Shown: piece by piece, positions 1-64,000 of the stretch
Layout: the number at the start of each line of letters is the position of its first letter
Position numbering within the stretch: position 1 is the stretch's first letter
Notes under the pieces: model-generated
The model's input: only the letters and a program-made list of their open reading frames with translations
Databases searched by the model: none
What the model was told of the DNA's origin: nothing
Program-made: the position numbers and the translations under genes
Origin: Desulfovibrionaceae bacterium
GTDB lineage: Bacteria; Desulfobacterota; Desulfovibrionia; Desulfovibrionales; Desulfovibrionaceae
Direction of reading: 5' to 3'
Length of the DNA stretch: 64,000 nucleotides
Assembly (NCBI GenBank): GCA_009773665.1
Contig: WSYE01000004.1
Coordinates: 52,456 to 116,455, forward strand

Positions 1-1097
1 CCGCCCAGTCCGCCAAACAGGTGATCATCCAGCGCATGCGCGACGCAGAGCAGGAGATCATCTACGAGGAATACAAGGACCGCAAGGGCGAGATCGTCTC
101 CGGCATCATCCAGCGCCGCGACCGTGGCGGCTGGATCATCAACCTGGGACGCACCGAAGCCATGCTGCCCAAGGAAGAACAGATTCCCCGCGAGCGCTAC
201 AAGCGCGGCGACCGCGTGCAGGCCTTCATCATCGAAGTGCTGCCCAGCGGACGCGGTCCCCAGATCGTCGTTTCGCGCACCCACCCCGACTACATGGCCG
301 CCCTGTTCAAGCGTGAAGTGCCCGAAGTTTCCGACGGCACCGTGCGCATTCTCGGCGTCTCGCGCGATCCGGGCTCCCGGGCCAAGGTCGCCGTGTCCTC
401 CAAGGACCGCGACGTCGATCCGGTGGGCGCCTGCGTGGGCGTGCGCGGTTCGCGCATCCAGAACATCGTCCAGGAACTGCACGGTGAGCGCATCGACATC
501 GTGGTCTGGCATCTCGAGATCGCCACCTACGCCGCCAACGCCCTCTCCCCCGCCCGCATCACCCGCATCATGGTGGATGAGGACGACAAGACCCTGGAAG
601 TTGTGGTGCCGGACGACCAGCTCACCCTGGCCATCGGCCGCAAGGGCCAGAACGTGAAGCTTGCCGCCAAGCTCCTGGGCTGGAAGATCGATATCTTCAC
701 CGATTCGCGCTACTCCGAGCTGAACGCCGCGCGCGCTGGCATGGAGCAGTTGGCCAGCGTGGCCGAAATGAACATGGAGAACTTCCTCTCCGCCGGATTC
801 GACACCGTGGCCATGCTCGCCGAGGCCTCGGACGAAGACCTGGACCGCATCGAGAGCATGACCCCGACCAAGCGCGACCACCTGCGCGCCGCCATCAGGC
901 TTCTGCTGCCCGCGCAGCCCAAGCCCGAGGACGAAGGGGACGATGAGATCGAACCGGGCGAAGAGAAAGACGACCTTTCGCCTGACGATCTGGAAGAAGG
1001 CCAGGAAGAGGCCCCCGTCACGGCTGAAGAGAGCCCGGCGGTCGACGCCGCCCAGGTCAACGAGGCCGGCGAGGCCGATGAAGAAGCTGGTAAATAA
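1..1097 (+). CDS. nusA: Transcription termination/antitermination factor NusA (5' truncated)
   Basis: NusA binds RNA polymerase and nascent RNA and controls pausing, termination and antitermination. The frame is open to the window edge, and the first full codon is at base 3. The GTG at 21 used by the ORF track is an internal Val (QVIIQRMRDAE), so the N-terminal polymerase-binding part lies mostly outside. Visible in order are an S1 domain (GEIVSGIIQRRDRGGWI), tandem KH domains (VGVRGSRIQNIVQEL, then AIGRKGQNVKLAAKL), a helix-hairpin-helix-like segment, and a long acidic tail rich in Glu and Asp. The 3' end overlaps ylxR by 20 bp. This is the usual nusA-ylxR-infB operon. Identification is secure; only the N-terminus is missing. 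Confidence 0.96.
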   Translation, partial: AQSAKQVIIQRMRDAEQEIIYEEYKDRKGEIVSGIIQRRDRGGWIINLGRTEAMLPKEEQIPRERYKRGDRVQAFIIEVLPSGRGPQIVVSRTHPDYMAALFKREVPEVSDGTVRILGVSRDPGSRAKVAVSSKDRDVDPVGACVGVRGSRIQNIVQELHGERIDIVVWHLEIATYAANALSPARITRIMVDEDDKTLEVVVPDDQLTLAIGRKGQNVKLAAKLLGWKIDIFTDSRYSELNAARAGMEQLASVAEMNMENFLSAGFDTVAMLAEASDEDLDRIESMTPTKRDHLRAAIRLLLPAQPKPEDEGDDEIEPGEEKDDLSPDDLEEGQEEAPVTAEESPAVDAAQVNEAGEADEEAGK

Positions 1098-1323
1098 CGA
1101 TCTCCAGGGACCGGTGCGGACTTGTATGGTCTGCAGAGTCCGGTTCCAGAAACATGACTTGACCCGCCACGTGTGGCGGGGTGAATGGACGCCCGACAAG
1201 GCGTATATCCTGCCCGGAAGGGGCTACTACTGTTGCGCTGGGGAAGCCTGTAAGGCTAAATTCCCCAAACGCGCTGCCGCCGTGAGGAAAGGCAAGGGGG
1301 AAGGCAAACGTGACGAAGCTTAG
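1078..1323 (+). CDS. ylxR: YlxR/RnpM family RNA-binding protein (DUF448)
   Basis: Small basic protein of 81 aa. The ORF track starts it at 943, but the family begins close to the RTCMVCR motif, so the ATG at 1078 ([12 protein letters not shown]) inside the end of nusA is chosen. The motifs RTCMVCR and GRGYYCC are typical of YlxR. In Bacillus the homologue (RnpM) binds the RNase P RNA; a role here in tRNA maturation or nucleoid-linked regulation is inferred by family only. It overlaps nusA upstream and infB downstream by 14 bp, so translation of the three genes is probably coupled. Confidence 0.9.
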
Positions 1324-4300
1324 AGTCCGAGACCTCGCTAAGGAGCTGAGGGTCAGCAACAAGGACATCTACCAGGCCCTGCGGGAGCTGGATATCCGTG
1401 TGTCCAGCGAGATGGCCACCCTGGAGGACGATCAAATCACCCAGGTTCGCGCCAAACTGAAGTCGGGGCTTGCCAAGTCCGAAGTCGTCCAGAGCCAGTC
1501 CCAGCCGGGAGTGGTGGTCAGACGGCGTCGTGCCAGCGCGCCCCACGCCGAGCCTGAGGCCCTGGCCGATGCGCCCGATTCCGCTCCCTCCTCCGCCCCC
1601 GAGGAAAAGGAGCAGGATCAGGACGCGCCCGCCAGGCAGACCGCGCAGCCCAAGCCGCGCCGCAGAATGATCGATACCCCTCCCGCCAGGATCATCTCCC
1701 AGCCTGAGCCCGAGCAGGCTCCCCAGGCTGAAGAGCAGGACCTTCCGGTGGTGCACGAGCACGAGTTCGCCCAGGTCGAAGAGCAGCCCGCTCCTCAGCC
1801 CGAGCAGGCCCCCCCGGCAGAGCAGTCCGCTGCGCCCGCCAAGGCAGAACCCGTTCAGGCCGCCGAGGTGCAGACCGTCCAGGCCGAAGCCGGTGAGCAG
1901 GCTCCCATGGCGGAAGCGTCCGGGGAAACCGGAGCGCCCGTCGCCGAGACTGACGCTCAGGCTTCTCAGGACGGCGCTCCCCAGGCTGAAGGCGCCGAGC
2001 CCGAAAAGCGGGTGAAGAAGCCGAAGCGCGAGGTCCCCATCGGTCCGCAGGTGCGTATCATTTCCATGCCCGAACCCCGTGCGCCGGAACCCCGTCCCGC
2101 ACCGGGCGCTCCCCGTCCCGGAGGCCCTGGCGGACCTGGCGGACAGCGCCCCGGCGGTCCTGGCGGTCCCGGCGGCTACCGCCCCAGCGGACCCGGCGGT
2201 CCTGGTGGCCCCGGTGGTCAGCGTCCTGGCGGACCTGGCGGTCCCGGCGGCTATCGTCCCAGCGGACCCGGTGGGCCTCGTCCCAGCGGCCCCGGTGGGC
2301 CTCGTCCCGGCGGCCCCGGCGGTTTCGACCGCCCGCAGCCCGCTGCTCCCGCGCCTGAATCCGACGACCGCAAGCGCCGTAAGGACAAGCGCGTCGTGGA
2401 GTTCGGCGGCAAGGCTGCTGCTGACGACGGCAACCGTTCCGGACGCGGCGGCCCCGGTGGCAAGCGCCGTGGCGGTGACATTCAGGACCGCACCGGACGT
2501 GGCGGCAAGAAAACCAAGAAGAAGGGCGGCGACCAGGTTGCCCAGATCATGGCCGCGCAGGCTCAGTCCCAGCCGCAGAAGGCCATCAAACGCAAGATCA
2601 AGATGGAAGACGCCATCCGCGTCGCCGAAATGGCGCGCCAGATGGGCTTGAAGGCTCAGGATCTGATGAAGGTGCTCCTGTCCATGGGCATGATGGCCAC
2701 CATCAACCAGTCCCTGGATTACGAGACCGCCCTGCTGGTGGCCGCCGAGTTCGGCTACGAAGTGGAGAAGATCGGCTTCGACGAAGATCTGTTCATCGAC
2801 GTCGAAGAGGCCGATGTGCCCGAGTCCTTGCAGTCTCGTCCGCCCGTCGTGACCATCATGGGCCACGTCGACCACGGCAAGACCTCACTGCTGGACGCCA
2901 TCCGCTCCACCAACGTGGTCATGGGCGAAGCTGGCGGCATCACGCAGCACATCGGCGCGTATCACGTCACCACCCCGCGCGGCGACGTGGTCTTCCTGGA
3001 CACCCCCGGCCACGAAGCCTTCACCGCCATGCGCGCCCGTGGCGCAAAGGTGACGGACATCGTGGTCCTGGTGGTTGCCGCCGACGACGGCGTGATGGAC
3101 CAGACCCGCGAGGCCATCAACCACTCCAAGGCCGCTGGCGTGCCCATGGTGGTTGCGGTCAACAAGATCGACAAGCCCGGCGCCGAGCCGGACCGCGTGA
3201 AGCGCGAACTGGCCGAACTCGGGCTCGTTCCCGAGGAATGGGGCGGAGAGACAATCTTCGCGTACGTTTCCGCCAAGCAGCGCGAGGGTCTGGACGGACT
3301 GCTGGAGATGATCCTCCTTCAGGCCGAAGTGCTGGACCTCAAGGCCAACCCCGACAAGCGCGCCAAGGGCCACATCATTGAGGCCAAGCTGGACAAGGGG
3401 CGCGGCCCCGTGGCCACCGTGCTGATCGAGGAAGGCACCCTGAGGCAGGGCGACGCCTTCGTGTGCGGCCTGTTCTCGGGCCGGGTGCGCGCCATGTTCG
3501 ACGACCAGGGCCTCAAGATCAAGGACGCCGGACCTGCCATGCCCGTCGAGGTGCAGGGTTTCGAAGGCGTGCCTGAAGCTGGCGAGGTGTTCAGCTGCGT
3601 CGAGGACGACAAGGTCGCCCGCCGCATCGCGGAAACCCGTCTGCACAAGCAGCGCGAACGCGAACTGGGCAAGGCCACCAAGCTCACCCTGGAGACCTTC
3701 CTGGCTTCGCGCGGCGAAGCCGAGGCCCAGGAACTCAAGCTGGTGCTCAAGTCCGACGTGCAAGGTTCGCAGGAAGCCATCGCCGACGCGCTCAACAAGC
3801 TCTCCGGCGAGAAGGTCAAGATCCGCCTGATCCACTCCGGAACCGGCGCGATCACTGAATCGGACGTGCTCCTGGCCGCCGCTTCGGGCGCGGTCATCAT
3901 CGGCTTCAACGTGCGCCCCTCGGTGAAGGTCAAGGATACCGCAGAACGCGAGAACGTGGACCTGCGCTACTACGACATCATCTACAAGGTGGTTGACGAG
4001 ATCAAGGCGGCCATGACCGGTATGCTCGCCCCGGTGTTCCGGGAGCAGTACCTGGGCCAGGCCGAGGTCCGTCAGACCTTCAGCGTGCCCAAGATCGGCC
4101 TCATCGGCGGCTGCGGCGTGCTGGACGGCAAAATCACCCGCAACGCCCAGATCCGCCTGCTGCGCGACGGCGTGGTGGTCTACACCGGCAAGCTCGCCAG
4201 CCTGAAGCGCTTCAAGGACGACGTGAAGGAAGTGACCAAGGGCTACGAGTGCGGCATGAACCTGGAGAACTTCAACGACATCAAGGTCGGCGACGTGATC

Positions 4301-4342
4301 GAGGCCTTCGAGACCGTGGAAGAGAAGGACACGCTGGACTAA
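1310..4342 (+). CDS. infB: Translation initiation factor IF-2
   Basis: GTPase that places fMet-tRNA on the 30S subunit and promotes subunit joining. It has 1010 aa and starts at GTG 1310 inside ylxR. Residues 1-50 form an IF2_N helix domain ([22 protein letters not shown]). A long low-complexity linker follows: Ala/Glu/Gln/Pro-rich, then from about residue 250 to 345 a Gly-Pro tract with repeated GGPGGPGG units, then Lys/Arg-rich. A second IF2_N-like domain lies near residue 425. The G domain starts at about residue 518 (GHVDHGKTS), followed by DTPGHEAF and NKID, then domains II-IV. The length is long for the family because of the linker. A strong terminator follows the stop codon. Confidence 0.98.
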
Positions 4343-4351
4343 ACGCATACA

Positions 4352-4396
4352 GACGCCTGGGAGTCTCCCTCCGGGGAGATTCCCAGGCGTTTTTTA
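4352..4396 (+). terminator. Rho-independent terminator after infB
   Basis: The arm ACGCCTGGGA pairs with TCCCAGGCGT, extended by TCTCCC/GGGAGA around a short loop, and is followed by TTTTTT. It sits between infB and DUF503, inside what is otherwise a continuous gene cluster. Distal genes (DUF503, rbfA and onward) must therefore rely on readthrough or their own promoter. Confidence 0.9.
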
Positions 4397-4409
4397 TCCC
4401 GTCAAAAGC

Positions 4410-4697
4410 ATGATCATCGGCGTGCTCACCTTGGAGTTCCGTCTGCACGGAAACGACTCCCTCAAGGGGAAGCGCTCGGTGGCACAGCGCCTCAAGGCCA
4501 AGTTGCGCAATAAATTCAATGTGGCCGTGAGCGAGATCGCCCACCACGACTCGCACGACACCCTGGTGCTGGCGGCCGTTACGGTAAGCCCCGACGGGAA
4601 GCACGCGCAGGGCCTCTTGCAGAAAGCCCTGAACATGGTGGTTGCCGCTGACGAAGCGGAACTTATATACGACGACATCGAGTTGATCGGCCAGTAA
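4410..4697 (+). CDS. DUF503 family protein (YlxP-like)
   Basis: 95-aa protein of the DUF503/YlxP family, which is found next to infB and rbfA in many bacteria. The signature is MIIGVLTLEFRLHGNDSLKGKR at the N-terminus (a beta strand followed by the SLKGKR motif) and a conserved middle VAVSEIAHHDSHD. The fold is a small ferredoxin-like alpha/beta domain. Its biochemical role is not established; a ribosome-biogenesis link is suggested only by its neighbours. It starts 14 bp beyond the infB terminator, and no strong ribosome binding site is visible. Confidence 0.9.
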   Translation: MIIGVLTLEFRLHGNDSLKGKRSVAQRLKAKLRNKFNVAVSEIAHHDSHDTLVLAAVTVSPDGKHAQGLLQKALNMVVAADEAELIYDDIELIGQ

Positions 4698-4757
4698 GCC
4701 GTTCACGGCGTGCTCCCGCCAATCCGGAGCCGTGCAAGAGACTGCGGCCCCTCTATG

Positions 4758-4795
4758 GGATTCCACAAGGGCGGAGCCCTAAGGCCTGCGGAGGC
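4758..4795 (-). repeat. Repeat family A, degenerate copy
   Basis: On the minus strand this reads as a diverged copy of the GCCTCCGGCGGCCAAAGGG...CCCTTTGGAATCC element seen at 19721, 36107 and 40356. It lies in the 211-bp gap between DUF503 and rbfA, which otherwise shows no recognisable feature. Confidence 0.55.
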
Positions 4796-4908
4796 TTCTC
4801 CTCTCCCACGCAATCTGTCCAGGAAAGAGTACCGCACTCACGACCATATTACCCGCCGGAGACTTTTTTCCTCCAGCGAAACCGCCCCATACAAGGCCGA
4901 CGCTCCCT

Positions 4909-5253
4909 ATGAAGACTACAAAAGAAGGCCCCAGCCGCCGCTCCATCCGCATGTCCGACCAGATCATGCGCGAACTGGCCCTCATGCTCATCGAAGAAAT
5001 GCAGGACCCGCGCCTTGACCTTGTGACCATCAGCGGCGTGCGCCTCAATTCCGACATGTCCGTGGCCACTGTGCTTTTCACCATGCACGGCGACGCCGCG
5101 CGCATCAAGGCCGCCAAGGACGCGCTGTATCAGTCCAGGGGCTTCCTGCGCCTCAACCTGGGCCGCAGGGTCAAGTCCAAGTTTGTGCCGGACCTGCGCT
5201 TCGAGCACGACGAATTTCTGGAGACCATGGTTTATGGACAGCCCCATGCATGA
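4909..5253 (+). CDS. rbfA: Ribosome-binding factor A
   Basis: 30S maturation factor that binds near helix 1 of 16S rRNA and is needed for late 30S assembly and cold adaptation. It has 114 aa, the normal length. Family features are an N-terminal basic segment with R(S/R)IRMSDQIMREL, then MQDPRLDLVTISGVRLNSD (the canonical DPR and VTITGV-like strand), and the C-terminal LNLGRRVKSKFVPDLRFEHDE. It overlaps the start of the downstream DHH phosphoesterase by 20 bp, implying coupled translation. The Shine-Dalgarno sequence ahead of ATG 4909 is weak. Confidence 0.95.
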   Translation: MKTTKEGPSRRSIRMSDQIMRELALMLIEEMQDPRLDLVTISGVRLNSDMSVATVLFTMHGDAARIKAAKDALYQSRGFLRLNLGRRVKSKFVPDLRFEHDEFLETMVYGQPHA

Positions 5254-6202
5254 CATCCTGCGCGCCATCCAGGCGGGTTCGCGTTTCCTGGTGGCAACGC
5301 ACGTCAGCCCTGACGGCGACGCCATCGGCTCCATGGCGGCCATGGGCCACATGCTGAAAAGCCTCGGCAAGGACGTGGTGTTGTACAACGCCTCCGGCCT
5401 GCCCGAGCATTTTTCCTGGGTGAACCTGCCCGCGCCCATCCTCACGGAGTTGCCTTCGCTTTCCGGCTTCGACGCCATCATCGCACTGGACTGCGGGGAT
5501 GACCGGCGCGGCGGCAAGGCCCTGCAGGACGCCATGGCCGCGCACCGCACCTTCGTCATCGACCACCACCTCTCCAACCCCAAGTGGGGCGAACTGAACT
5601 GGGTGGAAGTGGACCGCTCCTCCACGGGCGAGATGGTCGCCACCATGGCCCAGGAGCTGGGCCTATCCCTGTCCGGGCCGCTCGGCGAGGCCGTTTACCT
5701 GTGCCTGGTGACCGACACCGGACATTTCTCTTTCGAGAACACCAGCCCCCGCTGCATGGAGATGGCTGCGGTCATCATCCGCCAAGGAATCAACCTGGCC
5801 AGGATCAACGAGCTGATCCAGAACCAGTGGTCGCTGGCGCGCTTCAAGCTCTGGGGCGAAGTTCTTGGCGGCCTGACCCTTCATTTCGATGGACAGCTGG
5901 GTGTGATTCGCATAACCACCGAACAGCTCTCCCGTCTGGGGGCCACCAGCGCCGACAGCGAGGGCCTGACCAACTTCGTGCTGCGCATCAAGGGCTGCAA
6001 GATGGCCCAGTCCCTGCGCGAGGATGCGGACGGTTCGCTGAAGCTCAGCCTGCGCTCCGTTTCGGATGTGAACATCCAGCCCGTGGCTGCCGCGTTCGGC
6101 GGCGGCGGGCACAAGTGCGCGGCTGGCGCGAACCTCCAGGGTGACATCGACGAGGTCGAGTCGGCCCTGATTGCCGCATTGGGGAAGATCCTTGGTTTCT
6201 GA
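5234..6202 (+). CDS. nrnA: DHH-family bifunctional oligoribonuclease/PAP phosphatase (NrnA-like)
   Basis: DHH/DHHA1 phosphoesterase that degrades nano-RNAs and dephosphorylates pAp, replacing Orn/CysQ where these are absent. Start ATG 5234 (MDSPMHDIL) is chosen because the longer ORF start lies deep in rbfA and GGAG stands about 10 nt upstream; ATG 5246 is an alternative. Visible motifs are THVSPDGDAIGSM (metal site), ALDCGDDRR, VIDHHLSN (the DHH motif), DTGHFSFENT and the C-terminal GGGGHKCAAGA of DHHA1. It has 322 aa, the usual size. In a sulfate reducer, pAp removal may matter for sulfate-nucleotide metabolism (inference). Confidence 0.92.
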   Translation: MDSPMHDILRAIQAGSRFLVATHVSPDGDAIGSMAAMGHMLKSLGKDVVLYNASGLPEHFSWVNLPAPILTELPSLSGFDAIIALDCGDDRRGGKALQDAMAAHRTFVIDHHLSNPKWGELNWVEVDRSSTGEMVATMAQELGLSLSGPLGEAVYLCLVTDTGHFSFENTSPRCMEMAAVIIRQGINLARINELIQNQWSLARFKLWGEVLGGLTLHFDGQLGVIRITTEQLSRLGATSADSEGLTNFVLRIKGCKMAQSLREDADGSLKLSLRSVSDVNIQPVAAAFGGGGHKCAAGANLQGDIDEVESALIAALGKILGF

Positions 6203-7187
6203 TTCCGACGGCGATGCGCCGCAGGCTCCGGAAAATCAGGCTGGCTCCCCGGCTGGCGAACGCCCTGCCCGGCCCCGCCCCCCAAGGCCGCCGCAGATGC
6301 ACGGCGTGCTGGTGCTGGACAAGCCCAACGGGCCTACGTCCGCCGATTGCCTGCGTGACATAAAGTACCAGCTGGGGCAGAAGAAGATCGGCCACGCCGG
6401 CACCCTCGACCCCATGGCCACCGGCGTGCTGGTGGTGCTCCTGGGCGAGGCCACCAAGCTGGCCGGGTTCCTGACGGAAGGGCAGAAGATTTATTCGGGC
6501 CGCCTGCGCCTGGGACAGAACACCGACACCTTCGACGCCGAAGGCACGGTGACGTCCGAGGCCCCCTGGGAGCATCTGGCTCCCGAGACGGTCCGCGAGG
6601 CGGCGATAGCCTGGAAGGAAATGACCACCCAGGACATCCCGCCCTATTCGGCGGTGAAGGTGAACGGGCAGCCTCTGTACAAGAAGGCGCGCCGGGGCGA
6701 GGAAGTCCCGGTAATCACCAAGCCGCTCACGGTTTTTGATGCGGACGTGCTCTCCATGGAGCTGCCGCACATGCATTTCCGGGTGAGAGTGAGTCCCGGC
6801 TCCTATGTACGCTCCCTGGTCCACAGCCTGGGGTCGCGACTTGGGTGCGGGGCTCACCTGACTGAACTCATCCGGGAGTACAGCCATCCCTTCGGACTCG
6901 CCGATGCTATCCCCCTGGATCAGCTTCTGGCCGAACCCGAACGGCTGGCCCAACGGGTGATCCCGCTGGAAAAGGCCCTGCCTCATTGGCCAACGCTTGT
7001 TCTGACCCCGGAACAGGCAAAAATGGTCAAGGACGGAAAGGCCCTTCCCGTGTCGGAGATCCCCGGACCGCAGACGCGAGCCATTCTCGCCAATGCGGAC
7101 GGCCTGCCCGTGGCCCTGGCTGAACCCCAGGACCGGGATGGCGCGAGGCGCTGGGTGATTCTGCGCGGCTTGAACCCCGCCGGATGA
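6192..7187 (+). CDS. truB: tRNA pseudouridine(55) synthase TruB
   Basis: Makes pseudouridine 55 in the T-loop of tRNAs. The core begins at MHGVLVLDKPNGPTSAD (around 6297). The motif GHAGTLDPMATGVL carries the catalytic Asp, and RVRVSPGSYVRSLVHSLG is also typical. A C-terminal PUA-like region follows. About 35 residues of Pro/Arg-rich sequence precede the core. The start is uncertain: TTG 6192 has GGGGAAG just upstream, TTG 6171 is the ORF-track start, and ATG 6297 would give the bare core. All options except 6297 overlap the end of nrnA. Confidence 0.93.
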   Translation: MVSDSDGDAPQAPENQAGSPAGERPARPRPPRPPQMHGVLVLDKPNGPTSADCLRDIKYQLGQKKIGHAGTLDPMATGVLVVLLGEATKLAGFLTEGQKIYSGRLRLGQNTDTFDAEGTVTSEAPWEHLAPETVREAAIAWKEMTTQDIPPYSAVKVNGQPLYKKARRGEEVPVITKPLTVFDADVLSMELPHMHFRVRVSPGSYVRSLVHSLGSRLGCGAHLTELIREYSHPFGLADAIPLDQLLAEPERLAQRVIPLEKALPHWPTLVLTPEQAKMVKDGKALPVSEIPGPQTRAILANADGLPVALAEPQDRDGARRWVILRGLNPAG

Positions 7188-7235
7188 CTCCCCCCGGCAA
7201 TCGTGCCGTAACAAGATTAAACGGAGGATATCGCT

Positions 7236-7505
7236 GTGGTCATGATAGCTAGCGACAAGCTCAAAGTGATTGACGAGTACAAGACCCACGAGGGAGACAC
7301 CGGCTCCCCTGAGGTCCAGGTGGCGCTGCTGACCAGCCGCATCATCTACCTGACCGAACACTTCAAGACCCACGCGAAGGACTACCACTCCCGCACCGGC
7401 CTGCTCAAGCTGGTCGGCCAGCGCAGGAAGCTCCTGAACTACTTGAAGGGCAAGGACGTCAACCGTTACCGCACGCTGATTGCGCGTCTCGGCATCCGCA
7501 AGTAA
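7236..7505 (+). CDS. rpsO: 30S ribosomal protein S15
   Basis: S15, 89 aa, binds the central domain of 16S rRNA. The signature [20 protein letters not shown] is followed by the C-terminal [20 protein letters not shown] and [16 protein letters not shown] 7236 is preferred over ATG 7242 because GGAGGA lies about 7 nt before it. It is followed by pnp after a hairpin, the rpsO-pnp order seen widely, where pnp expression is controlled post-transcriptionally. Confidence 0.97.
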
Positions 7506-7521
7506 CGTGCTTCCCCGGCCT

Positions 7522-7566
7522 GTCCGGCAGCGCCCACGCGTTGCCGGACGGGTCGATTCCGCTTTT
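7522..7566 (+). terminator. rpsO-pnp intergenic hairpin (terminator or processing site)
   Basis: GTCCGGCA pairs with TGCCGGAC over a short loop; a run of T (CTTTTTC) follows about 12 nt later. It could be an rpsO terminator/attenuator, or the structured leader that is processed in the pnp mRNA of other bacteria. The rest of the 217-bp pnp leader shows no gene. Confidence 0.55.
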
Positions 7567-7722
7567 TCGTTGGGCCGCAGCGCATAGTCTGCACGGCCCC
7601 TAACCGGCCAACCCCGAACGTTATCCGCGCGCCAGCGCCCGGGAGCAATGGTTCCCGGCCTCCGCCGCGCTCATCACGTTCCGGGTAGGCCTCTTCGTCA
7701 CATTCAACAAAGAGGTTACTAC

Positions 7723-9963
7723 ATGGGTCTTCTCGACAAAACTATCCGCGTGGAACGCACCATCGGAACACAGCCTATCATCATGGAAACCGGCCGTCTG
7801 GCCAATCAGGCCGACGGCGCGGTCTGGATGCAGTGCGGCGGCACCGTGGTGCTGGTCACCGTCTGCTCCCAGGCCCTGGAATTCGACAAGGGCTTCTTCC
7901 CCCTGACCGTCGAATACCGTGAGATGTCCTACGCCGCTGGCCGCATCCCCGGCAGCTATTTCCGCCGCGAAATCGGCCGCCCCTCCGAGCGCGAAGTGCT
8001 CACCTGCCGCCTGATCGACCGCCCCCACCGCCCGCTCTTCCCCAAGGGCTTCCGCGACGAGGTGCAGATCATGGCCACCGTGCTCTCCTCAGACGGAGTG
8101 AACGACGCCGACATCCTGGCCGTTACCGGCGCTTCCGCCGCGCTGCACATTTCCAGCGTCCCCTTCCTGGGTCCCATCGCGGGCGGCCGCGTGGGCTACA
8201 TCGGCGGACAGTTCGTGCTGAACCCCTCCATCACCGAACTGAAGGAAGTCTCCTCCCTGAACCTGGCTTTCGCCGCCACGCGCGACGCCGTGGTCATGGT
8301 TGAAGGCGGCGGCAACTTCATCTCCGAGGATATGCTGGCCGACGCCCTGGACTGGGGCCACAAGCAGGTCGTCGAATTGATCGACATGCAGGAAGAGCTG
8401 CGTGAGAAGGCCGGCAAGACCAAGATGATCTTCACCCCGCCCGCCGAGAACCCGGAGCTGAAAGCCCTGGTGCAGACCACCGTGGAGGCCGACATCAAGG
8501 GCGCCATGTGCACCCAGGAAAAGATGCCTCGCCGCGACGCTCGCAAGGCCCTGAAGATGCGCGCTGTTGAGGCCGCCAAGGCCGCCTACCCTGACGAGCC
8601 CGCCATCGGCGCCAAGGCCGCCGAGATCTTCGAGGCCCTGGAAAAGAAGACCATGCGCGCCTACATCAAGGAGTCCGGCACCCGTATCGACTGCCGCGAC
8701 ACCAAGACCGTGCGCCCCATCGAGATCGAGATCGGCGTGCTGCCCCGCACCCACGGCTCCTGCCTGTTCGCGCGCGGCGAGACCAAGGCCCTGTGCGTGG
8801 CCACCCTGGGCTCCACCGGCGACGAGCAGCGCATCGAGACCCTGGCGGGTGAGACCTCCAAGCGCTTCATGCTGCACTACAACTTCCCCCCCTACTGCGT
8901 GGGCGAAGTCAAGCCCGCGCGCGGCCCGTCGCGCCGCGACATCGGCCACGGCGCGCTCGCCGAGCGCTCCATCCTGCCGGTGCTGCCCCAGCCGGGCGAG
9001 TTCCCCTTCACCCTGCGCGTGGTGTCGGAAGTGATGGAGTCCAACGGTTCGTCCTCCATGGCCTCGGTCTGTGGCGCTTCCCTTGCGCTGATGGACGCGG
9101 GTGCGCCCATCAAGGCCGCTGTGGCAGGCATCGCCATGGGCCTCATCAAGGAGAACGACGAGTACCTGGTGCTCACCGACATCCTGGGTGACGAAGACGC
9201 CATGGGCGACATGGACTTCAAGGTTGCGGGTACTGCCGAGGGCATCACCGGCATCCAGATGGACATCAAGATCACCGGCATCCCCCAGGAAGTCATGCGC
9301 CGCGCCCTGCATCAGGCCCGCGACGCCCGCCTTGGCATCCTGGCCAAGATGAACGACGTGATCTCCTCCCCCCGCACCGAGCTGTCGCCCTACGCGCCCC
9401 AGCTCACCGTGGTGGAAATCAACCCGGAAAAGATCCGCGAAGTGATCGGACCCGGAGGCAAGACCATCAAGGCCATCACCGCTGCCACCGGAGCCTCCAT
9501 CGACATCGATGACTCCGGCAAGATCTCCATCTTCGCGCCCACCCAGGACGCCATGGAGCGCGCCAAGGAGATGGTGCTGTTCTACGACCAGAAGGCCGAC
9601 GTTGGCCGCAACTACCAGGGCAAGGTCAAGAAGATCATCGACTGCGGCGCGGTCGTTGAAATCCTGCCCGGCCTGGAAGGTCTGGTGCACGTCTCCCAGC
9701 TGGACATCGCCCGCGTGGAGAACGTCACCGACGCCGTTGCCATGGGACAGGACCTGGAAGTGAAGGTCATCGCCGTGGAGCCCAACGGTCGCGTTCGCCT
9801 GTCGCGCAAGGCCGTGCTGCTCGAAGAGCAGGGCGAGACCATCGACCTGAACGACTTCTCGGCCCCCTCGCGCCCGCGCGGCGATCGTCCCGGCGGCGAT
9901 CGTGACCGTGGACGCGGCGGCGACCGTGGCGGACGCGGCGGCGATCGCGGCGGACGCCGCTAG
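7723..9963 (+). CDS. pnp: Polyribonucleotide nucleotidyltransferase (PNPase)
   Basis: Phosphorolytic 3'-5' exoribonuclease and degradosome component. ATG 7723 (MGLLDKTIRVERTIG) is the family start; the 25 upstream residues in the ORF track are not conserved in type. 746 aa. Order: RNase PH domain 1 (AAGRIPGSYFRREIGRPSE), helical linker, RNase PH domain 2 with KRFMLHYNFPPYCVGE and ILGDEDAMGDMDFKVAGT, KH domain (IREVIGPGGKTIKAITAATG), S1 domain (GLEGLVHVSQLDI), and a C-terminal Arg/Gly/Asp tail (RGGDRGGRGGDRGG), which is likely RNA-binding. A strong terminator follows. Confidence 0.98.
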   Translation: MGLLDKTIRVERTIGTQPIIMETGRLANQADGAVWMQCGGTVVLVTVCSQALEFDKGFFPLTVEYREMSYAAGRIPGSYFRREIGRPSEREVLTCRLIDRPHRPLFPKGFRDEVQIMATVLSSDGVNDADILAVTGASAALHISSVPFLGPIAGGRVGYIGGQFVLNPSITELKEVSSLNLAFAATRDAVVMVEGGGNFISEDMLADALDWGHKQVVELIDMQEELREKAGKTKMIFTPPAENPELKALVQTTVEADIKGAMCTQEKMPRRDARKALKMRAVEAAKAAYPDEPAIGAKAAEIFEALEKKTMRAYIKESGTRIDCRDTKTVRPIEIEIGVLPRTHGSCLFARGETKALCVATLGSTGDEQRIETLAGETSKRFMLHYNFPPYCVGEVKPARGPSRRDIGHGALAERSILPVLPQPGEFPFTLRVVSEVMESNGSSSMASVCGASLALMDAGAPIKAAVAGIAMGLIKENDEYLVLTDILGDEDAMGDMDFKVAGTAEGITGIQMDIKITGIPQEVMRRALHQARDARLGILAKMNDVISSPRTELSPYAPQLTVVEINPEKIREVIGPGGKTIKAITAATGASIDIDDSGKISIFAPTQDAMERAKEMVLFYDQKADVGRNYQGKVKKIIDCGAVVEILPGLEGLVHVSQLDIARVENVTDAVAMGQDLEVKVIAVEPNGRVRLSRKAVLLEEQGETIDLNDFSAPSRPRGDRPGGDRDRGRGGDRGGRGGDRGGRR

Positions 9964-9988
9964 GTCGCATCCGATTTGAGATCGACAT

Positions 9989-10020
9989 GAAAAAGGGGGG
10001 CAATCGCCCCCCTTTTCTGT
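9989..10020 (+). terminator. Terminator after pnp
   Basis: AAAAGGGGGGC pairs with GCCCCCCTTTT over a tiny loop, followed by a T-rich end. It closes the nusA-pnp cluster. Confidence 0.9.
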
Positions 10021-10033
10021 TACGGGAGCGTTC

Positions 10034-10783
10034 ATGCAAATTAAAGACATGACCTTCATCATCACCGGCGCGTCCATGGGCCTGGGGCGCGCCCTGGCCG
10101 AGGCTCTGGCAGTGCTGGGGGCCAGGCTGGTTTTGAATGCACGCGGCGCGGACGAACTGGACGCCGCCTGGCAGTCCTGCGACATGGTGGGCGCCAGGGC
10201 CGTGGCCATGCCCGGAGACGTCTCCCAGGCCGCCACGGCGGCCAAGCTCGTGGAGCAGGCACTGGATCTGGGCGACTTTGCGGGGTTCGTCCACTGCGCC
10301 GGGGTGCTGCGCCCTGGGCCGCTGGTGCGCGAAATCAGCGACCACGACTTTCAAGAGGTCGTGTCCTCCAACCTGAAGGGCGCGTGGCAGATGATCCGAC
10401 ACTGCGTCCCCGCCCTGGCTCTGCGTGGCTCCGGGCTGGCCGTGTTCATCGGCTCCGCCGCCGCGTCGGTCGCCCAGCCGGGCATCGGCACATACTGCGC
10501 AGCCAAGGCCGCCGAGGAGCACCTCTGCCGCCAGTTGGCCGCCGAGGAGCCGTGGCTGACCAGCTTCGTCTACCGCCCAGGGCTGGTGGATACCCGCATG
10601 CAGGACGAAGCCCGCAAAGCCGAAGGCGGCGGGGCCGAATCGCTGCGAGCGCTGTTTCATCCCTGGAAGGAACGCGGCCACCTTATCATGCCCGAGCAAT
10701 CCGCCATGGGGCTTATCCGTCTGTTGATGCAGGATGGAGAGGGGCTCTCCGGCAAGACGTTCGATGTGCGCGACAAGTTCTAG
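10034..10783 (+). CDS. SDR-family oxidoreductase
   Basis: Classical short-chain dehydrogenase/reductase, 249 aa, cytoplasmic, NAD(P)-dependent. Residues 8-20 hold the cofactor motif TGASMGLGRALAEAL; VHCAGVL replaces the usual NNAG; the catalytic Ser lies in GSAAASVAQPG and the Tyr-Lys pair in TYCAAKAAEEHL; YRPGLVDTRM is the post-catalytic PG motif. The substrate cannot be told; the pattern is closest to benzil/sepiapterin-reductase-like SDRs (inference). It stands alone between two terminators with a start 20 nt after the pnp terminator, so it probably has its own promoter or uses readthrough. Confidence 0.88.
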   Translation: MQIKDMTFIITGASMGLGRALAEALAVLGARLVLNARGADELDAAWQSCDMVGARAVAMPGDVSQAATAAKLVEQALDLGDFAGFVHCAGVLRPGPLVREISDHDFQEVVSSNLKGAWQMIRHCVPALALRGSGLAVFIGSAAASVAQPGIGTYCAAKAAEEHLCRQLAAEEPWLTSFVYRPGLVDTRMQDEARKAEGGGAESLRALFHPWKERGHLIMPEQSAMGLIRLLMQDGEGLSGKTFDVRDKF

Positions 10784-10807
10784 CAGCTTCGATCCCTGAA
10801 CCGACAC

Positions 10808-10845
10808 GAAAGCCCCCGCCTGGAGATTCCCGGCGGGGGCTTTTC
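10808..10845. terminator. Terminator between SDR gene and minus-strand lipoprotein gene
   Basis: AAGCCCCCGCC pairs with GGCGGGGGCTT across a TGGAGATTCCC loop, followed by TT on the plus strand. It has A/T tracts on both sides and could serve both convergent genes. Confidence 0.85.
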
Positions 10846-10869
10846 AGTATGGATCGCGAAAGCCAGGAC

Positions 10870-11814
10870 TCAGATTTCCAGAGGGGGCAAAACCCGCTTC
10901 GGTTCGGGCAACTCCTGCTCCGCCCCCTTTATGGGCGCACTTGGGGCCTTGGGGACCGTGGGCCCCGTGGATTCATTGGAAGCGGTCTGCGAAGCTTTGG
11001 CCCTGGCCAGCTCCGGGCTGTACTCCGAGGCCTGGGCGATGGGCAGGGTGTGAGTCTCGCTGCCTGATTCGTCGCGCACGGTCATCCGCACCGACCGGAT
11101 GCCCAGGCTCTCCGGCAGCAGCAGATAGCCCATGCGGGTGGTGCCGGGGGTGATGGGGTCCTCCTTCCAAACGTTGCCCTCCAGGTCAGCCCGGACGGCG
11201 TCCACAGCCTGCTTGGACATCGCGCCGTTGCTGGTGGCCACGCCCATGACGGCCCCTGCCCCGCCTCCCACGGCCGAGGCCTGCCAGATCAGGTTTGCGT
11301 CCTTGCTGCCGCCCAGCAGATACACCAGCGCCCCCGCTCCCGCGCCCAGCGCCGCGCCGATGCCCGCCCCCCAGGTACCGGATGACGCGGCGCTGGCGGC
11401 CTTCTTCGTGAACGGCTTGGCCGTGGCCAGGCGGACGCCCTCCTCGGGCGTGTACACAAGATACTCTGCTCCATCGGCCCCTGGCGTCCCTGTCGCCACG
11501 CCGCGAACATCCTCCAGAATCACCTGGGGCTGGCTCTGGCCGGTATTTTTCAACACCAGGAGCACCGGCAGAAGCCTGGTCGAGGAGTAATCCACCCCGC
11601 CAGCCCCCTCGCCGGTGCGCACCGCCGCAATAATCCAGCTTTTTCCCGACACGCTCTGCGGGAACCCGTCCGGATCAAGGGCGCGCTTGGCGTGCCCTAC
11701 CGCGTACGGCTTGGTGGAGCATGCCCCCAGCGCAAAACATACGCACAGCAGCATGAGCACCAAAACGGAAATCCGACCACGGACACGCCAGACACGCCCA
11801 TGAACACGCTCCAT
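10870..11814 (-). CDS. Putative lipoprotein with glycine-zipper region
   Basis: 314 aa. The N-terminal hydrophobic segment ends in a lipobox (CFALGAC), predicting an envelope lipoprotein. A middle region (about residues 150-205) is Gly/Ala-rich with glycine-zipper spacing (GAGIGAALGAGAGALVYLL and AVGGGAGAVMGV), which can form a membrane-inserted hairpin. The rest is beta-rich and ends in a Pro/Lys tail. I recognise no family. Its neighbour at 11837 is also secreted; the two are 22 bp apart with the same orientation and may be cotranscribed. Confidence 0.75.
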   Translation of the reverse strand: MERVHGRVWRVRGRISVLVLMLLCVCFALGACSTKPYAVGHAKRALDPDGFPQSVSGKSWIIAAVRTGEGAGGVDYSSTRLLPVLLVLKNTGQSQPQVILEDVRGVATGTPGADGAEYLVYTPEEGVRLATAKPFTKKAASAASSGTWGAGIGAALGAGAGALVYLLGGSKDANLIWQASAVGGGAGAVMGVATSNGAMSKQAVDAVRADLEGNVWKEDPITPGTTRMGYLLLPESLGIRSVRMTVRDESGSETHTLPIAQASEYSPELARAKASQTASNESTGPTVPKAPSAPIKGAEQELPEPKRVLPPLEI

Positions 11815-11836
11815 ACGTACACCTCATTCGAATTTT

Positions 11837-12466
11837 CTACGGGCAAAACTTAATCGAATCCTGGATGGAGCGCAACTCGGATTTCGCCGCCTCGAATTGA
11901 TCAGGGTGGGCAGTTGTGTTGAAGTTGTAATAGTAGTTCTGGCCGTCGTACCCCTGCCAGATCAACCGCTGGTGGGACCCGCCGCCCCCGGTGCGGCTCT
12001 CGGTGATCTCCCAGCCGATGGCCCCGCACTTCTTCTTGTAATCGCCGATGTCGCGGCGTTTGGCCTCGATCAGCCTGCCGGTCTTGACCTCGCCCTGGGA
12101 CTGCTTGAGCGACGCGGCAACGGACGCAGCCGCCGGGAAGTCCGCATTCATGGGCGTGTAGTGGAACTGGAAGCTCCAGGTTGTGCCGGGCTTCATGAAC
12201 ACAGGGTCCTTGCCGTTGGGATCGCCCCTTTCCAGCCGCCACCCCGCCGGGACTGTGTAGGAGAACTTGCGCTCGGCGTTGGTGAAAGTCTGGGCTGTGG
12301 CATAGCCCTTCCCGGCGGTCTTCTCGTCGGCCACGTTGTGGGCGTCGGACTTCTTGCCCTTGGTCGCGTCGATTCCCTGCTGGATGAGCCCGAACTGGGC
12401 AAAGGCGGGCACGGACGCCAGCATGAACAGGATCAGGAAAGCCGCAAGGATGGGGATGCTTCGCAT
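11837..12466 (-). CDS. Secreted protein of unknown function
   Basis: 209 aa from ATG 12466, chosen because AGGAGGA stands just upstream and because it is followed at once by a clean signal peptide (MRSIPILAAFLILFMLASV ending ...AFA-Q). The longer ORF start at 12670 only adds antisense of the next gene. The mature part has an alpha/beta pattern with AERKFSYTVPAGWRLERGD, reminiscent of small lipid- or stress-related periplasmic domains (PsbP/YjgA-like style), but no firm match can be made. The C-terminus contains two Cys (KKKCGA, IKFCP), which could form a disulfide. Confidence 0.75.
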   Translation of the reverse strand: MRSIPILAAFLILFMLASVPAFAQFGLIQQGIDATKGKKSDAHNVADEKTAGKGYATAQTFTNAERKFSYTVPAGWRLERGDPNGKDPVFMKPGTTWSFQFHYTPMNADFPAAASVAASLKQSQGEVKTGRLIEAKRRDIGDYKKKCGAIGWEITESRTGGGGSHQRLIWQGYDGQNYYYNFNTTAHPDQFEAAKSELRSIQDSIKFCP

Positions 12467-12527
12467 GGATTCCTCCTGGACGGGGTTGAGGGAGCAATCC
12501 CACAATACCACCGGGGGAGGAAAATTG

Positions 12528-13202
12528 CTAGGGCCGCATTGCTTTCGAGCGCCGCACAAGTGCGGGAAGCGTAGCCGCTGCGCCAAGAAGAGCCAAAGCC
12601 AGGGCGAACTGCGGGTCGGCCAGGTCCGAGAGCGACCGGAAGCTCTCCAGCCTGCTGCCGGACACGGCATAGATCATGGAGCTGGGCAGCACCCCGAGGA
12701 AGGTGCCCAGCAGGAACTTGCGCTTTCGGATGCAGGAGAGCCCGGCCAGCACGTTCACCATGAAGAAGGGCGTGGCCATGATGAGCCGGGCCGAGAGCAC
12801 GAACCAGAAGCCGTTGCGGGCGATCTCCAGGTTGGCCCTGGCCAGCTGGCGACTGAAGCGGGAATAGAGGGCGTGGTAGAAGAGGTGCCGCACGGCGACA
12901 AAACCCAGCAGCCCTCCGGCGCAGGACAGGCAGACATTGAGCGCGAAGCCCCAGGACGTGCCGAAAAAATACCCAGAGAGCACTTTGACTAGGGCGGCCA
13001 GCGGCAGCGGACAGTTGATGGCCACCGCCCCCAGGATCAGGATTCCCAGCCAGCATGCGATCTGGTTCTCCCTGACGAATCCCTTGGTGGCTCCGGCCCA
13101 GGCCTGGGCGAAGGCCAGTATCTCCTGGGCGTGGGCGGCCCACTGCCACAACACGGCCCCAAGCCCGACAAGGGCCAGAATCCAGGCCGTTTTGGCTTTC
13201 AT
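12528..13202 (-). CDS. TVP38/TMEM64 (VTT/DedA-like) membrane protein
   Basis: 224 aa from ATG 13202 (MKAKTAWILALVGLG), chosen for the AAGGA site about 10 nt upstream. The VTT core shows LSGYFFGTSWGFALNV, a small-residue re-entrant segment (CAGGLLGFVAVRHLF), then SARLIMATPFFMVNVLAG and GTFLGVLPSSMIYAVSGS, all typical of the family. About five to six membrane segments. Homologues are implicated in lipid scrambling/undecaprenyl-phosphate recycling; the exact substrate here is unknown. Confidence 0.87.
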   Translation of the reverse strand: MKAKTAWILALVGLGAVLWQWAAHAQEILAFAQAWAGATKGFVRENQIACWLGILILGAVAINCPLPLAALVKVLSGYFFGTSWGFALNVCLSCAGGLLGFVAVRHLFYHALYSRFSRQLARANLEIARNGFWFVLSARLIMATPFFMVNVLAGLSCIRKRKFLLGTFLGVLPSSMIYAVSGSRLESFRSLSDLADPQFALALALLGAAATLPALVRRSKAMRP

Positions 13203-13326
13203 GCGTTGGTATTCCTTTGCGCGCGGCGCGTTGATAATGCCGGGGATCATCCCGGCCTGCGCCGCAAGGAAGTAGCCCGCGCGGATGACGTCCGCGTGAC
13301 GCTTTGCGGGGCGACTGCGCAGGTGC

Positions 13327-14136
13327 TCAGCTCACCAGCACGCCCGCGTAGCCCACCACCCGGTCGAAATCGCCGGACACGTCGCCCGAGTTGGCGTAGG
13401 CGGCCACCTCGGCCTTGGTTGCGCCAAGCTCCAGGGCGATCATCAGCCCCAGGGTCATGGGCAGCACACCGCACATGCTGATGCCCATCTCGCGCACCGT
13501 GGAATAGAGGCCCACGGGGTCCATCTGCCGGATGGCCGAGAGCGCCAGGGAATCGAGATCCCTGGCCCGGTCAGCGGGAACATAATGGCTCATGTCCGAG
13601 CTGACCACGATGCTGACCGGCTCCGGCCACGCCTTGATGACCGAGGCCATGCTGCGCGCAACGCCCGCCAGATCCGTAAGCCGCTGCGCCGAAACCGCCA
13701 CCGGAACTCCGCGTGGATGCACTTTCAGGGCGCACAGGAAGGGCACCACAACTTCCAGGGAGTGCTCCCGGACGTGGGCCTCCTGGTCGGCAGCGAGGCG
13801 CGCGTCGGCCCCAATGAGGGCGTCGGCCAGGGCCTCATCGATCTCCAGGCTGCACAGCGGCGTGAGCCACTGCCCCCTGTTCCAGACCGCCAGGGGAGCC
13901 CCCAGCCCGGTGTGGTTGGGGCCGAGCAGCAGAAGGTCGCCTGCCAGGTTGGCCTGGCCCAGGGTGCGTCCCGCCACCTCGCCGGAATAGACGTATCCGG
14001 CGTGGGGGACCATGGCCAGTATGGTGGGCTGCGTGCCTGGCGGGGTGGCCTTGGCCAGCATGGCCTTGACCTCCCGGTCCAGCGCGGCGGCTGTGCCGGG
14101 ATAGAACTGGCCTGATACCACAGGCTGGCGAATCAT
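13327..14136 (-). CDS. MEMO1-family protein (AmmeMemoRadiSam system protein B)
   Basis: 269 aa from ATG 14136 (MIRQPVVSGQFYPG), with GGAGG about 8 nt upstream; the extra seven residues in the ORF track precede the family start. The metal-ligand positions of MEMO1 are all present: MVPHAGYVYSG, LLGPNHTGLG and SMCGVLPM, plus VREHSLEVVVPFL and SSDMSHYVPA. Related to class III extradiol dioxygenases. In bacteria it often travels with an AMMECR1 protein and a radical SAM enzyme; neither is adjacent here. The substrate is unknown. Confidence 0.9.
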   Translation of the reverse strand: MIRQPVVSGQFYPGTAAALDREVKAMLAKATPPGTQPTILAMVPHAGYVYSGEVAGRTLGQANLAGDLLLLGPNHTGLGAPLAVWNRGQWLTPLCSLEIDEALADALIGADARLAADQEAHVREHSLEVVVPFLCALKVHPRGVPVAVSAQRLTDLAGVARSMASVIKAWPEPVSIVVSSDMSHYVPADRARDLDSLALSAIRQMDPVGLYSTVREMGISMCGVLPMTLGLMIALELGATKAEVAAYANSGDVSGDFDRVVGYAGVLVS

Positions 14137-14246
14137 CGTGCTGACCTCCGGGCGCATGTCTGGAAAACCTGCCTGAATTTAACCCGTCGGAGAGGCTCAG
14201 GCAAGACGAATGAGCATCACGAACGCCCCGAGGCATTCCCTCAGGA

Positions 14247-17200
14247 TCAGGGAGGCCCGGACAGGCGCCCCGCCCGTTCCTCGATCCCGCGCGTGGCCAG
14301 CTCCGAGGCGGCCAGCTTGCCGTAGAGCGAGTCTTTCTGGCTGTCGCGCATGTCCTCCAGGACCTTGCGCCAGGAGGCCAGGTCGCCCAGCAACCGGTGC
14401 AGATCGGCCATGCGCAGGCGGTTGGCGGCCCACTCCGCGCTGTCCGGCGGGGCTTCGGCCTCAAGCTGGGCGCACAGGGCCAGGGCCTCGCGGTAACGCC
14501 CGGCTCCCTGGTTGGCCTCCACCATGAGTTGCAGGGCGTCGCGGGCCTTGCCGTCATCCTTGGCCGCCTCCTTAAACAGGACGCGTGAATCCAGCGCCCA
14601 GACCAGGGCCTTGTCGTAATCCTTGCGGTCCAGGGCGGTACGGGCCTGATAGTACACGGCGTAAGCCCGCTTGGCCGGTTCGAGCTGGCTGTCGGCGGCC
14701 AGGCGCGCCCACAGCAGGCGTGAGCGGGAGAACTCTCCGGTGTGTTCCAGAGCCATGGCCTGGGCGAATTCCAGGGTGCGCCGGGGGTTGTCGGCCAGTT
14801 TCCAGGAAGAGACCTTGCGCAGGGTGTCCAGGATGGCCTGCCAATCCTGATTTTCGCGGTAGATGGTCAGCATCAGGGCCAGGGCCTTCTGTGCGTCGGG
14901 CGTAGGGCCTTTCTCCAGATAGGGTTCGGCCATGGTCAGCGCGTCCTTGGGCGCACCCTGGTAGTACAGGGCCAGGGCCACTCCCAGGCGTTCCCGGTCG
15001 GAGAGAACGTCACCGCGCTCCGCCAGGAACGGGTACTTGCGCCACAGCTCCAGAATGCGCTTGTAGTTCATCTCCTCCAGGAGCGGCCCGACCATCTTGC
15101 CGAAGGCCTGGGCGCCCACCTCCACGGCGGACTTCTCCAGCTCGTTGCCGTGGTAGTCCTTGACGAAGCGGTTCACCAGCTCAAGGGTTTCCGGATACTC
15201 CTGCTTGAACATGCGCCACATGGTCAGCTTGAGGAGCGCCAGCGGGGCCAGAGCGCTCTTGGGGTATTCGTTGACGATAATCTCGTAGATCTTCTCGGGC
15301 TTTATGTCCTTGGGATCGGCGAAGGCCTTGTACATTTCCTGAAGGGTGGGTGCGTCGTGGATGCCCTGCTCGGCCATGCGCATCATGGCCATGAGCGCGC
15401 CCTCCTGGCCGGGATACAGGCGGATGGCCATGTCATAAAACTCGCGGGCCGCGTCGCGTTTGCCGAGCTTCACGCTCACGTCGCCCAGGCGCGCAAGTAC
15501 GAGGTCGTTGGCCGAGTCCTTGGGGACAAGGTTGTAAAACCAGAGATAATCGTCCTTGGCCCTGGCGAAGTCGCCCAGCTTGTAGGCTATGTCCGCCGCC
15601 ACCCGGCGCAGGCTCGGATTCTCCACGTAGTAGCGCGGCCAGCGCTTGTCCACATACTCGACCACCTTGGCGGCCTCGCCGTACTGCTGGAGTTCCAGCA
15701 GGGCCTTGGAGAGGCCCAGGGCCGCGTCGCGGGCGAAGCGGCTCTCGGGATGCTTCTGGAGCACGTCGCGGAAGGCCTGGGCGGCGCGCTCGTAGTTGCC
15801 TTTAGCGTCGCGCTGCTTGGCCTGGTCCAGGTAGTATTCGCCCCAGTACACGTCGATGAGCGGCACTTCCTGGTCCAGGGGGTATTTGTTGCGCAGCAGG
15901 TTGAAATAGGCCCTGGCCTCGGGGAGGTTGCCCTGGCGCAGGTGGATGTAGCCCAGCTTGATGAGCGCGCGCGGCACCCGCATGGACGTGGTGTTGTAGT
16001 TGAGCGCCTGCTGGATGGCCCCGCTCAGTTCCGGGTAGGTCTCAGCCAGCTTGTCCTTGTTGAGGGCGAACATGGCCTCGGCCTGAAGATAGAGAGCCCC
16101 TTCGGTGAGTTCCTTGGAGAGCCCCTCCTTTCCGAGCAGAATTCTGGCGATTTCCAGGGCCTTTTCGTTGTCGCCGTGCGCCAGAGCCTGTTCGCCGGAG
16201 ACCAGCAAGGTCTTGTCCTCCATGCTATCCGGCTTTTCCTGGCCGGGCGCGAGAGGAGCGGCCGGAGCTCCGGATTTTTCGGGTGCTCCGGGTGCATCAG
16301 CTGCTGGTGTTTGGGCAGGCGTGGCGGCGGGAGCCTCGGGAGGAGTTTCTATTTTGCCCTGCGCGGCGGCCTTGGTCGGATCGGGGGCAGTCTCGAAGGA
16401 GATGGGAGCGCGGACCTCGCCGGGGGCGGGCGACGCGGGAGTCGGTGATGCCGGAGCCGCTGGCGTTGCCGGGGATGCCGGAGATGCCGGAGTCGCGGGA
16501 ACGGGCGGTTGTTGCGCCACGGGCTGCGCCCCAGCTGCCGGGGCAGTCGGAGAGGCCGGAGCCTGGGCGATCTGCTGAGTCACCGGTGCCGAAGCTGCCG
16601 GGGATGCCGGAGTTGGTTGAGCTTTCTCGGGGGCAGAGGGCTGCCCTGCTCCCTGCGCACCTTGCGGCGGCGTTGCGGAAAAGTCGATTTTCGCGGTCAC
16701 ACCCCGGGCGGGCGCTGGCTGCGGTTTGGCTTCCGGGCCTTGCGGCTGCGCGGGGGCCGGGGCCTGCCCGCCTATCTGGCCGGAGATTTGGCCGGACACT
16801 GGGGCGGGCACAGGCCCGGCAGACGGAGCCTGGGCCGGAGCCGAAGGCTGCGTCGCAGCGGGGGGGGGCGTCTGGCCCGAGGGCTGGGGGATGCCTTGCG
16901 CAGGAGTCGGGGCCTGCTGCGGCGCGGTGCCGGACAGGTCCATGCGGACCTTCACGCCGCCTCCGGGCAGTTGTTCCGCCTGGGGAGCCGGAGCCTGGGG
17001 CGAAGGCGTCTGCGGTGCAGGCTGCGCCGGGGCCGAGGCGTCGGCCTTGCCCGGTGCGGGCTTCCAGCGCGTCCCGGAGGGATCGTAAAACACCTGGAGC
17101 TGCACCGCCTTGCCACCCTTGGGTGAGCTGACAAAGCCGAAGGCGTCGGTCTCTGTGTCCACCACCAGCACGTTGTCCGCCACGCTAAGGCCTGAAATAT

Positions 17201-17486
17201 GCCTGCCGCGAACCGTACCGCCGGACACGCCCTTCAGACTGGTCCCAGCCGGAAATAATACCTCCACTCGTTTGGCGCCGGTGCGAAGCACCACGGGAAC
17301 CGGGGCGCTCTTGGGGAAGGTGATGGTCAAAAGATCGGCGGAGGAGTCGCTGGACAGGGCATAGGTCTGCGCCCAGGCCGGAGCCAGGGGCGCGAGGAGG
17401 ATGCACAGGCAAAGGAGCCAAGCCGTCTTGGCCGGTGGACGCGGCTTCACGGCGGTGAGGAAAGCAAGAAACGTGCTAGGCCACAC
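14247..17486 (-). CDS. Very large secreted tetratricopeptide-repeat protein
   Basis: 1079 aa from GTG 17486, which follows the stop of the sigma54 activator with AAGG about 8 nt upstream; the ORF-track start at 17534 overlaps that gene. A signal peptide (LLCLCILLAPLAPAWAQ) predicts export. Residues about 40-140 look like a beta-rich AMIN-type domain (RVEVLFPAGTSLKGVSGG). A long Pro/Ala/Gln linker with PASPA and PAPA runs follows, then from about residue 430 to the end many TPR-type helices (ALIKLGYIHLRQGNLPEARA and similar). Suggested role: envelope scaffold or secretion/motility assembly factor (inference). No catalytic domain is seen. Confidence 0.85.
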   Translation of the reverse strand: MWPSTFLAFLTAVKPRPPAKTAWLLCLCILLAPLAPAWAQTYALSSDSSADLLTITFPKSAPVPVVLRTGAKRVEVLFPAGTSLKGVSGGTVRGRHISGLSVADNVLVVDTETDAFGFVSSPKGGKAVQLQVFYDPSGTRWKPAPGKADASAPAQPAPQTPSPQAPAPQAEQLPGGGVKVRMDLSGTAPQQAPTPAQGIPQPSGQTPPPAATQPSAPAQAPSAGPVPAPVSGQISGQIGGQAPAPAQPQGPEAKPQPAPARGVTAKIDFSATPPQGAQGAGQPSAPEKAQPTPASPAASAPVTQQIAQAPASPTAPAAGAQPVAQQPPVPATPASPASPATPAAPASPTPASPAPGEVRAPISFETAPDPTKAAAQGKIETPPEAPAATPAQTPAADAPGAPEKSGAPAAPLAPGQEKPDSMEDKTLLVSGEQALAHGDNEKALEIARILLGKEGLSKELTEGALYLQAEAMFALNKDKLAETYPELSGAIQQALNYNTTSMRVPRALIKLGYIHLRQGNLPEARAYFNLLRNKYPLDQEVPLIDVYWGEYYLDQAKQRDAKGNYERAAQAFRDVLQKHPESRFARDAALGLSKALLELQQYGEAAKVVEYVDKRWPRYYVENPSLRRVAADIAYKLGDFARAKDDYLWFYNLVPKDSANDLVLARLGDVSVKLGKRDAAREFYDMAIRLYPGQEGALMAMMRMAEQGIHDAPTLQEMYKAFADPKDIKPEKIYEIIVNEYPKSALAPLALLKLTMWRMFKQEYPETLELVNRFVKDYHGNELEKSAVEVGAQAFGKMVGPLLEEMNYKRILELWRKYPFLAERGDVLSDRERLGVALALYYQGAPKDALTMAEPYLEKGPTPDAQKALALMLTIYRENQDWQAILDTLRKVSSWKLADNPRRTLEFAQAMALEHTGEFSRSRLLWARLAADSQLEPAKRAYAVYYQARTALDRKDYDKALVWALDSRVLFKEAAKDDGKARDALQLMVEANQGAGRYREALALCAQLEAEAPPDSAEWAANRLRMADLHRLLGDLASWRKVLEDMRDSQKDSLYGKLAASELATRGIEERAGRLSGPP

Positions 17487-17496
17487 GACGCGGGCC

Positions 17497-18513
<1,017 letters not shown>

Positions 18514-18647
18514 TCGGCCTCCGGATAGCCTCTTGCTTGGATCGAAGGTGTCAATGAAATGACGCGAAGTCAAGAGGGGAGGCGCAAATAGTGAGGCGCA
18601 GTGAGCTCTCGGGCCGGACGAAGCCGGGATGGTGAAGAACAGCCAAG

Positions 18648-19028
18648 TCAGGTGCTCAGGCTGAGAATCGCCCCGGTGGTCTGCTCGATGGTCCGCACGG
18701 GCTGCTGGTTCAGCTGGAAGTTGCGCTCGAAAGCCTGGACGCCGTGCATCTCACGGGCGATCTCCAGATTGCCCCCCTGGTAGGGGTACTGCCAGGCGCG
18801 TTCCTGCACCTTCTGGTCGTTGGCGATGTCGTAGTGGATGGGGGGCATGTTCTGCCCGAAGGTGTAGGTGTGCTCCACCACCGCCTGCACACGCAATGGC
18901 CCGGCCTCGGCGGCGCTTGCCGGGGCCTGGGTCACGCCGTCCACCACGCGCCGCTCCGCCGCCAGGTTGTTCCCGGTGTTGGCGTAGAGCCCGAGGGCCT
19001 GAACGTTGGCGTCCACGATGTCGGTCAT
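18648..19028 (-). CDS. Small flagellar rod/hook-like protein (putative)
   Basis: 126 aa with no signal peptide. The N-terminus [19 protein letters not shown] resembles the conserved helix of flagellar rod/hook proteins (the ANN-LAN motif), and the C-terminus ([19 protein letters not shown]...[10 protein letters not shown]) resembles the Flg_bbr_C helix (AREMV..I.AQRAYEAN...). The middle is short. This suggests a minimal axial-type protein or a regulator that mimics one; the assignment rests on pattern only. A GAGGAG site precedes ATG 19028. It shares orientation with the sigma54 activator 134 bp downstream. Confidence 0.6.
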
Positions 19029-19128
19029 GGCTTGTCACTCCTCAATACAGACTGTGCGCACTTCGTGTCATGCTGTCAACGCCCGTAGCTGTTGCCGTGC
19101 CCCTGCGCTTCAGGCTAAGCTCCCGTTG

Positions 19129-19689
19129 ATGTCCAGACGAAACGCCATCCTGCTGACTCTGGCGGCCTGCCTGCTGGCGGCCTGCGCCCAGGAGCCGCCG
19201 CCCAGACCGCAGCCCTGGGAGAGCGTCCAGGCGGGCATCCGCTTTTACGCCGCCGTGGGGTTCGAGGTCCGCGAGACCACCGAGGAGGGTTGCCAGTTCG
19301 CCGTGGAGGCGTCCAAGGGGGCGGATCTGCGCTTTCGCATCTGCGTAAGCCCGCCGCGCCCGGAGATTCTGCTTACCCAGAACGACTTCGTGGCCTGCGA
19401 GAACGTCAAGCTCTACATCGAGCAGGCGCTCAAGGGCATCCGGCCCACCTGCAACCCCGGCAAGGCCGGGGACCTCTTCGCCTACGACACCCTCTACGCC
19501 AGACGCCTCAAGGACGAGCACGGCAAGGTGCGCGTGCAGTTCGTGAACCATCTGTTCGTTCCGGCCAAGGGGAAGCTGGTGCAGGTGACGGCCAGCGCCA
19601 TCGGCGACGACGACAAGCACGCCCAGGCCCTGTTCGAGCAGAACCGGGGCGCGTTGTTCGCCATGATGTCGAGCGTTCGGATACGCTGA
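19129..19689 (+). CDS. Putative lipoprotein, unknown function
   Basis: 186 aa from ATG 19129 (MSRRNAILLTLAACLLAACA), chosen because a lipoprotein signal with lipobox LLAAC follows directly; the ORF-track start at 19006 adds unrelated antisense residues. The mature protein has four further Cys (GCQFAV, FRICVS, FVACENV, RPTCNPG), so disulfides are likely after export. No family is recognised. The start has no clear Shine-Dalgarno. It is divergent from the small gene at 18648. Confidence 0.7.
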   Translation: MSRRNAILLTLAACLLAACAQEPPPRPQPWESVQAGIRFYAAVGFEVRETTEEGCQFAVEASKGADLRFRICVSPPRPEILLTQNDFVACENVKLYIEQALKGIRPTCNPGKAGDLFAYDTLYARRLKDEHGKVRVQFVNHLFVPAKGKLVQVTASAIGDDDKHAQALFEQNRGALFAMMSSVRIR

Positions 19690-19720
19690 GTATGAAGCGC
19701 AACAAATCGCAGTAGGATAC

Positions 19721-19757
19721 GCCTCCGGCGGCCAAAGGGCTGCGCCCTTTGGAATCC
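19721..19757 (+). repeat. Repeat family A, copy
   Basis: GCCTCCGGCGGCCAAAGGG...CCCTTTGGAATCC forms a short hairpin around CCAAAGGG/CCCTTTGG. The same element occurs at 36107, as a variant at 40356, and degenerate in reverse at 4758. It sits after the lipoprotein gene, before convergent folE2. Confidence 0.8.
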
Positions 19758-19831
19758 GCAATTATCCCATCCGGCTACCAAGCCACTCTTCTGTTCTAGC
19801 GGCGGCAGCGATTTCTTTTGCAAGACTATAA

Positions 19832-20605
19832 TCAGCTCTTGGTCCGCTCGATCCCCGCGAAGGCGCAGTGGTTGTGGATGGACTCGAAGCTCTCGGCCTC
19901 CACGGAGTACCAGACCACCCCGGCGTGCTCCTCAAGCGACTTGGCCATGCCCCGCACCACGTCCTCCACGAAGCAGGGGTTGGCGAAGGCCGCCTCGGTG
20001 ACGTACTTCTCGTCCTCGCGCTTCAGGAGCGCGTACACCGGCGACGATCCAGCCCCCTCAGCCATGGTGATGAGCTCCTCCAGCCACACGAAGCCCTTGA
20101 AGCGGCAGCGTGCGCGCACCACCGTGCGCTGGCTGTGCGCGCCCTGGTCGCTGATGGCCAGCGAACACGGGCACACGGTCATCACCGGCACTTCCACGCC
20201 CAGCGTGATGCGGAACTTGTCCCCGGTGAGGTCGCCCTGCACGGTGCAGGCGTAGTCCATCTGGGACATCGCACCGCTGGCGGGCGAGGCCCGGCGCACG
20301 AAATAGGGGAACCGCACCGTAACGTGGGCGTTCTGGGCCTCCAGGCGCGAACGGACCCCGGCCACCAGTTCGCGGAAGCCGTGATAATCCAGCTCACCGT
20401 TCCAGCTCTCCAAAGCCTCCACGAAGCGCGACATGTGCGTGCCCTTGAACTCGGCGGGCAGGTCCACGGCCAGATCGACCTCGGCCACGGTGTGCTGGCG
20501 GCCCCGCTCGCGGTCGCGCACGGTCAGGGGCAGGCGCAGGGACTTGATGCCCACGCGGTCGATGGCGATGGAAACGTCGGAAGGCGATGATTGGATGTCT
20601 TTCAT
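19832..20605 (-). CDS. folE2: GTP cyclohydrolase FolE2 (type IB)
   Basis: Converts GTP to 7,8-dihydroneopterin triphosphate, the first step of folate (and queuosine) synthesis, using a metal enzyme unrelated in detail to FolE. 257 aa, normal length. The signature is [20 protein letters not shown], with the metal-binding Cys in CPCS, then [21 protein letters not shown] at the N-terminus and the C-terminal [13 protein letters not shown] also fit. Cytoplasmic. No operon partner; the 30-bp gap to the upstream ferredoxin gene leaves cotranscription possible. Confidence 0.95.
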
Positions 20606-20635
20606 GGTCTCGTGCTCACGGCTCGGGGCCGGGCG

Positions 20636-21433
20636 TTATGGTTTGTTGGCGTTGCTTGCGCGAAATCCCAGGGAGATTACCCGCCTGGGACAGACGTCCG
20701 CGCACTCGCCGCACAGGACGCACTCTGCGTGGCGCATGTCTCCGCGCGCGGCCATGTCCGCAACGGGCAGGCTCATGGGGCAGGCTCTGGTACAAGCGGC
20801 GCAGGAAGAACAGCCGTCGCAGCCGCCGCTGCCGGAAGTCTCGACAGCAAGGCGCAGCCGGGGAAGATTCAGTCGCTCGCCCGCGCGCGTCCCCAGGATC
20901 AGAAACGGGGCCATCCAGCACAGGCTGTGGCAGAAGCCGCGCCTGCCAAGCGCCAGCGCCTGCCAGACGATGAGCGCCAGCACCGTGAAATACGGGATGA
21001 ACATCATGGGGCGGTCGATGCTGACCCAGGCCTTCATCATGAAGTCCGGCTCCAGGCGAAGTCCAGCCGGATTGGTGGCCACGGCCAGACCGTAGCAGGT
21101 CAGGATGGCCATGAGCCAGGGAATCCAGAGCATCCACTTGACCTTGCCCGCCACCTGGCTGGTCACCGCGTCGGGGTTCACCGCCGCCAGAGGCTCCTGA
21201 AGCCCCGCACCGGGGCAGACCCAGCCGCAGAAGCCGCGCCCGAACACCAGCCCGGAGAAGAAAAGCGCCACGAAGGTGATCGCGCTGGCCGTGACTGCGC
21301 CCTTGATGGCTCCCTGAAGGATGACCACCGGGGAGAAATAGGTGAGCGTCAGCGGAAACAGCAGGAACGAGGCGAATATGATCGCCCGCCGCCACCTCTG
21401 GCGGGGGGACATGGCGATGCGCAGGGGCTTCAT
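20636..21433 (-). CDS. Membrane-bound 4Fe-4S ferredoxin (NapH/CcoG-like)
   Basis: 265 aa with about four membrane helices. Residues around 65-75 give GRGFCGWVCPGAG and later GRRGFCHSLCWMAP, the paired CxxxC motifs of NapH-type proteins. Two classical ferredoxin clusters follow: CDGCSSCAACTRACPM and CVLCGECADVCPRR. Likely role: electron transfer between the quinone pool and a periplasmic or cytoplasmic partner. No nap genes are nearby, so the partner is unknown. ATG 21433 or ATG 21412 (MSPRQRW) could be the start. Confidence 0.88.
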   Translation of the reverse strand: MKPLRIAMSPRQRWRRAIIFASFLLFPLTLTYFSPVVILQGAIKGAVTASAITFVALFFSGLVFGRGFCGWVCPGAGLQEPLAAVNPDAVTSQVAGKVKWMLWIPWLMAILTCYGLAVATNPAGLRLEPDFMMKAWVSIDRPMMFIPYFTVLALIVWQALALGRRGFCHSLCWMAPFLILGTRAGERLNLPRLRLAVETSGSGGCDGCSSCAACTRACPMSLPVADMAARGDMRHAECVLCGECADVCPRRVISLGFRASNANKP

Positions 21434-21550
21434 GCGCGGGGTCCGCGCTTGCAGTCAACCGGAAAGGCCGCCCGGCACCTGGGGCATCCGGGGCATCCGG
21501 CAACGCCGAAAGAAAAGAATACTGCGTCGGTCATTGCCGCAAAGCCGTCC

Positions 21551-21970
21551 TTAAACCAGCCCCTGGCCCGTCGTAGTCAGAGTCAGCTTCCCGTGCTTCA
21601 CGCCCTTGGTGGCGATCAGCTTGTCGGCCAGGCGCTTGATGGCGTCGCCCGCGCCTTTCAAAATCAGCACTTCAAGGCAGTTGTGATGATCCAGGTGCAC
21701 GTGGACCGTGGTCAGGATCACGTCGTGCTCTTCATGCTGTATCTCCACCAGCCGCTGGGACAGGTCGGAGAAGTGATGGTCGTACACCAGGGTCAGCACG
21801 GCGGCGATTTCCGCCCCGCCGATCTGCTGCTCCTTCTCCACCAGGACGCCCCGGATCAGGTCGCGGATGGCCTCGGAGCGGTTGGGATAGCTGCGCTCCT
21901 CGCACAGGGCGTCGAACTTGTCCAAAAGGTCCGAGTTGAGCGACACGCCGAATCGGATGGTCTTGCCCAT
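21551..21970 (-). CDS. nikR: Nickel-responsive regulator NikR
   Basis: 139 aa, the usual size. An N-terminal ribbon-helix-helix ([19 protein letters not shown], then [13 protein letters not shown]) is followed by an ACT-like metal domain with VYDHHFSD and the nickel site [14 protein letters not shown] (His, His-x-His, Cys). It represses nickel uptake when Ni is high. No nik transporter or hydrogenase gene is adjacent. A Ni requirement for [NiFe] hydrogenase and CODH-type enzymes in this lineage is inference. Confidence 0.96.
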
Positions 21971-22045
21971 GCGTTATTCCCCTTTTGCCGCGCCAGGAAA
22001 CGGCGTCCCCTGCGCGGTTGAATCGTCGCGCGTTGCCTGAACTAT

Positions 22046-22753
22046 CTACTCGCCCAGAGTGAGTTCCCACAGGTTCACCGTGACGTGGTAGCCTTCCACG
22101 GGAACGGGCTCGGTGAAGAGTTTCTGCACACCGAAGCCGTCCTCGGCGAGGCGCTCCCACACCGGGCGCGACACGCTGCGCCGGGGTTCGGCCAGCCAGA
22201 TACGTCCGCCCGGAGCCAGATACTCCTTAAACAATTTCGTCAGCGGATGATAGAAGCGCGTTTCGTACACGATGTCGCCGCCCCACATGAAGTCGAAGCT
22301 CTTCGGCTTGAAGGCCGGGGCGCACCAGTCCATCTGGGTCCACAGGGGCTGCGCAACGCCGTTCAGCGCCGCGTTCTCGCGCGAAAAATACACTGCGGGC
22401 CACTGATGGTCCATGCCCACCACCTTCGCGCCCAGCGACTGGCCCACTATGCCCGTGAGCCCAAGTCCGCAGCCCACGTCCAGGCAGAAACGCCCCCGCA
22501 CCAGCTCCTGATTGCGCGCGAGCCAGCGGCACAGCAAAAGGCTCGCGGGCCACAGCTCCGCCCAATAGGGCATGCGCTCGTCCTCGCCGAACTCCTCGCG
22601 GCTCATGTTCTCCCAGATTGCTTCCAGGTCGCCGGTACGGTTCAAAAGCCAGGTGCGACCAAGCTCCTCAACATGCAGGCACTGCCTGGGGCCTTGGGTG
22701 TAGTCCGGGCTTGCGGGTTTGATGTCTGGGGGGGCGGTTGCCAGGGTTCGCAT
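22046..22753 (-). CDS. Class I SAM-dependent methyltransferase (ETFB-KMT-like)
   Basis: 235 aa from ATG 22753 (MRTLATAPPDIKP), with GGAGGAT about 8 nt upstream; the longer ORF runs antisense over gcvH. The SAM site is FCLDVGCGLGLTGIVGQSLGAKVVGMD, the nucleotide-binding acidic loop; MPYWAELWPASLLLCRWL and FDFMWGGDIVYE are typical of the METTL20/nicotinamide-type protein methyltransferases (METTL21/ETFKMT group). It likely methylates a protein Lys or a small amine; the substrate is unproven. It is divergent from gcvH with a 151-bp shared promoter region. Confidence 0.82.
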   Translation of the reverse strand: MRTLATAPPDIKPASPDYTQGPRQCLHVEELGRTWLLNRTGDLEAIWENMSREEFGEDERMPYWAELWPASLLLCRWLARNQELVRGRFCLDVGCGLGLTGIVGQSLGAKVVGMDHQWPAVYFSRENAALNGVAQPLWTQMDWCAPAFKPKSFDFMWGGDIVYETRFYHPLTKLFKEYLAPGGRIWLAEPRRSVSRPVWERLAEDGFGVQKLFTEPVPVEGYHVTVNLWELTLGE

Positions 22754-22904
22754 GGGGCATATCCTCCGAAGGCGCTCCTGATACGCGCAAGCGTGCCCGC
22801 ATGCAAGCTCGCACACGAAGGAAAGCCTTGCCCCACGCGGTTCTGGCGGGTAAAGTGCCCGCGTTTTCAGGCAGACAACACGAGCGCAAGACAAGGAGCC
22901 ATAC

Positions 22905-23282
22905 ATGTTTCCCACCGATCTGAAGTACACCCCCTCCCACGAATGGGCCAAAATCGAGGGCGACACCGCCACCGTGGGCATCACCAGCTTCGCCCAGGAG
23001 CAGCTGGGCGACATCACCTTCGTGGATCTGCCCTCCGTTGGCGCGCAGGTCACCCAGGGCAGCGAATTCGGCTCCATCGAGTCCGTCAAGGCCGCAAGCG
23101 AGCTCTACTCACCCGTGACCGGCGAGGTCATCGAAGTGAACGGAGCTCTTGAAGCCAACCCGGAGCTGGTCAACCAGGAAGCCTTCACCGGCGGCTGGAT
23201 GATGAAGGTGAAGCTCTCCGCCGATCCCCAGGGCCTGCTGGACGCCGCCGCCTACGAAAAAACCGCCGTATCCTGCCACTAG
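22905..23282 (+). CDS. gcvH: Glycine cleavage system protein H
   Basis: Lipoyl carrier that shuttles the aminomethyl group between P, T and L proteins. 125 aa. The lipoylation site [10 protein letters not shown] places the Lys at about residue 62; [13 protein letters not shown] is the canonical N-terminus and [10 protein letters not shown] the C-terminal strand. AAGGAG precedes ATG 22905. It heads the gcvH-gcvPA-gcvPB operon with gaps of 13 and -4 bp. gcvT is not in the window, so it must be elsewhere if the pathway is complete. Confidence 0.97.
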
Positions 23283-23295
23283 GCGAGGAGAACCG

Positions 23296-24627
23296 ATGCC
23301 CTACGTTCCCCACACCACGGCGGACACGCGGGCCATGCTGGAGGTCGTCGGCGTGGACTCCGTGGAGGAGTTGTTCGCCGAGATCCCCCAGACCCTGCGT
23401 CCCAAGAGCTTCGACCTGCCCGCCGGCATGTCCGAGATGGCCACCCGAGCCAAGCTTGAAGACCTGGCCTCGCGCAACTCCACCAACCTGGTGAGTTTCC
23501 TCGGCGCGGGCTTCTACGACCACTACGTGCCCTCGGCGGTGGACGCGCTCACCATGCGCGGCGAGTTCTACACCGCCTACACGCCCTACCAGCCCGAGGC
23601 CAGCCAGGGCACGCTCCAGGCCATCTACGAGTACCAGACCGCCGTGACCCGCCTCCTGGGCATGGACTGCTCCAACGCCTCGGTCTACGACGGCGGCACC
23701 GCCATCTATGAAGCGGTCATGATGGCCGTTCGCCAGACCAAGCGCGTGAAGGTGGTCATCTCGGAGACGGTCAACCCCATCTACCGCATCCTGCTTGGCA
23801 CCTACACGGTGAACCTGAAGCTGGAACTGGTCACCGTGCCCCATGTGGACGGCGCGACCGACTTCGCGGCCATGGAAAAGGCCGTGGATAAGTCAACCGC
23901 CTGCGTGGTGGTGCAGAGCCCCAACTTCTTCGGCTGCGTGGAGGACGCCTCCGCGCTGTTCGCCGCCGCCAAGGCCCAGGGCGCTGTGAACATCATCAGC
24001 GCCTACCCGGTGATGGCCAGCGTCATAAAGACCCCCGGCGCCATGGGCGCGGACATCGCCGTGGCCGAGGGCCAGAGCCTGGGCCTGCCCATGAGCTTCG
24101 GCGGGCCGTATCTGGGCATCATGACCTGCACCAAGGCCCTGGTCCGCCAGATGCCCGGGCGCATCGTGGGCCGCACCACCGACTCGCAGGGCCGCACCGG
24201 CTACGTGCTCACGCTGCAAGCCCGCGAGCAGCACATCCGCCGCCAGAAGGCCACCTCCAACATCTGCTCCAACCAGGCCCTATGTGCCCTGCGATGTCTG
24301 GCGCACCTGTGCCTGCTGGGCGAGGAGGGCCTTCGCCGCACGGCCAGCGCGTCCATCGGCAACGCGCGCTACGCCGCCGGGAAACTCGCAAAAATTCCGG
24401 GCGTTACGGTCCTGAACAACGGCCCCGTGGGCAACGAGTTCGCCATCCGCCTGCCGCGCCCCGCCCAGGACGTCTGCCTGGCCATGATCGGCCGTGGCTT
24501 CGTGCCGGGCTTCCCGCTGGGACGCTACTACCCCGGCCTTGAGAACTGCCTGCTGGTGACCTGCACCGAGAAGCACTCCCGCCGCGACATCGACATCCTG
24601 GCCGCCTGGCTGGAGGACGAACTATGA
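23296..24627 (+). CDS. gcvPA: Glycine dehydrogenase (decarboxylating) subunit 1
   Basis: N-terminal half of the split P protein, 443 aa. It has the fold of PLP enzymes but lacks the PLP Lys, which is in subunit 2. Family sequence: FLGAGFYDHYVPSAVDAL, YTPYQPEASQGTLQAIYEYQ, CSNASVYDGGTAIYEAVMMA, GSLP-like SFGGPYLGIM. With GcvPB it decarboxylates glycine and transfers the aminomethyl group to lipoyl-GcvH. The stop overlaps the gcvPB start (ATGA), indicating stoichiometric coupled translation. Confidence 0.97.
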   Translation: MPYVPHTTADTRAMLEVVGVDSVEELFAEIPQTLRPKSFDLPAGMSEMATRAKLEDLASRNSTNLVSFLGAGFYDHYVPSAVDALTMRGEFYTAYTPYQPEASQGTLQAIYEYQTAVTRLLGMDCSNASVYDGGTAIYEAVMMAVRQTKRVKVVISETVNPIYRILLGTYTVNLKLELVTVPHVDGATDFAAMEKAVDKSTACVVVQSPNFFGCVEDASALFAAAKAQGAVNIISAYPVMASVIKTPGAMGADIAVAEGQSLGLPMSFGGPYLGIMTCTKALVRQMPGRIVGRTTDSQGRTGYVLTLQAREQHIRRQKATSNICSNQALCALRCLAHLCLLGEEGLRRTASASIGNARYAAGKLAKIPGVTVLNNGPVGNEFAIRLPRPAQDVCLAMIGRGFVPGFPLGRYYPGLENCLLVTCTEKHSRRDIDILAAWLEDEL

Positions 24628-26069
24628 GCACCGTGTTCACCAAATCCGCGCCCGGCCGCGAGGGCGTCTGGCCCAAGCAGCCGGAACACGACCTGAGCGA
24701 TCTGCTGCCAGCCGGACTGATCCGCGAGGTCCCCGCCGGGCTGCCGTCGCTCTCGGAGCTGGACGTGGTGCGCCACTTCAGCCTTCTTTCGCGCAAGAAC
24801 TACGGGGTGGATTCCAACTTCTACCCGCTGGGTTCCTGCACCATGAAATACAACCCCAAGTTCTGCGAGGACGTAGCCGGACTGCCGGGCTTCGCCCGCC
24901 TGCACCCCCTGCTGCCCCAGCTGCCGCGCGGCGACGAGCTGACCCAGGGCGCACTCGAGGTGATGTACGAGTCCGAGCGCTGGCTGGCCGAGATCACCGG
25001 CATGCACGACTTCACCCTGCACCCCATGGCCGGGGCGCACGGCGAGTTGACCGGCGTTCTGATCATGGCGGCCTACCACGCGGACAAGGGCAACAAGAAG
25101 ACCAAGATCATCTGCCCCGACTCCGCCCACGGAACCAACCCCGCCTCCGCCGCCATCGCCGGGTACGAGGTGGTGTCCATCGCCTCCAAGGACGGCATCG
25201 TGGACCCGGACGCTCTGGCCGAAGTGCTGGACGACGAGGTGGCGGGCATGATGATGACCTGCCCCAACACCCTGGGCCTGTTTGAGAAGAACCTGCCCAA
25301 GATCGTCGAGATGCTGCGCTCTGTGGACGCCCTGCTCTACTACGACGGCGCGAACCTGAACGCGGTCATGGGCAAGATGCGCGTGGGCGACGCCGGGTTC
25401 GACGTGGTGCACCTGAACCTGCACAAGACCTTCGCCACGCCCCACGGTGGCGGCGGCCCCGGCTCCGGCCCCGTTGGCGTGTGCGAGAAGCTCGCGCCGT
25501 ACCTGCCCATCTCGCGCGTGGTGAAGGACCCCTCGGGACGCTTCCACCTGCGCTACGACTACCCCAAGTCCATCGGCTACGTGGCCCCCTTCTACGGCAA
25601 CTTCGGCGTGGTGCTCAAAGCCTACGCCTACATGCTGCGCCTGGGCCGCGAGGGCCTCATAAAGGTCAGCGAGAACGCCGTGCTTGCCGCCAACTACATG
25701 CGCAAGCGCCTGGACGACGTGCTGGAGGTCCCCTACGACCGCATCTGCATGCACGAGTTCGTGGCCTCCGCTGATAAGCAGTCGCACAAGGGCGTGCGCG
25801 CCCTGGACATCGCCAAGGCGCTCCTGGACAAGGGCTACCACGCCCCCACGGTCTACTTCCCGCTCATCGTCAAGGAATGCCTGATGTTCGAGCCCACGGA
25901 GACCGAATCCAAGGAGACCATGGACCAGTTCGTGGACGACCTGCGCGACATCCTGGCCCTGGCCGAGACCGACCCGGCGGCAGTTCAGGCTGCGCCCGTG
26001 ACGTTGCCCGTCACCCGCCTGGACGAGACAGCCGCCGCGCGCAACATGCACATCACGGAAGACATGTAA
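24624..26069 (+). CDS. gcvPB: Glycine dehydrogenase (decarboxylating) subunit 2
   Basis: C-terminal half of the split P protein, 481 aa, with the PLP-binding Lys in HLNLHKTFATPHGGGGPGSG. Other motifs: NYGVDSNFYPLGSCTMKYNP, HGTNPASAAIAGYEVV, YDGANLNAVMG and YPKSIGYVAPFYGNFGV. It overlaps gcvPA by 4 bp and is followed by a clear terminator. In this lineage the system can run towards glycine breakdown or, reversed, towards glycine synthesis; the direction cannot be told from sequence. Confidence 0.97.
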   Translation: MSTVFTKSAPGREGVWPKQPEHDLSDLLPAGLIREVPAGLPSLSELDVVRHFSLLSRKNYGVDSNFYPLGSCTMKYNPKFCEDVAGLPGFARLHPLLPQLPRGDELTQGALEVMYESERWLAEITGMHDFTLHPMAGAHGELTGVLIMAAYHADKGNKKTKIICPDSAHGTNPASAAIAGYEVVSIASKDGIVDPDALAEVLDDEVAGMMMTCPNTLGLFEKNLPKIVEMLRSVDALLYYDGANLNAVMGKMRVGDAGFDVVHLNLHKTFATPHGGGGPGSGPVGVCEKLAPYLPISRVVKDPSGRFHLRYDYPKSIGYVAPFYGNFGVVLKAYAYMLRLGREGLIKVSENAVLAANYMRKRLDDVLEVPYDRICMHEFVASADKQSHKGVRALDIAKALLDKGYHAPTVYFPLIVKECLMFEPTETESKETMDQFVDDLRDILALAETDPAAVQAAPVTLPVTRLDETAAARNMHITEDM

Positions 26070-26106
26070 CAAATAGATTGGATACGGGCCTGCCAGCCCC
26101 CCGCAA

Positions 26107-26148
26107 AGCCGCCGCCCCGCGTATAAGACGCAGGGCGGCGGTTTTTGT
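26107..26148 (+). terminator. Terminator of the gcv operon
   Basis: GCCGCCGCCCCGCG pairs with the CGCAGGGCGGCGG arm and is followed by TTTTTGTTG, a standard intrinsic terminator 38 bp after the gcvPB stop. Confidence 0.88.
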
Positions 26149-26170
26149 TGAGAATTGGAGAGAGGGCAAA

Positions 26171-26255
26171 TGGGGCTTCACCCCAGACCCCACCAGGGCT
26201 CCGCCCTGGACCTGCCAGGAGGATGATCCCCCTGGACCCTCAATGGGCTTCGCGG
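26171..26255 (-). repeat. Repeat family B, copy (minus orientation)
   Basis: A chain of short G+C-rich hairpins (GGGGCTTCACCCC, CAGGGCTCCGCCCTG, AGGATGATCCCCCT) ending in CTTCGCGG. The same modules in the same order recur at 62555 and, inverted, at 27765, 40484 and 63020. The rest of the gap between gcvPB and the next gene holds nothing else recognisable. Confidence 0.8.
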
Positions 26256-26346
26256 GATATGGCAGAAACGAATAGTGAGGCGGACCCGCATAGGCCTCAA
26301 AGCACGAAGGGCTCGCGAATGTCATGCGTGGCGAAGGCTCAAGCGA

Positions 26347-27552
26347 TTACAGATACGAGAGCCACCAGTCTTTGTGTTTGGCTTTGTAGTCGGCAAACCA
26401 TCTGCACACCGGGTATAAAACAAGGACTGCAACAGCCCAGCCGGAATACGTCAGGAGAAGGTCGAATTGAAAGTCATATGGCCAGGCAGCTCCGGGTGGA
26501 TTTGTAAAAAGCCACGGTGCATCGCCATATTTCCAGGTTGACCATACAACAGCCATGACGTGGAGTAAGGGGAGATGCAAGACATAGAACAAAAAGGGGA
26601 CTCGCCCAAATATCTTTGCAGGGGTTAGCCAGCCGGGGGTTTCTGGACGGTCAAGAAGGGCCAGCAGCAAGAAGGCCGGCCCCATGGTCATGAGCAAATA
26701 GCTGACAGAGGGCGGGTATTTGCCGCAGGCGAGAAAGTCGAGAAAGGTAAATAGGGAAGATGATTGCTCGGTCCAGGGCTTAAGGTCTCCGTAGACGTTG
26801 ATCCAACGCAAAAGCACAAAGCCGATGGTGAGGGTCATCCCTGTTATAAAGAGCAATTTGCGTCTCTTGTCCGGGTCCCATTTCACGATAGGACCGCACG
26901 CATAACCTGCGGACATAAGTCCAATCCAAGGAATCAGCGGATAGACAACGAGAAGGCGCACGCCGTCAAACAGTTGAATAGTTCCCTTGACGTGGAGAAT
27001 GGTCCACAACCCTGAAAAAGAACCGAGATCTGAAGGCTTTATGCCATCCAGGAGGTTGTGCCCCGCAAGCATGACCACAGAGAAAGATATGAGCAGCCAC
27101 CGTGGCAAAAAGATCAGGCCGGCAAGAGCTACCATAGACCAGCCAAGACACCAGATGACACCAGCCTTGAGAAGTGTGTAGTCGAAGTTAAAATACCAGG
27201 CGACGCGGATGATCGCCAGTTCCAGAAAAACGAGCCAAAGGCCGCGTGTGAAAAGCAACCATGCAACGGTGGTCTTGGCCTTGCCGCGACTCGCGGAAAA
27301 CGATGCGCCGACTCCAGCCAGAAAACAAAAGACCGGCGCACAAAAGTTGGTGATCCAACGAGTCAAAAAAAATGCCACGTTGGTTTGCGTGACATCAATA
27401 GGGTCGAAATAGGCGTGTGAATTCGAGAAGAAATCACGTGAGTGGTCTAAAGCCATGATGATCATGACCAAGCCACGAAGGACGTCTATGTTGTCGAGGC
27501 GGGAACGACGCGGACTTGAAGATACATCAATGGTCTCCGATGCGTTCGGCAC
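26347..27552 (-). CDS. Membrane acyltransferase-like protein (DUF1624/HGSNAT-like)
   Basis: 401 aa with about ten hydrophobic helices. The N-terminal LDNIDVLRGLVMIIMALDHS followed by RDFF is the DUF1624 (heparan-alpha-glucosaminide N-acetyltransferase-like) signature, with the HSR motif in the first helix loop; FCAPVFCFLAGVGASFS follows. Likely moves an acyl group across the membrane to a glycan or lipid; the substrate is unknown. Base composition is visibly lower in G+C (about half) than in its neighbours, and it is flanked on both sides by family B repeats, which suggests acquisition (inference). Confidence 0.83.
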   Translation of the reverse strand: MPNASETIDVSSSPRRSRLDNIDVLRGLVMIIMALDHSRDFFSNSHAYFDPIDVTQTNVAFFLTRWITNFCAPVFCFLAGVGASFSASRGKAKTTVAWLLFTRGLWLVFLELAIIRVAWYFNFDYTLLKAGVIWCLGWSMVALAGLIFLPRWLLISFSVVMLAGHNLLDGIKPSDLGSFSGLWTILHVKGTIQLFDGVRLLVVYPLIPWIGLMSAGYACGPIVKWDPDKRRKLLFITGMTLTIGFVLLRWINVYGDLKPWTEQSSSLFTFLDFLACGKYPPSVSYLLMTMGPAFLLLALLDRPETPGWLTPAKIFGRVPFLFYVLHLPLLHVMAVVWSTWKYGDAPWLFTNPPGAAWPYDFQFDLLLTYSGWAVAVLVLYPVCRWFADYKAKHKDWWLSYL

Positions 27553-27764
27553 ATCGCCTCCTTCATCAAACTACGTCAAAATTTGGCACACTTTCCTATT
27601 CATATCTTTTGCAGAAAGTTTCGTCTACCACCTATATTCACATGATGTATTATTCAGGGCATGAAATACTTAAAAGCCATCCCACGTCCTAACAGCGGCT
27701 GGCCTTGGTCCCTTCCGGTTCGCGCGGGCAAAATGTTAAATATTAAGTGCTCCCAGTAATAGCC
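27553..27764. other. AT-rich intergenic stretch upstream of the DUF1624 gene
   Basis: About 210 bp, much more AT-rich than the surroundings. It presumably carries the promoter of the minus-strand acyltransferase gene; I see no convincing -35/-10 pair, RNA or ORF. Its composition matches the acyltransferase gene rather than the malic enzyme gene. Confidence 0.4.
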
Positions 27765-27854
27765 GGTCCAGGGGAGGCTTCTCCCCTGGCGGGTCAAGGG
27801 CAGAGCCCTTGCGGGTGCAGGGCGGAGCCCGCCGGGTCCGGGCAGAGCCCGGCT
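27765..27854 (+). repeat. Repeat family B, copy
   Basis: GGTCCAGGGGAGGCTTCTCC, then GGCGGGTCAAGGGCAGAGCC, then GGCGGAGCCCGCCGGGTCCG modules. It is followed within 30 bp by the 3' end of maeA, so it is part of the mRNA tail of that gene on the other strand. Confidence 0.85.
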
Positions 27855-27881
27855 CCTTGCCCGGAATCTCGGCAGCGCCAG

Positions 27882-29510
27882 CTACTCGTACTGTGGCACG
27901 TACACGTGCGAGCGCACGAACGCTTCCACGTCCTTGGGGCGTTCCACCCCTGCCAAGCCGGAGTCGAACACCAGGGTCGCCACGCGCGCCGCCGTCTTCA
28001 GTTCCGTCTCCAAAATGTTCGACTGCAAAGGGTACAGCAATCCCTGCCCCAGTTGCTCCGCCGTCACCTGATCGGCCACGCCGCGCGCCGCCTCGATGAA
28101 CATCTGGTCGGTCACGCGTTTGGCCCGGGTGGCGTAGATGGCCATGCCCACGGCTGGGAAGATGTAGAAGTTGTTGGCCTGCCCCGGCAGGAATGTTTTC
28201 CCGCAGTAGGACACCGGCGCGAACTGCACCCCGGCGGCGTACAGGGCCTTGCCGTTACTCCAGGTGTAGGCCTGCTCGGCGGTGCATTCGGCCTTGTCGG
28301 TGGGGTTGGAGAGCGCCAGGATCACTGGCCGTTCGTTCACGCGGCTCATGGCCTCCACCACCTGTTTGTTGAAGGCCCCGCCCGTGGTGCTGACGCCGAT
28401 GATGGTGGTGGGCTTGAAGTCGTCCACGGCCTTGGCGAAGTCGGCCAGCTTCATGGGCGCGTGGGGATGCGCGTAGGGCAGTTGGAAGTCCGCAAGATCA
28501 GTGCGCGACGGCTCCAGCAGACCGTTCACGTCGAACATGTGGATGCGCGCCTGGGCTTCCTTGAGCGTCAGCCCTTCTTCCACCAGGGCCGTGCACAGCA
28601 GGTTGCTGAGGCCTATTCCGGCGGAGCCCGCGCCCAGGAACAGATAGGACTCGTCTTTGAGCTTCGTGCCTTTGACCTTGCAGACGTTTATCATGCCCGC
28701 CAGAGTGATGCCCGCCGTGCCCTGCACATCGTCGTTGTAGCAGCAGCATTTCTCGCGGTAGCGCGCCAGCAGATGCATGGCGTCCACGCCGGTCCAGTCC
28801 TCGAAGTGGATGCAGCAGTCCGGGAAGACCTCCTGCACGGCCTCCACGAACTCGTCCACAAAGGAGAAGAGGTCCTCGGTTTTGGGGCGGGGGCGACGCA
28901 TGCCCAGATAGAGCGGGTCGTTCAGGAGCGATACGTTGTTGGTCCCGGCGTCCAGGTACATGGGCAGCATGCCGCCGGGTGGCACCCCTGCGGCGGCGGT
29001 GTAGAGCTGCAACTTGCCGATGGGGATACCCATGCCGTTGGCCCCCAGGTCACCAAGCCCCAGGATGCGCCCGCCGTCGGTGACGCAGATGAAGCGCACG
29101 TCCTTCACGGGCCAGTTGCGCAGCACCTCACGCACTTTGCCGCGCCGGTCCATGGACAGGTACATGCCGCGCGGCTGGCGGTAGATGTGCCCGAACTTCA
29201 GGCAGGCTTCGCCGATGGTGGGGTCGTACACGATGGGCAGGAAGCGGGCCGGGTCTGACATGATGGTCTTGTAGAAGAGCGTCTCATTGTGGTCGAGCAG
29301 ATTCATCAGGTAGATGTAGCGGTCCAGGTCGGTGGCTTTGTGCCCCAGCTGCATGAGCACTCGCGCGAGCTGCATGTCGATGGATTCCACCACGTCGGGC
29401 ACCAGGCCGGTCAGGCCGTAGGTTTGCTTCTCCTGTTCGCTGAAGGCCGTGGACTTGTTCAGTGCGGGATCGCCGAGCAGTTCCTTGCCGCGCTTCGTGA
29501 TCGTATCCAT
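27882..29510 (-). CDS. maeA: NAD-dependent malic enzyme
   Basis: 542 aa long-form malic enzyme: malate + NAD to pyruvate + CO2. Evidence: the N-terminal malic domain with LPIVYDPTIGEACLKFGHI, the catalytic Tyr/Lys region VTDGGRILGLGDLGANGMGI and CFNDDVQGTAGIT-like CYNDDVQGTAGITLAG, then the NAD-binding FLGAGSAGIGLSNLL and LSNPTDKAECT. ATG 29510 is preceded by GGAGAG. It lies 46 bp downstream of fumC and is probably in one operon. Together they link fumarate to pyruvate, which fits C4-dicarboxylate metabolism in a sulfate reducer. Confidence 0.96.
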   Translation of the reverse strand: MDTITKRGKELLGDPALNKSTAFSEQEKQTYGLTGLVPDVVESIDMQLARVLMQLGHKATDLDRYIYLMNLLDHNETLFYKTIMSDPARFLPIVYDPTIGEACLKFGHIYRQPRGMYLSMDRRGKVREVLRNWPVKDVRFICVTDGGRILGLGDLGANGMGIPIGKLQLYTAAAGVPPGGMLPMYLDAGTNNVSLLNDPLYLGMRRPRPKTEDLFSFVDEFVEAVQEVFPDCCIHFEDWTGVDAMHLLARYREKCCCYNDDVQGTAGITLAGMINVCKVKGTKLKDESYLFLGAGSAGIGLSNLLCTALVEEGLTLKEAQARIHMFDVNGLLEPSRTDLADFQLPYAHPHAPMKLADFAKAVDDFKPTTIIGVSTTGGAFNKQVVEAMSRVNERPVILALSNPTDKAECTAEQAYTWSNGKALYAAGVQFAPVSYCGKTFLPGQANNFYIFPAVGMAIYATRAKRVTDQMFIEAARGVADQVTAEQLGQGLLYPLQSNILETELKTAARVATLVFDSGLAGVERPKDVEAFVRSHVYVPQYE

Positions 29511-29556
29511 GTATTCTCTCCGGCTGATGTGCGTGTCTTGCTTGTGATTGGTGAGG

Positions 29557-30960
29557 CTAGCTCTCCTGCGCCACGTAAGGGTGCGTCATTTTTGAGGGCA
29601 CCACGATCCTGTCGAACTCCTCTGCGGTGACGAACTTCAGTTCCAGAGCAGCCTCGCGCAGCGTCAGGTCGTGCTCCAGGGCGTGATGCGCTATCTTGGA
29701 GGCCTTGTCGTAGCCGATAACCGGCGAGAGCGCTGTAACCAGCATGAGCGAGCGCCCCACGAACTCGCTTATGCGCTTCGCGTTGGGCTGCATGCCGTCC
29801 ACCAAGTACTTCCGGAAGTTGTTCATGCAGTCCGACATGACCCGGATGGACTTCATCACGTTGAAGATGATGAGCGGCTTGTACACGTTCATCTCCAGGT
29901 AGCCGCCCGCTCCGCCCAGGCTCACGGCCACGTCGGCGGCCATCACCTGCGCCGAGGCCATGGCCATGGCCTCGCACTGGGTGGGATTCACCTTGCCGGG
30001 CATGATGGAGGAGCCGGGCTCGTTGGAGGGGATGATGAGCTCGTAGAATCCGGCGCGCGGCCCGCAGGAGAGCAGGCGGATGTCGTTGGCGACCTTGTAG
30101 AGTGACACGGCCAGGGTCTTGAGAGCCCCGGAGAGGTGCACCAGCGCGTCGTGCGAGCCCTGCACCGTAAACCTGTTGGGCGCGCACGCGAAAGGCAGGC
30201 CGGTTATTTCGGCGATGCGGGCCACGGCGGCCTCGGCGAACCCCGCAGGCGCGTTGATCCCGGTGCCCACGGCGGTACCGCCCAGGGCCAGGCGGCAGGC
30301 TCCGCGCATGGCCTCGTTCAGCCGCTCCAGGTTGTCGTCCAAAAGGCCCACGTAGCCGGAGAACTCCTGGCCAAGCGTCAGGGGCGTGGCGTCCTGCATG
30401 TGGGTGCGCCCGATCTTCACGATGTCCTTCCAGGCGTCCACCTTGGCGGCCAGACCGTCGCGCAGGTTCGTGACAGCCGGGATGAGCGTTCCGGACACGC
30501 CCACGGCGGCGGCTATGCACATGGCCGAGGGAAAATTGTCGTTGGAGGACTGGGACATGTTCACGTGGTCGTTGGGATGCACGGGCGACTTGGAGCCGAG
30601 CGGAGTTGCGGCCAGCTGACAGCAGCGGTTGGAGATGACCTCGTTGACGTTCATGTTGAACTGGGTGCCGCTGCCGGTCATCCACACGTGCAGCGGGAAC
30701 ATGTCGTCGTGCCGGTGAGCGAGGATCTCGTCGCAGACGGTTTCGATCATTGCCGCGATGTCCCTGGAGAGGCGTCCCAGGGAAAGGTTGGCCTGGGCCG
30801 AGCACTTTTTCAGCACCGCGTAGGACGCAATCATCTCGCGCGGCATCAGGTCGTCACCGATGCTGAAGTGTTCGAGCGAGCGCTGGGTCTGCGCGCCCCA
30901 GAGCTTGCCTGCGGGAACCTGTACGTCGCCCAGGCTGTCTGATTCCGTGCGGTAATCCAT
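29557..30960 (-). CDS. fumC: Class II fumarate hydratase
   Basis: 467 aa, iron-independent fumarase interconverting fumarate and malate. Motifs: [57 protein letters not shown] (catalytic His region) and the superfamily signature [25 protein letters not shown] precedes ATG 30960. Some class II fumarases of this type are close to aspartase; the SxNDNFPS variant (Phe for the usual Thr/Val) does not settle this, but the malic enzyme next door favours fumarase. Confidence 0.9.
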
Positions 30961-31314
30961 GTGCTGTCACTCCTTGTGTCGCACGCGCCGAGGGGCGTCC
31001 GGCCCGCTGCGGCGACCTCGTTTGGTGATGCGCGGCTTACGTGAACCAGAAAAAACGCCCGCCGCCTGCCGACGGGTGCATTCGAGCGCCGCTGCTCGCC
31101 CGGAGAAGGGATTCTAGCTTCATTGGGTACTTCAGCTGGAGCTTCATTGCAAGAATTTGATCATTTATTACATCCGCTTTTCGCACCGGAGCATCCAGCC
31201 ATTCATGCGACAAACGCCCTCTTCACGATTTCTCTTGCCTTCGGCCCCGGCTCCAATCTACCTAGGCAGTTGGCATCATTATTCTCCCGCACACCTCAAT
31301 ACAAAGCGAACGCC
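30961..31314. other. Divergent intergenic region fumC / lpdA
   Basis: 354 bp between divergently transcribed fumC and lpdA. The ORF track extends lpdA into it (from 31123), but those 64 residues precede the invariant FAD-binding start and are unlikely to be coding. It must contain both promoters; no RNA gene, repeat or confident promoter is visible. Confidence 0.4.
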
Positions 31315-32682
31315 ATGGCATCCGATCTTCTCATCGTCGGCGGCGGCCCTGCCGGTTACGACGCGGCTCTTGCAGCCGCCAGACGCGGCATCTCCACCAC
31401 CCTCCTCGAAAAGGAACATTTGGGCGGCTCCTGCCTGAACTGGGGCTGCATCCCCACCAAGTTCCTGCTGGCCGCAGTGGCCCCAAAGGCCGAACTGGAA
31501 GGCCAGGAGAAGATGAAGACCGGCTCCGGCCAGGTTTTCGTGGACCTGCCCGCCCTGGTGGACCGCAAGAAGCGCCATCTGGAGGCCACCCGCAAGGCCA
31601 TGGCCGCAGAACTCACGAAGCTCGGGGTGGAATTCATCCACGGTGAGCTCAAGATGATCGGGGCCGCCCGCTCCGTCATCGAGGTGGACGGCGAACCGAA
31701 GACCGTCGACCACAAGCGCTGCATCCTGGCCACGGGCAGCCGCCCCGCCTGGCACCCCGGCCTCAAGGCCGACCACGACTGCGTGCTCAACTCCGGCGAC
31801 ATCCTGGGCCTGCGCGAAATCCCCAAGCACCTGCTGGTGGTGGGCGCAGGATTTATCGGCCTGGAACTGGCGCAGTTCTTCTCACGCGCCGGGTCCAAGA
31901 TCACCCTGGTGGAGGTCGCGCCGCGCATCGCCCCGTCCGAGGACGAGGAGATAAGCAAGGCCCTGGCCCAGAGCTTCAAGCGCATGGGCTGGGACATGCA
32001 CGTGGGCGTCTCCATTTCAAAGCTGGACTCGGTGGACGGACAGGCCAGCCTGAGTCTGGGCGACGGTAAGGTGATCACTGCGGACAAATGCCTGCTGGCC
32101 GTGGGCCGCCTGCCCAACTCGCGCAACCTCATGCTGGAAATGCTGGGAGCCGAGGTGAAAGGCGCTGCGGGCTGGATTCACACCGACGAGCACCTGCTGG
32201 CCACGCCCACGGTGTACGCCGTAGGCGACGTGAACGGTCGCACCCTGCTGGCCCACGCCGCCGCGAACCAGGGCGAATGGGCCGTGCGCCACTTCGCGGG
32301 CGAGGAAAAAACTCTCTACGAGCCCGGCCCCATTCCCGGCTGCATGTACGGTGCGCCCGAGACCATGCGCGTTGGCCTGATGCAGGCCGAAGCCATGGCC
32401 AGGGGCATGGACGTGGCCGTGAGCCGCTCCCAGCTGGTGGCCAACCCCATCGCCCAGGCGCATGGCGCCACGGGGGGGCTGGTGAAGTGCATCTGGAGCG
32501 AAGGTAAGCTGGTCGGCGTCACGGCAGTGGGGCATGGCGTCGCCTCTTTGGCCACGCTGTCCACGGTGATGGTGTCCCAGGGCTGGACCAGGAAGCAGTG
32601 CGGCGACCTGATCTTCCCGCATCCCACCCTGGACGAGGCCCTGCGCTCCGCCTTGCTGAATCCGGCTGCGTTAATTCCGTGA
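31315..32682 (+). CDS. lpdA: Dihydrolipoyl dehydrogenase
   Basis: FAD/NAD disulfide oxidoreductase that reoxidises dihydrolipoyl groups (L protein of glycine cleavage). 455 aa from ATG 31315 (MASDLLIVGGGPAGYDAALA). The redox disulfide is GGSCLNWGCIPTK; the NAD site is LLVVGAGFIGLELAQFFSRA; the second FAD motif is PTVYAVGDVNGRTLLAHAA; the C-terminal catalytic His-Glu pair is in FPHPTLDEAL. It is close to the gcv genes in the window but separated from them by the C4 genes. The stop overlaps the start of the molybdopterin enzyme. Confidence 0.94.
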   Translation: MASDLLIVGGGPAGYDAALAAARRGISTTLLEKEHLGGSCLNWGCIPTKFLLAAVAPKAELEGQEKMKTGSGQVFVDLPALVDRKKRHLEATRKAMAAELTKLGVEFIHGELKMIGAARSVIEVDGEPKTVDHKRCILATGSRPAWHPGLKADHDCVLNSGDILGLREIPKHLLVVGAGFIGLELAQFFSRAGSKITLVEVAPRIAPSEDEEISKALAQSFKRMGWDMHVGVSISKLDSVDGQASLSLGDGKVITADKCLLAVGRLPNSRNLMLEMLGAEVKGAAGWIHTDEHLLATPTVYAVGDVNGRTLLAHAAANQGEWAVRHFAGEEKTLYEPGPIPGCMYGAPETMRVGLMQAEAMARGMDVAVSRSQLVANPIAQAHGATGGLVKCIWSEGKLVGVTAVGHGVASLATLSTVMVSQGWTRKQCGDLIFPHPTLDEALRSALLNPAALIP

Positions 32683-34610
32683 GCGGGGTTGTTCGCACCG
32701 CCTGCACCCGCCACTGCGGCGACGGCTGCGCCCTTTTGGTGGAGCAGCGCCCCGACGGCTCGCTCTCCGTGCGCGGCAACCCGGAGCATCCCTTCACGCG
32801 CGGCTTCCTGTGCGCCAAGACCGCCCGTTTCGGCGAGCGCCTCGCCAGTCCCCGGCGAATCACCACGCCGCTCATCCGGGAAGACGGCGATTTCCGCGAG
32901 GCCTCCTGGGACGAGGCCCTGGGCCTTATCGCCGCGCAGATCACACGCCTTCGCACAACACCGGAGCGCATGCTCCACGTTTTCTACTCCGCCTCCTTCG
33001 GCCTGCTGCATCAGGCCAGCAAGCTGCTGTTCGCAACGCTCGGCGCGTCGGCCTTTTCCGGTTCGCCGTGCCTCTCCGCCGGGGTTGAGGCCCTGAAGCG
33101 CGACTTCGGAGCCGTGCGCCAAGGTCCCCTCACCGACGCGGCCACAGCTGACCGCATCGTGAACTGGGGCCGCAACGCCGATGCCCAGTCCGTACATCTG
33201 GCGGCCATGCTCACCAATGCCCGCAAACGCGGCGCGCGCGTCCTGTCCATCCACCCAGGCGACCCCGGCTACGGCGGACTCTCCGACGAACAGATCGTCA
33301 TCCGGCCCGGCACGGACCGTTTCCTGGCGGCGGCAGCGGCCAAGCTCCTGCTGGAACGCGGCCTCTCAGACGATGCCCGGAAAGCGCTGTCGCGCAGCTT
33401 TGAACCTCAGGCATTTCTTGAGCTTCTGGACGGCTGGAGCCTCGACTCGCTGCTGGAGGCCTGCGGCGCAAGCCTGGAGCAGGCCCGCACGCTGGCAGAC
33501 TGGTATGCGGGGGACACGCCTACGGCCACGGTCATCGGGCGCGGCCTGCAACGCTACGCCTTCGGCGGCGAGAACGTACGCTTCATCGACGCACTGGCCA
33601 TGCTCTCCGGCCAGATCGGGCGCGAGGGCGCGGGCGTATTCTACAAGCAAGGGGAACTCGGCAACGCAGCCTGGGGCTGGACCCAGGCCAAGCCCGGCTA
33701 CGCGCGCACCTTCCCCCTGGCGGCCCTGGCAGAGGGAGTGGCCCTGGCCGACCCGCCCGTGGAGTTCGTGTGGGTGGAGGGCATGAATCTGGTCACGCAG
33801 TGTCCCGACAGCCTGGCCACCGCGCAGATGCTGCGATCGCGCTTCACCGTGGTGGTGGAGCCTTTCATGACCGATACCGCGCGCTGCGCCACGGTCATCC
33901 TGCCTCCTGCGCTCCTGTTCGAGTGCGAGGACGTGGTCAGGAACGACTCCCACGAGTTCGTGAACCACTCAGCCCAGGTGCTTCCACCGCGCGGGCAGGC
34001 CCGCAGCAATTTCCACATCGCCGCCGCGCTCGGGGCCATGCTGGATCCGCCCGTGGTCTATCCCGACCCCGATGACGTGATGGACGCGGCCCTGCGCAAA
34101 GGCAAGCTGAAGGCTACACTGGCAGAGCTTCGCGACAAGGGCTGGCTGGGCAGGCCCGTGCCGTCCACGCCCTGGGCGGACGGCGTGTTCGCGCACCCCG
34201 ACGGGCTGTACCGGTTGCCGGATGCGCTGCACCCGAACGCGCCCGCGCAGGACGAATTCCCCCTTCGTCTTTTAAGCTTCGTGCAAAAGGACCACCTGCT
34301 CTCGCAGATTCCCGAAGACGAACAGGTTTCGCCCCCGCGCGTGTTCGTATCGCCCGACAGTCCGGCCCTGGCCGGGCTGGACCAAACCCGCCCCGCCCTG
34401 CTTGAGACTGCGCTCGGATCCATGACCGTGCGGGTGGACATCCTCGACACCCTTCACCCCGAGGCCGTGCTCTACCCGCGCGGCGACTGGCTCTCTCGCG
34501 GCGGCTGCGTCAACAGGCTCATCACCGGGCGCGAGACCGACATGGGGGCGCAGGTGGCCTACTACGAACAAAGGGCGAGGCTTGTTACCGCCCCGCCCTC
34601 CGTCATCTGA
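32679..34610 (+). CDS. Molybdopterin-dependent oxidoreductase
   Basis: 643 aa from GTG 32679, overlapping the lpdA stop as GTGA. The N-terminal [4Fe-4S] motif is CTRHCGDGC...FLCAK; the MGD-binding core follows with GSPCLSAG (the Cys is a candidate Mo ligand), VIGRGLQRYAFGGEN, ALAMLSGQIGREG and VVVEPFMTDTARCATVILPP. No Tat or Sec signal, so it is probably cytoplasmic. It is short compared with formate dehydrogenases and has no partner FeS or membrane subunit nearby. The substrate is unknown; translational coupling to lpdA is notable. The gene ends 12 bp from convergent glyA. Confidence 0.88.
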   Translation: MSGVVRTACTRHCGDGCALLVEQRPDGSLSVRGNPEHPFTRGFLCAKTARFGERLASPRRITTPLIREDGDFREASWDEALGLIAAQITRLRTTPERMLHVFYSASFGLLHQASKLLFATLGASAFSGSPCLSAGVEALKRDFGAVRQGPLTDAATADRIVNWGRNADAQSVHLAAMLTNARKRGARVLSIHPGDPGYGGLSDEQIVIRPGTDRFLAAAAAKLLLERGLSDDARKALSRSFEPQAFLELLDGWSLDSLLEACGASLEQARTLADWYAGDTPTATVIGRGLQRYAFGGENVRFIDALAMLSGQIGREGAGVFYKQGELGNAAWGWTQAKPGYARTFPLAALAEGVALADPPVEFVWVEGMNLVTQCPDSLATAQMLRSRFTVVVEPFMTDTARCATVILPPALLFECEDVVRNDSHEFVNHSAQVLPPRGQARSNFHIAAALGAMLDPPVVYPDPDDVMDAALRKGKLKATLAELRDKGWLGRPVPSTPWADGVFAHPDGLYRLPDALHPNAPAQDEFPLRLLSFVQKDHLLSQIPEDEQVSPPRVFVSPDSPALAGLDQTRPALLETALGSMTVRVDILDTLHPEAVLYPRGDWLSRGGCVNRLITGRETDMGAQVAYYEQRARLVTAPPSVI

Positions 34611-34622
34611 TTCGTTCTTCGA

Positions 34623-35879
34623 CTACAATCCAGGAACCGGGAACGTCAGGCACATGGCCTCCACGTCCCGGCGGATGTCCGCACGCAGCGCCGCTTCCTC
34701 CGGCTTCCTGAGCACCGTCAGTATCCACGCAGCCATCCGCTCCATCTCGCACTCCTTCATGCCACGCGTAGTGGCCGCAGGCGTACCGATGCGGATGCCG
34801 CTGGGGCGCAAGGGCGGGTTCGGGTCGTCCGGGATCATCTGCTTGTTGGTGGTGATGCCCACCTCGTCCAGAAGCTCCTCCGCCACCCTGCCGTCCAGGC
34901 CGAAGCTGGCCTGGGTGTTCATCACCAGCATGTGGTTGTCCGTGCCGCCGGTCACCAGCTGCGCGCCGCCGCTGGCCAGGGCCCCGGCGAAGGCCTGGGC
35001 GTTCAGCAGCACCTGGGCCGCGTAGTCGCGAAATTCCGGCGTCAACGCCTTGCCCATGGTGATGGCGATGCCCGCGATCACGTTCATGTGCGGGCCGCCC
35101 TGCAAGCCCGGAAACACCGACTTGTCGATGCGCGCCGCCAGCTCCTTGCGGCACAGGATCATGCCCCCGCGCGGGCCGCGCAGCGATTTGTGCGAGGTGG
35201 TGGTCATCACGTCGAAGCCGTGGTCCATGGGGTTCTTCATCACCCCGCCCGCCACCAGCCCGGCGTAGTGCGAGGCGTCGCACATGGTGTACGCGCCCAC
35301 CTCGTCGGCCACGGCCTTGAAGGCCGCGTAATCCAGGTCGCGCGGGTAGGACGTGTAGCCACACAGCACCAGCTTGGGCTTGTGCTCGCGGGCCAGTTCG
35401 CGCACCACGTCGAAATCGATGGCTCCGTCGCCCGCGTTGGTCTTATAACGCACGAAGTTGAAGAGCCGCCCCATGTGCGACACAGGCGCGCCGTGCGTCA
35501 GGTGGCCGCCGTGGGAGAGGTCCATGGCCAGGATGGTGTCGCCCGGCTCCAGGAGGCCCAGGTACACGGCCTGGTTCATGGGCGAGCCGGACAGCGGCTG
35601 CACGTTGGCGTGCTCGCTGCGGAACACCTGGCAGGCCCGTTCGCGCGCCAGGATCTCCACACGGTCGGTGAACTCCTGGCCGCCGTAGTAGCGCCTGCCG
35701 GGGTAGCCCTCGGAGTACTTGTTGGTGAACACGCTGCCCAGGACGGCCAGCACTTCGGGATAGGTGTAGTTCTCGGACGGGATCAGCTCCACGCCGAGGC
35801 GCTGGCGGTTTTCCTCGCCGGTGAGCGTGGCAAATACGTCGGGATCGGATTTTTCGAGCAGGTCACGATGGGCGCGCAT
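34623..35879 (-). CDS. glyA: Serine hydroxymethyltransferase
   Basis: PLP enzyme interconverting serine and glycine with tetrahydrofolate. 418 aa from ATG 35879 (MRAHRDLLEKSDPDVF), which has AGGAGGAGCCC directly before it; the ORF-track start adds ten residues before this. Motifs: LIPSENYTYPEVLAVLGS, KYSEGYPGRRYYGG, NVQPLSGSPMN, CDASHYAGLVAGG and the PLP-Lys motif TTTSHKSLRGPRGGM. With gcvH/PA/PB and lpdA in the same region it completes most of the glycine/serine C1 module. Confidence 0.96.
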   Translation of the reverse strand: MRAHRDLLEKSDPDVFATLTGEENRQRLGVELIPSENYTYPEVLAVLGSVFTNKYSEGYPGRRYYGGQEFTDRVEILARERACQVFRSEHANVQPLSGSPMNQAVYLGLLEPGDTILAMDLSHGGHLTHGAPVSHMGRLFNFVRYKTNAGDGAIDFDVVRELAREHKPKLVLCGYTSYPRDLDYAAFKAVADEVGAYTMCDASHYAGLVAGGVMKNPMDHGFDVMTTTSHKSLRGPRGGMILCRKELAARIDKSVFPGLQGGPHMNVIAGIAITMGKALTPEFRDYAAQVLLNAQAFAGALASGGAQLVTGGTDNHMLVMNTQASFGLDGRVAEELLDEVGITTNKQMIPDDPNPPLRPSGIRIGTPAATTRGMKECEMERMAAWILTVLRKPEEAALRADIRRDVEAMCLTFPVPGL

Positions 35880-36200
35880 GGGCTCCTCCTGGATCAGGAA
35901 GGTTGGCATCGGTAACGATGCAGCCCAGGCGAGCGGCTAGACGGAATTTCGCGCTTCCCCGTGGTTGCCCACGTTTCTCGCCAGTCACGCGAAACGGATG
36001 GTTCGGACGAGGGGCATGTAGCGCGGCGCGGGAGGGAAGGTCAAGAGAGGAGCAGAGTTGACCAGGGCACGGGCCTGGGCTAGGCCACCGGGGCGAAGAG
36101 TAAGAGGCCTCCGGCGGCCAAAGGGACAGGGTCCCTTTGGAATCCCCAGTAGCTTCGCGGGTTTCACCAGATCGTATGCAGTTTGGGAGAGGTGGTCATA
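35880..36200. other. Divergent intergenic region glyA / maf
   Basis: About 320 bp. It contains the family A repeat at 36107-36145 and otherwise no recognisable gene or RNA. Confidence 0.4.
36107..36145 (+). repeat. Repeat family A, copy
   Basis: GCCTCCGGCGGCCAAAGGG followed by a short loop, CCCTTTGG and AATCC; nearly identical to the 19721 copy. It is followed by AGTAGCTTCGCGG, a tail also seen next to the 40356 copy. Confidence 0.85.
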
Positions 36201-36812
36201 GTGGGAATTGGAGCTTTCAGGACAACGGCGGACATCGTGCTGGCCTCAGGCTCGCCCAGGAGAAAAGAGCTGCTTGGGTCCACGGGCGTGGAGTTCAGGA
36301 TCGTGGTCTCCGGCGTGGACGAACCCGCTGCCGATGCCGGGGAAACGCCCGGTGGCTACGCCCTGCGCATGGCGCGCATGAAGACCTTGGACGTGGCCGC
36401 GTCCTGCGCCGGAGCGTATGTTTTGGGCGCGGACACCGTGGTTGCCGTGGGGGACTTCATCCTCGGCAAGCCTGTGGATGTGGACGATGCGAAGCGCATG
36501 CTGTCCATGCTCTCCGGACGTGAGCACACTGTGGTCACGGCCTGTTGTCTGGTCGGTCCGGAGGGAGAGGCAATATGGGAAGAGGCCCTGGCCTCGAAAG
36601 TTACTTTCGCCACACTGACCGAAGAAGCCATTGCCGCCTACGTGGCCACGGGCGAGCCCATGGACAAGGCTGGCGGCTACGCCATCCAGGGCCTGGGAGC
36701 GTTCATGATCGCCCGCGTGGAGGGGTCGTACACGAATGTTGTCGGGTTGCCCCTGGCTGAAGTGGTGGATGTCCTGAAGCGCAACGGGGGTATCGTTCCT
36801 AGAGAACGCTGA
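36201..36812 (+). CDS. maf: Maf-family nucleotide pyrophosphatase
   Basis: House-cleaning pyrophosphatase (dTTP/UTP or modified NTPs). The start is taken as GTG 36201 with GGAGAGG about 9 nt upstream; TTG 36183 is the ORF-track alternative. 203 aa. Motifs: VLASGSPRRKELLGSTGVEF, VLGADTVVAVGDFILGKP, EPMDKAGGYAIQGLGA and EGSYTNVVGLPL. The last 18 codons (AEVVDVLKRNGGIVPRER) appear to have been replaced when the AT-rich element inserted: a second, slightly different version (AEVMEILKRNGVIVPVTV) lies 2.0 kb downstream. The gene stays intact in reading. Confidence 0.93.
   Translation: MGIGAFRTTADIVLASGSPRRKELLGSTGVEFRIVVSGVDEPAADAGETPGGYALRMARMKTLDVAASCAGAYVLGADTVVAVGDFILGKPVDVDDAKRMLSMLSGREHTVVTACCLVGPEGEAIWEEALASKVTFATLTEEAIAAYVATGEPMDKAGGYAIQGLGAFMIARVEGSYTNVVGLPLAEVVDVLKRNGGIVPRER
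36756..36799 (+). repeat. Left direct repeat of the maf island (attL-like)
   Basis: 44-bp stretch at the end of maf that is 39/44 identical to 38765-38808. It includes the 18-bp identical core TCCTGAAGCGCAACGGGG at 36772-36789. The divergence lies at codon-level substitutions on either side of the core. Confidence 0.85.
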
Positions 36813-36872
36813 ACAATCCCCACGCGGAGCAACGGGGTCAAGACGTGTCGAGGAATTATTTTCATACCGAGC

Positions 36873-36901
36873 TTTACAAGAAATACGAGAGAAGATAAAA
36901 G
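36873..36901 (+). promoter_or_regulatory. Candidate sigma70 promoter of the island ATPase
   Basis: TTTACA, a 17-nt spacer and TAAAAG, ending 37 bp before ATG 36938. AT-rich context makes chance matches likely. Confidence 0.35.
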
Positions 36902-36937
36902 TAATTCGAAATAACTAATAAATATCGAGAAATACAA

Positions 36938-38689
36938 ATGGCACGCATCAAGACGATTGAAATTCACAACATAAAAGGCATCAAACAATTAAAGCTAGAT
37001 TTGGATCTAATTCCTAACAAGCCAAGCCTATTTGTCGCCTCCAATGGATTTGGAAAGACATCGTTTGCAACTGCATTTAATTCTTTGAATAGAAACAGAA
37101 TTAATCTCAACGAAAATGACCTCCACGAACAACTCGAAACCAACAAACCACTGATATCCATTGAATATTCCGAAGACAACCGAGCAGTAACGATATACAA
37201 CGCAACAGAAAGTTCAAACGGAATATACAGCGAGTTTGATGTCCAGGTCATCAGAAACACGCTGGAATCCAAACATACCAAAAAAAACATGGGCGGTTTC
37301 ACCCATGTCAGTTCACATATCTGCATTCCTCCGATTACCCTCATTGACAGAATCCCAAAAAAACAAACACCTAGATACTCATGCCTAGCCGTTAGGCAAT
37401 CATTCGGGAAAAATGGAAAAATCCTTCCAAACATATCCGGGGAGATAAACAACCCCAACATTATTTTTCAAATCGGTTCACAAGTTGATATGGGGAAATT
37501 ATTACAAGTAAGATCAACCAGAGCCATTGAAAAATTCAAGGAAGAAGCAAATAAATTAAGTGGCAGCACGGCTGACATGACAAGAACCTTGAACGGCAGT
37601 CATATCAGCCTACTGAGTGACATCGAACCATTGACAAAAATTGTCGAAATTTTAAAAAACAATGGCATAAACCGCACCATTGAAATCGAACACTACCTGT
37701 CCGCATTACAATTCTTCGAATCGTTTAAGATAGAGCCACGCGAATTCAAGACCTATGTCGAATACTGCAACCATGTAATTCATGAACAACACCTGAAGAC
37801 TTTTTTCAACGCACTTAATCCCACCTGGAAGAACATTAGACCTACAAAAGAGAAAGACAAACTCATTCTCCACTTTCCAGAAGCCACACACATATCGAAC
37901 GGCGAACGGGATATACTGTGTTTTATCGCAAAACTATTAATTGCCAAAAATAAACTAAACAAAAGTAAGTGCATCCTAATAATTGACGAGATATTTGACT
38001 ACTTAGACGATGCGAACTTAATTTCCGCACAATACTACTTATCGAGAATGATTCAAGAATACAAAGAAGACGGCCGACAACTTTATCCAATCATATTGAC
38101 ACACTTAAACCCTCTTTATTTCAAAAGCTACCGCTTTAAAGATCAGAAAGTTTATTACCTTGAAAGAAAACCAATTTCATTTGACAAGAAAGTGTTCAAT
38201 GTCATCTTAAAAAGAGAGGAAGAAAGAATAAGAGACGCCATTGGAACATTTTATCTTCACCACCACTCAAGCGACATAAACTTGACCGCTGAATTTGCAG
38301 CACTTGGTCTTGACCCTAGCCTTTCTACAGCAAATTCATTCAAACGCTACATTTCTAACCAACTCACTGAGTACTTGAATGGAAATAGATATGATCCCGC
38401 ATCTGTTTGTTGCGCATTAAGGATTAGCATTGAAGAAATTGTTTTCAATGCCTTGGATTCTGCTCATTACGCAGACTTCCTTGACACACATGGCACAACC
38501 CCAAAATTAGAATTTGCCGAATCCAAAGGAATCAACATACCTGAAACGTTCCACCTTCTCGGAGTTATATATAACGAAGCAATGCATTTTCGTTATCCAA
38601 ACCAAGACTACGCCACACCCTTATTTTCAAAATTAGACAACTCAACCATCCGGCACATGATCAATGAAGCGTGCTCGTGTATATTGTAA
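36938..38689 (+). CDS. ABC/AAA-type ATPase with unknown C-terminal domain (putative defence protein)
   Basis: 583 aa. The N-terminus MARIKTIEIHNIKGIKQLKL is an SMC/Rad50/OLD-like first strand. Walker A is ASNGFGKTS at about residues 34-42 (first Gly replaced by Ala), the ABC signature HISNGERD at about residue 316, Walker B ILIIDEIFDYLDD at about 347, and the H-loop ILTHLNP at about 388. The central part is a helical insertion. From about residue 425 a helical domain follows with YISNQLTEYLNG, CCALRISIEEIVF and GVIYNEAMHFRYP; I cannot assign it. Low G+C and rare-codon use differ sharply from neighbours. Standalone ATPases of this build are common in phage-defence loci, but no effector partner is present, so the C-terminus would have to act itself (inference). 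Confidence 0.75.
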   Translation: MARIKTIEIHNIKGIKQLKLDLDLIPNKPSLFVASNGFGKTSFATAFNSLNRNRINLNENDLHEQLETNKPLISIEYSEDNRAVTIYNATESSNGIYSEFDVQVIRNTLESKHTKKNMGGFTHVSSHICIPPITLIDRIPKKQTPRYSCLAVRQSFGKNGKILPNISGEINNPNIIFQIGSQVDMGKLLQVRSTRAIEKFKEEANKLSGSTADMTRTLNGSHISLLSDIEPLTKIVEILKNNGINRTIEIEHYLSALQFFESFKIEPREFKTYVEYCNHVIHEQHLKTFFNALNPTWKNIRPTKEKDKLILHFPEATHISNGERDILCFIAKLLIAKNKLNKSKCILIIDEIFDYLDDANLISAQYYLSRMIQEYKEDGRQLYPIILTHLNPLYFKSYRFKDQKVYYLERKPISFDKKVFNVILKREEERIRDAIGTFYLHHHSSDINLTAEFAALGLDPSLSTANSFKRYISNQLTEYLNGNRYDPASVCCALRISIEEIVFNALDSAHYADFLDTHGTTPKLEFAESKGINIPETFHLLGVIYNEAMHFRYPNQDYATPLFSKLDNSTIRHMINEACSCIL

Positions 38690-38764
38690 GTCTTCTACAA
38701 CTCGAAGCATAACATCCAATACTTCCTATCAATTTATTGGACTGGCTCACACAAGCTCACATCA

Positions 38765-38808
38765 GCTGAAGTCATGGAAATCCTGAAGCGCAACGGGGTT
38801 ATCGTTCC
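38765..38808 (+). repeat. Right direct repeat of the maf island (attR-like)
   Basis: Second copy of the maf 3' end. In frame it reads AEVMEILKRNGVIVPVTV and then a stop at 38820-38822. High-G+C chromosomal sequence resumes right after it, so this may be the original maf terminus. Confidence 0.85.
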
Positions 38809-38906
38809 GGTAACCGTCTAGACTGGCACGGCATTGCCCGCTTGACGGTATCCTGTTGATGCATGATGCTCGCGGAGTGCGAAATTCCCCGGACGGAGGG
38901 TGGAAC

Positions 38907-39836
38907 GTGGAAGAAGCTGGAACGGACAAAAAGGTCGACGTCCTCATCAACGTCTGCGGCAAGCCCTACCAGACCGCCCTGGCGCTTCTCACCCTGGAGC
39001 GCGCAAGCGGCCACCGCATCGACCGCATATATTTCGTCGAAGAGAACACCCAGCACCACAACGTGGACATCCACACCGGCCACCACGGCTTCGTCCTGGA
39101 CAGGCTGAAAGACAAGATCGTCTACCTGCGCCCCGAGACCTGGAACTACTGCTTCTCCATCGAACTGGACCGCCTGGGTGACGAGCAGTACCGCCACTCC
39201 GTGCGCTACCAGTACGGTTGGGAGAACTCCGACAAGGACCACGTCCTCATTATCCACAACGACGCGCACTTTCACGGCGACGTTGTCGGCGCAATGCTGG
39301 ACAACATCGACGGCCATATCGCCATCGGGCACGTGGGGCAGTGCTGGTACTGCCCGGCGTCGTTCACCGGCAAATGCGGGCCGGACAGCTACCTGGAGTA
39401 CAAGCCGTCGTTTCGGGAGCTGCGCGACCTCTACACCAAGACGCACGCGCCCGAGGGTTCGCTCATGCGGGCCTACCACCTGCCGCGCATGCACCCCATG
39501 TTCGAGAAGCAGCCCTGGCCGCTGCCCGAGTGCCGGGTGAACGAGTGGTGCGCGCTCATCGACATGAAGAAGGCCCGGGGCATCACCGCGCCGCACGGAC
39601 GCGTCACGCCCTTCGGGGCGATCCTGTCCGTTGGCAAGCAGATACTCGACGTGGGATGCCAGTGGTTCCGTGACGTGCACGTGCGCGGCCACACCTGCAA
39701 GAACTTCGACATCTACAAATACATGCACCACGACGTCCCGCCCACCGGACAGCCAACGCTTCTTGACAGGGAGCGCTACGAACAAAGGGAGATCGAGGCG
39801 CTGGCGCGGCTCCGGGAGGAGTTCGGCCACCCCTGA
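38907..39836 (+). CDS. Glycosyltransferase-like protein, unknown function
   Basis: 309 aa from GTG 38907, chosen for GGAGGG six nt upstream; the ORF-track start 38856 has no such site. No signal peptide. It starts with a Rossmann-type strand KKVDVLINVCGKPYQTALAL, followed by RIDRIYFVEENTQ and DHVLIIHNDAHFHGDVV, where HNDAH could act as a metal-binding DxD-like site. This resembles GT-A-fold glycosyltransferases or capsular synthesis proteins, but no family is certain. The C-terminus contains several Cys and His. It is 47 bp upstream of pgpA. Confidence 0.65.
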   Translation: MEEAGTDKKVDVLINVCGKPYQTALALLTLERASGHRIDRIYFVEENTQHHNVDIHTGHHGFVLDRLKDKIVYLRPETWNYCFSIELDRLGDEQYRHSVRYQYGWENSDKDHVLIIHNDAHFHGDVVGAMLDNIDGHIAIGHVGQCWYCPASFTGKCGPDSYLEYKPSFRELRDLYTKTHAPEGSLMRAYHLPRMHPMFEKQPWPLPECRVNEWCALIDMKKARGITAPHGRVTPFGAILSVGKQILDVGCQWFRDVHVRGHTCKNFDIYKYMHHDVPPTGQPTLLDRERYEQREIEALARLREEFGHP

Positions 39837-39883
39837 GCACGGATAATCCCGGATACTCAAAACTAATACGAGGAAACAATCTC

Positions 39884-40345
39884 ATGACCCTCATCGACCG
39901 CATCGCCACCAATTTCGCGTCGCTTGGCCCCTTTGGAAAGCTCCCCGTGTCCGGCACCTGGGGTTCCGCCGTGGCCGCCCTGGCCGCGCCGCTTCTCTTC
40001 ATGCCCGCGCCGTTCGCCGTGCGCCTGACCATGCTCGTGCTGGTGTTCATCGGCGGCTCGCTGGCCTGCGACATCGTGGAAAAGAATCTCTGCCGCAAAG
40101 ACCCCGGCCTGTGCGTCATCGACGAGGTGCTGGGCCAGTGGACCACGTACCTCTTCTTCACGGCTCTGACGCCCTGGCAGATGTTCTGGGGATTCGTGCT
40201 GTTTCGCGCCTTCGACATCCTGAAGCCCGCGCCGGTGCGCGCCTCGGAGTGCTGGATGCCCGGCGGGTTCGGCGTGATGCTCGACGACTTCCTGGCCGGC
40301 ATCTACGCGGCCATCGCGCTCGCCGTGCTGATCGCCCTGACCTAA
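39884..40345 (+). CDS. pgpA: Phosphatidylglycerophosphatase A
   Basis: Membrane enzyme converting phosphatidylglycerol phosphate to phosphatidylglycerol. 153 aa, normal length. Signature residues are PVSGTWGSAVAAL, VIDEVLGQW (catalytic Asp/Glu) and FRAFDILKPAPVR, then GGFGVMLDDFLAGI. About four hydrophobic segments. GAGGAAAC precedes ATG 39884. It is probably cotranscribed with the upstream glycosyltransferase-like gene. Confidence 0.95.
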   Translation: MTLIDRIATNFASLGPFGKLPVSGTWGSAVAALAAPLLFMPAPFAVRLTMLVLVFIGGSLACDIVEKNLCRKDPGLCVIDEVLGQWTTYLFFTALTPWQMFWGFVLFRAFDILKPAPVRASECWMPGGFGVMLDDFLAGIYAAIALAVLIALT

Positions 40346-40355
40346 GGCAGAATAT

Positions 40356-40406
40356 GCCTCCGGCGGCCAAAGAGGAAACTTTTTGAAAAAAGTTTCCTCT
40401 CTGGAC
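40356..40406 (+). repeat. Repeat family A, variant with long hairpin
   Basis: Starts GCCTCCGGCGGCCAAAG as other A copies, but the stem is replaced by AGAGGAAACTTTTT/AAAAAGTTTCCTCT, giving a perfect long hairpin 11 bp after the pgpA stop. It may serve as its transcription end although a T-run is lacking. Confidence 0.75.
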
Positions 40407-40483
40407 TCTCCTTCAAAAACTTTCAAGTAGCTTCGCGTCGTAACTCGACATCACGGTTGGGTTAAGATGCGAAGCCTATTGCA

Positions 40484-40553
40484 GGGTCCAGGGGGATCAT
40501 CCCCCTGGCGGGTCAAGGGCAGAGCCCTTGCGGGTGCAGGGCAGAGCCCTGCC
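40484..40553 (+). repeat. Repeat family B, copy
   Basis: GGGTCCAGGGGGATCATCCC, GGCGGGTCAAGGGCAGAGCC and GGGTGCAGGGCAGAGCCCTG modules. It is joined to the upstream A element by a common tail, showing that A and B elements can be concatenated. Confidence 0.85.
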
Positions 40554-40566
40554 TTGCACGCCGCCA

Positions 40567-40716
40567 TCAGGTGCGTCGTTTCTTCTCCCGCTCTTTGGCG
40601 TCCTCAAAATTGAGGCGCAACTGACTCTTTTTTTTCTCTCTGGTCTGGAAAGTCAGCCTGGCTCCCAGATAGAAGCAGACCAGAATGACGATCCCCCAGA
40701 TAATGTAAGCGCTCAC
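40567..40716 (-). CDS. Small single-pass membrane protein (49 aa), not in ORF track
   Basis: Reading the minus strand from GTG 40716 gives an N-terminal membrane helix (YIIWGIVILVCFYLGARL) followed by a charged cytoplasmic tail (REKKKSQLRLNFEDAKEREK) and a stop at 40567. AAGGAAG stands six nt before the GTG, a good ribosome binding site. Build and size are like other bacterial small regulatory membrane proteins. Function unknown. The gene lies beyond the terminator of the TPR gene, so it needs its own promoter. Confidence 0.65.
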   Translation of the reverse strand: MSAYIIWGIVILVCFYLGARLTFQTREKKKSQLRLNFEDAKEREKKRRT

Positions 40717-40803
40717 TGCTTTCTTCCTTGCAAATACCTGTCAGGCACTGGCTGTATGGTCCTTTCGCGCAAGCCGGTCAAGCACTGCGGCGCGGATGCC
40801 AAA

Positions 40804-40838
40804 GAAAAGGGCGCGGAACATGCCCGCGCCCTTTTTCC
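40804..40838 (-). terminator. Terminator of the TPR protein gene
   Basis: GGGCGCGG pairs with CCGCGCCC; on the minus strand it is followed by TTTTC. There is also an A/T tract on the other side, so it may work both ways. Confidence 0.8.
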
Positions 40839-40859
40839 GAATATCCGGGTCAGGCAGAA

Positions 40860-41768
40860 TTATTCGCAGACGCCGCTCTTGCGCGCGTTCTCCGAGAGCT
40901 CACAGTCGCCTTTATCGCAGGCGGTCTTGAAGTCGGCGCACATCTTATCTGGCTGGTTAATCTTCAGATACGCCGAGCCCCGTCCCTTGTAGACTTCAGC
41001 GTCGGCATAACCCATCTGGATGGCTTTGTCGTAATCCTGAATCGCCTTGGTGAAGCTGCCGAGCTTGTAGTACGTGTGCCCGCGCATCACCACTGCCAGA
41101 GAGTCCTGAGCGTTCAGGGAGATGGACTTGTTGTAATCGTCCATGGCCTTGTCCAGGTGGTTCAGCATGAAGTTGGCGTGGCCGCGCCCTGCATAGAAGC
41201 TGGGGTTTTTGGGATCAAGCTTGATGGCCTGATCGAACTGTTCCAGGGCGTTGGCGTAGTCGTTCTGGCGGCCCAAATCCATGCCCTTCTCGTAGGCTTG
41301 CTGAGCGGAGCTTCCAGCCTGTTCGCGAAGTGGAGCTGCCGCTGCGGCGGCTCCGGCTCCTGCGGCGGCAGCTGCTGCCGGGGCCGTGGTGCGGATGGCT
41401 TCGTTCGCCTTGCGCTCGGCCTCGGCGTTGGACTGCACTACCGCCGGATGCTTCGTGCTCTTCTTGGGTTCTTTTTTTGATTTCGAAGATTTTGAGGATT
41501 TCGAGGACCCAGCGTCGCTGCCCTTCGAAGAGGACTTGGCCGAGGTACTGGCCTTGGCGTCACTCTTCCCGGAAGTGGTCTTCGTATCCGGAGCCTTTTT
41601 GGAGCTCTCGGATTTGGAGGACTTCGAGTCGGATTTAGGGGTGGCTTTTACGGTGGTTTTCGAGCCCTTCTGTTCCTTCTTGGCGGGTTCCGCCATAGAA
41701 ACGGCAACATTCAGGCTCAGGGACAGGGCCGTGATCGCTATGAAAAAAAATAAGTATATTCGGCGCAT
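40860..41768 (-). CDS. Secreted TPR protein with Lys/Ser-rich linker
   Basis: 302 aa. The N-terminal hydrophobic segment ends in SMA-E (IAITALSLSLNVAVSMAEP), so it is probably periplasmic. Residues 27-110 are a low-complexity Lys/Ser/Thr segment, then an Ala run. From about residue 155 there are three to four TPR units (YEKGMDLGRQNDYANALEQF, FYAGRGHANFMLNHLDKAM and so on). The C-terminus carries four Cys (KMCADF, KTACDKGDCE, SGVCE), likely disulfides. Probably a protein-protein adaptor in the envelope; the basic linker could bind polyanions (inference). Confidence 0.78.
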   Translation of the reverse strand: MRRIYLFFFIAITALSLSLNVAVSMAEPAKKEQKGSKTTVKATPKSDSKSSKSESSKKAPDTKTTSGKSDAKASTSAKSSSKGSDAGSSKSSKSSKSKKEPKKSTKHPAVVQSNAEAERKANEAIRTTAPAAAAAAGAGAAAAAAPLREQAGSSAQQAYEKGMDLGRQNDYANALEQFDQAIKLDPKNPSFYAGRGHANFMLNHLDKAMDDYNKSISLNAQDSLAVVMRGHTYYKLGSFTKAIQDYDKAIQMGYADAEVYKGRGSAYLKINQPDKMCADFKTACDKGDCELSENARKSGVCE

Positions 41769-41881
41769 AATTGATTCCGCTGGTCCTTTACGGGCAGTGG
41801 GCCACGGGATGCAGGCGGGACAGTAGCCCCTTCAATGGGACGCGGCAAGGGGCGCAGCCGCCCCAAATGATGAAGAAAAGT

Positions 41882-42712
41882 TCATGTACCCGGCGTAAGG
41901 CTCTGGCAGGCGGCGCAGAACGTGGACGTGCGGCCAGCCACCTTTTCCACGCGAAGCGCCCGCCCGCAGGCCGCGCAGGGCTGCCCGCCGCGCCCGTAAA
42001 CCTGGAAGGTCCACTGGAAGGAACCCTCCACGCCTTCGGCGCTCCGGTAGTCGCGGATGGTGCTGCCTCCGGACTCGATGGCTCGGCAGAGAACGTCCTG
42101 AATCGCGGCGAAGAGGGTGTCCAGCCGGGTGGGTGGAATGTCCACGGCACGGGCGTCCGGCCTGATTCCGGCGGCGAAGAGGGCCTCGTCCGCGTAGATG
42201 TTGCCGATGCCCGCGACCACTTCCTGGTTGAGCAGCAGCGCCTTGATGCGCCCGCCGCGTCCGGCCAGCACGTGGCGGAAATCCTGGGTGCCCATGCACA
42301 GTGGCTCGGGGCCAAGGCGGCGGTAGAAGTCCCAGCTCTCGATCCCGCCGGGAGCGAAACCACGGCAGGAACCGAAACGGCGGGTGTCTATGAAGTGCAG
42401 AGCGCGTCCGTCTTCCAGTTCGATGAGCACGCGCAGATGTGGCTCGGGGCGCTCTCCCGGACGGGTGACGAAGAGCCGTCCGGTCATCTTCAGGTGGAAG
42501 GCGATAAGGCCTCCGCCCTCGACCTCCACCAGACAGAGCTTGGCCCGGCGGTACACCCTGGTGACCACGCGCCCGACGAACAGCTCCCGGAACGTTTCGG
42601 GATCGCCGGGAAAAACCAGCCGGTCCAGCACGGCAAAGCCGGTGATGCGCCTTCCTGCCAGCAGGGGGTCGAGCCCCCTGGCGATAGTCTCGACCTCGGG
42701 AAGCTCGGGCAT
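41882..42712 (-). CDS. mutM: Formamidopyrimidine-DNA glycosylase
   Basis: Removes 8-oxoguanine and formamidopyrimidines by a bifunctional glycosylase/AP-lyase reaction. 276 aa. PELPEVETIARGL gives the catalytic N-terminal Pro and Glu; HLKMTGRL has the conserved Lys; NQEVVAGIGNIYADEALF is the H2TH region; the C-terminal zinc finger is CAACGRALR...FCAAC. Its ATG shares one base with the stop of the chaN-like gene (TGATG), so translation is coupled. Confidence 0.96.
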   Translation of the reverse strand: MPELPEVETIARGLDPLLAGRRITGFAVLDRLVFPGDPETFRELFVGRVVTRVYRRAKLCLVEVEGGGLIAFHLKMTGRLFVTRPGERPEPHLRVLIELEDGRALHFIDTRRFGSCRGFAPGGIESWDFYRRLGPEPLCMGTQDFRHVLAGRGGRIKALLLNQEVVAGIGNIYADEALFAAGIRPDARAVDIPPTRLDTLFAAIQDVLCRAIESGGSTIRDYRSAEGVEGSFQWTFQVYGRGGQPCAACGRALRVEKVAGRTSTFCAACQSLTPGT

Positions 42713-43914
42713 CAGGAGCCTGAACGGATATCCGGCAGGGGCACCAGGAGCGTTTCGGGACGGCCATCGCGCAGGATTTCCAGGCGTAGCGCCCCGCCCT
42801 CCTGTGTGGCGCGCATGGTGGCGGAGTGCAGGTCCGAAAGAGCCTTCACCTCGGTACCCTGCGCCTTCAAGAACACGTCACCGGGTTTGAGGCCAGCCGT
42901 TTCGGCCCTGGAGCCCGACTCCACCGCAACCACGGTGACCGCCGAGTTTTTGGTCTCCAGCGTCAACCCGAGCCGTGGGCGTTTCACTTCAGGGCAGTAG
43001 AAGAACAGGTCGGCCTGGGAAGGGTCAGGGGCCTGCCCGCCGCGCCAGGGCATAAGCATCAGGCGCTGCCCGGTAGGGTCGAACACGGCTAGCCGGGAAG
43101 CGATGCCCCAGCCGTTCTCAACGTGTCCGCCGCCCGCGATGACGGCCACGGGACGCCGGGTGGCCACCCGCGCCTCCACGGCGCGCCGGGCCATGGCGGT
43201 ATCCCACAGGGCCTGCACGGTGACGAAGCTCTCCCAGGCGGCCTTGCGGTCCTTGGGCTTGCCGAAGGGATGGGAGTCGAACACGGCGCGCAGGAATTCC
43301 TCCTGCGCCTTGGGCACGGGGATGATCTTGGAGGGCAGACCGAGGCGCTCTTCCATGGTGAGACCCTTGAGCCCCACCCGCCCGACCTTGCGGGCAACGT
43401 CCCGCGGGACGTTCAGGGCGTAGAGCGGCAGTTCGAACCTGCGGGCAGTTTCGAAAATGGGGCGATAGATCTCAAAGGGGAATCCCCAGGTCTGGCCCCA
43501 GTGCAGCCGTTCTTCCAGCTCTTCCAGACCGATGATGCCCTTGTTGAACAGATCGAGGATGGGTTGCCCGTCCAGGCTGACCATCTCCAACCCCACGGCA
43601 GGAGGCATGCCGGTTTCAGCCATGAGGGCCAGCACCTGGGCCTGCACCTGATGGTCGCAGGCGCTGGTGTGGGCCTCTCCGATGAGCACGTACGCGGCCT
43701 TGGCGGCCTGCGCGCCTACCCAGGCTGGGTCGATCACCTGCTGGGCGGAGTCCAGGAACTGGCCGGGGGCCAGGGTCGCCTGTCCCTGAGGGGCAGGCTG
43801 GGGGGCGTGGGGAGGGAGCGGCGCGGACACGTCACTATAGCGCTTGCACGCCGGGAGAGCGAGGACGATGGCCGCCCAGAGGGCGGCCATCATGAGAGTT
43901 CGCGTTAATCCCAC
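42712..43914 (-). CDS. ChaN-family lipoprotein with C-terminal PDZ domain
   Basis: 400 aa. The lipobox VLALPAC marks an envelope lipoprotein. Residues about 55-290 match the ChaN (DUF399) haem-binding family: YVLIGEAHTSACDHQVQAQV and AVGLEMVSLDGQP; a conserved His (GGGHVENGWG) follows. The final 90 residues form a PDZ-like domain (RLGLTLETKN...GSRAETAGLKPGDVFLKAQG). ChaN homologues bind haem as dimers; the PDZ domain suggests binding of a partner or peptide. It overlaps the paaK-like gene by 10 bp, a compact three-gene operon with mutM. Confidence 0.85.
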   Translation of the reverse strand: MGLTRTLMMAALWAAIVLALPACKRYSDVSAPLPPHAPQPAPQGQATLAPGQFLDSAQQVIDPAWVGAQAAKAAYVLIGEAHTSACDHQVQAQVLALMAETGMPPAVGLEMVSLDGQPILDLFNKGIIGLEELEERLHWGQTWGFPFEIYRPIFETARRFELPLYALNVPRDVARKVGRVGLKGLTMEERLGLPSKIIPVPKAQEEFLRAVFDSHPFGKPKDRKAAWESFVTVQALWDTAMARRAVEARVATRRPVAVIAGGGHVENGWGIASRLAVFDPTGQRLMLMPWRGGQAPDPSQADLFFYCPEVKRPRLGLTLETKNSAVTVVAVESGSRAETAGLKPGDVFLKAQGTEVKALSDLHSATMRATQEGGALRLEILRDGRPETLLVPLPDIRSGS

Positions 43915-45170
43915 TTGCGCTTGTCCTCGATGGGACGGATCTGCGCGGGCAGCGTGCCGGGTGCCAGCACCTTCAACTCGGGGCGCAGCTTGATCTTCTC
44001 GCGGAACATATGCAGCAACTCGTCCTCGCGCTTGAAGTTGCTGGCCTCGATCATGAGGGTCATCTCGTCGATGCCGCCGGGGTTGGTGACCTCGATCTGC
44101 CAGCGCTTGATCTCCTCAAAGCGGGAGATGACCTGCTCCACCTGATGAGGGTAGACGAACATGCCCTTGATGCGGGCGGTGGTGTCCACGCGGCCCACGA
44201 TGTTGCCCAGGCGCGGCGAGGACCGGCCGCAGGAGCACGGGGCGCGGTCGATGTAGGACAGGTCGCCCGTGGCGAGGCGGATCAGGGGATAGGTCTTGTT
44301 GAAGGCCGTGACCACGATCTCGCCCACTTCGCCGTCCTTCAGGGGGATGCCGGTGTCGGGATGGCAGATCTCCACAAAGGCGCGGTTGGCGATGTGCAGG
44401 CCGTTCTTCTGGAAACATTCGTAGCCGATGCAGCCCACGTCGGCGGTGCCGTAGCCCTGGCGCATGATGAGGTCGAACTTCTTCTCCAGGTTGGCGCGAA
44501 GCTTCTCGGAGAACTTCTCGCCCGTGACGAAGGCCACTTCCAGGAAAAGGTCCTTGCGCAGGTTCAGCCCGGATTCCTCGCCCTTCTGGGCCAGGTGCAT
44601 CAGGTAGCTGGGGGTGCCCACGTAGCCGGTCACCCGGAGCTTCTGCATCACCTCGAGCTGCGTGGCGGTGTTGCCGGGACCGGCGGGCATCACGGCGCAG
44701 CCCATGTTGCGCAGCGGCTCCTCGAACATCAGGCCCGTGGGCGACAGGTGGTAGTTGAAGGTGCACTGCACCACGTCTCCGGCCCGGAAGCCCGTGGCGT
44801 AGAAGCCTTCGGTCCAACCCCAGTAATCGTCCTCGCGGTCTTCGGGATCAAAAATAGGCCCAGGGGAGAGGAAAACCCTGCGCAGATCGCCCAGGTCCTT
44901 GGTCAGAAGGCCGCCCAGACGCGGTCCCATGGACTGAAGGAAGATGAGTTCCTTCTTCTTGAGGATGGGGATATGTTTGAGGTCGGAGAGCTGCTTGAAC
45001 TTGCCCACCTGGAACTGGGCGCGGTCGAAGCGCTTCTTCACGTCCTCCGAATAGCGGTAGGCATAGGTCAACAGGTCCTTGAGCTGAATCTGGTAGTATT
45101 GACGGCGTTCGGATTCATCGAGCACCTCGCGGCGGGAATAAATGCCTTCGGTGCGGTCCTTGCGGGTCAT
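43905..45170 (-). CDS. Phenylacetate-CoA ligase family (PaaK-like) AMP-forming enzyme
   Basis: 421 aa adenylate-forming enzyme. Core features: YHLSPTGLMFEEPL, PAGPGNTATQLEVMQ (P-loop-like), GYVGTPSYLMHLA, RQGYGTADVGCIGYECF (A5-type motif), RLATGDLSYIDRAPCSCGRSS (A7 motif) and GRVDTTARIKGMFVYPHQV (A8/A10-type). It activates an aryl or fatty acid to its CoA thioester; the substrate is unknown. Aromatic-acid or electron-donor metabolism is plausible. No other paa genes are adjacent. Upstream is the 511-bp gap at 45171. Confidence 0.86.
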   Translation of the reverse strand: MTRKDRTEGIYSRREVLDESERRQYYQIQLKDLLTYAYRYSEDVKKRFDRAQFQVGKFKQLSDLKHIPILKKKELIFLQSMGPRLGGLLTKDLGDLRRVFLSPGPIFDPEDREDDYWGWTEGFYATGFRAGDVVQCTFNYHLSPTGLMFEEPLRNMGCAVMPAGPGNTATQLEVMQKLRVTGYVGTPSYLMHLAQKGEESGLNLRKDLFLEVAFVTGEKFSEKLRANLEKKFDLIMRQGYGTADVGCIGYECFQKNGLHIANRAFVEICHPDTGIPLKDGEVGEIVVTAFNKTYPLIRLATGDLSYIDRAPCSCGRSSPRLGNIVGRVDTTARIKGMFVYPHQVEQVISRFEEIKRWQIEVTNPGGIDEMTLMIEASNFKREDELLHMFREKIKLRPELKVLAPGTLPAQIRPIEDKRKWD

Positions 45171-45681
45171 GTATGGGCTCCTTGTGACGGGCGGAACAGC
45201 CTCAGTCTAGCATGAAAAGCAGGTTTTTCTAACCCCCCAGTGCGAAAAAAGCAAGCCCACGGCATAACCCGGCGTTTTTGCAGCCGTTTAGGGCAATGTG
45301 CGTCCGATCCTGCCTCTGATTGCCGGTATTGCACGCCCTTGGAAGTCGCATTGCCTGGTCATAACAATTTTCGAATAATAAAAAGCAACATTACAGTATG
45401 TTCGGACCCTCCGACCTCTCAGCCCGACAACGTAGGCCAGACGCGCCCACCCTGCTTTGCGCAGCCGTAACCTGACAGACATGCGGGCCGTCACGACATA
45501 AGGCACACTTATAATGCCCATAAAGAGCTATATCGCAGACCGTTCAATCGGGAGCAGAATGATGGTTTGACCACGTGCAAAAAATCCACTAATCACGGCC
45601 CCGGGGCTGATTTAGTGGTGGGTTTCTTTTGATCTGATACGTATCGCCTGTCACCAGGAAAAAGGAATCGTCAGCAATCCC
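45171..45681. other. 511-bp intergenic region with a possible small RNA
   Basis: AT-richer than the surroundings and divergent: it lies between the minus-strand PaaK-like gene and the plus-strand haem-domain gene. No ORF is convincing. It contains a TATAAT-like box at 45510 and an intrinsic-terminator-like hairpin at 45586 (see ncRNA entry). Confidence 0.5.
45521..45630 (+). ncRNA. Possible small RNA upstream of the haem-domain gene
   Basis: A TATAAT box (45510-45515) precedes a stretch of about 110 nt ending in a hairpin, CCACTAA/TTAGTGG with inner TCACGGCC/GGCTGA pairing, followed by TTTCTTTT. This is what a short regulatory RNA or leader terminator looks like. There is no clear -35 and no known family match, so it is a hypothesis. 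Confidence 0.25.
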
Positions 45682-46581
45682 ATGAGCCCTATATTCTTTC
45701 GCAGCCCTAACCTATTGGTTTTCTTTTTCATTCTTCTCATCCTGTCGGCAGCCCCCGCTACCATGGCCCAAGGTGAGCCAAGGATGCTGGCGGCGTCCAG
45801 GACCGACGCTCCTCCCCGCATCGACAAGCCGGACAGTTCACAGTGGTCCGCAGCGGCCCCGATAACGGTGCGGGACGTCGTGGCGAATATCGACATCACG
45901 CTGAAGGCCCTGCACGACGGCGAGAGCGTTTATATCCAGGCAACCTTCCCCGACCCCACCGAGAACCGGATGCACCGGATGCTGCGCTGGGACCCGGCCA
46001 AGCGCGCCTACCGCGACGGCCCGGAACGCGAGGACGTCCTGGTGCTCAAATGGAACATGTCGCCCCACGCGTCGGGCCTGACCCTCCATGAGGACGCGCC
46101 CTACGTGGCCGACATCTGGTTCTGGAAGGCCTGCAGGTCCGACCACGCCGGATACGCCGACGACAAGGTCGATATATACAGCGTCAACCCCGATCCCTAC
46201 GCCAAGGCACTGCTTTCGGGCAGCGGCAAGGTGTTCTACCTTACCCGCAAGGGCGACGAGGGCCAGGACCCGGCCGAATCCATCCTCTATCCCGATTACG
46301 CGGGCGACAAGGCGGAGAAGTTCAGGCTCTCCCAGCCCAGCGGATCACGAGCGGATATCCGCGCCAAGGGCTTCTGGAAGGACGGACGCTGGACCGTGAC
46401 CTACGCCAGGAAGCTGGTCACCGGCCATACGGACGACGTGTCCCTGACGCTGGACGGCGCGCATACCTTCGGGGTCTCCCGCTTCGAGATTGCCGGGCGT
46501 GGTCCCGACCCCGACGCCGAGGAACCCCTCTACGGATGCGGCGACGTCGGGGAAATAATTGCGTTGCGGTTAACGAGGTAA
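45682..46581 (+). CDS. Periplasmic haem-domain protein (ethylbenzene dehydrogenase gamma-like)
   Basis: 299 aa with a signal peptide (VFFFILLILSAAPATMA-Q). The mature part is a beta-rich EB_dh/cytochrome c-552-type domain: VLVLKWNMS, VADIWFWKACRSDHAGYADD and a C-terminal FEIAGRGPDPDAEEP. Such domains bind haem b in DMSO-reductase-family gamma subunits and also occur alone as sensors. No CxxCH haem-c motif is present. It lies immediately upstream of a GGDEF/EAL protein (2 bp between stop and GTG), so a sensory or redox input to c-di-GMP signalling is suggested. Confidence 0.8.
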   Translation: MSPIFFRSPNLLVFFFILLILSAAPATMAQGEPRMLAASRTDAPPRIDKPDSSQWSAAAPITVRDVVANIDITLKALHDGESVYIQATFPDPTENRMHRMLRWDPAKRAYRDGPEREDVLVLKWNMSPHASGLTLHEDAPYVADIWFWKACRSDHAGYADDKVDIYSVNPDPYAKALLSGSGKVFYLTRKGDEGQDPAESILYPDYAGDKAEKFRLSQPSGSRADIRAKGFWKDGRWTVTYARKLVTGHTDDVSLTLDGAHTFGVSRFEIAGRGPDPDAEEPLYGCGDVGEIIALRLTR

Positions 46582-46583
46582 GC

Positions 46584-49511
46584 GTGGGCATTACATCCCT
46601 GGAACGTCTGGCGGCACTGCTTGTCGCCGTCTGTTCGCTTTCAATCTGCTGGCTGTCCCTGGATCACTCCAACCGTTCCCAGGATGTTGTGCGGCATCTT
46701 GTAGAAGGCCACGCCCAGGCCGCGATGCTGCTCAGCGAAACGGACCAGTCGCTCTCCCAGAGCAGACAGGTCTATGACTATCTGCTCTCTGACCGGAGCG
46801 TGTCCGTCGAGGACGCGGTCTCCATTCTCGACTCGTTCACAGCGCGCCTGAAACAGTTGGACGCCGTGGAGCGGGAGCACTTCGCCGGAATGCTCCTGGA
46901 TCTTGCCCACCTCAGGGCCGGGCTACTGCTCATTGATGAAATGCGAGCCTTCGACGAGTTCTCCGACACCATGACCGTCACGGTGGAGGAAGTGAGCCAA
47001 CGGCTGGCTTCGGCGGAGGCCACATTCGGCGAGCTGATGGATAAAGCGGTACTCCCCGGAGAGACCCTCTACTTCCTCGGTAATTCGATAAAATCGCTCA
47101 AGACCATGGCCACCCGGTATCTTCGCTCGAAACCCGACCGTTTGCCGGTGTTCAATGAGCTCATGGCAAAGATAATCAGCAACCTGGACCATCTGCTTGC
47201 CATGGAGGAGATCTCCAGGGAGCACGAGGCCCTGCATGCGCTCCAGTCTGAAGTGGTAGGCTTAAGGACCAACATCCCCCGCCTGCGCGCCAACCTGCGT
47301 TACGACCCGAACTTCATGGCCAACACCAACAAGGCCGAGCGAGAAGCCGTAAAAAAGCTGTGGGACGCCGCCATGCACTCCGTGCAGGCCATCAAGGAAC
47401 GCCACAACCGCCACATGCGGCAGCACAGTGGCGCTTTCCAGCAAGAATCAGAGGCCGACAAGCGTACCTTTCTGATCCTGACGGGCTGCATCCTGGCCCT
47501 GGCAGCCGCCGGGCTTTACTCCATCAGACGATGCGCCGTGGGACGGATCGCCGTCCTCAAGAAGGGAGCCGCGCTCATCTCCAACGGCCAGTTGGAACAC
47601 CGCATCCCTCCCGGCCCGGGCGACGTGATCGGTGAACTGGCAGTGGAATTCAACTCCATGGCCGAGAGCCTGCAAAACGAGAAGCGCATCTCCGCCAAAG
47701 CCATGGAAGAGCTTGAGCGCTCCCGCGACCTCCTGGACGAGCGCTTCCGGGAACGCAACCTGGAACTGAGCGAGGCCATCGACAGCCTTCAACTCAAGGA
47801 TGCCGCCCTGGCTCACTCCCGCGACGGAGTGATTGTCTGCGACGAGAAACTGCGCGTCATCGACGCCAACCCCGCCATTTCCCGCCTGACCGGCTACCCC
47901 ATGGCCAGCCTCCTGGGGCTCACGCCGGGGTCCTTCTGCTCCAACCCGCCATCGGAGAATTTTCAGGGCACGCTGCTCCAGTCGCTCGAATCCCAGGGGC
48001 GCTTCGAGGGCGAAGTGGAAATCATGACCCGGGATGGGAAACGGGTGCCGCTGCGCGTGCTGTTCGCCCGCATCCCCGGCAACGGGGAGCGCCTGCCGCG
48101 CCATGTGGGCATCTGCCTGGACATAACGGAGCAGCGCGACAACGAACACAAGCTCAAGCGCCAGGCGCTTTCCGACGCGCTTACCGGGCTGCCCAACCGC
48201 GAGGCCCTGATCTCGTCCCTGGCCGGACGCATACGCAAAGCCAAGGCGGACTCCAGCAGATTCGCCGTGCTCCACCTGGACCTGGACGACTTCAAGAAGA
48301 TCAACGACAGCCTCGGACACGCCACTGGAGACTCTCTGCTCAAGATCGTCGCCATGCGCCTGTCCTCGGTCATGCGCAAGGACGGCCTGGTGGCCCGCCT
48401 CGGCGCAGACGAATTCGCCCTGGTCTCAGGCCCGCTGGAGTCGGACTCGCAGGCCCTGGCCATGGCCAAACGTGCTGCGGGCTGCTTCCGTGGCCCGCTC
48501 GAACTTTCCGGTGAGAGCTACAGGCTGAGCGCGAGTCTCGGGATGGCCACCTTCCCCAGGGACGGGTCGGACGCGGCGGAGCTGGTCAAGAACGCGGGGC
48601 TGGCCCTGCACCGCGCCAAGATGCACGGCAAGGGTCGGCTTGAGGTATTCACCCAGGAGCTCGACGAACAGGTACGCTCGAGGGTCGCGCTGGAGCGCGA
48701 CCTTCATAAGGCAGTAGAGGACAGGCAGTTCGAGGTCCATTACCAGCCCATCATCGACATCGTCACGTCGCGTATCGCCGGAGCCGAGGCCCTGTTGCGC
48801 TGGACCCGCAACGGCACGCCGGTCTCCCCCGGAGAGTTCATTCCGCTCTGCGAAGAGATGCACATCATGCGCGGCGTGACGGAGATCCTCCTGGAGAAGG
48901 TCACCCGCGACGTCAAGACCTGGAAAGCCCAAGGCATTGCCCCTCATGTCAGCGTGAACATCTCCGCCCTGCACCTCTCGGAGCCGGATTTTCTGGAGCG
49001 CCTGACCGACACCCTGGAATCCCAGGGGATCGCCAGCGACCGCATCGGGCTGGAAATAACCGAGACGGCCATCATGCAGAACCCTCAGGCCGCAGCGGAA
49101 ACACTGCGCCAGCTGCGCGAACGTGGACACGCCCTCTCCGTCGACGATTTTGGGACGGGATACTCCTCCCTGCGCTATCTCCAGAAGTTCCCCTTCACCT
49201 CGCTCAAGATCGACAGACAGTTCATCGCGGACCTGGACCGAAAGGAATCGCGCGCCATCGTGAAGGCCACCATCGCCATGGCCAGGACGCTGGGGCTTGC
49301 CGTGATCGCCGAGGGCGTGGAGACCGTCGGACAGCTTGAGCTCATCACGGGCAAAGGCTGCGACTTCTACCAGGGCTTTCTGTTCAGCCCCGCCCTGCCC
49401 GCCAACGGATTCGCAGACCTCTTCCGGGATAAGGCCGAAGGCTTTCTGGACCGAGCGGTCCAGCCCGGCGAGAAGTCCGCCGTCCCCTCGGACGACGACA
49501 CGTTGCAGTAA
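46584..49511 (+). CDS. Membrane GGDEF-EAL c-di-GMP phosphodiesterase (degenerate GGDEF)
   Basis: 975 aa from GTG 46584, two bases after the upstream stop with GAGG five nt before. Order: TM about 5-25, periplasmic helical sensor about 30-290, TM about 296-316, HAMP (IGELAVEFNSMAESLQ), coiled coil, PAS (about 410-520), GGDEF (about 540-700), EAL (about 715-960). The signature at residue 607 is GADEF instead of GGDEF, and the upstream I-site RxxD reads RKDG, so cyclase activity and product inhibition are probably lost. EAL keeps EALLRW, VNISAL, ITETAIM, VDDFGTGYSSL, LKIDRQF, AEGVET and YQGFLF, so it should hydrolyse c-di-GMP. Confidence 0.92.
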   Translation: MGITSLERLAALLVAVCSLSICWLSLDHSNRSQDVVRHLVEGHAQAAMLLSETDQSLSQSRQVYDYLLSDRSVSVEDAVSILDSFTARLKQLDAVEREHFAGMLLDLAHLRAGLLLIDEMRAFDEFSDTMTVTVEEVSQRLASAEATFGELMDKAVLPGETLYFLGNSIKSLKTMATRYLRSKPDRLPVFNELMAKIISNLDHLLAMEEISREHEALHALQSEVVGLRTNIPRLRANLRYDPNFMANTNKAEREAVKKLWDAAMHSVQAIKERHNRHMRQHSGAFQQESEADKRTFLILTGCILALAAAGLYSIRRCAVGRIAVLKKGAALISNGQLEHRIPPGPGDVIGELAVEFNSMAESLQNEKRISAKAMEELERSRDLLDERFRERNLELSEAIDSLQLKDAALAHSRDGVIVCDEKLRVIDANPAISRLTGYPMASLLGLTPGSFCSNPPSENFQGTLLQSLESQGRFEGEVEIMTRDGKRVPLRVLFARIPGNGERLPRHVGICLDITEQRDNEHKLKRQALSDALTGLPNREALISSLAGRIRKAKADSSRFAVLHLDLDDFKKINDSLGHATGDSLLKIVAMRLSSVMRKDGLVARLGADEFALVSGPLESDSQALAMAKRAAGCFRGPLELSGESYRLSASLGMATFPRDGSDAAELVKNAGLALHRAKMHGKGRLEVFTQELDEQVRSRVALERDLHKAVEDRQFEVHYQPIIDIVTSRIAGAEALLRWTRNGTPVSPGEFIPLCEEMHIMRGVTEILLEKVTRDVKTWKAQGIAPHVSVNISALHLSEPDFLERLTDTLESQGIASDRIGLEITETAIMQNPQAAAETLRQLRERGHALSVDDFGTGYSSLRYLQKFPFTSLKIDRQFIADLDRKESRAIVKATIAMARTLGLAVIAEGVETVGQLELITGKGCDFYQGFLFSPALPANGFADLFRDKAEGFLDRAVQPGEKSAVPSDDDTLQ

Positions 49512-49542
49512 CGGACAGCTTCATTATTTCCCCGCACCAGTC

Positions 49543-49578
49543 GCAAGGCCCCCGCACTTCCGGGGGCCTTGTTTGTTT
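49543..49578 (+). terminator. Terminator after the GGDEF-EAL gene
   Basis: CAAGGCCCCCG pairs with CGGGGGCCTTG and is followed by TTTGTTT, an intrinsic terminator 31 bp downstream of the stop. Confidence 0.9.
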
Positions 49579-49718
49579 CAGGGGTGACCCGTCCCTGGAG
49601 CGTTCACCTGGCCCTGAAGCCGCAGCAGCCGGAACCGGAGCACGTGATGCGTCGTTGAAAAGCATGAATACGCCATTCGGGACCTATGGCGGCAATGACG
49701 CTACCCGGGGACACGTGA

Positions 49719-49756
49719 AAGGGCCGGGAACGCCATACGGCGCTCCGGCCCTCTCG
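49719..49756 (-). terminator. Terminator-like hairpin after the cupin gene
   Basis: On the minus strand GAGGGCCGGAGCGCCG pairs with the GGCGTTCCCGGCCCTTTC arm and a short T-tract follows. It lies 28 bp downstream of the cupin gene. Confidence 0.6.
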
Positions 49757-49783
49757 TTATCCACAGGGTTGGCGCAAAGCCGA

Positions 49784-50068
49784 TCAGATGGGCGGGGCGA
49801 TGGTCACCAGCACGCGCATGTCGGTGACGGCGTGTACGCCGTGCGGCTCGGAGATGTCCGACACCAGAACGTCGCCGGTTTTGGCCGGGATGACGTCGTC
49901 CTCAGAGAGGAACTCGCCCTCGATGTCGTGCGAGTGGATGGGCATGGTCTGCCCGGCCTTGAAATTGAAATTGATGATCTTGAAGTTTTCCGAGTCGTGA
50001 ACCAGGAAACTGTGGAACGTGAGGTCAGTGAACTTGGCCTCGTCGAATATGGCCACTTTCTTCATCAT
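49784..50068 (-). CDS. Small cupin-domain protein
   Basis: 94-aa single-cupin protein. Motif 1 is FKAGQTMPIHSHDIEGEFL (His-x-His and the later Glu), motif 2 GDVLVSDISEPHGVHAV with a further His, so a metal site is likely. Function cannot be inferred: such proteins act as small sensors, isomerases or storage factors. AGGAGG lies six nt before ATG 50068. The MITE-like element starts only 14 bp upstream of the start codon, so the promoter of this gene lies in or behind the element. Confidence 0.85.
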   Translation of the reverse strand: MMKKVAIFDEAKFTDLTFHSFLVHDSENFKIINFNFKAGQTMPIHSHDIEGEFLSEDDVIPAKTGDVLVSDISEPHGVHAVTDMRVLVTIAPPI

Positions 50069-50081
50069 GGCGCGCCTCCTC

Positions 50082-50186
50082 GTGTCGCGTTTTTGAAAGA
50101 CATGAACATGTATCTCAAAAACACAATGAATGGTTCTCTTGGTTTAGGCTCACAAATTGTATGAACGTATTTTGAGAACGCAACAC
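50082..50186. mobile_element. MITE-like element, copy 1
   Basis: 105 bp, about 88% identical to 60228-60331. Ends are imperfect inverted repeats (GTGTCGCGTTTTTGAAA... / ...TTTGAGAACGCAACAC). Inside are an inverted repeat (TTTTTGAAAGACAT / ATGTATCTCAAAAA, two mismatches) and a second weaker stem. It is non-coding. No transposase is present; no clear target-site duplication. Confidence 0.8.
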
Positions 50187-50276
50187 TATCTGGTCTGACG
50201 GCACGTAAGCCGCCTGGGTCAGTCCTGAATGAATACATCAGGCAGGGAGCTGCGTCGAGAAAAGAAACGCGGAAAG

Positions 50277-51665
50277 CTACTGCTCGGCGGGCACGCTCTT
50301 GCGGGCGCAACGCCTGACGGCGTGGGCCAGGGCCTCCAGCCGGAAGGGCATGTCCATGACTTCAGCGGGGGAACGGCCCAGGCGGGGGATCTCCTTACTG
50401 GCCACGCTTCGCACCAGGACGTAATTCACGCGCCCCAGTTCCTCCAGTCGGCGGGCCAGGGCTTTGGGTTCCCCGTGCCAGAACACCACGGCGGCATCGG
50501 CCTTGGCGTCTGCCTTGCCCTTGCCGCTTCCGTTGCCGTTTCCCTTCCCGGCCTGGCTGACCGAGAGCCCGGACGAACCGAGGCTTTCGGAGAGGATGTC
50601 GCCGATGGCCTGGTCGGAACTTATAACCGCGACCCGCACGCGCGGCTCTTTAGGGGCGGCCTCTCCGGGCGGACCTGCCTCGCGCCGGGCAGCCTGGAGC
50701 AGCGCCTTGAGCCGCGCCAGGACGAACCTCTGCTCCGTGCCGGGCTCAGGAGGCGTACCGCCCTGCTCTGGCGATTCAAGAAGGCGCACCAAGGCCAGGG
50801 CCTTGTCCAGGGCCTTGCCGATCTCCGGGTTCGGCTTGCCCTGCCCGCGCATGGGGGAGGACTCGCGCATGCGCACCAGCGCCCCTTCCATGAAGGCAGC
50901 GGGAGAGGAGGCCACCGTTCCGGCGGACAATCGGGCCTCGTCCAGGGACCGGGCCAGGGCCAGCATGGCGCGCCCGGCGTTGGAGGCCGGGTAGAGTTCC
51001 ACCAGGGGGCGCTGCCTCCCGGCGGCGGCTCCCACGTGCGGATCGCTTGGGATGTGCCCCAGGAAGTTGGCGTCGAGCTTCAGGTACTTGCCCATGGCCC
51101 CGCGCAGGCGGCCAAAGATGTTTTTCGCGGACTCGGCGGACGCGGCCCGGTTCACCACCACGTTGGGGCTTCGGCGCAGGCCGTTCTCGAAGAGCACCTT
51201 GACCAGGGCGTAGGCGTCCGTGAGGGAGGCGGGGTCGGGGTTTACCACCACCAGCAGTTCCGGGCAGGCCAGGCACAGCGAGATGACCTGGCTTGAGATG
51301 CCGGGGGAGCCGTCCACAATCAGGTAGTCGTAGCCGTCCAGCTTGGCGAACTCCGTGGCCAGGGTGGCGCGCGACTCGCGCGAGAGGTCCGCCAGCCGGG
51401 ACACGCCGGACCCGCCGGGGATGACGTCCAGCCCAGGACCGGCCCGCAGGATGGCCGCCTCCATGGGCACGCCCTCGAAGAGCACGTCCTCGAGCGTGAG
51501 CTTGGGGGATATGCCCAGCAAAACGTCCACGTTGGACAGGCCCAGGTCCGCGTCCAGCAAGCACACGGTCCGGCCCATGCGGCCAAGCGCCAATGACAGG
51601 TTGACTGAAATGCTCGTCTTGCCCGTACCGCCCTTTCCGCTGGCAACGGACAGGATTCGGCTCAC
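50277..51665 (-). CDS. MinD/ParA-like ATPase with C-terminal receiver-like domain
   Basis: 462 aa from GTG 51665 (VSRILSVASGKGGTGKTSIS), with AAGGA about 8 nt before; the longer ORF has no supporting motif. Walker A at 9-18 (SGKGGTGKTS), then CLLDADLGLSNVDVLLG and YDYLIVDGSPGIS, the deviant-Walker MinD pattern. After a Pro-rich, helical linker, residues 342-462 (RVRVAVISSDQAIGDILSES...VMDMPFRLEALAHAVRR) have the strand/helix layout of a response-regulator receiver, but no phosphoacceptor Asp stands at the expected strand (VVFWHG). It is close to FlhG-type positioning ATPases; the partner is unknown. The next gene upstream is the hybrid kinase. Confidence 0.85.
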   Translation of the reverse strand: MSRILSVASGKGGTGKTSISVNLSLALGRMGRTVCLLDADLGLSNVDVLLGISPKLTLEDVLFEGVPMEAAILRAGPGLDVIPGGSGVSRLADLSRESRATLATEFAKLDGYDYLIVDGSPGISSQVISLCLACPELLVVVNPDPASLTDAYALVKVLFENGLRRSPNVVVNRAASAESAKNIFGRLRGAMGKYLKLDANFLGHIPSDPHVGAAAGRQRPLVELYPASNAGRAMLALARSLDEARLSAGTVASSPAAFMEGALVRMRESSPMRGQGKPNPEIGKALDKALALVRLLESPEQGGTPPEPGTEQRFVLARLKALLQAARREAGPPGEAAPKEPRVRVAVISSDQAIGDILSESLGSSGLSVSQAGKGNGNGSGKGKADAKADAAVVFWHGEPKALARRLEELGRVNYVLVRSVASKEIPRLGRSPAEVMDMPFRLEALAHAVRRCARKSVPAEQ

Positions 51666-51690
51666 GGCGTCGGTCCTTGCGTGATGGGAA

Positions 51691-54351
51691 TCACCGTGAG
51701 GCCCCCTCTTCCAGGAGCCTGCTGGCCTGTTCCAGCAGCTCCTCCACCTGGAAGGGCTTGCGCAGGCATGCAGCCGCGCCCAGCGCCTTGGCCTCGCTGA
51801 GTTCCTGCTCACTGGCCATTCCCGTCAGCACCAGCACGGGCATGGCAGGTTCGGCGAAGCTGTTGGCCTCGCGCAGGAGCGACAGCCCATCCCGGCTGGG
51901 CATGCGGATGTCCAGGATCATGAGCTGGTAGCGGTTCTGGCGCAAAAGCGACAGGGCCACCTCGCCGTCCTGGGCGACCTCCACGGCGTAGCCCTTGGAT
52001 TCCAGGGACTCGCGCAGAATCTCGCGGATGCTCTGTTCGTCGTCCACCACGAGCACCGCCTGCCTGGGCGTCCTGGAGGCCATGGGAAGGCCCGAGTTCC
52101 TGGCCGGGGCGGTCAGGTCGCGCGGCAGGACCAGGCTGAAGACCGAGCCGGAACCCGGTTCGCTGCTTACGGAGATGCGTCCCTTGTGCGCGGCCACGAT
52201 TCCGTACGCGGTGGAAAGCCCGAGCCCGGTACCCTTGCCCTCGGCCTTGGTGGTAAAGAAGGGGTCGAAGATTTTTTCCAGGTTTTCCCGAGGGATGCCA
52301 ACGCCCGTGTCGGAGATGCTGAACATCACCGAGTCGTTCTCGGTGGAATAGCTGATCCCGGCGGTCAGGACCCCGCCAGCGTCCTCCATGGCGTGCTGGG
52401 CGTTCAGCGCAAGGTTGAGCAGCACCTGCTCCATCTGGCGCGCGTCGGCCTTGATGTCGGGGATGGCCCCCCGATAGTCCCGGCGGACCTCGATGCCCTG
52501 GCTTCCCATGCTGCCTTCCAGCAGGCTCAACACCCGGTCCATCACGTCGCGCGGATTCATGGCTTCCATGCGCGGGGCGGCCGGACGGGCGAAATCCATC
52601 AGACTGCCAAGGATGGCGCTGATTCGCTCGATCTGCTCCCCCATCTGGCGCAGGCCCTTTTTCTTGGCCTGGTCCTCCTCGCGCATTTCCAGAAGCTGGG
52701 CGCGGGCCGAAATGATGGCCAGGGGGTTGTTGATCTCGTGCGCCGCGCCTGCGGCCAACTGGCCCACGGCGGCGAGGCGCTGGGTCTTCAAGAGCTTGTC
52801 GTTCATGTCCTGCATGGAGCGCATCACCTGGGCCAGACGCTCGGAGCGAAGTTCGCAGCGGCCCACCAGCTCGATATGGCGGAAGGCCTGCGCCGCCAGC
52901 TGGGCCAGCAGGCTGACCGCCGTGCGCTCCTCGGGCAGGACGCGCCCGGACGCGGGGCGGTACAGCAGCTCTCCGAAGGATTCAGCCCCGTCCGTCAAGG
53001 TCACCATGGCCACGCCGTCCTGGAAGTGGATGGGCGGGCCTTCGGGTCCGGCCAGGGCGGATGCCCTGGTGCGCCAGCCCGTCAGGTGGTCCAGGAACTC
53101 GCGCGGGAGCCCCACGGGACTGTCGGAGTCGTCAGGCCGCAGGTTCTCGTCCAGGGGGATGTCCACGGGGCGCGGCCCGCCGCCGAACCCCCAGGCATGG
53201 CCCGTGGCCGAACGCAGCACCGGCTCGATCACGCAGGCCAGCCCGCCAGGGGAGGCGAACCGCTCCTGGATGCACCGGGCCAGGGCCAGCAGCACGTCCT
53301 GGGGAGTGAAGGCCTTGGCGATCTCCACCCCGGCCTGGGCCACGCGCCGAAGCGCCATGGCGTCGCGCTCCAGGGTCTGGTTCTTGCCGGTCAGGCCCAG
53401 GGTGGCTTCGCCCAGACGCCGGTTGGCTCGGCCAAGGGCGTTGAAATAGAAGGAGGCTGCGTCCTCCTTGAGAGCGAACAGGGAGGCCCGCTCGGCAAAC
53501 AGGCTGCCAACGCCCGCGCGAACCTCGCGCAGCGCCGCCGAGCCCTCAAGGCCCAGAGCGGAAGCAAGACCCAGGCAGTCCGCGTCCTCGAAGCCGCTGG
53601 GCACCGTTCCCATGGCCTCATGGGCCAGCCGGTCCGCCAGAGCAACCATGAGGCTCACGGTCGCACCCTCGCCCGCTCCCAGCAGGGCGCTGGCGGGCTG
53701 GTGGTGCATCCAGGCTGCGTCGATGAACACGTCCGGCAGCTTCCAGCGCTCCAGGAGCCACTTCCCGGCCAGACAGTGGTCTGCCCCCAGGGCCTCCTGC
53801 TCGGCGGCGACGAGACGCTGGCCCACCAGGAACTCGTCACGCACCAGGGAGACGTAGCCTTCGCCCCCGGCGCTGATCAGGGCCAGCTTGCCGCAGTCGT
53901 GCAGCAAGCCCGCCGCGAAAGCGGCCCCGCACAGGCCTGGCCGGGCCTTTTCGGCCAGCAGCTTGGCCGCGCAGGCGCAGGCCAGGGAATGCCGCCAGAA
54001 CTCGCGCACCAGGGGATCGCCCGCGTCGAAGGTGTTGAAGAGCCCTTCGCGCACGCACACGCACAGGGCCACGGTGCGCACCACATCGGTGCCCAGCAGC
54101 ATGGCCGCCTGGCGGATGTCGTCCACCTTCTCCACGCGGTTGAATCCGGCGGTGTTGGCGAGGCGCAGCAGCTGGGTGGAAACGGATGGATCGGCCTCGA
54201 TGGCCTCGACAAGCTCTTGAAAGTCGGGGAACTCCCTGGTCGCTATTCCAAGAATACGGGCAGCCGAGGCGGGCGCGGAAGGAAGCTGTTCCATGCTCTC
54301 GATGAGCTTGCGCATCCGGTCGGTGGTCTGCTTGGGCGGGTCCTGACGCAT
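51691..54351 (-). CDS. HDOD-GAF hybrid histidine kinase with C-terminal receiver
   Basis: 886 aa, no signal or membrane helix, so soluble. Residues about 15-230 are an HDOD domain (LPSAPASAARILGIA and GLLHDCGKLALI), then a GAF-like region (about 350-480), HisKA with the phospho-His at residue 538 (GAAHEINNPLAI), HATPase (NLALNAQHAMED, DTGVGIPRENLEKIFD, GTGLGLSTAYGIVAAH) and a receiver with Asp 814 (LMILDIRMPSRDG). Downstream is the MinD-like ATPase on the same strand, 25 bp away. The response regulator/HD-GYP gene is divergent, with 210 bp between them; they could be a pair. Confidence 0.92.
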   Translation of the reverse strand: MRQDPPKQTTDRMRKLIESMEQLPSAPASAARILGIATREFPDFQELVEAIEADPSVSTQLLRLANTAGFNRVEKVDDIRQAAMLLGTDVVRTVALCVCVREGLFNTFDAGDPLVREFWRHSLACACAAKLLAEKARPGLCGAAFAAGLLHDCGKLALISAGGEGYVSLVRDEFLVGQRLVAAEQEALGADHCLAGKWLLERWKLPDVFIDAAWMHHQPASALLGAGEGATVSLMVALADRLAHEAMGTVPSGFEDADCLGLASALGLEGSAALREVRAGVGSLFAERASLFALKEDAASFYFNALGRANRRLGEATLGLTGKNQTLERDAMALRRVAQAGVEIAKAFTPQDVLLALARCIQERFASPGGLACVIEPVLRSATGHAWGFGGGPRPVDIPLDENLRPDDSDSPVGLPREFLDHLTGWRTRASALAGPEGPPIHFQDGVAMVTLTDGAESFGELLYRPASGRVLPEERTAVSLLAQLAAQAFRHIELVGRCELRSERLAQVMRSMQDMNDKLLKTQRLAAVGQLAAGAAHEINNPLAIISARAQLLEMREEDQAKKKGLRQMGEQIERISAILGSLMDFARPAAPRMEAMNPRDVMDRVLSLLEGSMGSQGIEVRRDYRGAIPDIKADARQMEQVLLNLALNAQHAMEDAGGVLTAGISYSTENDSVMFSISDTGVGIPRENLEKIFDPFFTTKAEGKGTGLGLSTAYGIVAAHKGRISVSSEPGSGSVFSLVLPRDLTAPARNSGLPMASRTPRQAVLVVDDEQSIREILRESLESKGYAVEVAQDGEVALSLLRQNRYQLMILDIRMPSRDGLSLLREANSFAEPAMPVLVLTGMASEQELSEAKALGAAACLRKPFQVEELLEQASRLLEEGASR

Positions 54352-54561
54352 GGCGATGCCAACTTGGGGTAAGCGTTATTTCCAGAGAGTACAGCAGTTG
54401 CTGCTCCCTACATCATCCGTTCGAAAAAGCAACCGTCAGTCCGGCTGACATGGTCCTCTACCGGTTTTCCCGAGGATACTGGACAAATCCCGTAGGCAGG
54501 TTGTAGACCAGAATCGTCCGGGCGGTTTTCAACACCTTCATCAGGACAGGACTCGATCCCT

Positions 54562-55936
54562 ATGGCTCAACACAAGACGCGCATCCTGCTGGTGGACGAT
54601 GAACCGGGCGTGCTTGAAGTCTGCGCCGAAACCCTCGAGGGGATCGCCTCTTCCGTATCCACCGCGCGCGACGGGCTTGCGGCCATGGAACTTCTGCGCA
54701 CTGACAGCTTCGACCTCATCGTGAGCGACCTGCGCATGCCCGGCATGGGTGGCCTGGACCTCATCAAGGCCGCAGGCACGCTGGCTCCTGACACCGACGT
54801 GATCGTGCTCACCGGCTACGGCGGCATCGAGAGCGCCGTGGAGTGCGTGAAGCTCGGCGCGGTGAACTACCTGCTCAAGCCCTTCAAGCTGGAAGCGCTC
54901 CGGGAAGCCGTCTGCAAGGCCCTGGAGGAACGCTCACTTCGCATCAAGCGCAGCACCTACGGGACGCTGGCGCAGATGCTCGCACTGAAAGACGCCATGA
55001 ACGGGCATGAGGATTCCAAGTCGCTCATCAAGCAGTTCCTCGGGCAGGTGAAATCCGCCTTTTCTCCTGACGGAATCGCCTTCTTCATCAAAGGTGTGAA
55101 GGACCTCGAGTCCGGCCCGCAGGTGCTCATCGGCCCCTATTTCCGCGACAACCCCGGCGTGCGCTCCTGGTTCGAGACCCTGAGCGCCTCCATGCCGCCG
55201 TCCCCAGTTCGGCCATCGGCGTCCCCGTGGAAGGCCAGAACGGGCCGCGCGGGGCCGTGGTTGCCTTACGGGCCGGAAATTCCGCACCCTACGGTCTGGA
55301 TGAGCTGAAGCTTTTGACCCTGTTTGCGGCCCACGCCTCGCTGTGCTTCGAGAGTAACCAGGCCTGCGCCAAGCTCAAGTCCGTCAACGGAGAGATCGTC
55401 TTCTCCCTGGTCCACGCCGTGGAGGCCAAGGACACCTACACCAGGGGCCACTCCGAGCGGGTGAGCCGCTACGCCACGAAGCTGGCGCGTTTTCTGGGCC
55501 TTTCCGAGGCCGAGGTGGAGCTGGTGCGCATCGCCGGAGTCCTGCACGACATCGGCAAGATCGGCGTTCCGGATAGCATTTTGAACAAGCAGGGGCCGCT
55601 GATTTCCCAGGAAGTGCCCGCCATGCGCCAGCATCCGACCATCGCGCGCACCATCCTGGGCAAGGTGGAGTCCCTCTCGGACGTCTTGCCCATCGTCTAC
55701 CACCACCACGAGCGCGTGGACGGCAACGGATACCCCGACGGCCTCTCCGGCGACGAGATCCCCTTCCTGGCGCGACTGGTGAGCGTGGTGGACGGATTCG
55801 AGGCCATGACCTCCGACCGCGCCTACCACAAGGCCAGGAGCGTCGCACCATCCTGCGCAAGGGCGCGGGCAGCCAGTGGGACGCGGAGCTTGTCAACGCG
55901 TGGCTCCAACTGCTGGACGCGCCCGGCGAGAACTGA
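54562..55936 (+). pseudogene. Response regulator with HD-GYP domain, frameshifted twice
   Basis: Three reading frames together encode one protein. Frame 1 (54562 on) has a receiver (TRILLVDDEPGVLEVC, LIVSDLRMPGMGG, VLTGYGG, LLKPFKLE) and a linker up to about 55200. Frame 2 carries a GAF-like part (SSAIGVPVEGQ) and HD-GYP: TRGHSERVSRYATKLA, GVLHDIGKIGVPDSIL, HHERVDGNGYPDGLSG. Frame 3 from about 55841 ends it (RRTILRKGAGSQWDAELVNA, stop 55936). One missing C in the CCCC at 55202 would explain the first lesion; the second, at about 55840, also lacks a few residues compared with the family. Either a decaying gene or assembly errors. Confidence 0.78.
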
Positions 55937-56236
55937 GCCCTTAAACAACCGGTCGCACAGTCGCAATTATTCGATATTATTACTGTTAAGTCACCACCAT
56001 TTGCCCTGACACACCCTGAAATTACCCACACAAGGTGAGTCAAGCTGGCCGAACTGACTGGAGTTGGCGTTGTCCTGCGACGCGCTGACGCTCATTCCGC
56101 CGCGCGGGCTCCGTACTTCGTGGGCGATGCGTCCAGCACAAATCCCTTGCTGGTGATGGAGGCAGCCAGTGGGCGCACTTACTGGTCAAGCATGCCTATC
56201 CATCGTCTATGCAGGCACCATGTCAAGTGATTACCA
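55937..56236. other. Intergenic stretch with possible gene remnant
   Basis: 300 bp. From 56041 to 56220 one plus frame is open and high in G+C (KLAELTGVGVVLRR...GDASSTNPLLVMEA), set between AT-rich sequence on both sides. It has no start and no identifiable family; it may be a fragment of a lost gene. Confidence 0.3.
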
Positions 56237-56632
56237 TCACTCTGTGTCCGGTTTGCTGGAGTGTTGTCCTTGATATAGTGGCATTGGCATATTTTTGTAT
56301 TTTGCTTCGTAAATTTCGAGTTCTTCGCACGCAGTAATGTTAGCATATTTGGCATTTCCGCTTTTCTTTTCTTCACATATTTTCCTTATCCATGCCAATT
56401 CCTGCGCAAACAGCACACATGGATCTTGTTTTAAAGTACTGACTCCGAGTTTATATTTCTCACAGGCAATCTGCATAAACCATATTTGTTTAGCATTTTC
56501 CTCAGGAATCATCGGCCCGTACCATTTTTTAAGATCATTGGTACCTCCGGTATGGATCATGTCGGCCATGCCGCAGCCGAAATTCAGTGACAATAGCAAT
56601 ATCGCCAATAATCTGTATATATTATTGGGCAT
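56237..56632 (-). CDS. Small low-G+C lipoprotein, unknown function
   Basis: 131 aa from ATG 56632, with GGAG nine nt upstream; the ORF-track start (56647) lies a few codons earlier. The lipoprotein signal is YRLLAILLLSLNFGC, lipobox NFGC. The mature chain has further Cys (IACEKY, DPCVLF, RKICEEK, TACEELE), an even number suggesting disulfides. Base use is much more AT-rich than the neighbours, so it may be acquired. No family is recognised. Confidence 0.65.
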   Translation of the reverse strand: MPNNIYRLLAILLLSLNFGCGMADMIHTGGTNDLKKWYGPMIPEENAKQIWFMQIACEKYKLGVSTLKQDPCVLFAQELAWIRKICEEKKSGNAKYANITACEELEIYEAKYKNMPMPLYQGQHSSKPDTE

Positions 56633-56844
56633 CGTCAGCAACTCCAATATGATTTGAATTTATCATTATTTAGCATTATACGTTGAGTTATTACGTGCAA
56701 GAGATGAGTTCCCGGATTTTTAGGACAAAAGCTGGCGCTTCAGCCTGTACTATATGTAAGACAGCCGCACAATTATTCTCCAACTCAACCCGAGCCGCCA
56801 GCGTTGCTGTAGCGGCTCCGGCAAGCCCTCTCGCAGGCAATGAT

Positions 56845-56874
56845 AAAGCCCCCGGCTCTCACCGGGGGCTTTCT
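56845..56874. terminator. Terminator downstream of rubredoxin gene
   Basis: AAAGCCCCCGG pairs with CCGGGGGCTTT around a short CTCTCA loop, with A/T on both sides. It ends the rubredoxin transcript on the minus strand. Confidence 0.85.
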
Positions 56875-56902
56875 GATTTCACCGTGCTCTGCGAGGCGAG
56901 GC

Positions 56903-57064
56903 TCAGCCCTCGACCTTCTCGAAGAATTCCTTTTCCGCCCCGCACTTGGGGCAAACCCAGTCCGCCGGGACATCCTCCCAGGCAGTGCCGGGGTTCACGC
57001 CATGGGCCACGTCGCCCTCTTCAGGGTCGTACACATAGGCGCACGGGCATTCCCACTTGTCCAT
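56903..57064 (-). CDS. Rubredoxin
   Basis: 53-aa iron electron carrier. The start is ATG 57064 ([18 protein letters not shown]) with AAGGAGA five nt upstream; the ORF-track start 57097 adds eleven residues. One Fe site: CPCAYV (CxC instead of the classical CxxC) and CPKCG. The CxC spacing at the first half-site is unusual. It lies 157 bp downstream of the rubrerythrin gene on the same strand; rubredoxins reduce rubrerythrin in peroxide detoxification in anaerobes. Confidence 0.9.
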
Positions 57065-57221
57065 GATGGTCTCCTTACGGTATCCAGTAAATTTCATCCG
57101 GCAGGCTTGAACACATACAAACTGTGCATTGGCACGATTCGCTGTTGCACATCACAAGCCTTGCCACAAAAAACCAGAGAGTATCTTTAGAAAAACATGC
57201 CTTGTTATTCAAAGCAGCTCA

Positions 57222-57716
57222 CTAGCCGACCGTGAAGAACGCCTTGGCAGCGGCTTTGCAGACCGGGCAGTTCTCGGGGGCGTGGTCCTCGCAGGTGTAC
57301 CCGCACACGGAACAGATGTAGTATTCGGTATCCTTGAGGCCGGAGGGATCAGCCAGGGCCTTCTTGTAGAGATCGGCGTGGATCTTCTCCACCTCGTTGG
57401 CGAAACGGAAGGTGCGCTCGGCCTGCTTGTTGCCCTCGGCCACGGCCTCTTCGATCATCTTGGGGTACATGCTCTCGAACTCGTGGGTCTCGCCTTCGAT
57501 GGCGGCCTTCAGGTTCTCGGCGGTCCCGGCCACGCCCTTGAGAACGTGCAGGTGGGTGTGGGCGTGCACGGTTTCGGCTTCGGCGGTGGCGCGGAACAGC
57601 TTGGCGACCTGCTTCAGGCCTTCCTTGTCGGCCTGCTTGGCGAAAGCCAGATATTTGCGGTTGGCCTGGGATTCACCGGCAAAAGCTTCCTTCAGATTCG
57701 CTTCGGACTTGGACAT
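57222..57716 (-). CDS. rbr: Rubrerythrin
   Basis: 164 aa from ATG 57716 ([20 protein letters not shown]) with TTGGAGG six nt upstream. An N-terminal four-helix diiron domain ([15 protein letters not shown], then [28 protein letters not shown]) and a C-terminal rubredoxin-like FeS4 domain ([20 protein letters not shown]). Reduces hydrogen peroxide. Located just downstream of a Fur/PerR regulator, the classical anaerobe peroxide cluster. Confidence 0.95.
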
Positions 57717-57746
57717 GATGCCTCCAAACAATAAGATGATTTTGTT

Positions 57747-57765
57747 TTTAAGAATAATTCTGACA
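57747..57765. promoter_or_regulatory. Candidate PerR/Fur box ahead of rubrerythrin
   Basis: AGAATAATTCT at 57751-57761 is a perfect palindrome in AT-rich sequence about 35-45 bp before the rbr start, with TT and GA flanks resembling Per boxes. It sits where a repressor would block rbr. Similarity to the PerR consensus is partial. Confidence 0.4.
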
Positions 57766-57833
57766 AGAAGTGTACACCAAATTGACCATTCTGGTCAAGT
57801 GCCCGGAAACATTTCGATTGCCTAGCGAGATTC

Positions 57834-58292
57834 CTACTGGGTACTCAGGCACCCCTGGCAGACGCCGCGCACCACAACACGCCGGTCGTCCACGCGGCCC
57901 AGGGCCTCAGAATCATCCGGCAGAACCAGTTGGTCGAACTCGCTCCACATGAAGTCGTAGATGGACTTGCAGCGCGAACAGACGAAGTGGTGGTGTGGAC
58001 TCGTGTCGGCATCGAAGCGACCCTGATCCCCCGTGACCGGAACACGCATGATGATGCCCAGATCGTCGAAGGTGGAGAGAGTGCGGTAGACAGTATCCAG
58101 CGAGATGGTGGGCAGCCTGCGCCGCACCCGCCCGAACACCATTTCCGCGCTGGGATGGTCCTTTGCGCCAACAAGTTCCCGCAGGATCTCAAGGCGTTGA
58201 TGCGTCAGCCGCAACCCTTTGTCCTGTGAGATGACCTTGAACTTCTCCAGGGCGGAGTCGAAATCCATGGCCATTGCATGCGTCTGCAACAT
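57834..58292 (-). CDS. perR: Fur-family regulator, PerR-like
   Basis: 152 aa. A winged helix (LRLTHQRLEILRELV, LPTISLDTVYRTLSTFDDL) and a dimerisation/metal domain with RFDADTSPHHHFVCSRCKSIYDF and a C-terminal CQGC. The two CxxC pairs hold structural zinc; the regulatory site has an Asp in FDADT, which in PerR proteins favours Fe-based peroxide sensing. Upstream AAGGAGA precedes ATG 58292. Genes rbr and rubredoxin follow in order, so it likely represses them until peroxide oxidises its His ligands. Confidence 0.88.
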   Translation of the reverse strand: MLQTHAMAMDFDSALEKFKVISQDKGLRLTHQRLEILRELVGAKDHPSAEMVFGRVRRRLPTISLDTVYRTLSTFDDLGIIMRVPVTGDQGRFDADTSPHHHFVCSRCKSIYDFMWSEFDQLVLPDDSEALGRVDDRRVVVRGVCQGCLSTQ

Positions 58293-58456
58293 GGGAACAT
58301 CTCCTTAAAACGGATTGTTTTCTGATAGCCTACTTGTTGTCGAAGTCAAGGGTTACTGAGAAATATTCAAAACAAGGAAAGACCCTCCTTAACGGTCGGA
58401 ATTGATTTCAGGGGCCACTTGCGCTACCCCACGCCTACCGAACCCAAGGAGCGAAC

Positions 58457-59737
58457 ATGAACGTCCTGCTGGTTGGCTCGGGCGGGCGCGAACACGCCCT
58501 GGCCTGGAAGCTCTCCCAAAGCCCCCTCGTCGATACGCTTTTCGCCGCGCCCGGAAACGGCGGCACAGCCCTTACCGCAACCAACGTCCCCCTGGCCGAC
58601 ACCGACGTGGCCGGACTGGTGGAATTCGCCAAGGCCAACGCCATCGGCCTCGTGGTGGCCGGTCCCGAAGCACCTCTGGTGGCCGGGCTGGCCGACGCCC
58701 TGGCCCAGGCCAAGATCCCCTGCTTCGGCCCCAACGGCTACGCCGCGCAGCTGGAAGGCTCCAAGGCTTTCGCCAAGGACATCATGCGCGCCTCCGGCGT
58801 GCCCACCGCCGACTACCAGGTCTTCACCGACTATCAGGCCGCCAAGGCCTTCATCACGGCCCACGCGCTGCCCATGGTGGTCAAGGCCGACGGCCTGGCC
58901 GCCGGAAAGGGCGTGGTCGTGGCCAAGACCCACGCCGAGGCCCTGGAAGCGCTGGACGACATGATGGTCGCCCGCAGCTTCGGCGCCGCTGGCGACACCG
59001 TGGTGGTGGAAGACTGCATCGTCGGCGAGGAGGCCTCCTTCCTGGCCTTCTGCGACGGCGAGACAGTGGTCCCCATGCCCTCCTGCCAGGACCACAAGGC
59101 CGTGGGCGAAGGCGACACCGGCCCCAATACCGGCGGCATGGGCGCATACTGCCCCGCCCCGGTCCTGCCCGACACCGAGTGGGAGCGCATGGCCGCCCTG
59201 GTCATCACCCCCATCGTGCGCACCCTGGCCGCCAAGGGCCACCCCTTCAAGGGCATCCTGTACGCGGGCCTGATGATGACCGCCGACGGCCCCATGGTGC
59301 TGGAATACAACGTCCGCTTCGGCGACCCCGAGTGTCAGCCGCTGCTCATGCGCCTGGAGTCCGACATCGTGCCCATCATGCTGGCCTGCGCCTCGGGCAC
59401 GCTGACCCCGTCCCTGGTGACATGGAGCCCCAAAACCGCCCTGTGCGTGGTGCTGGCCGCCGGAGGATATCCCGGCAGCTACCCCAAGGGCATGGTCATC
59501 TCCGGCATCGAAGAAGCGGAAAAGACCCCCGGTGCGAAGGTCTTCGTGGCCGGAGCGAAGCTCGAAGCGGGCAAGCTCCTGACCACGGGCGGGCGCGTGC
59601 TGGGCGTCACCGCCTTGGGCGAAGACCTGGCCTCGGCCCAGGCCAACGCCTACGCCGCCGTTTCGTCCGTCCACTTCGACACGTGCCACTTCCGCCGCGA
59701 CATCGGCGACAAGGGCATCAGGAGGAGCGTGAAATGA
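58457..59737 (+). CDS. purD: Phosphoribosylamine-glycine ligase
   Basis: GAR synthetase, ATP-grasp enzyme of purine synthesis: phosphoribosylamine + glycine + ATP to GAR. 426 aa. Motifs: NVLLVGSGGREHALAWKL, VVKADGLAAGKGVVVA (ATP-grasp P-loop), GEEASFLAFCDGE, GDTGPNTGGMGAYCPAP, NVRFGDPECQPLL. It begins 164 bp after the divergent perR start, and its stop overlaps the purE start as ATGA. Confidence 0.97.
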   Translation: MNVLLVGSGGREHALAWKLSQSPLVDTLFAAPGNGGTALTATNVPLADTDVAGLVEFAKANAIGLVVAGPEAPLVAGLADALAQAKIPCFGPNGYAAQLEGSKAFAKDIMRASGVPTADYQVFTDYQAAKAFITAHALPMVVKADGLAAGKGVVVAKTHAEALEALDDMMVARSFGAAGDTVVVEDCIVGEEASFLAFCDGETVVPMPSCQDHKAVGEGDTGPNTGGMGAYCPAPVLPDTEWERMAALVITPIVRTLAAKGHPFKGILYAGLMMTADGPMVLEYNVRFGDPECQPLLMRLESDIVPIMLACASGTLTPSLVTWSPKTALCVVLAAGGYPGSYPKGMVISGIEEAEKTPGAKVFVAGAKLEAGKLLTTGGRVLGVTALGEDLASAQANAYAAVSSVHFDTCHFRRDIGDKGIRRSVK

Positions 59738-60228
59738 CCCAGGTTGCCATCTTCATCGGCTCCATCTCCGACCGCGACATCATGCAGCCCTGCTCCGACG
59801 TGCTGACCGAGCTTGGCATCTCGCACCTGTACACGGTCACCAGCGCGCACCGCACCCCGGACCGCACGGAAAAGCTCATCCGCGACCTGGAGGCCGACGG
59901 CTGCCAGGTGTTCATCTGCGCGGCGGGCATGGCCGCGCATCTGGCCGGGGCCGTGGCCGCGCGCACCGTAAAGCCTGTGCTTGGCGTGCCCATCACCGCG
60001 TCCGCCCTGGGCGGCATGGACGCCCTGCTGGCCACGGTGCAGATGCCGCCAGGCTTTCCGGTGGGAACCGTTGCCCTGGACAAAGCCGGGGCGCGCAACG
60101 CCGCCTGGATGGCCGCCCAGATTCTGGCCATCGGCGACAAGTCCCTGGAGGCCAAGATCGTCAAGGCCCGCGAAGGCTTCGTGGCGGGCGTCGAGAAGGC
60201 CGCGCAGGAGCTCGAAGGCCGAAGCTAG
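59734..60228 (+). CDS. purE: 5-(carboxyamino)imidazole ribonucleotide mutase (PurE)
   Basis: 164 aa from ATG 59734 (MTQVAIFIGSISDRDIMQ); the long ORF at 58402 that contains it is a shadow of purD upstream. PurE motif GSISDRDIMQPC, TSAHRTPDR, GMAAHLAGAVAA, GVPITASALGGMDALLATVQMPPGFPV, all typical. The alternative class (PurE II) is similar and cannot be excluded from sequence alone. The last base of its TAG stop is the first base of the MITE-like element. Confidence 0.93.
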   Translation: MTQVAIFIGSISDRDIMQPCSDVLTELGISHLYTVTSAHRTPDRTEKLIRDLEADGCQVFICAAGMAAHLAGAVAARTVKPVLGVPITASALGGMDALLATVQMPPGFPVGTVALDKAGARNAAWMAAQILAIGDKSLEAKIVKAREGFVAGVEKAAQELEGRS

Positions 60229-60331
60229 TGTCGCGTTTTTGAAATACATGAGCATGTATTTCAAAAACAAATCCAATGGTTCTCTTAGTTTAGACTCATC
60301 AATTGTCTGAACGTATTTGAGAACGCAACAC
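60228..60331. mobile_element. MITE-like element, copy 2
   Basis: 104 bp, same ends as copy 1 (GTGTCGCG...CGCAACAC). The left half has a perfect 14-bp inverted repeat (TTTTTGAAATACAT / ATGTATTTCAAAAA) with loop GAGC; the right half pairs GTTCTC...GAGAAC and GTTTAGAC/GTCTGAAC. It overlaps the purE stop by one base and separates the gene from its terminator at 60378. Confidence 0.82.
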
Positions 60332-60377
60332 TCGCTTTGCCTTCCCGGCCTGTCCTTCTATCAACACCGTCAGACCG

Positions 60378-60416
60378 AAACGCGCCCTTCACGGAATTTT
60401 CGTGGAGGGCGTTTTC
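60378..60416 (+). terminator. Terminator after purE
   Basis: CGCCCTTCACG pairs with CGTGGAGGGCG over GAATTTT and is followed by TTTTC. About 150 bp beyond the purE stop, displaced by the MITE-like insertion. Confidence 0.85.
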
Positions 60417-60678
60417 ATCATCGGCACGCGTTCCCGGCAAAGCGCCCCCCCCCAATTCGCCAACACGCCGCCCCTTGCCTTGCATCTGGCGTCCCAATAC
60501 TCTAATGTTGAAAATTCCGAGTATGATTTGACAATAATACATCGTAGATAAGTGTCATTCACCCTCTACCGCAACGATTCGAACCCATCGCGCCATGCGC
60601 GGGAAGCGCATAACCACCCCCACGTTGACGCGTTTCACCCGGAACTACAGTAGCCACGTACGAATACACAGGAAAGGC

Positions 60679-62547
60679 ATGAAACCACTTCTTCACTCGG
60701 TCGACTGGAAGGAAGCCTCTCTTGGTATCGTGCTTTTGATTGGCCTGGCGATGTCGGCATCCTACAGTTACCTGTTCTTCCACACTTTCGCCGAACTGTT
60801 CGGCATCGTCATCGCCTTTGGCGTGTTCATGCTGGCCTGGAACACCAAGCGCTTCCTGAACAACGGCTATCTGCTGCTCATGGGGATCACGTATTTCTTC
60901 GTTGCCCTGCTCGACACGCTGCATACCCTGGCCTACAAGGGCATGCCGATCTTCCCCGGCTACGACGGCAACAACCTCCCCCCGCAGATATGGATCGTCA
61001 GCAGATACATCGAGAGCCTCGCGCTTCTGGCCGCCCCCCTGTTTTTCCGGCGCAGGTTGCCGGTCGTCCCTGTCTTCTGCGGATTCTGCGTGGTCACGGC
61101 CCTGGCCCTGGCCTCAATTTTTTACTGGCGGATCTTCCCGGATTGTTTCGTTGAGGGATACGGCCTGACGCCGTTCAAGATCGCCAGCGAATACATCATC
61201 TGCGTCATCCTGGCGGGAGCGTCGTACCTGCTCTGGATAAGCCGCGACAAGTTCGATCCGCTGGTACTGCGTTTTCTCTTCCTCTCCATGGCTGCCACCA
61301 TCGCCACGGAACTGTGCTTCACCGCCTATACGGACCTCTACGCCACCATCAATCTGGTTGGACACATCTTCAAGATCTTGTCCTTTTACTTCATGTACCG
61401 GGCCATCATCGAGACGGGCCTGAAAAAGCCCTATGACCTCCTCTTCCGCGACCTCCAGTTGGAAATCGAGGAACGCCGCAAGGCGGAAACCGCGCTGCGC
61501 GAAAGCCGGGAGCTCCTGGACAAGACCCAGAAAGCGGGAGGGATCGGCGGCTTCGACTGGGAGCGAGAAAGTAACGACCTGCACTGGACCGACGAGACCC
61601 ACCGCCTCTTTGAAGCTCCGCCCGGATTTGTCCCCACTATGGACGCCATGCTTGAACGCGTTGACTCCGAGGACCGCGTCTCCCTTATGGTCTCCTTCGA
61701 AAATTCGCGCGAATCCGGCATCCCGCTGGACGCGGAAGCCAAAGTCTCCACCTTCCAGGGCAGCGAACGCTGGATCAGGTTCCTGGGGAGCGTCACCCTC
61801 CACGGCACGCGCAAAACGCTGGCCGGCGTCCTGCAAGACGTCACCGACAAGAAACGCCTGGAGCAGCTGCGTGAGGACATCGACCGGATGTCCCGCCATG
61901 ACCTGAAAAGCCCCCTCAATGCCATCATCGGGCTGCCCAGGCTCATTCTCCTCGACAAGGACATGCCGCGCGCGGAAATCGACGAGTATCTGAGGCTCAT
62001 CCGCCAGACTGGCTACAATATGCTGAATCTCATCAACATATCCCTGGAAATGTTTAAGATGGAACAGGGAACCTACACCTTCGAGCCCAAACCCATGGAC
62101 GTCGCGGAACTGCTGCGCAAGCTCAAGCTCGAAGCTTCCGACAGGCTCAACAGAAAGCAACTCACCCTGGAGATGACCATCGAAGGCCAAACAGCCCAGG
62201 AATCAGACACGTTCCCGGTCCTCAGCGAAGAACTGCCGTGCTGGTCCATGCTCGGAAATCTGCTGGAAAACGCCATCCAGGCATCCCCAAAAGGCGACGC
62301 CATAACCGTCGCGCTCACCAGGCAGGACGGCCAGGGCCGCATCTCCATCACCAACACAGGCGCGGTGCCCCACGACATCCGCGCCCGCTTCTTCGAAAAA
62401 TACGCCACCTCCGGGAAAACACACGGCACCGGACTTGGCACCTACTCCGCCAGGCTGATCGCACAAACCCTCGGCGGCTCCATCGCGCTGGATACCTCCG
62501 CCCCCGAAGGCACCACCATCCACGTGACCCTGCCCCTGGCCGAGTAA
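60679..62547 (+). CDS. Membrane sensor histidine kinase (MASE3-type N-terminus)
   Basis: 622 aa from ATG 60679 (MKPLLHSVDWKEASLG) with AGGAAAGGC upstream; the ORF-track start lies 28 codons earlier. Residues about 15-255 form seven to eight membrane helices with HTLAYKGMPIFPGYDGNNL, a MASE3-like integral sensor. Then a short linker, PAS (about 290-385), HisKA with phospho-His at residue 407 (MSRHDLKSPLNA) and HATPase (NLLENAIQASPKGD, GLGTYSARLIAQTLGG). No receiver; the partner response regulator is not in view. Ligand unknown. Confidence 0.9.
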   Translation: MKPLLHSVDWKEASLGIVLLIGLAMSASYSYLFFHTFAELFGIVIAFGVFMLAWNTKRFLNNGYLLLMGITYFFVALLDTLHTLAYKGMPIFPGYDGNNLPPQIWIVSRYIESLALLAAPLFFRRRLPVVPVFCGFCVVTALALASIFYWRIFPDCFVEGYGLTPFKIASEYIICVILAGASYLLWISRDKFDPLVLRFLFLSMAATIATELCFTAYTDLYATINLVGHIFKILSFYFMYRAIIETGLKKPYDLLFRDLQLEIEERRKAETALRESRELLDKTQKAGGIGGFDWERESNDLHWTDETHRLFEAPPGFVPTMDAMLERVDSEDRVSLMVSFENSRESGIPLDAEAKVSTFQGSERWIRFLGSVTLHGTRKTLAGVLQDVTDKKRLEQLREDIDRMSRHDLKSPLNAIIGLPRLILLDKDMPRAEIDEYLRLIRQTGYNMLNLINISLEMFKMEQGTYTFEPKPMDVAELLRKLKLEASDRLNRKQLTLEMTIEGQTAQESDTFPVLSEELPCWSMLGNLLENAIQASPKGDAITVALTRQDGQGRISITNTGAVPHDIRARFFEKYATSGKTHGTGLGTYSARLIAQTLGGSIALDTSAPEGTTIHVTLPLAE

Positions 62548-62554
62548 GCCGATG

Positions 62555-62639
62555 CTGGGACTCCGTCCCAGACCCTGCCAGGGCTCTGCCCTGGACCCGC
62601 CAGGGGGATGATCCCCCTGGACCCTGCATTCGCTTCGCG
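62555..62639 (-). repeat. Repeat family B, copy (minus orientation)
   Basis: TGGGACTCCGTCCCA, CAGGGCTCTGCCCTGG, AGGGGGATGATCCCCCT and a CTTCGCG tail: the same module order as at 26171. It begins 7 bp after the histidine-kinase stop. Confidence 0.85.
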
Positions 62640-62863
62640 TAACGCCCCGCTACGTTTCAGATATCCCGCAAGAAAGCCCAGAAACGCGCGTTTCAGGGCT
62701 TATCAATTCTTGGAATCGCCGTATTCAGACAGGGCCTGCCCCCCGGACGTGCCGTATTGAACGTTCCCGACCGACCACGTGCTTTCCCGTCCTGGGTCAC
62801 GCTTTGTCGCGGCAGAGTGCGCCATCGGGCATCGTTCAGGGAAAAGGAGCGTGTGGTCCAGGC

Positions 62864-62977
62864 GGTGGCAAGGGGCTGTCACGGTCGGGTTCTGGCGGGC
62901 GGGCGACGAATCGTCTTCAAATCGGTTCTAGCCCGCCCGCCAGGACACGAACGGGACAGCCCCCGGCCACTGCCACC
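62864..62977. repeat. Long imperfect inverted repeat (giant hairpin)
   Basis: The left arm (to 62904) and the right arm (from 62931) pair over more than 40 bp: GGTGGCA...TGCCACC, GGGGCTGTC...GACAGCCCC and CTGGCGGGCGGGC...GCCCGCCCGCCAG, with a few symmetric mismatches, around a 26-nt loop. It lies between the histidine kinase and recJ. There is no gene; whether it acts as DNA or RNA structure is unknown. The 595-bp gap 62548-63142 holds only this and two family B repeats. Confidence 0.75.
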
Positions 62978-63019
62978 AGTCCCAACTCAAGCCTCCCGCA
63001 CACGACGCGAAGCTAAGAG

Positions 63020-63134
63020 CCGGGTCCAGGGGAGGCTTCTCCCCTGGCGGGTGCAGGGCGGAGCCCGCCGGGGGGTGCAGGGCGGAGCCCGCCGGGGTGC
63101 AGGGGCAGCGCCCCTGCCGGGTCTGGGCGGAGCC
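63020..63134 (+). repeat. Repeat family B, longest copy
   Basis: GGGTCCAGGGGAGGCTTCTC, then three iterations of the GGTGCAGGGCGGAGCCCGCC module, then CAGCGCCCCTGCCGGG. It shows that the inner module can multiply. It ends 8 bp before the recJ stop codon. Confidence 0.85.
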
Positions 63135-63142
63135 AAGTGACC

Positions 63143-64000
63143 TCAGGACGCCTTCGCGGCCTTCTTCTCCACGGCGGCCCAGTCTTTGACGCGAAGCTCA
63201 ATGCTGGCCAGTCCGTTGTAGGTGTCCAGACGCGGCGTGAAGGCCAGGGTCAGCTTGCGACCGGTGACGTCGGCCCCGATCTCCTCGGCCATGCGCCAGG
63301 CCTTGGCGCGCAGCGTGACGGACGCGTCGGGGTCGCGCACTTCCAGAAGCACGTGGTTGGCCCCGAACACGCGGCGGGCCTTCACGTCCAGGGGCGGTGA
63401 GCTGAACACGGGTTCGGGGTTGCCGCAGCCGAAGGGTCCGAGCAGCGTGAGTTCCTTGAGGAGCTCCTGATGAATGTCCTTGAAGGAGAGTTCGCCGTCG
63501 AGGCGCAGCGTGGGCGACGGGGAGGCCGTACCGAGTTGGGCGGCCACGGCTTTCAAGAAGTCGGCGCGCAGGGCGTCGAGGTTTTCGGGCGCGAGACTTA
63601 AGCCTGCGGCCTGATGATGCCCGCCGAAACCAAGCAGGTGCTCCTGGCAGGTGGTGAGGGCGGCGTGCAGGTCCACCTCGGGGATGGAGCGCCCGGAGCC
63701 CTTAAGCTTGCCGTTGTCCGCTGTGATGATGAGCGTTGGCCGGTAGTGGGCGTCCACCACGCGCGAGGCCACGATGCCGATGACGCCCTGGTGCCAGTGC
63801 GGCGCGTGCAACACCATGGCGGGGTTGCCGGACTGGGCCTGAGCCTGGGCCAGGGCCTCGCCGGAGATGGCGTCCTCCTCGGCGCGGCGCTGGACGTTCA
63901 GTTCGTCGAGCGCCTTGGCCAGGGGGCGCGCGGTTTCCAGATCAGGAGCCAGGAGAAGATCCAGGGCATCGTCGGCGCGGTTGAGGCGGCCTGCGGCGTT
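63143..64000 (-). CDS. recJ: Single-stranded-DNA exonuclease RecJ (5' truncated by window edge)
   Basis: The minus frame stays open to base 64000; the ATG at 63817 used by the ORF track is internal, since the upstream frame reads AGRLNRADDALDLLLAPD, the conserved RecJ segment. Visible: HWHQGVIGIVASRVVDAHYR, GSGRSIPEVDLHAALT, GFGGHHQAAGLSLAPENLD (DHHA1 motif) and the C-terminal OB fold (LLGPFGCGNPEPVFSSP). RecJ is the 5'-3' exonuclease of RecF recombination and mismatch repair. The DHH catalytic half lies outside the window. Confidence 0.94.
   Translation of the reverse strand, partial: NAAGRLNRADDALDLLLAPDLETARPLAKALDELNVQRRAEEDAISGEALAQAQAQSGNPAMVLHAPHWHQGVIGIVASRVVDAHYRPTLIITADNGKLKGSGRSIPEVDLHAALTTCQEHLLGFGGHHQAAGLSLAPENLDALRADFLKAVAAQLGTASPSPTLRLDGELSFKDIHQELLKELTLLGPFGCGNPEPVFSSPPLDVKARRVFGANHVLLEVRDPDASVTLRAKAWRMAEEIGADVTGRKLTLAFTPRLDTYNGLASIELRVKDWAAVEKKAAKAS

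Follow-up and report, generated by a model that had tools for sequence, protein, structure and literature searches.

A gene for a MinD/FlhG-type ATPase in Desulfovibrionaceae encodes, at its C terminus, a receiver domain that has lost its phosphorylation residues, and it lies directly downstream of the gene for a hybrid kinase whose own receiver has kept them. We think there is about an even chance (a probability near 0.5) that the two form a split kinase-ATPase system, with the ATPase gene as the output half and the state of the kinase controlling the ATPase via the dead receiver. Relatives of this ATPase place flagella and division sites, and control of MinD/FlhG-family ATPases is usually ascribed to the nucleotide cycle of the ATPase itself and to its partner proteins; if our reading is true, a kinase would control a member of this family. 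The genes lie in a stretch of DNA of 64,000 nucleotides (the window), in which the following features are relevant here.

50277..51665, minus strand: gene for the MinD/FlhG-type ATPase that ends in a pseudo-receiver; 462 aa from a GTG start
50931..51662, minus strand: ATPase domain, residues 2-245, deviant Walker A motif GKGGTGKT
50646..50930, minus strand: helical linker, residues about 246-340, predicted helices 255-269, 280-297 and 310-329
50280..50645, minus strand: C-terminal pseudo-receiver, residues 341-462 (receiver-like 341-456), all five phosphorylation residues replaced
50502..50546, minus strand: low-complexity Gly/Asn/Lys insert in the b2-b3 loop, residues about 374-388, pLDDT mostly <50
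51691..54351, minus strand: gene for the partner HDOD-HisKA-HATPase-REC hybrid kinase, 886 aa, 25 nt upstream of the ATPase gene
51694..52062, minus strand: phosphorylation-competent receiver (REC) at the C terminus of the partner kinase
54562..56009, plus strand: divergent response regulator gene with HD (HD-GYP-type) output, frameshifted here

An ATPase with a degenerate C-terminal receiver

The ATPase gene starts with a GTG codon at 51665, with AAGGA lying 8 nt ahead of it, and ends with a stop codon at 50277-50279. An earlier sequence-only reading had placed a MinD/ParA-like ATPase at exactly these coordinates, leaving the strand unstated, and Pfam likewise matched ParA/CbiA to residues 2-240. 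Long open stretches on the plus strand of the same interval were taken to be shadow ORFs, the gene being GC-rich. Because K11, K16 and T17 of the Walker A motif, D38/D40 and D118 of Walker B are invariant in 27 orthologues, the window protein should bind and hydrolyze ATP.

In a profile search of the PDB, the ATPase family came closest to FleN and FlhG (1.7e-75), with MinD well behind (3e-42), and the ATPase model superposed on FleN with a TM of 0.92 of the target at 40% identity. The NCBIfam MinD cut-offs were not reached (95.8 against 212.9 for minD_bact and 138.5 against 201.75 for minD_arch). The N-terminal DQAxxLR activator motif, visible in FlhG-type relatives, is absent from the window protein, which begins MSRILSVASGKGG, and the tree placed the family outside the flagellar FlhG clade, with 100/96 support for the separating branches. 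A membrane-targeting helix in the linker was considered and rejected, sequence prediction having found no MTS-like amphipathic helix at residues 251-275 (moment 0.07-0.21 in segments of this region). The term "positioning ATPase" that had been applied to the protein is therefore unproven: its closest relatives, FleN and FlhG, include an antiactivator, it lies outside the FlhG clade, it has no DQAxxLR motif, and no amphipathic membrane-targeting helix was found in it. A role in defense was dropped, PADLOC having left the ATPase unmatched.

The last 120 or so residues had been described as receiver-like, and profiles and predicted fold together establish that the C-terminal domain is a true, if degenerate, receiver homologue. 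Structure prediction, which the same reading had proposed as a check, gave no fold unrelated to receivers; AlphaFold built residues 341-456 as an alternating fold, in which, leaving the insert aside, block means of pLDDT were about 71-91. The model has five strands and helices a1, a3 and a5 (b1 344-349, a1 352-364, b2 368-371, b3 391-395, a3 400-409, b4 414-419, b5 435-438 and a5 443-456) and lacks helices a2 and a4. The matches listed by Foldseek against the PDB were receivers (best E 9e-5, probability 1.00, TM about 0.65), including those of CpaE (4dn6 and 4dad) as well as the FlrA FleQ domain. When the 46 orthologous pseudo-receivers were combined into a profile, its entire length matched solved response regulators with an E value of 4e-9, and HHalign of the pseudo-receiver family with the partner-kinase RECs gave a probability of 98.4 and an E value of 8.5e-15. 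Pfam, Response_reg included, found no match in the window pseudo-receiver and weak Response_reg matches in 3 of the 46 family members; the commonest weak match across the family was the Pfam FleQ domain (12/46, best 1.1e-4).

The FleQ matches, taken with FleN being the nearest solved relative, bear on a different reading, in which the protein is a FleN-like antiactivator that binds a sigma-54 activator, with the pseudo-receiver mimicking the FleQ N-terminal domain and motility or biofilm genes being controlled independently of phosphate. The FleQ-FleN complex is known to need the FleQ receiver (PMC10723142). However, no sigma-54 activator was recognized beside the ATPase gene in the window and the family stands phylogenetically apart from FlhG-type proteins, and we regard this reading as quite unlikely.

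In the window protein the pentad columns hold S, S, F, R and M, the DD pair having become SS, the phospho-Asp F, the Thr R and the Lys M. The F is that of FWHG, rightly singled out from the sequence as occupying the phosphorylation site, and its counterpart in the alignment with the partner REC is the phospho-Asp. Since Asp occurs at this column in 0 of the 45 aligned family members (the 46th is gapped there), the domain is, judging from the alignment, a pseudo-receiver lineage-wide and not by local loss.

These replacements, together with fast divergence (a mean column identity of 24% among the pseudo-receivers versus 55% among the kinase RECs) and the dropping of the domain by one clade, could be taken to mean that it is a decaying, functionless receiver relic. 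Against this, it has been kept in 46 of 51 ATPase loci over five families, its fold is intact, and a Pro and a Phe ahead of a5 are invariant or nearly so. The pseudo-receiver is also under purifying selection, with dN/dS mostly 0.03-0.37 and below 0.4, well under 1, in 11 of 12 close pairs, the exception being a pair with almost no synonymous change in this domain. A relic is thus highly improbable.

The Gly/Asn/Lys insert noticed in the first reading does exist, but it is not a meaningful feature. Apart from the window genome, just one other has it, the 95%-identical neighbor G003, and a functional role for it was rejected on the grounds that it is low-complexity, predicted to be disordered and limited to two near-identical genomes.

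Linkage of the ATPase to an HDOD kinase

Pfam resolved the partner kinase into HDOD (residues 23-219), HisKA, HATPase and REC (residues 766-875), and the phosphorylation residues of the REC (D, D, D, T and K) are intact in 25 of 25 orthologues, in agreement with the initial description of an adjacent upstream hybrid kinase with a functional receiver. HDOD domains are usually considered inactive. In the HDOD domain of this kinase H151-D152, H192 and H216-H217 are invariant in 23 orthologues, and some residual phosphohydrolase activity is conceivable from these residues. Second copies of the HDOD kinase occur elsewhere in two genomes (G496:C31:51230-52708 and G520:C64:310186-311691).

Among 347 genomes of the order, the ATPase is present in 56, the kinase in 52 and both in 48. 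The ATPase family occurs in 23 of 59 genera, spread over five families, and the genomes sampled from genera g42 and g43 do not have it; the same fusion beside an HDOD kinase, which the sequence-only reading had proposed looking for in relatives, was found across the five families. In a sample of genomes covering this phylum, full-length matches were confined to the order. Beyond the phylum, a scan of contigs returned only an unrelated ferredoxin-type ATPase, and plasmid records matched the ATPase half alone, none covering 80% of the query.

The kinase gene lies immediately upstream in 42 of the 46 loci with a pseudo-receiver versus 0 of the 5 without it (Fisher p 5e-5, with loci treated as unrelated and kinship ignored). 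These five loci, all from genus g33, form one clade nested in the family. The kinase and ATPase ORFs overlap in 13 of the 24 loci measured, in 7 of them by exactly 4 nt, and are 1-52 nt apart in the others. Four genomes had the kinase only. In two of these (G480 and G715) the contig breaks off within the ATPase gene; in the two true cases (G459 and G469, 99% complete) there is no ATPase at the locus, and the kinase, of about 765 residues, stops after HATPase and has no REC. Because the ATPase gene adjoins the codons for the REC, one contiguous deletion may have removed both, and as the two genomes are closely related the loss was probably one event. Conversely, three genomes of genus g25 (G030, G507 and G567) and G021 have kept the pseudo-receiver with no kinase adjacent and none genome-wide at E <= 1e-80.

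When whole genomes were searched with the pseudo-receiver profile, the partner REC was the best non-self match in 6 of 7 carriers and the second in the seventh; in the window genome it scored 1.9e-14, with the next-best match at 4.6e-7. A tree of receiver domains, with very long branches, did not place the pseudo-receiver and the partner REC together, and such a grouping was not rejected (p-AU 0.35). The pseudo-receiver may have arisen as a copy of the partner REC, which the profile ranking favors and the domain tree does not show.

Sister-clade fusions and a possible connector

In other families of the phylum (f40 and f62), ATPases of a sister clade (99/86 support) are fused in single proteins of about 1030-1057 residues with the order ATPase-HDOD-HisKA-HATPase, and G162 has a shorter ATPase-HDOD fusion of 766 residues. 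The longer fusions were Pfam-scanned in G092 and G426, and Pfam found no receiver match in either of them or in the G162 protein. Unfused sister-clade ATPases adjoin an HDOD protein, which lacks a kinase domain at L113 by Pfam and at L115 and L118 by sequence. The window ATPase, by its HDOD neighbor, falls within what we call the "HDOD-associated MinD-like clade," in which the ATPase adjoins or is fused to an HDOD protein. Because the sister-clade ATPases are likewise fused to or beside HDOD proteins, the association of this lineage with HDOD probably predates the pseudo-receiver.

Several of the loci in which a sister ATPase lies beside an HDOD protein (L113, L115, L118 and L119) also have a type II/IV secretion-type ATPase, with an MshEN domain confirmed by Pfam at L113 and recognized by sequence likeness at others. 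A link of the whole sister clade to pili or secretion is possible.

Across these cases a pattern recurs: where ATPase and kinase are fused there are no receivers; where they are split, a REC lies on the kinase and a pseudo-receiver on the ATPase; where the ATPase has been lost the kinase has no REC; and where the pseudo-receiver has been lost no kinase is adjacent. A noncovalent connector made of REC and pseudo-receiver would leave just such a pattern. We infer that the kinase senses by its HDOD domain together with its middle region and transfers phosphate to the REC at its own C terminus, and that the dead receiver of the ATPase, itself unphosphorylatable, would pair with the kinase REC or with the HisKA helices. 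The state of the kinase would then set whether the FlhG/FleN-like ATPase forms its ATP-bound dimer and engages its target, candidates for which are flagellar or pilus regulation, a sigma-54 activator and the localization of the kinase. More tentatively, and with rather less confidence than in control by the kinase as such, we suggest a two-polypeptide machine whose sole connector is the REC/pseudo-receiver pair, with the dead receiver as a dedicated docking plug that is gated by phosphorylation and brings the ATPase under kinase control. The low dN/dS, the linkage (42/46 versus 0/5), the overlapping genes, the REC-less kinases of G459 and G469, the fusions and the profile ranking count for a split system under control of the kinase; the fast divergence of the pseudo-receiver, the domain tree, the four carriers in which no kinase was detected and the chance that the joint loss in G459 and G469 was a single deletion count against it.

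The signal could also run the other way, the ATPase regulating the kinase: the dead receiver would sit where HisKA docks and, according to the nucleotide state of the ATPase, block or permit transfer to the kinase's own REC. Linkage, joint loss and fusions are evidence for this reading as well, and inhibition of a kinase by a pseudo-receiver is documented, those of ShkA and CikA inhibiting autophosphorylation (PMC12632262). The HDOD proteins without a kinase domain that adjoin ATPases of the clade, however, fit the ATPase better as an output or HDOD partner, and no further output for the partner kinase was seen in the window operon. We consider reverse flow unlikely.

Comparison with known systems

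The design is unusual, as the first reading had suggested, but there is a precedent, with the opposite domain order, in CpaE/TadZ. These proteins of Tad pilus machines (PMC13170226) also join a ParA/MinD-family ATPase and a receiver without phosphorylation residues in one chain. Their receiver, however, is N-terminal (the ATPase begins at position ~111 in the CpaE_hom model), whereas that of the window protein occupies residues 341-456, and this reversed order is why we do not class the window protein as a CpaE. CpaE/TadZ are encoded in a tad locus, the window gene lying in an HDOD kinase operon beside which no Tad genes were recognized, and they further have an amphipathic helix (PMC13170226), none having been found in the window protein; the window ATPase is far closer to FleN/FlhG than to CpaE/TadZ.

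By analogy with CpaE/TadZ, the pseudo-receiver could be a polar localizer that targets the ATPase, and the kinase with it, to the cell pole. The shared domain content and the CpaE receivers among the fold matches favor this, and a report on FrzS describes a pseudo-receiver that controls polar localization (PMC1974792). Given the reversed order and the fact that no amphipathic membrane helix was found and no Tad genes were recognized next to the gene in the window, we think it very improbable.

FlhG/FleN are the nearest ATPases by both sequence and fold, and in the FleN-FleQ complex FleQ likewise brings a pseudo-receiver to a MinD-like ATPase (PMC10723142). In the window protein, by contrast, the ATPase carries the pseudo-receiver in cis, and what it is linked to is a kinase; the ATPase also differs from FlhG/FleN in its separate clade, its lack of DQAxxLR and its neighbors, among which no flagellar genes were recognized. 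In cellulose secretion, the MinD-like ATPase BcsQ works with BcsE, a partner carrying a degenerate receiver; there the receiver is on BcsE, and it is the degenerate GGDEF domain of BcsE that binds BcsQ (PMC7439463). A dead receiver beside a phosphorylatable one in the same operon or protein is found, as here, in PleD and CmrRST (PMC12632262), where the output is a diguanylate cyclase or a transcription factor instead of a MinD-like ATPase.

How pseudo-receivers are activated is called a mystery in a 2025 review devoted to them, which lists as a hypothesis that they pair with a true receiver and whose main text mentions neither CpaE nor MinD (PMC12632262). In a literature search with subscription journals mostly outside its scope, we found nothing on the kinase-ATPase pair and nothing joining "HDOD domain" with "ParA" or "FlhG" with "HDOD." The matched natural cases described here bear on how pseudo-receivers work: fused proteins, split pairs with REC and pseudo-receiver, and each partner alone would allow a direct test, by binding and activity, of a REC/pseudo-receiver connector.

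The genes identified around the ATPase gene are those for the kinase and the HD response regulator and cupin genes. The HD response regulator gene lies beside the kinase in family f1 only. In the window it is broken by a frameshift near 55227-55308, which reflects either a pseudogene or an assembly error; its relatives are intact, at about 500-517 aa. At L107 (4634-9690) an ATPase-HDOD-HisKA-HATPase fusion of ~1030 aa is followed by a REC-PAS-HisKA-HATPase gene with two receiver matches. Finally, a short receiver protein without the Asp, a 177-aa open frame at L197 (G008:C5:139736-140092), lies outside this family.
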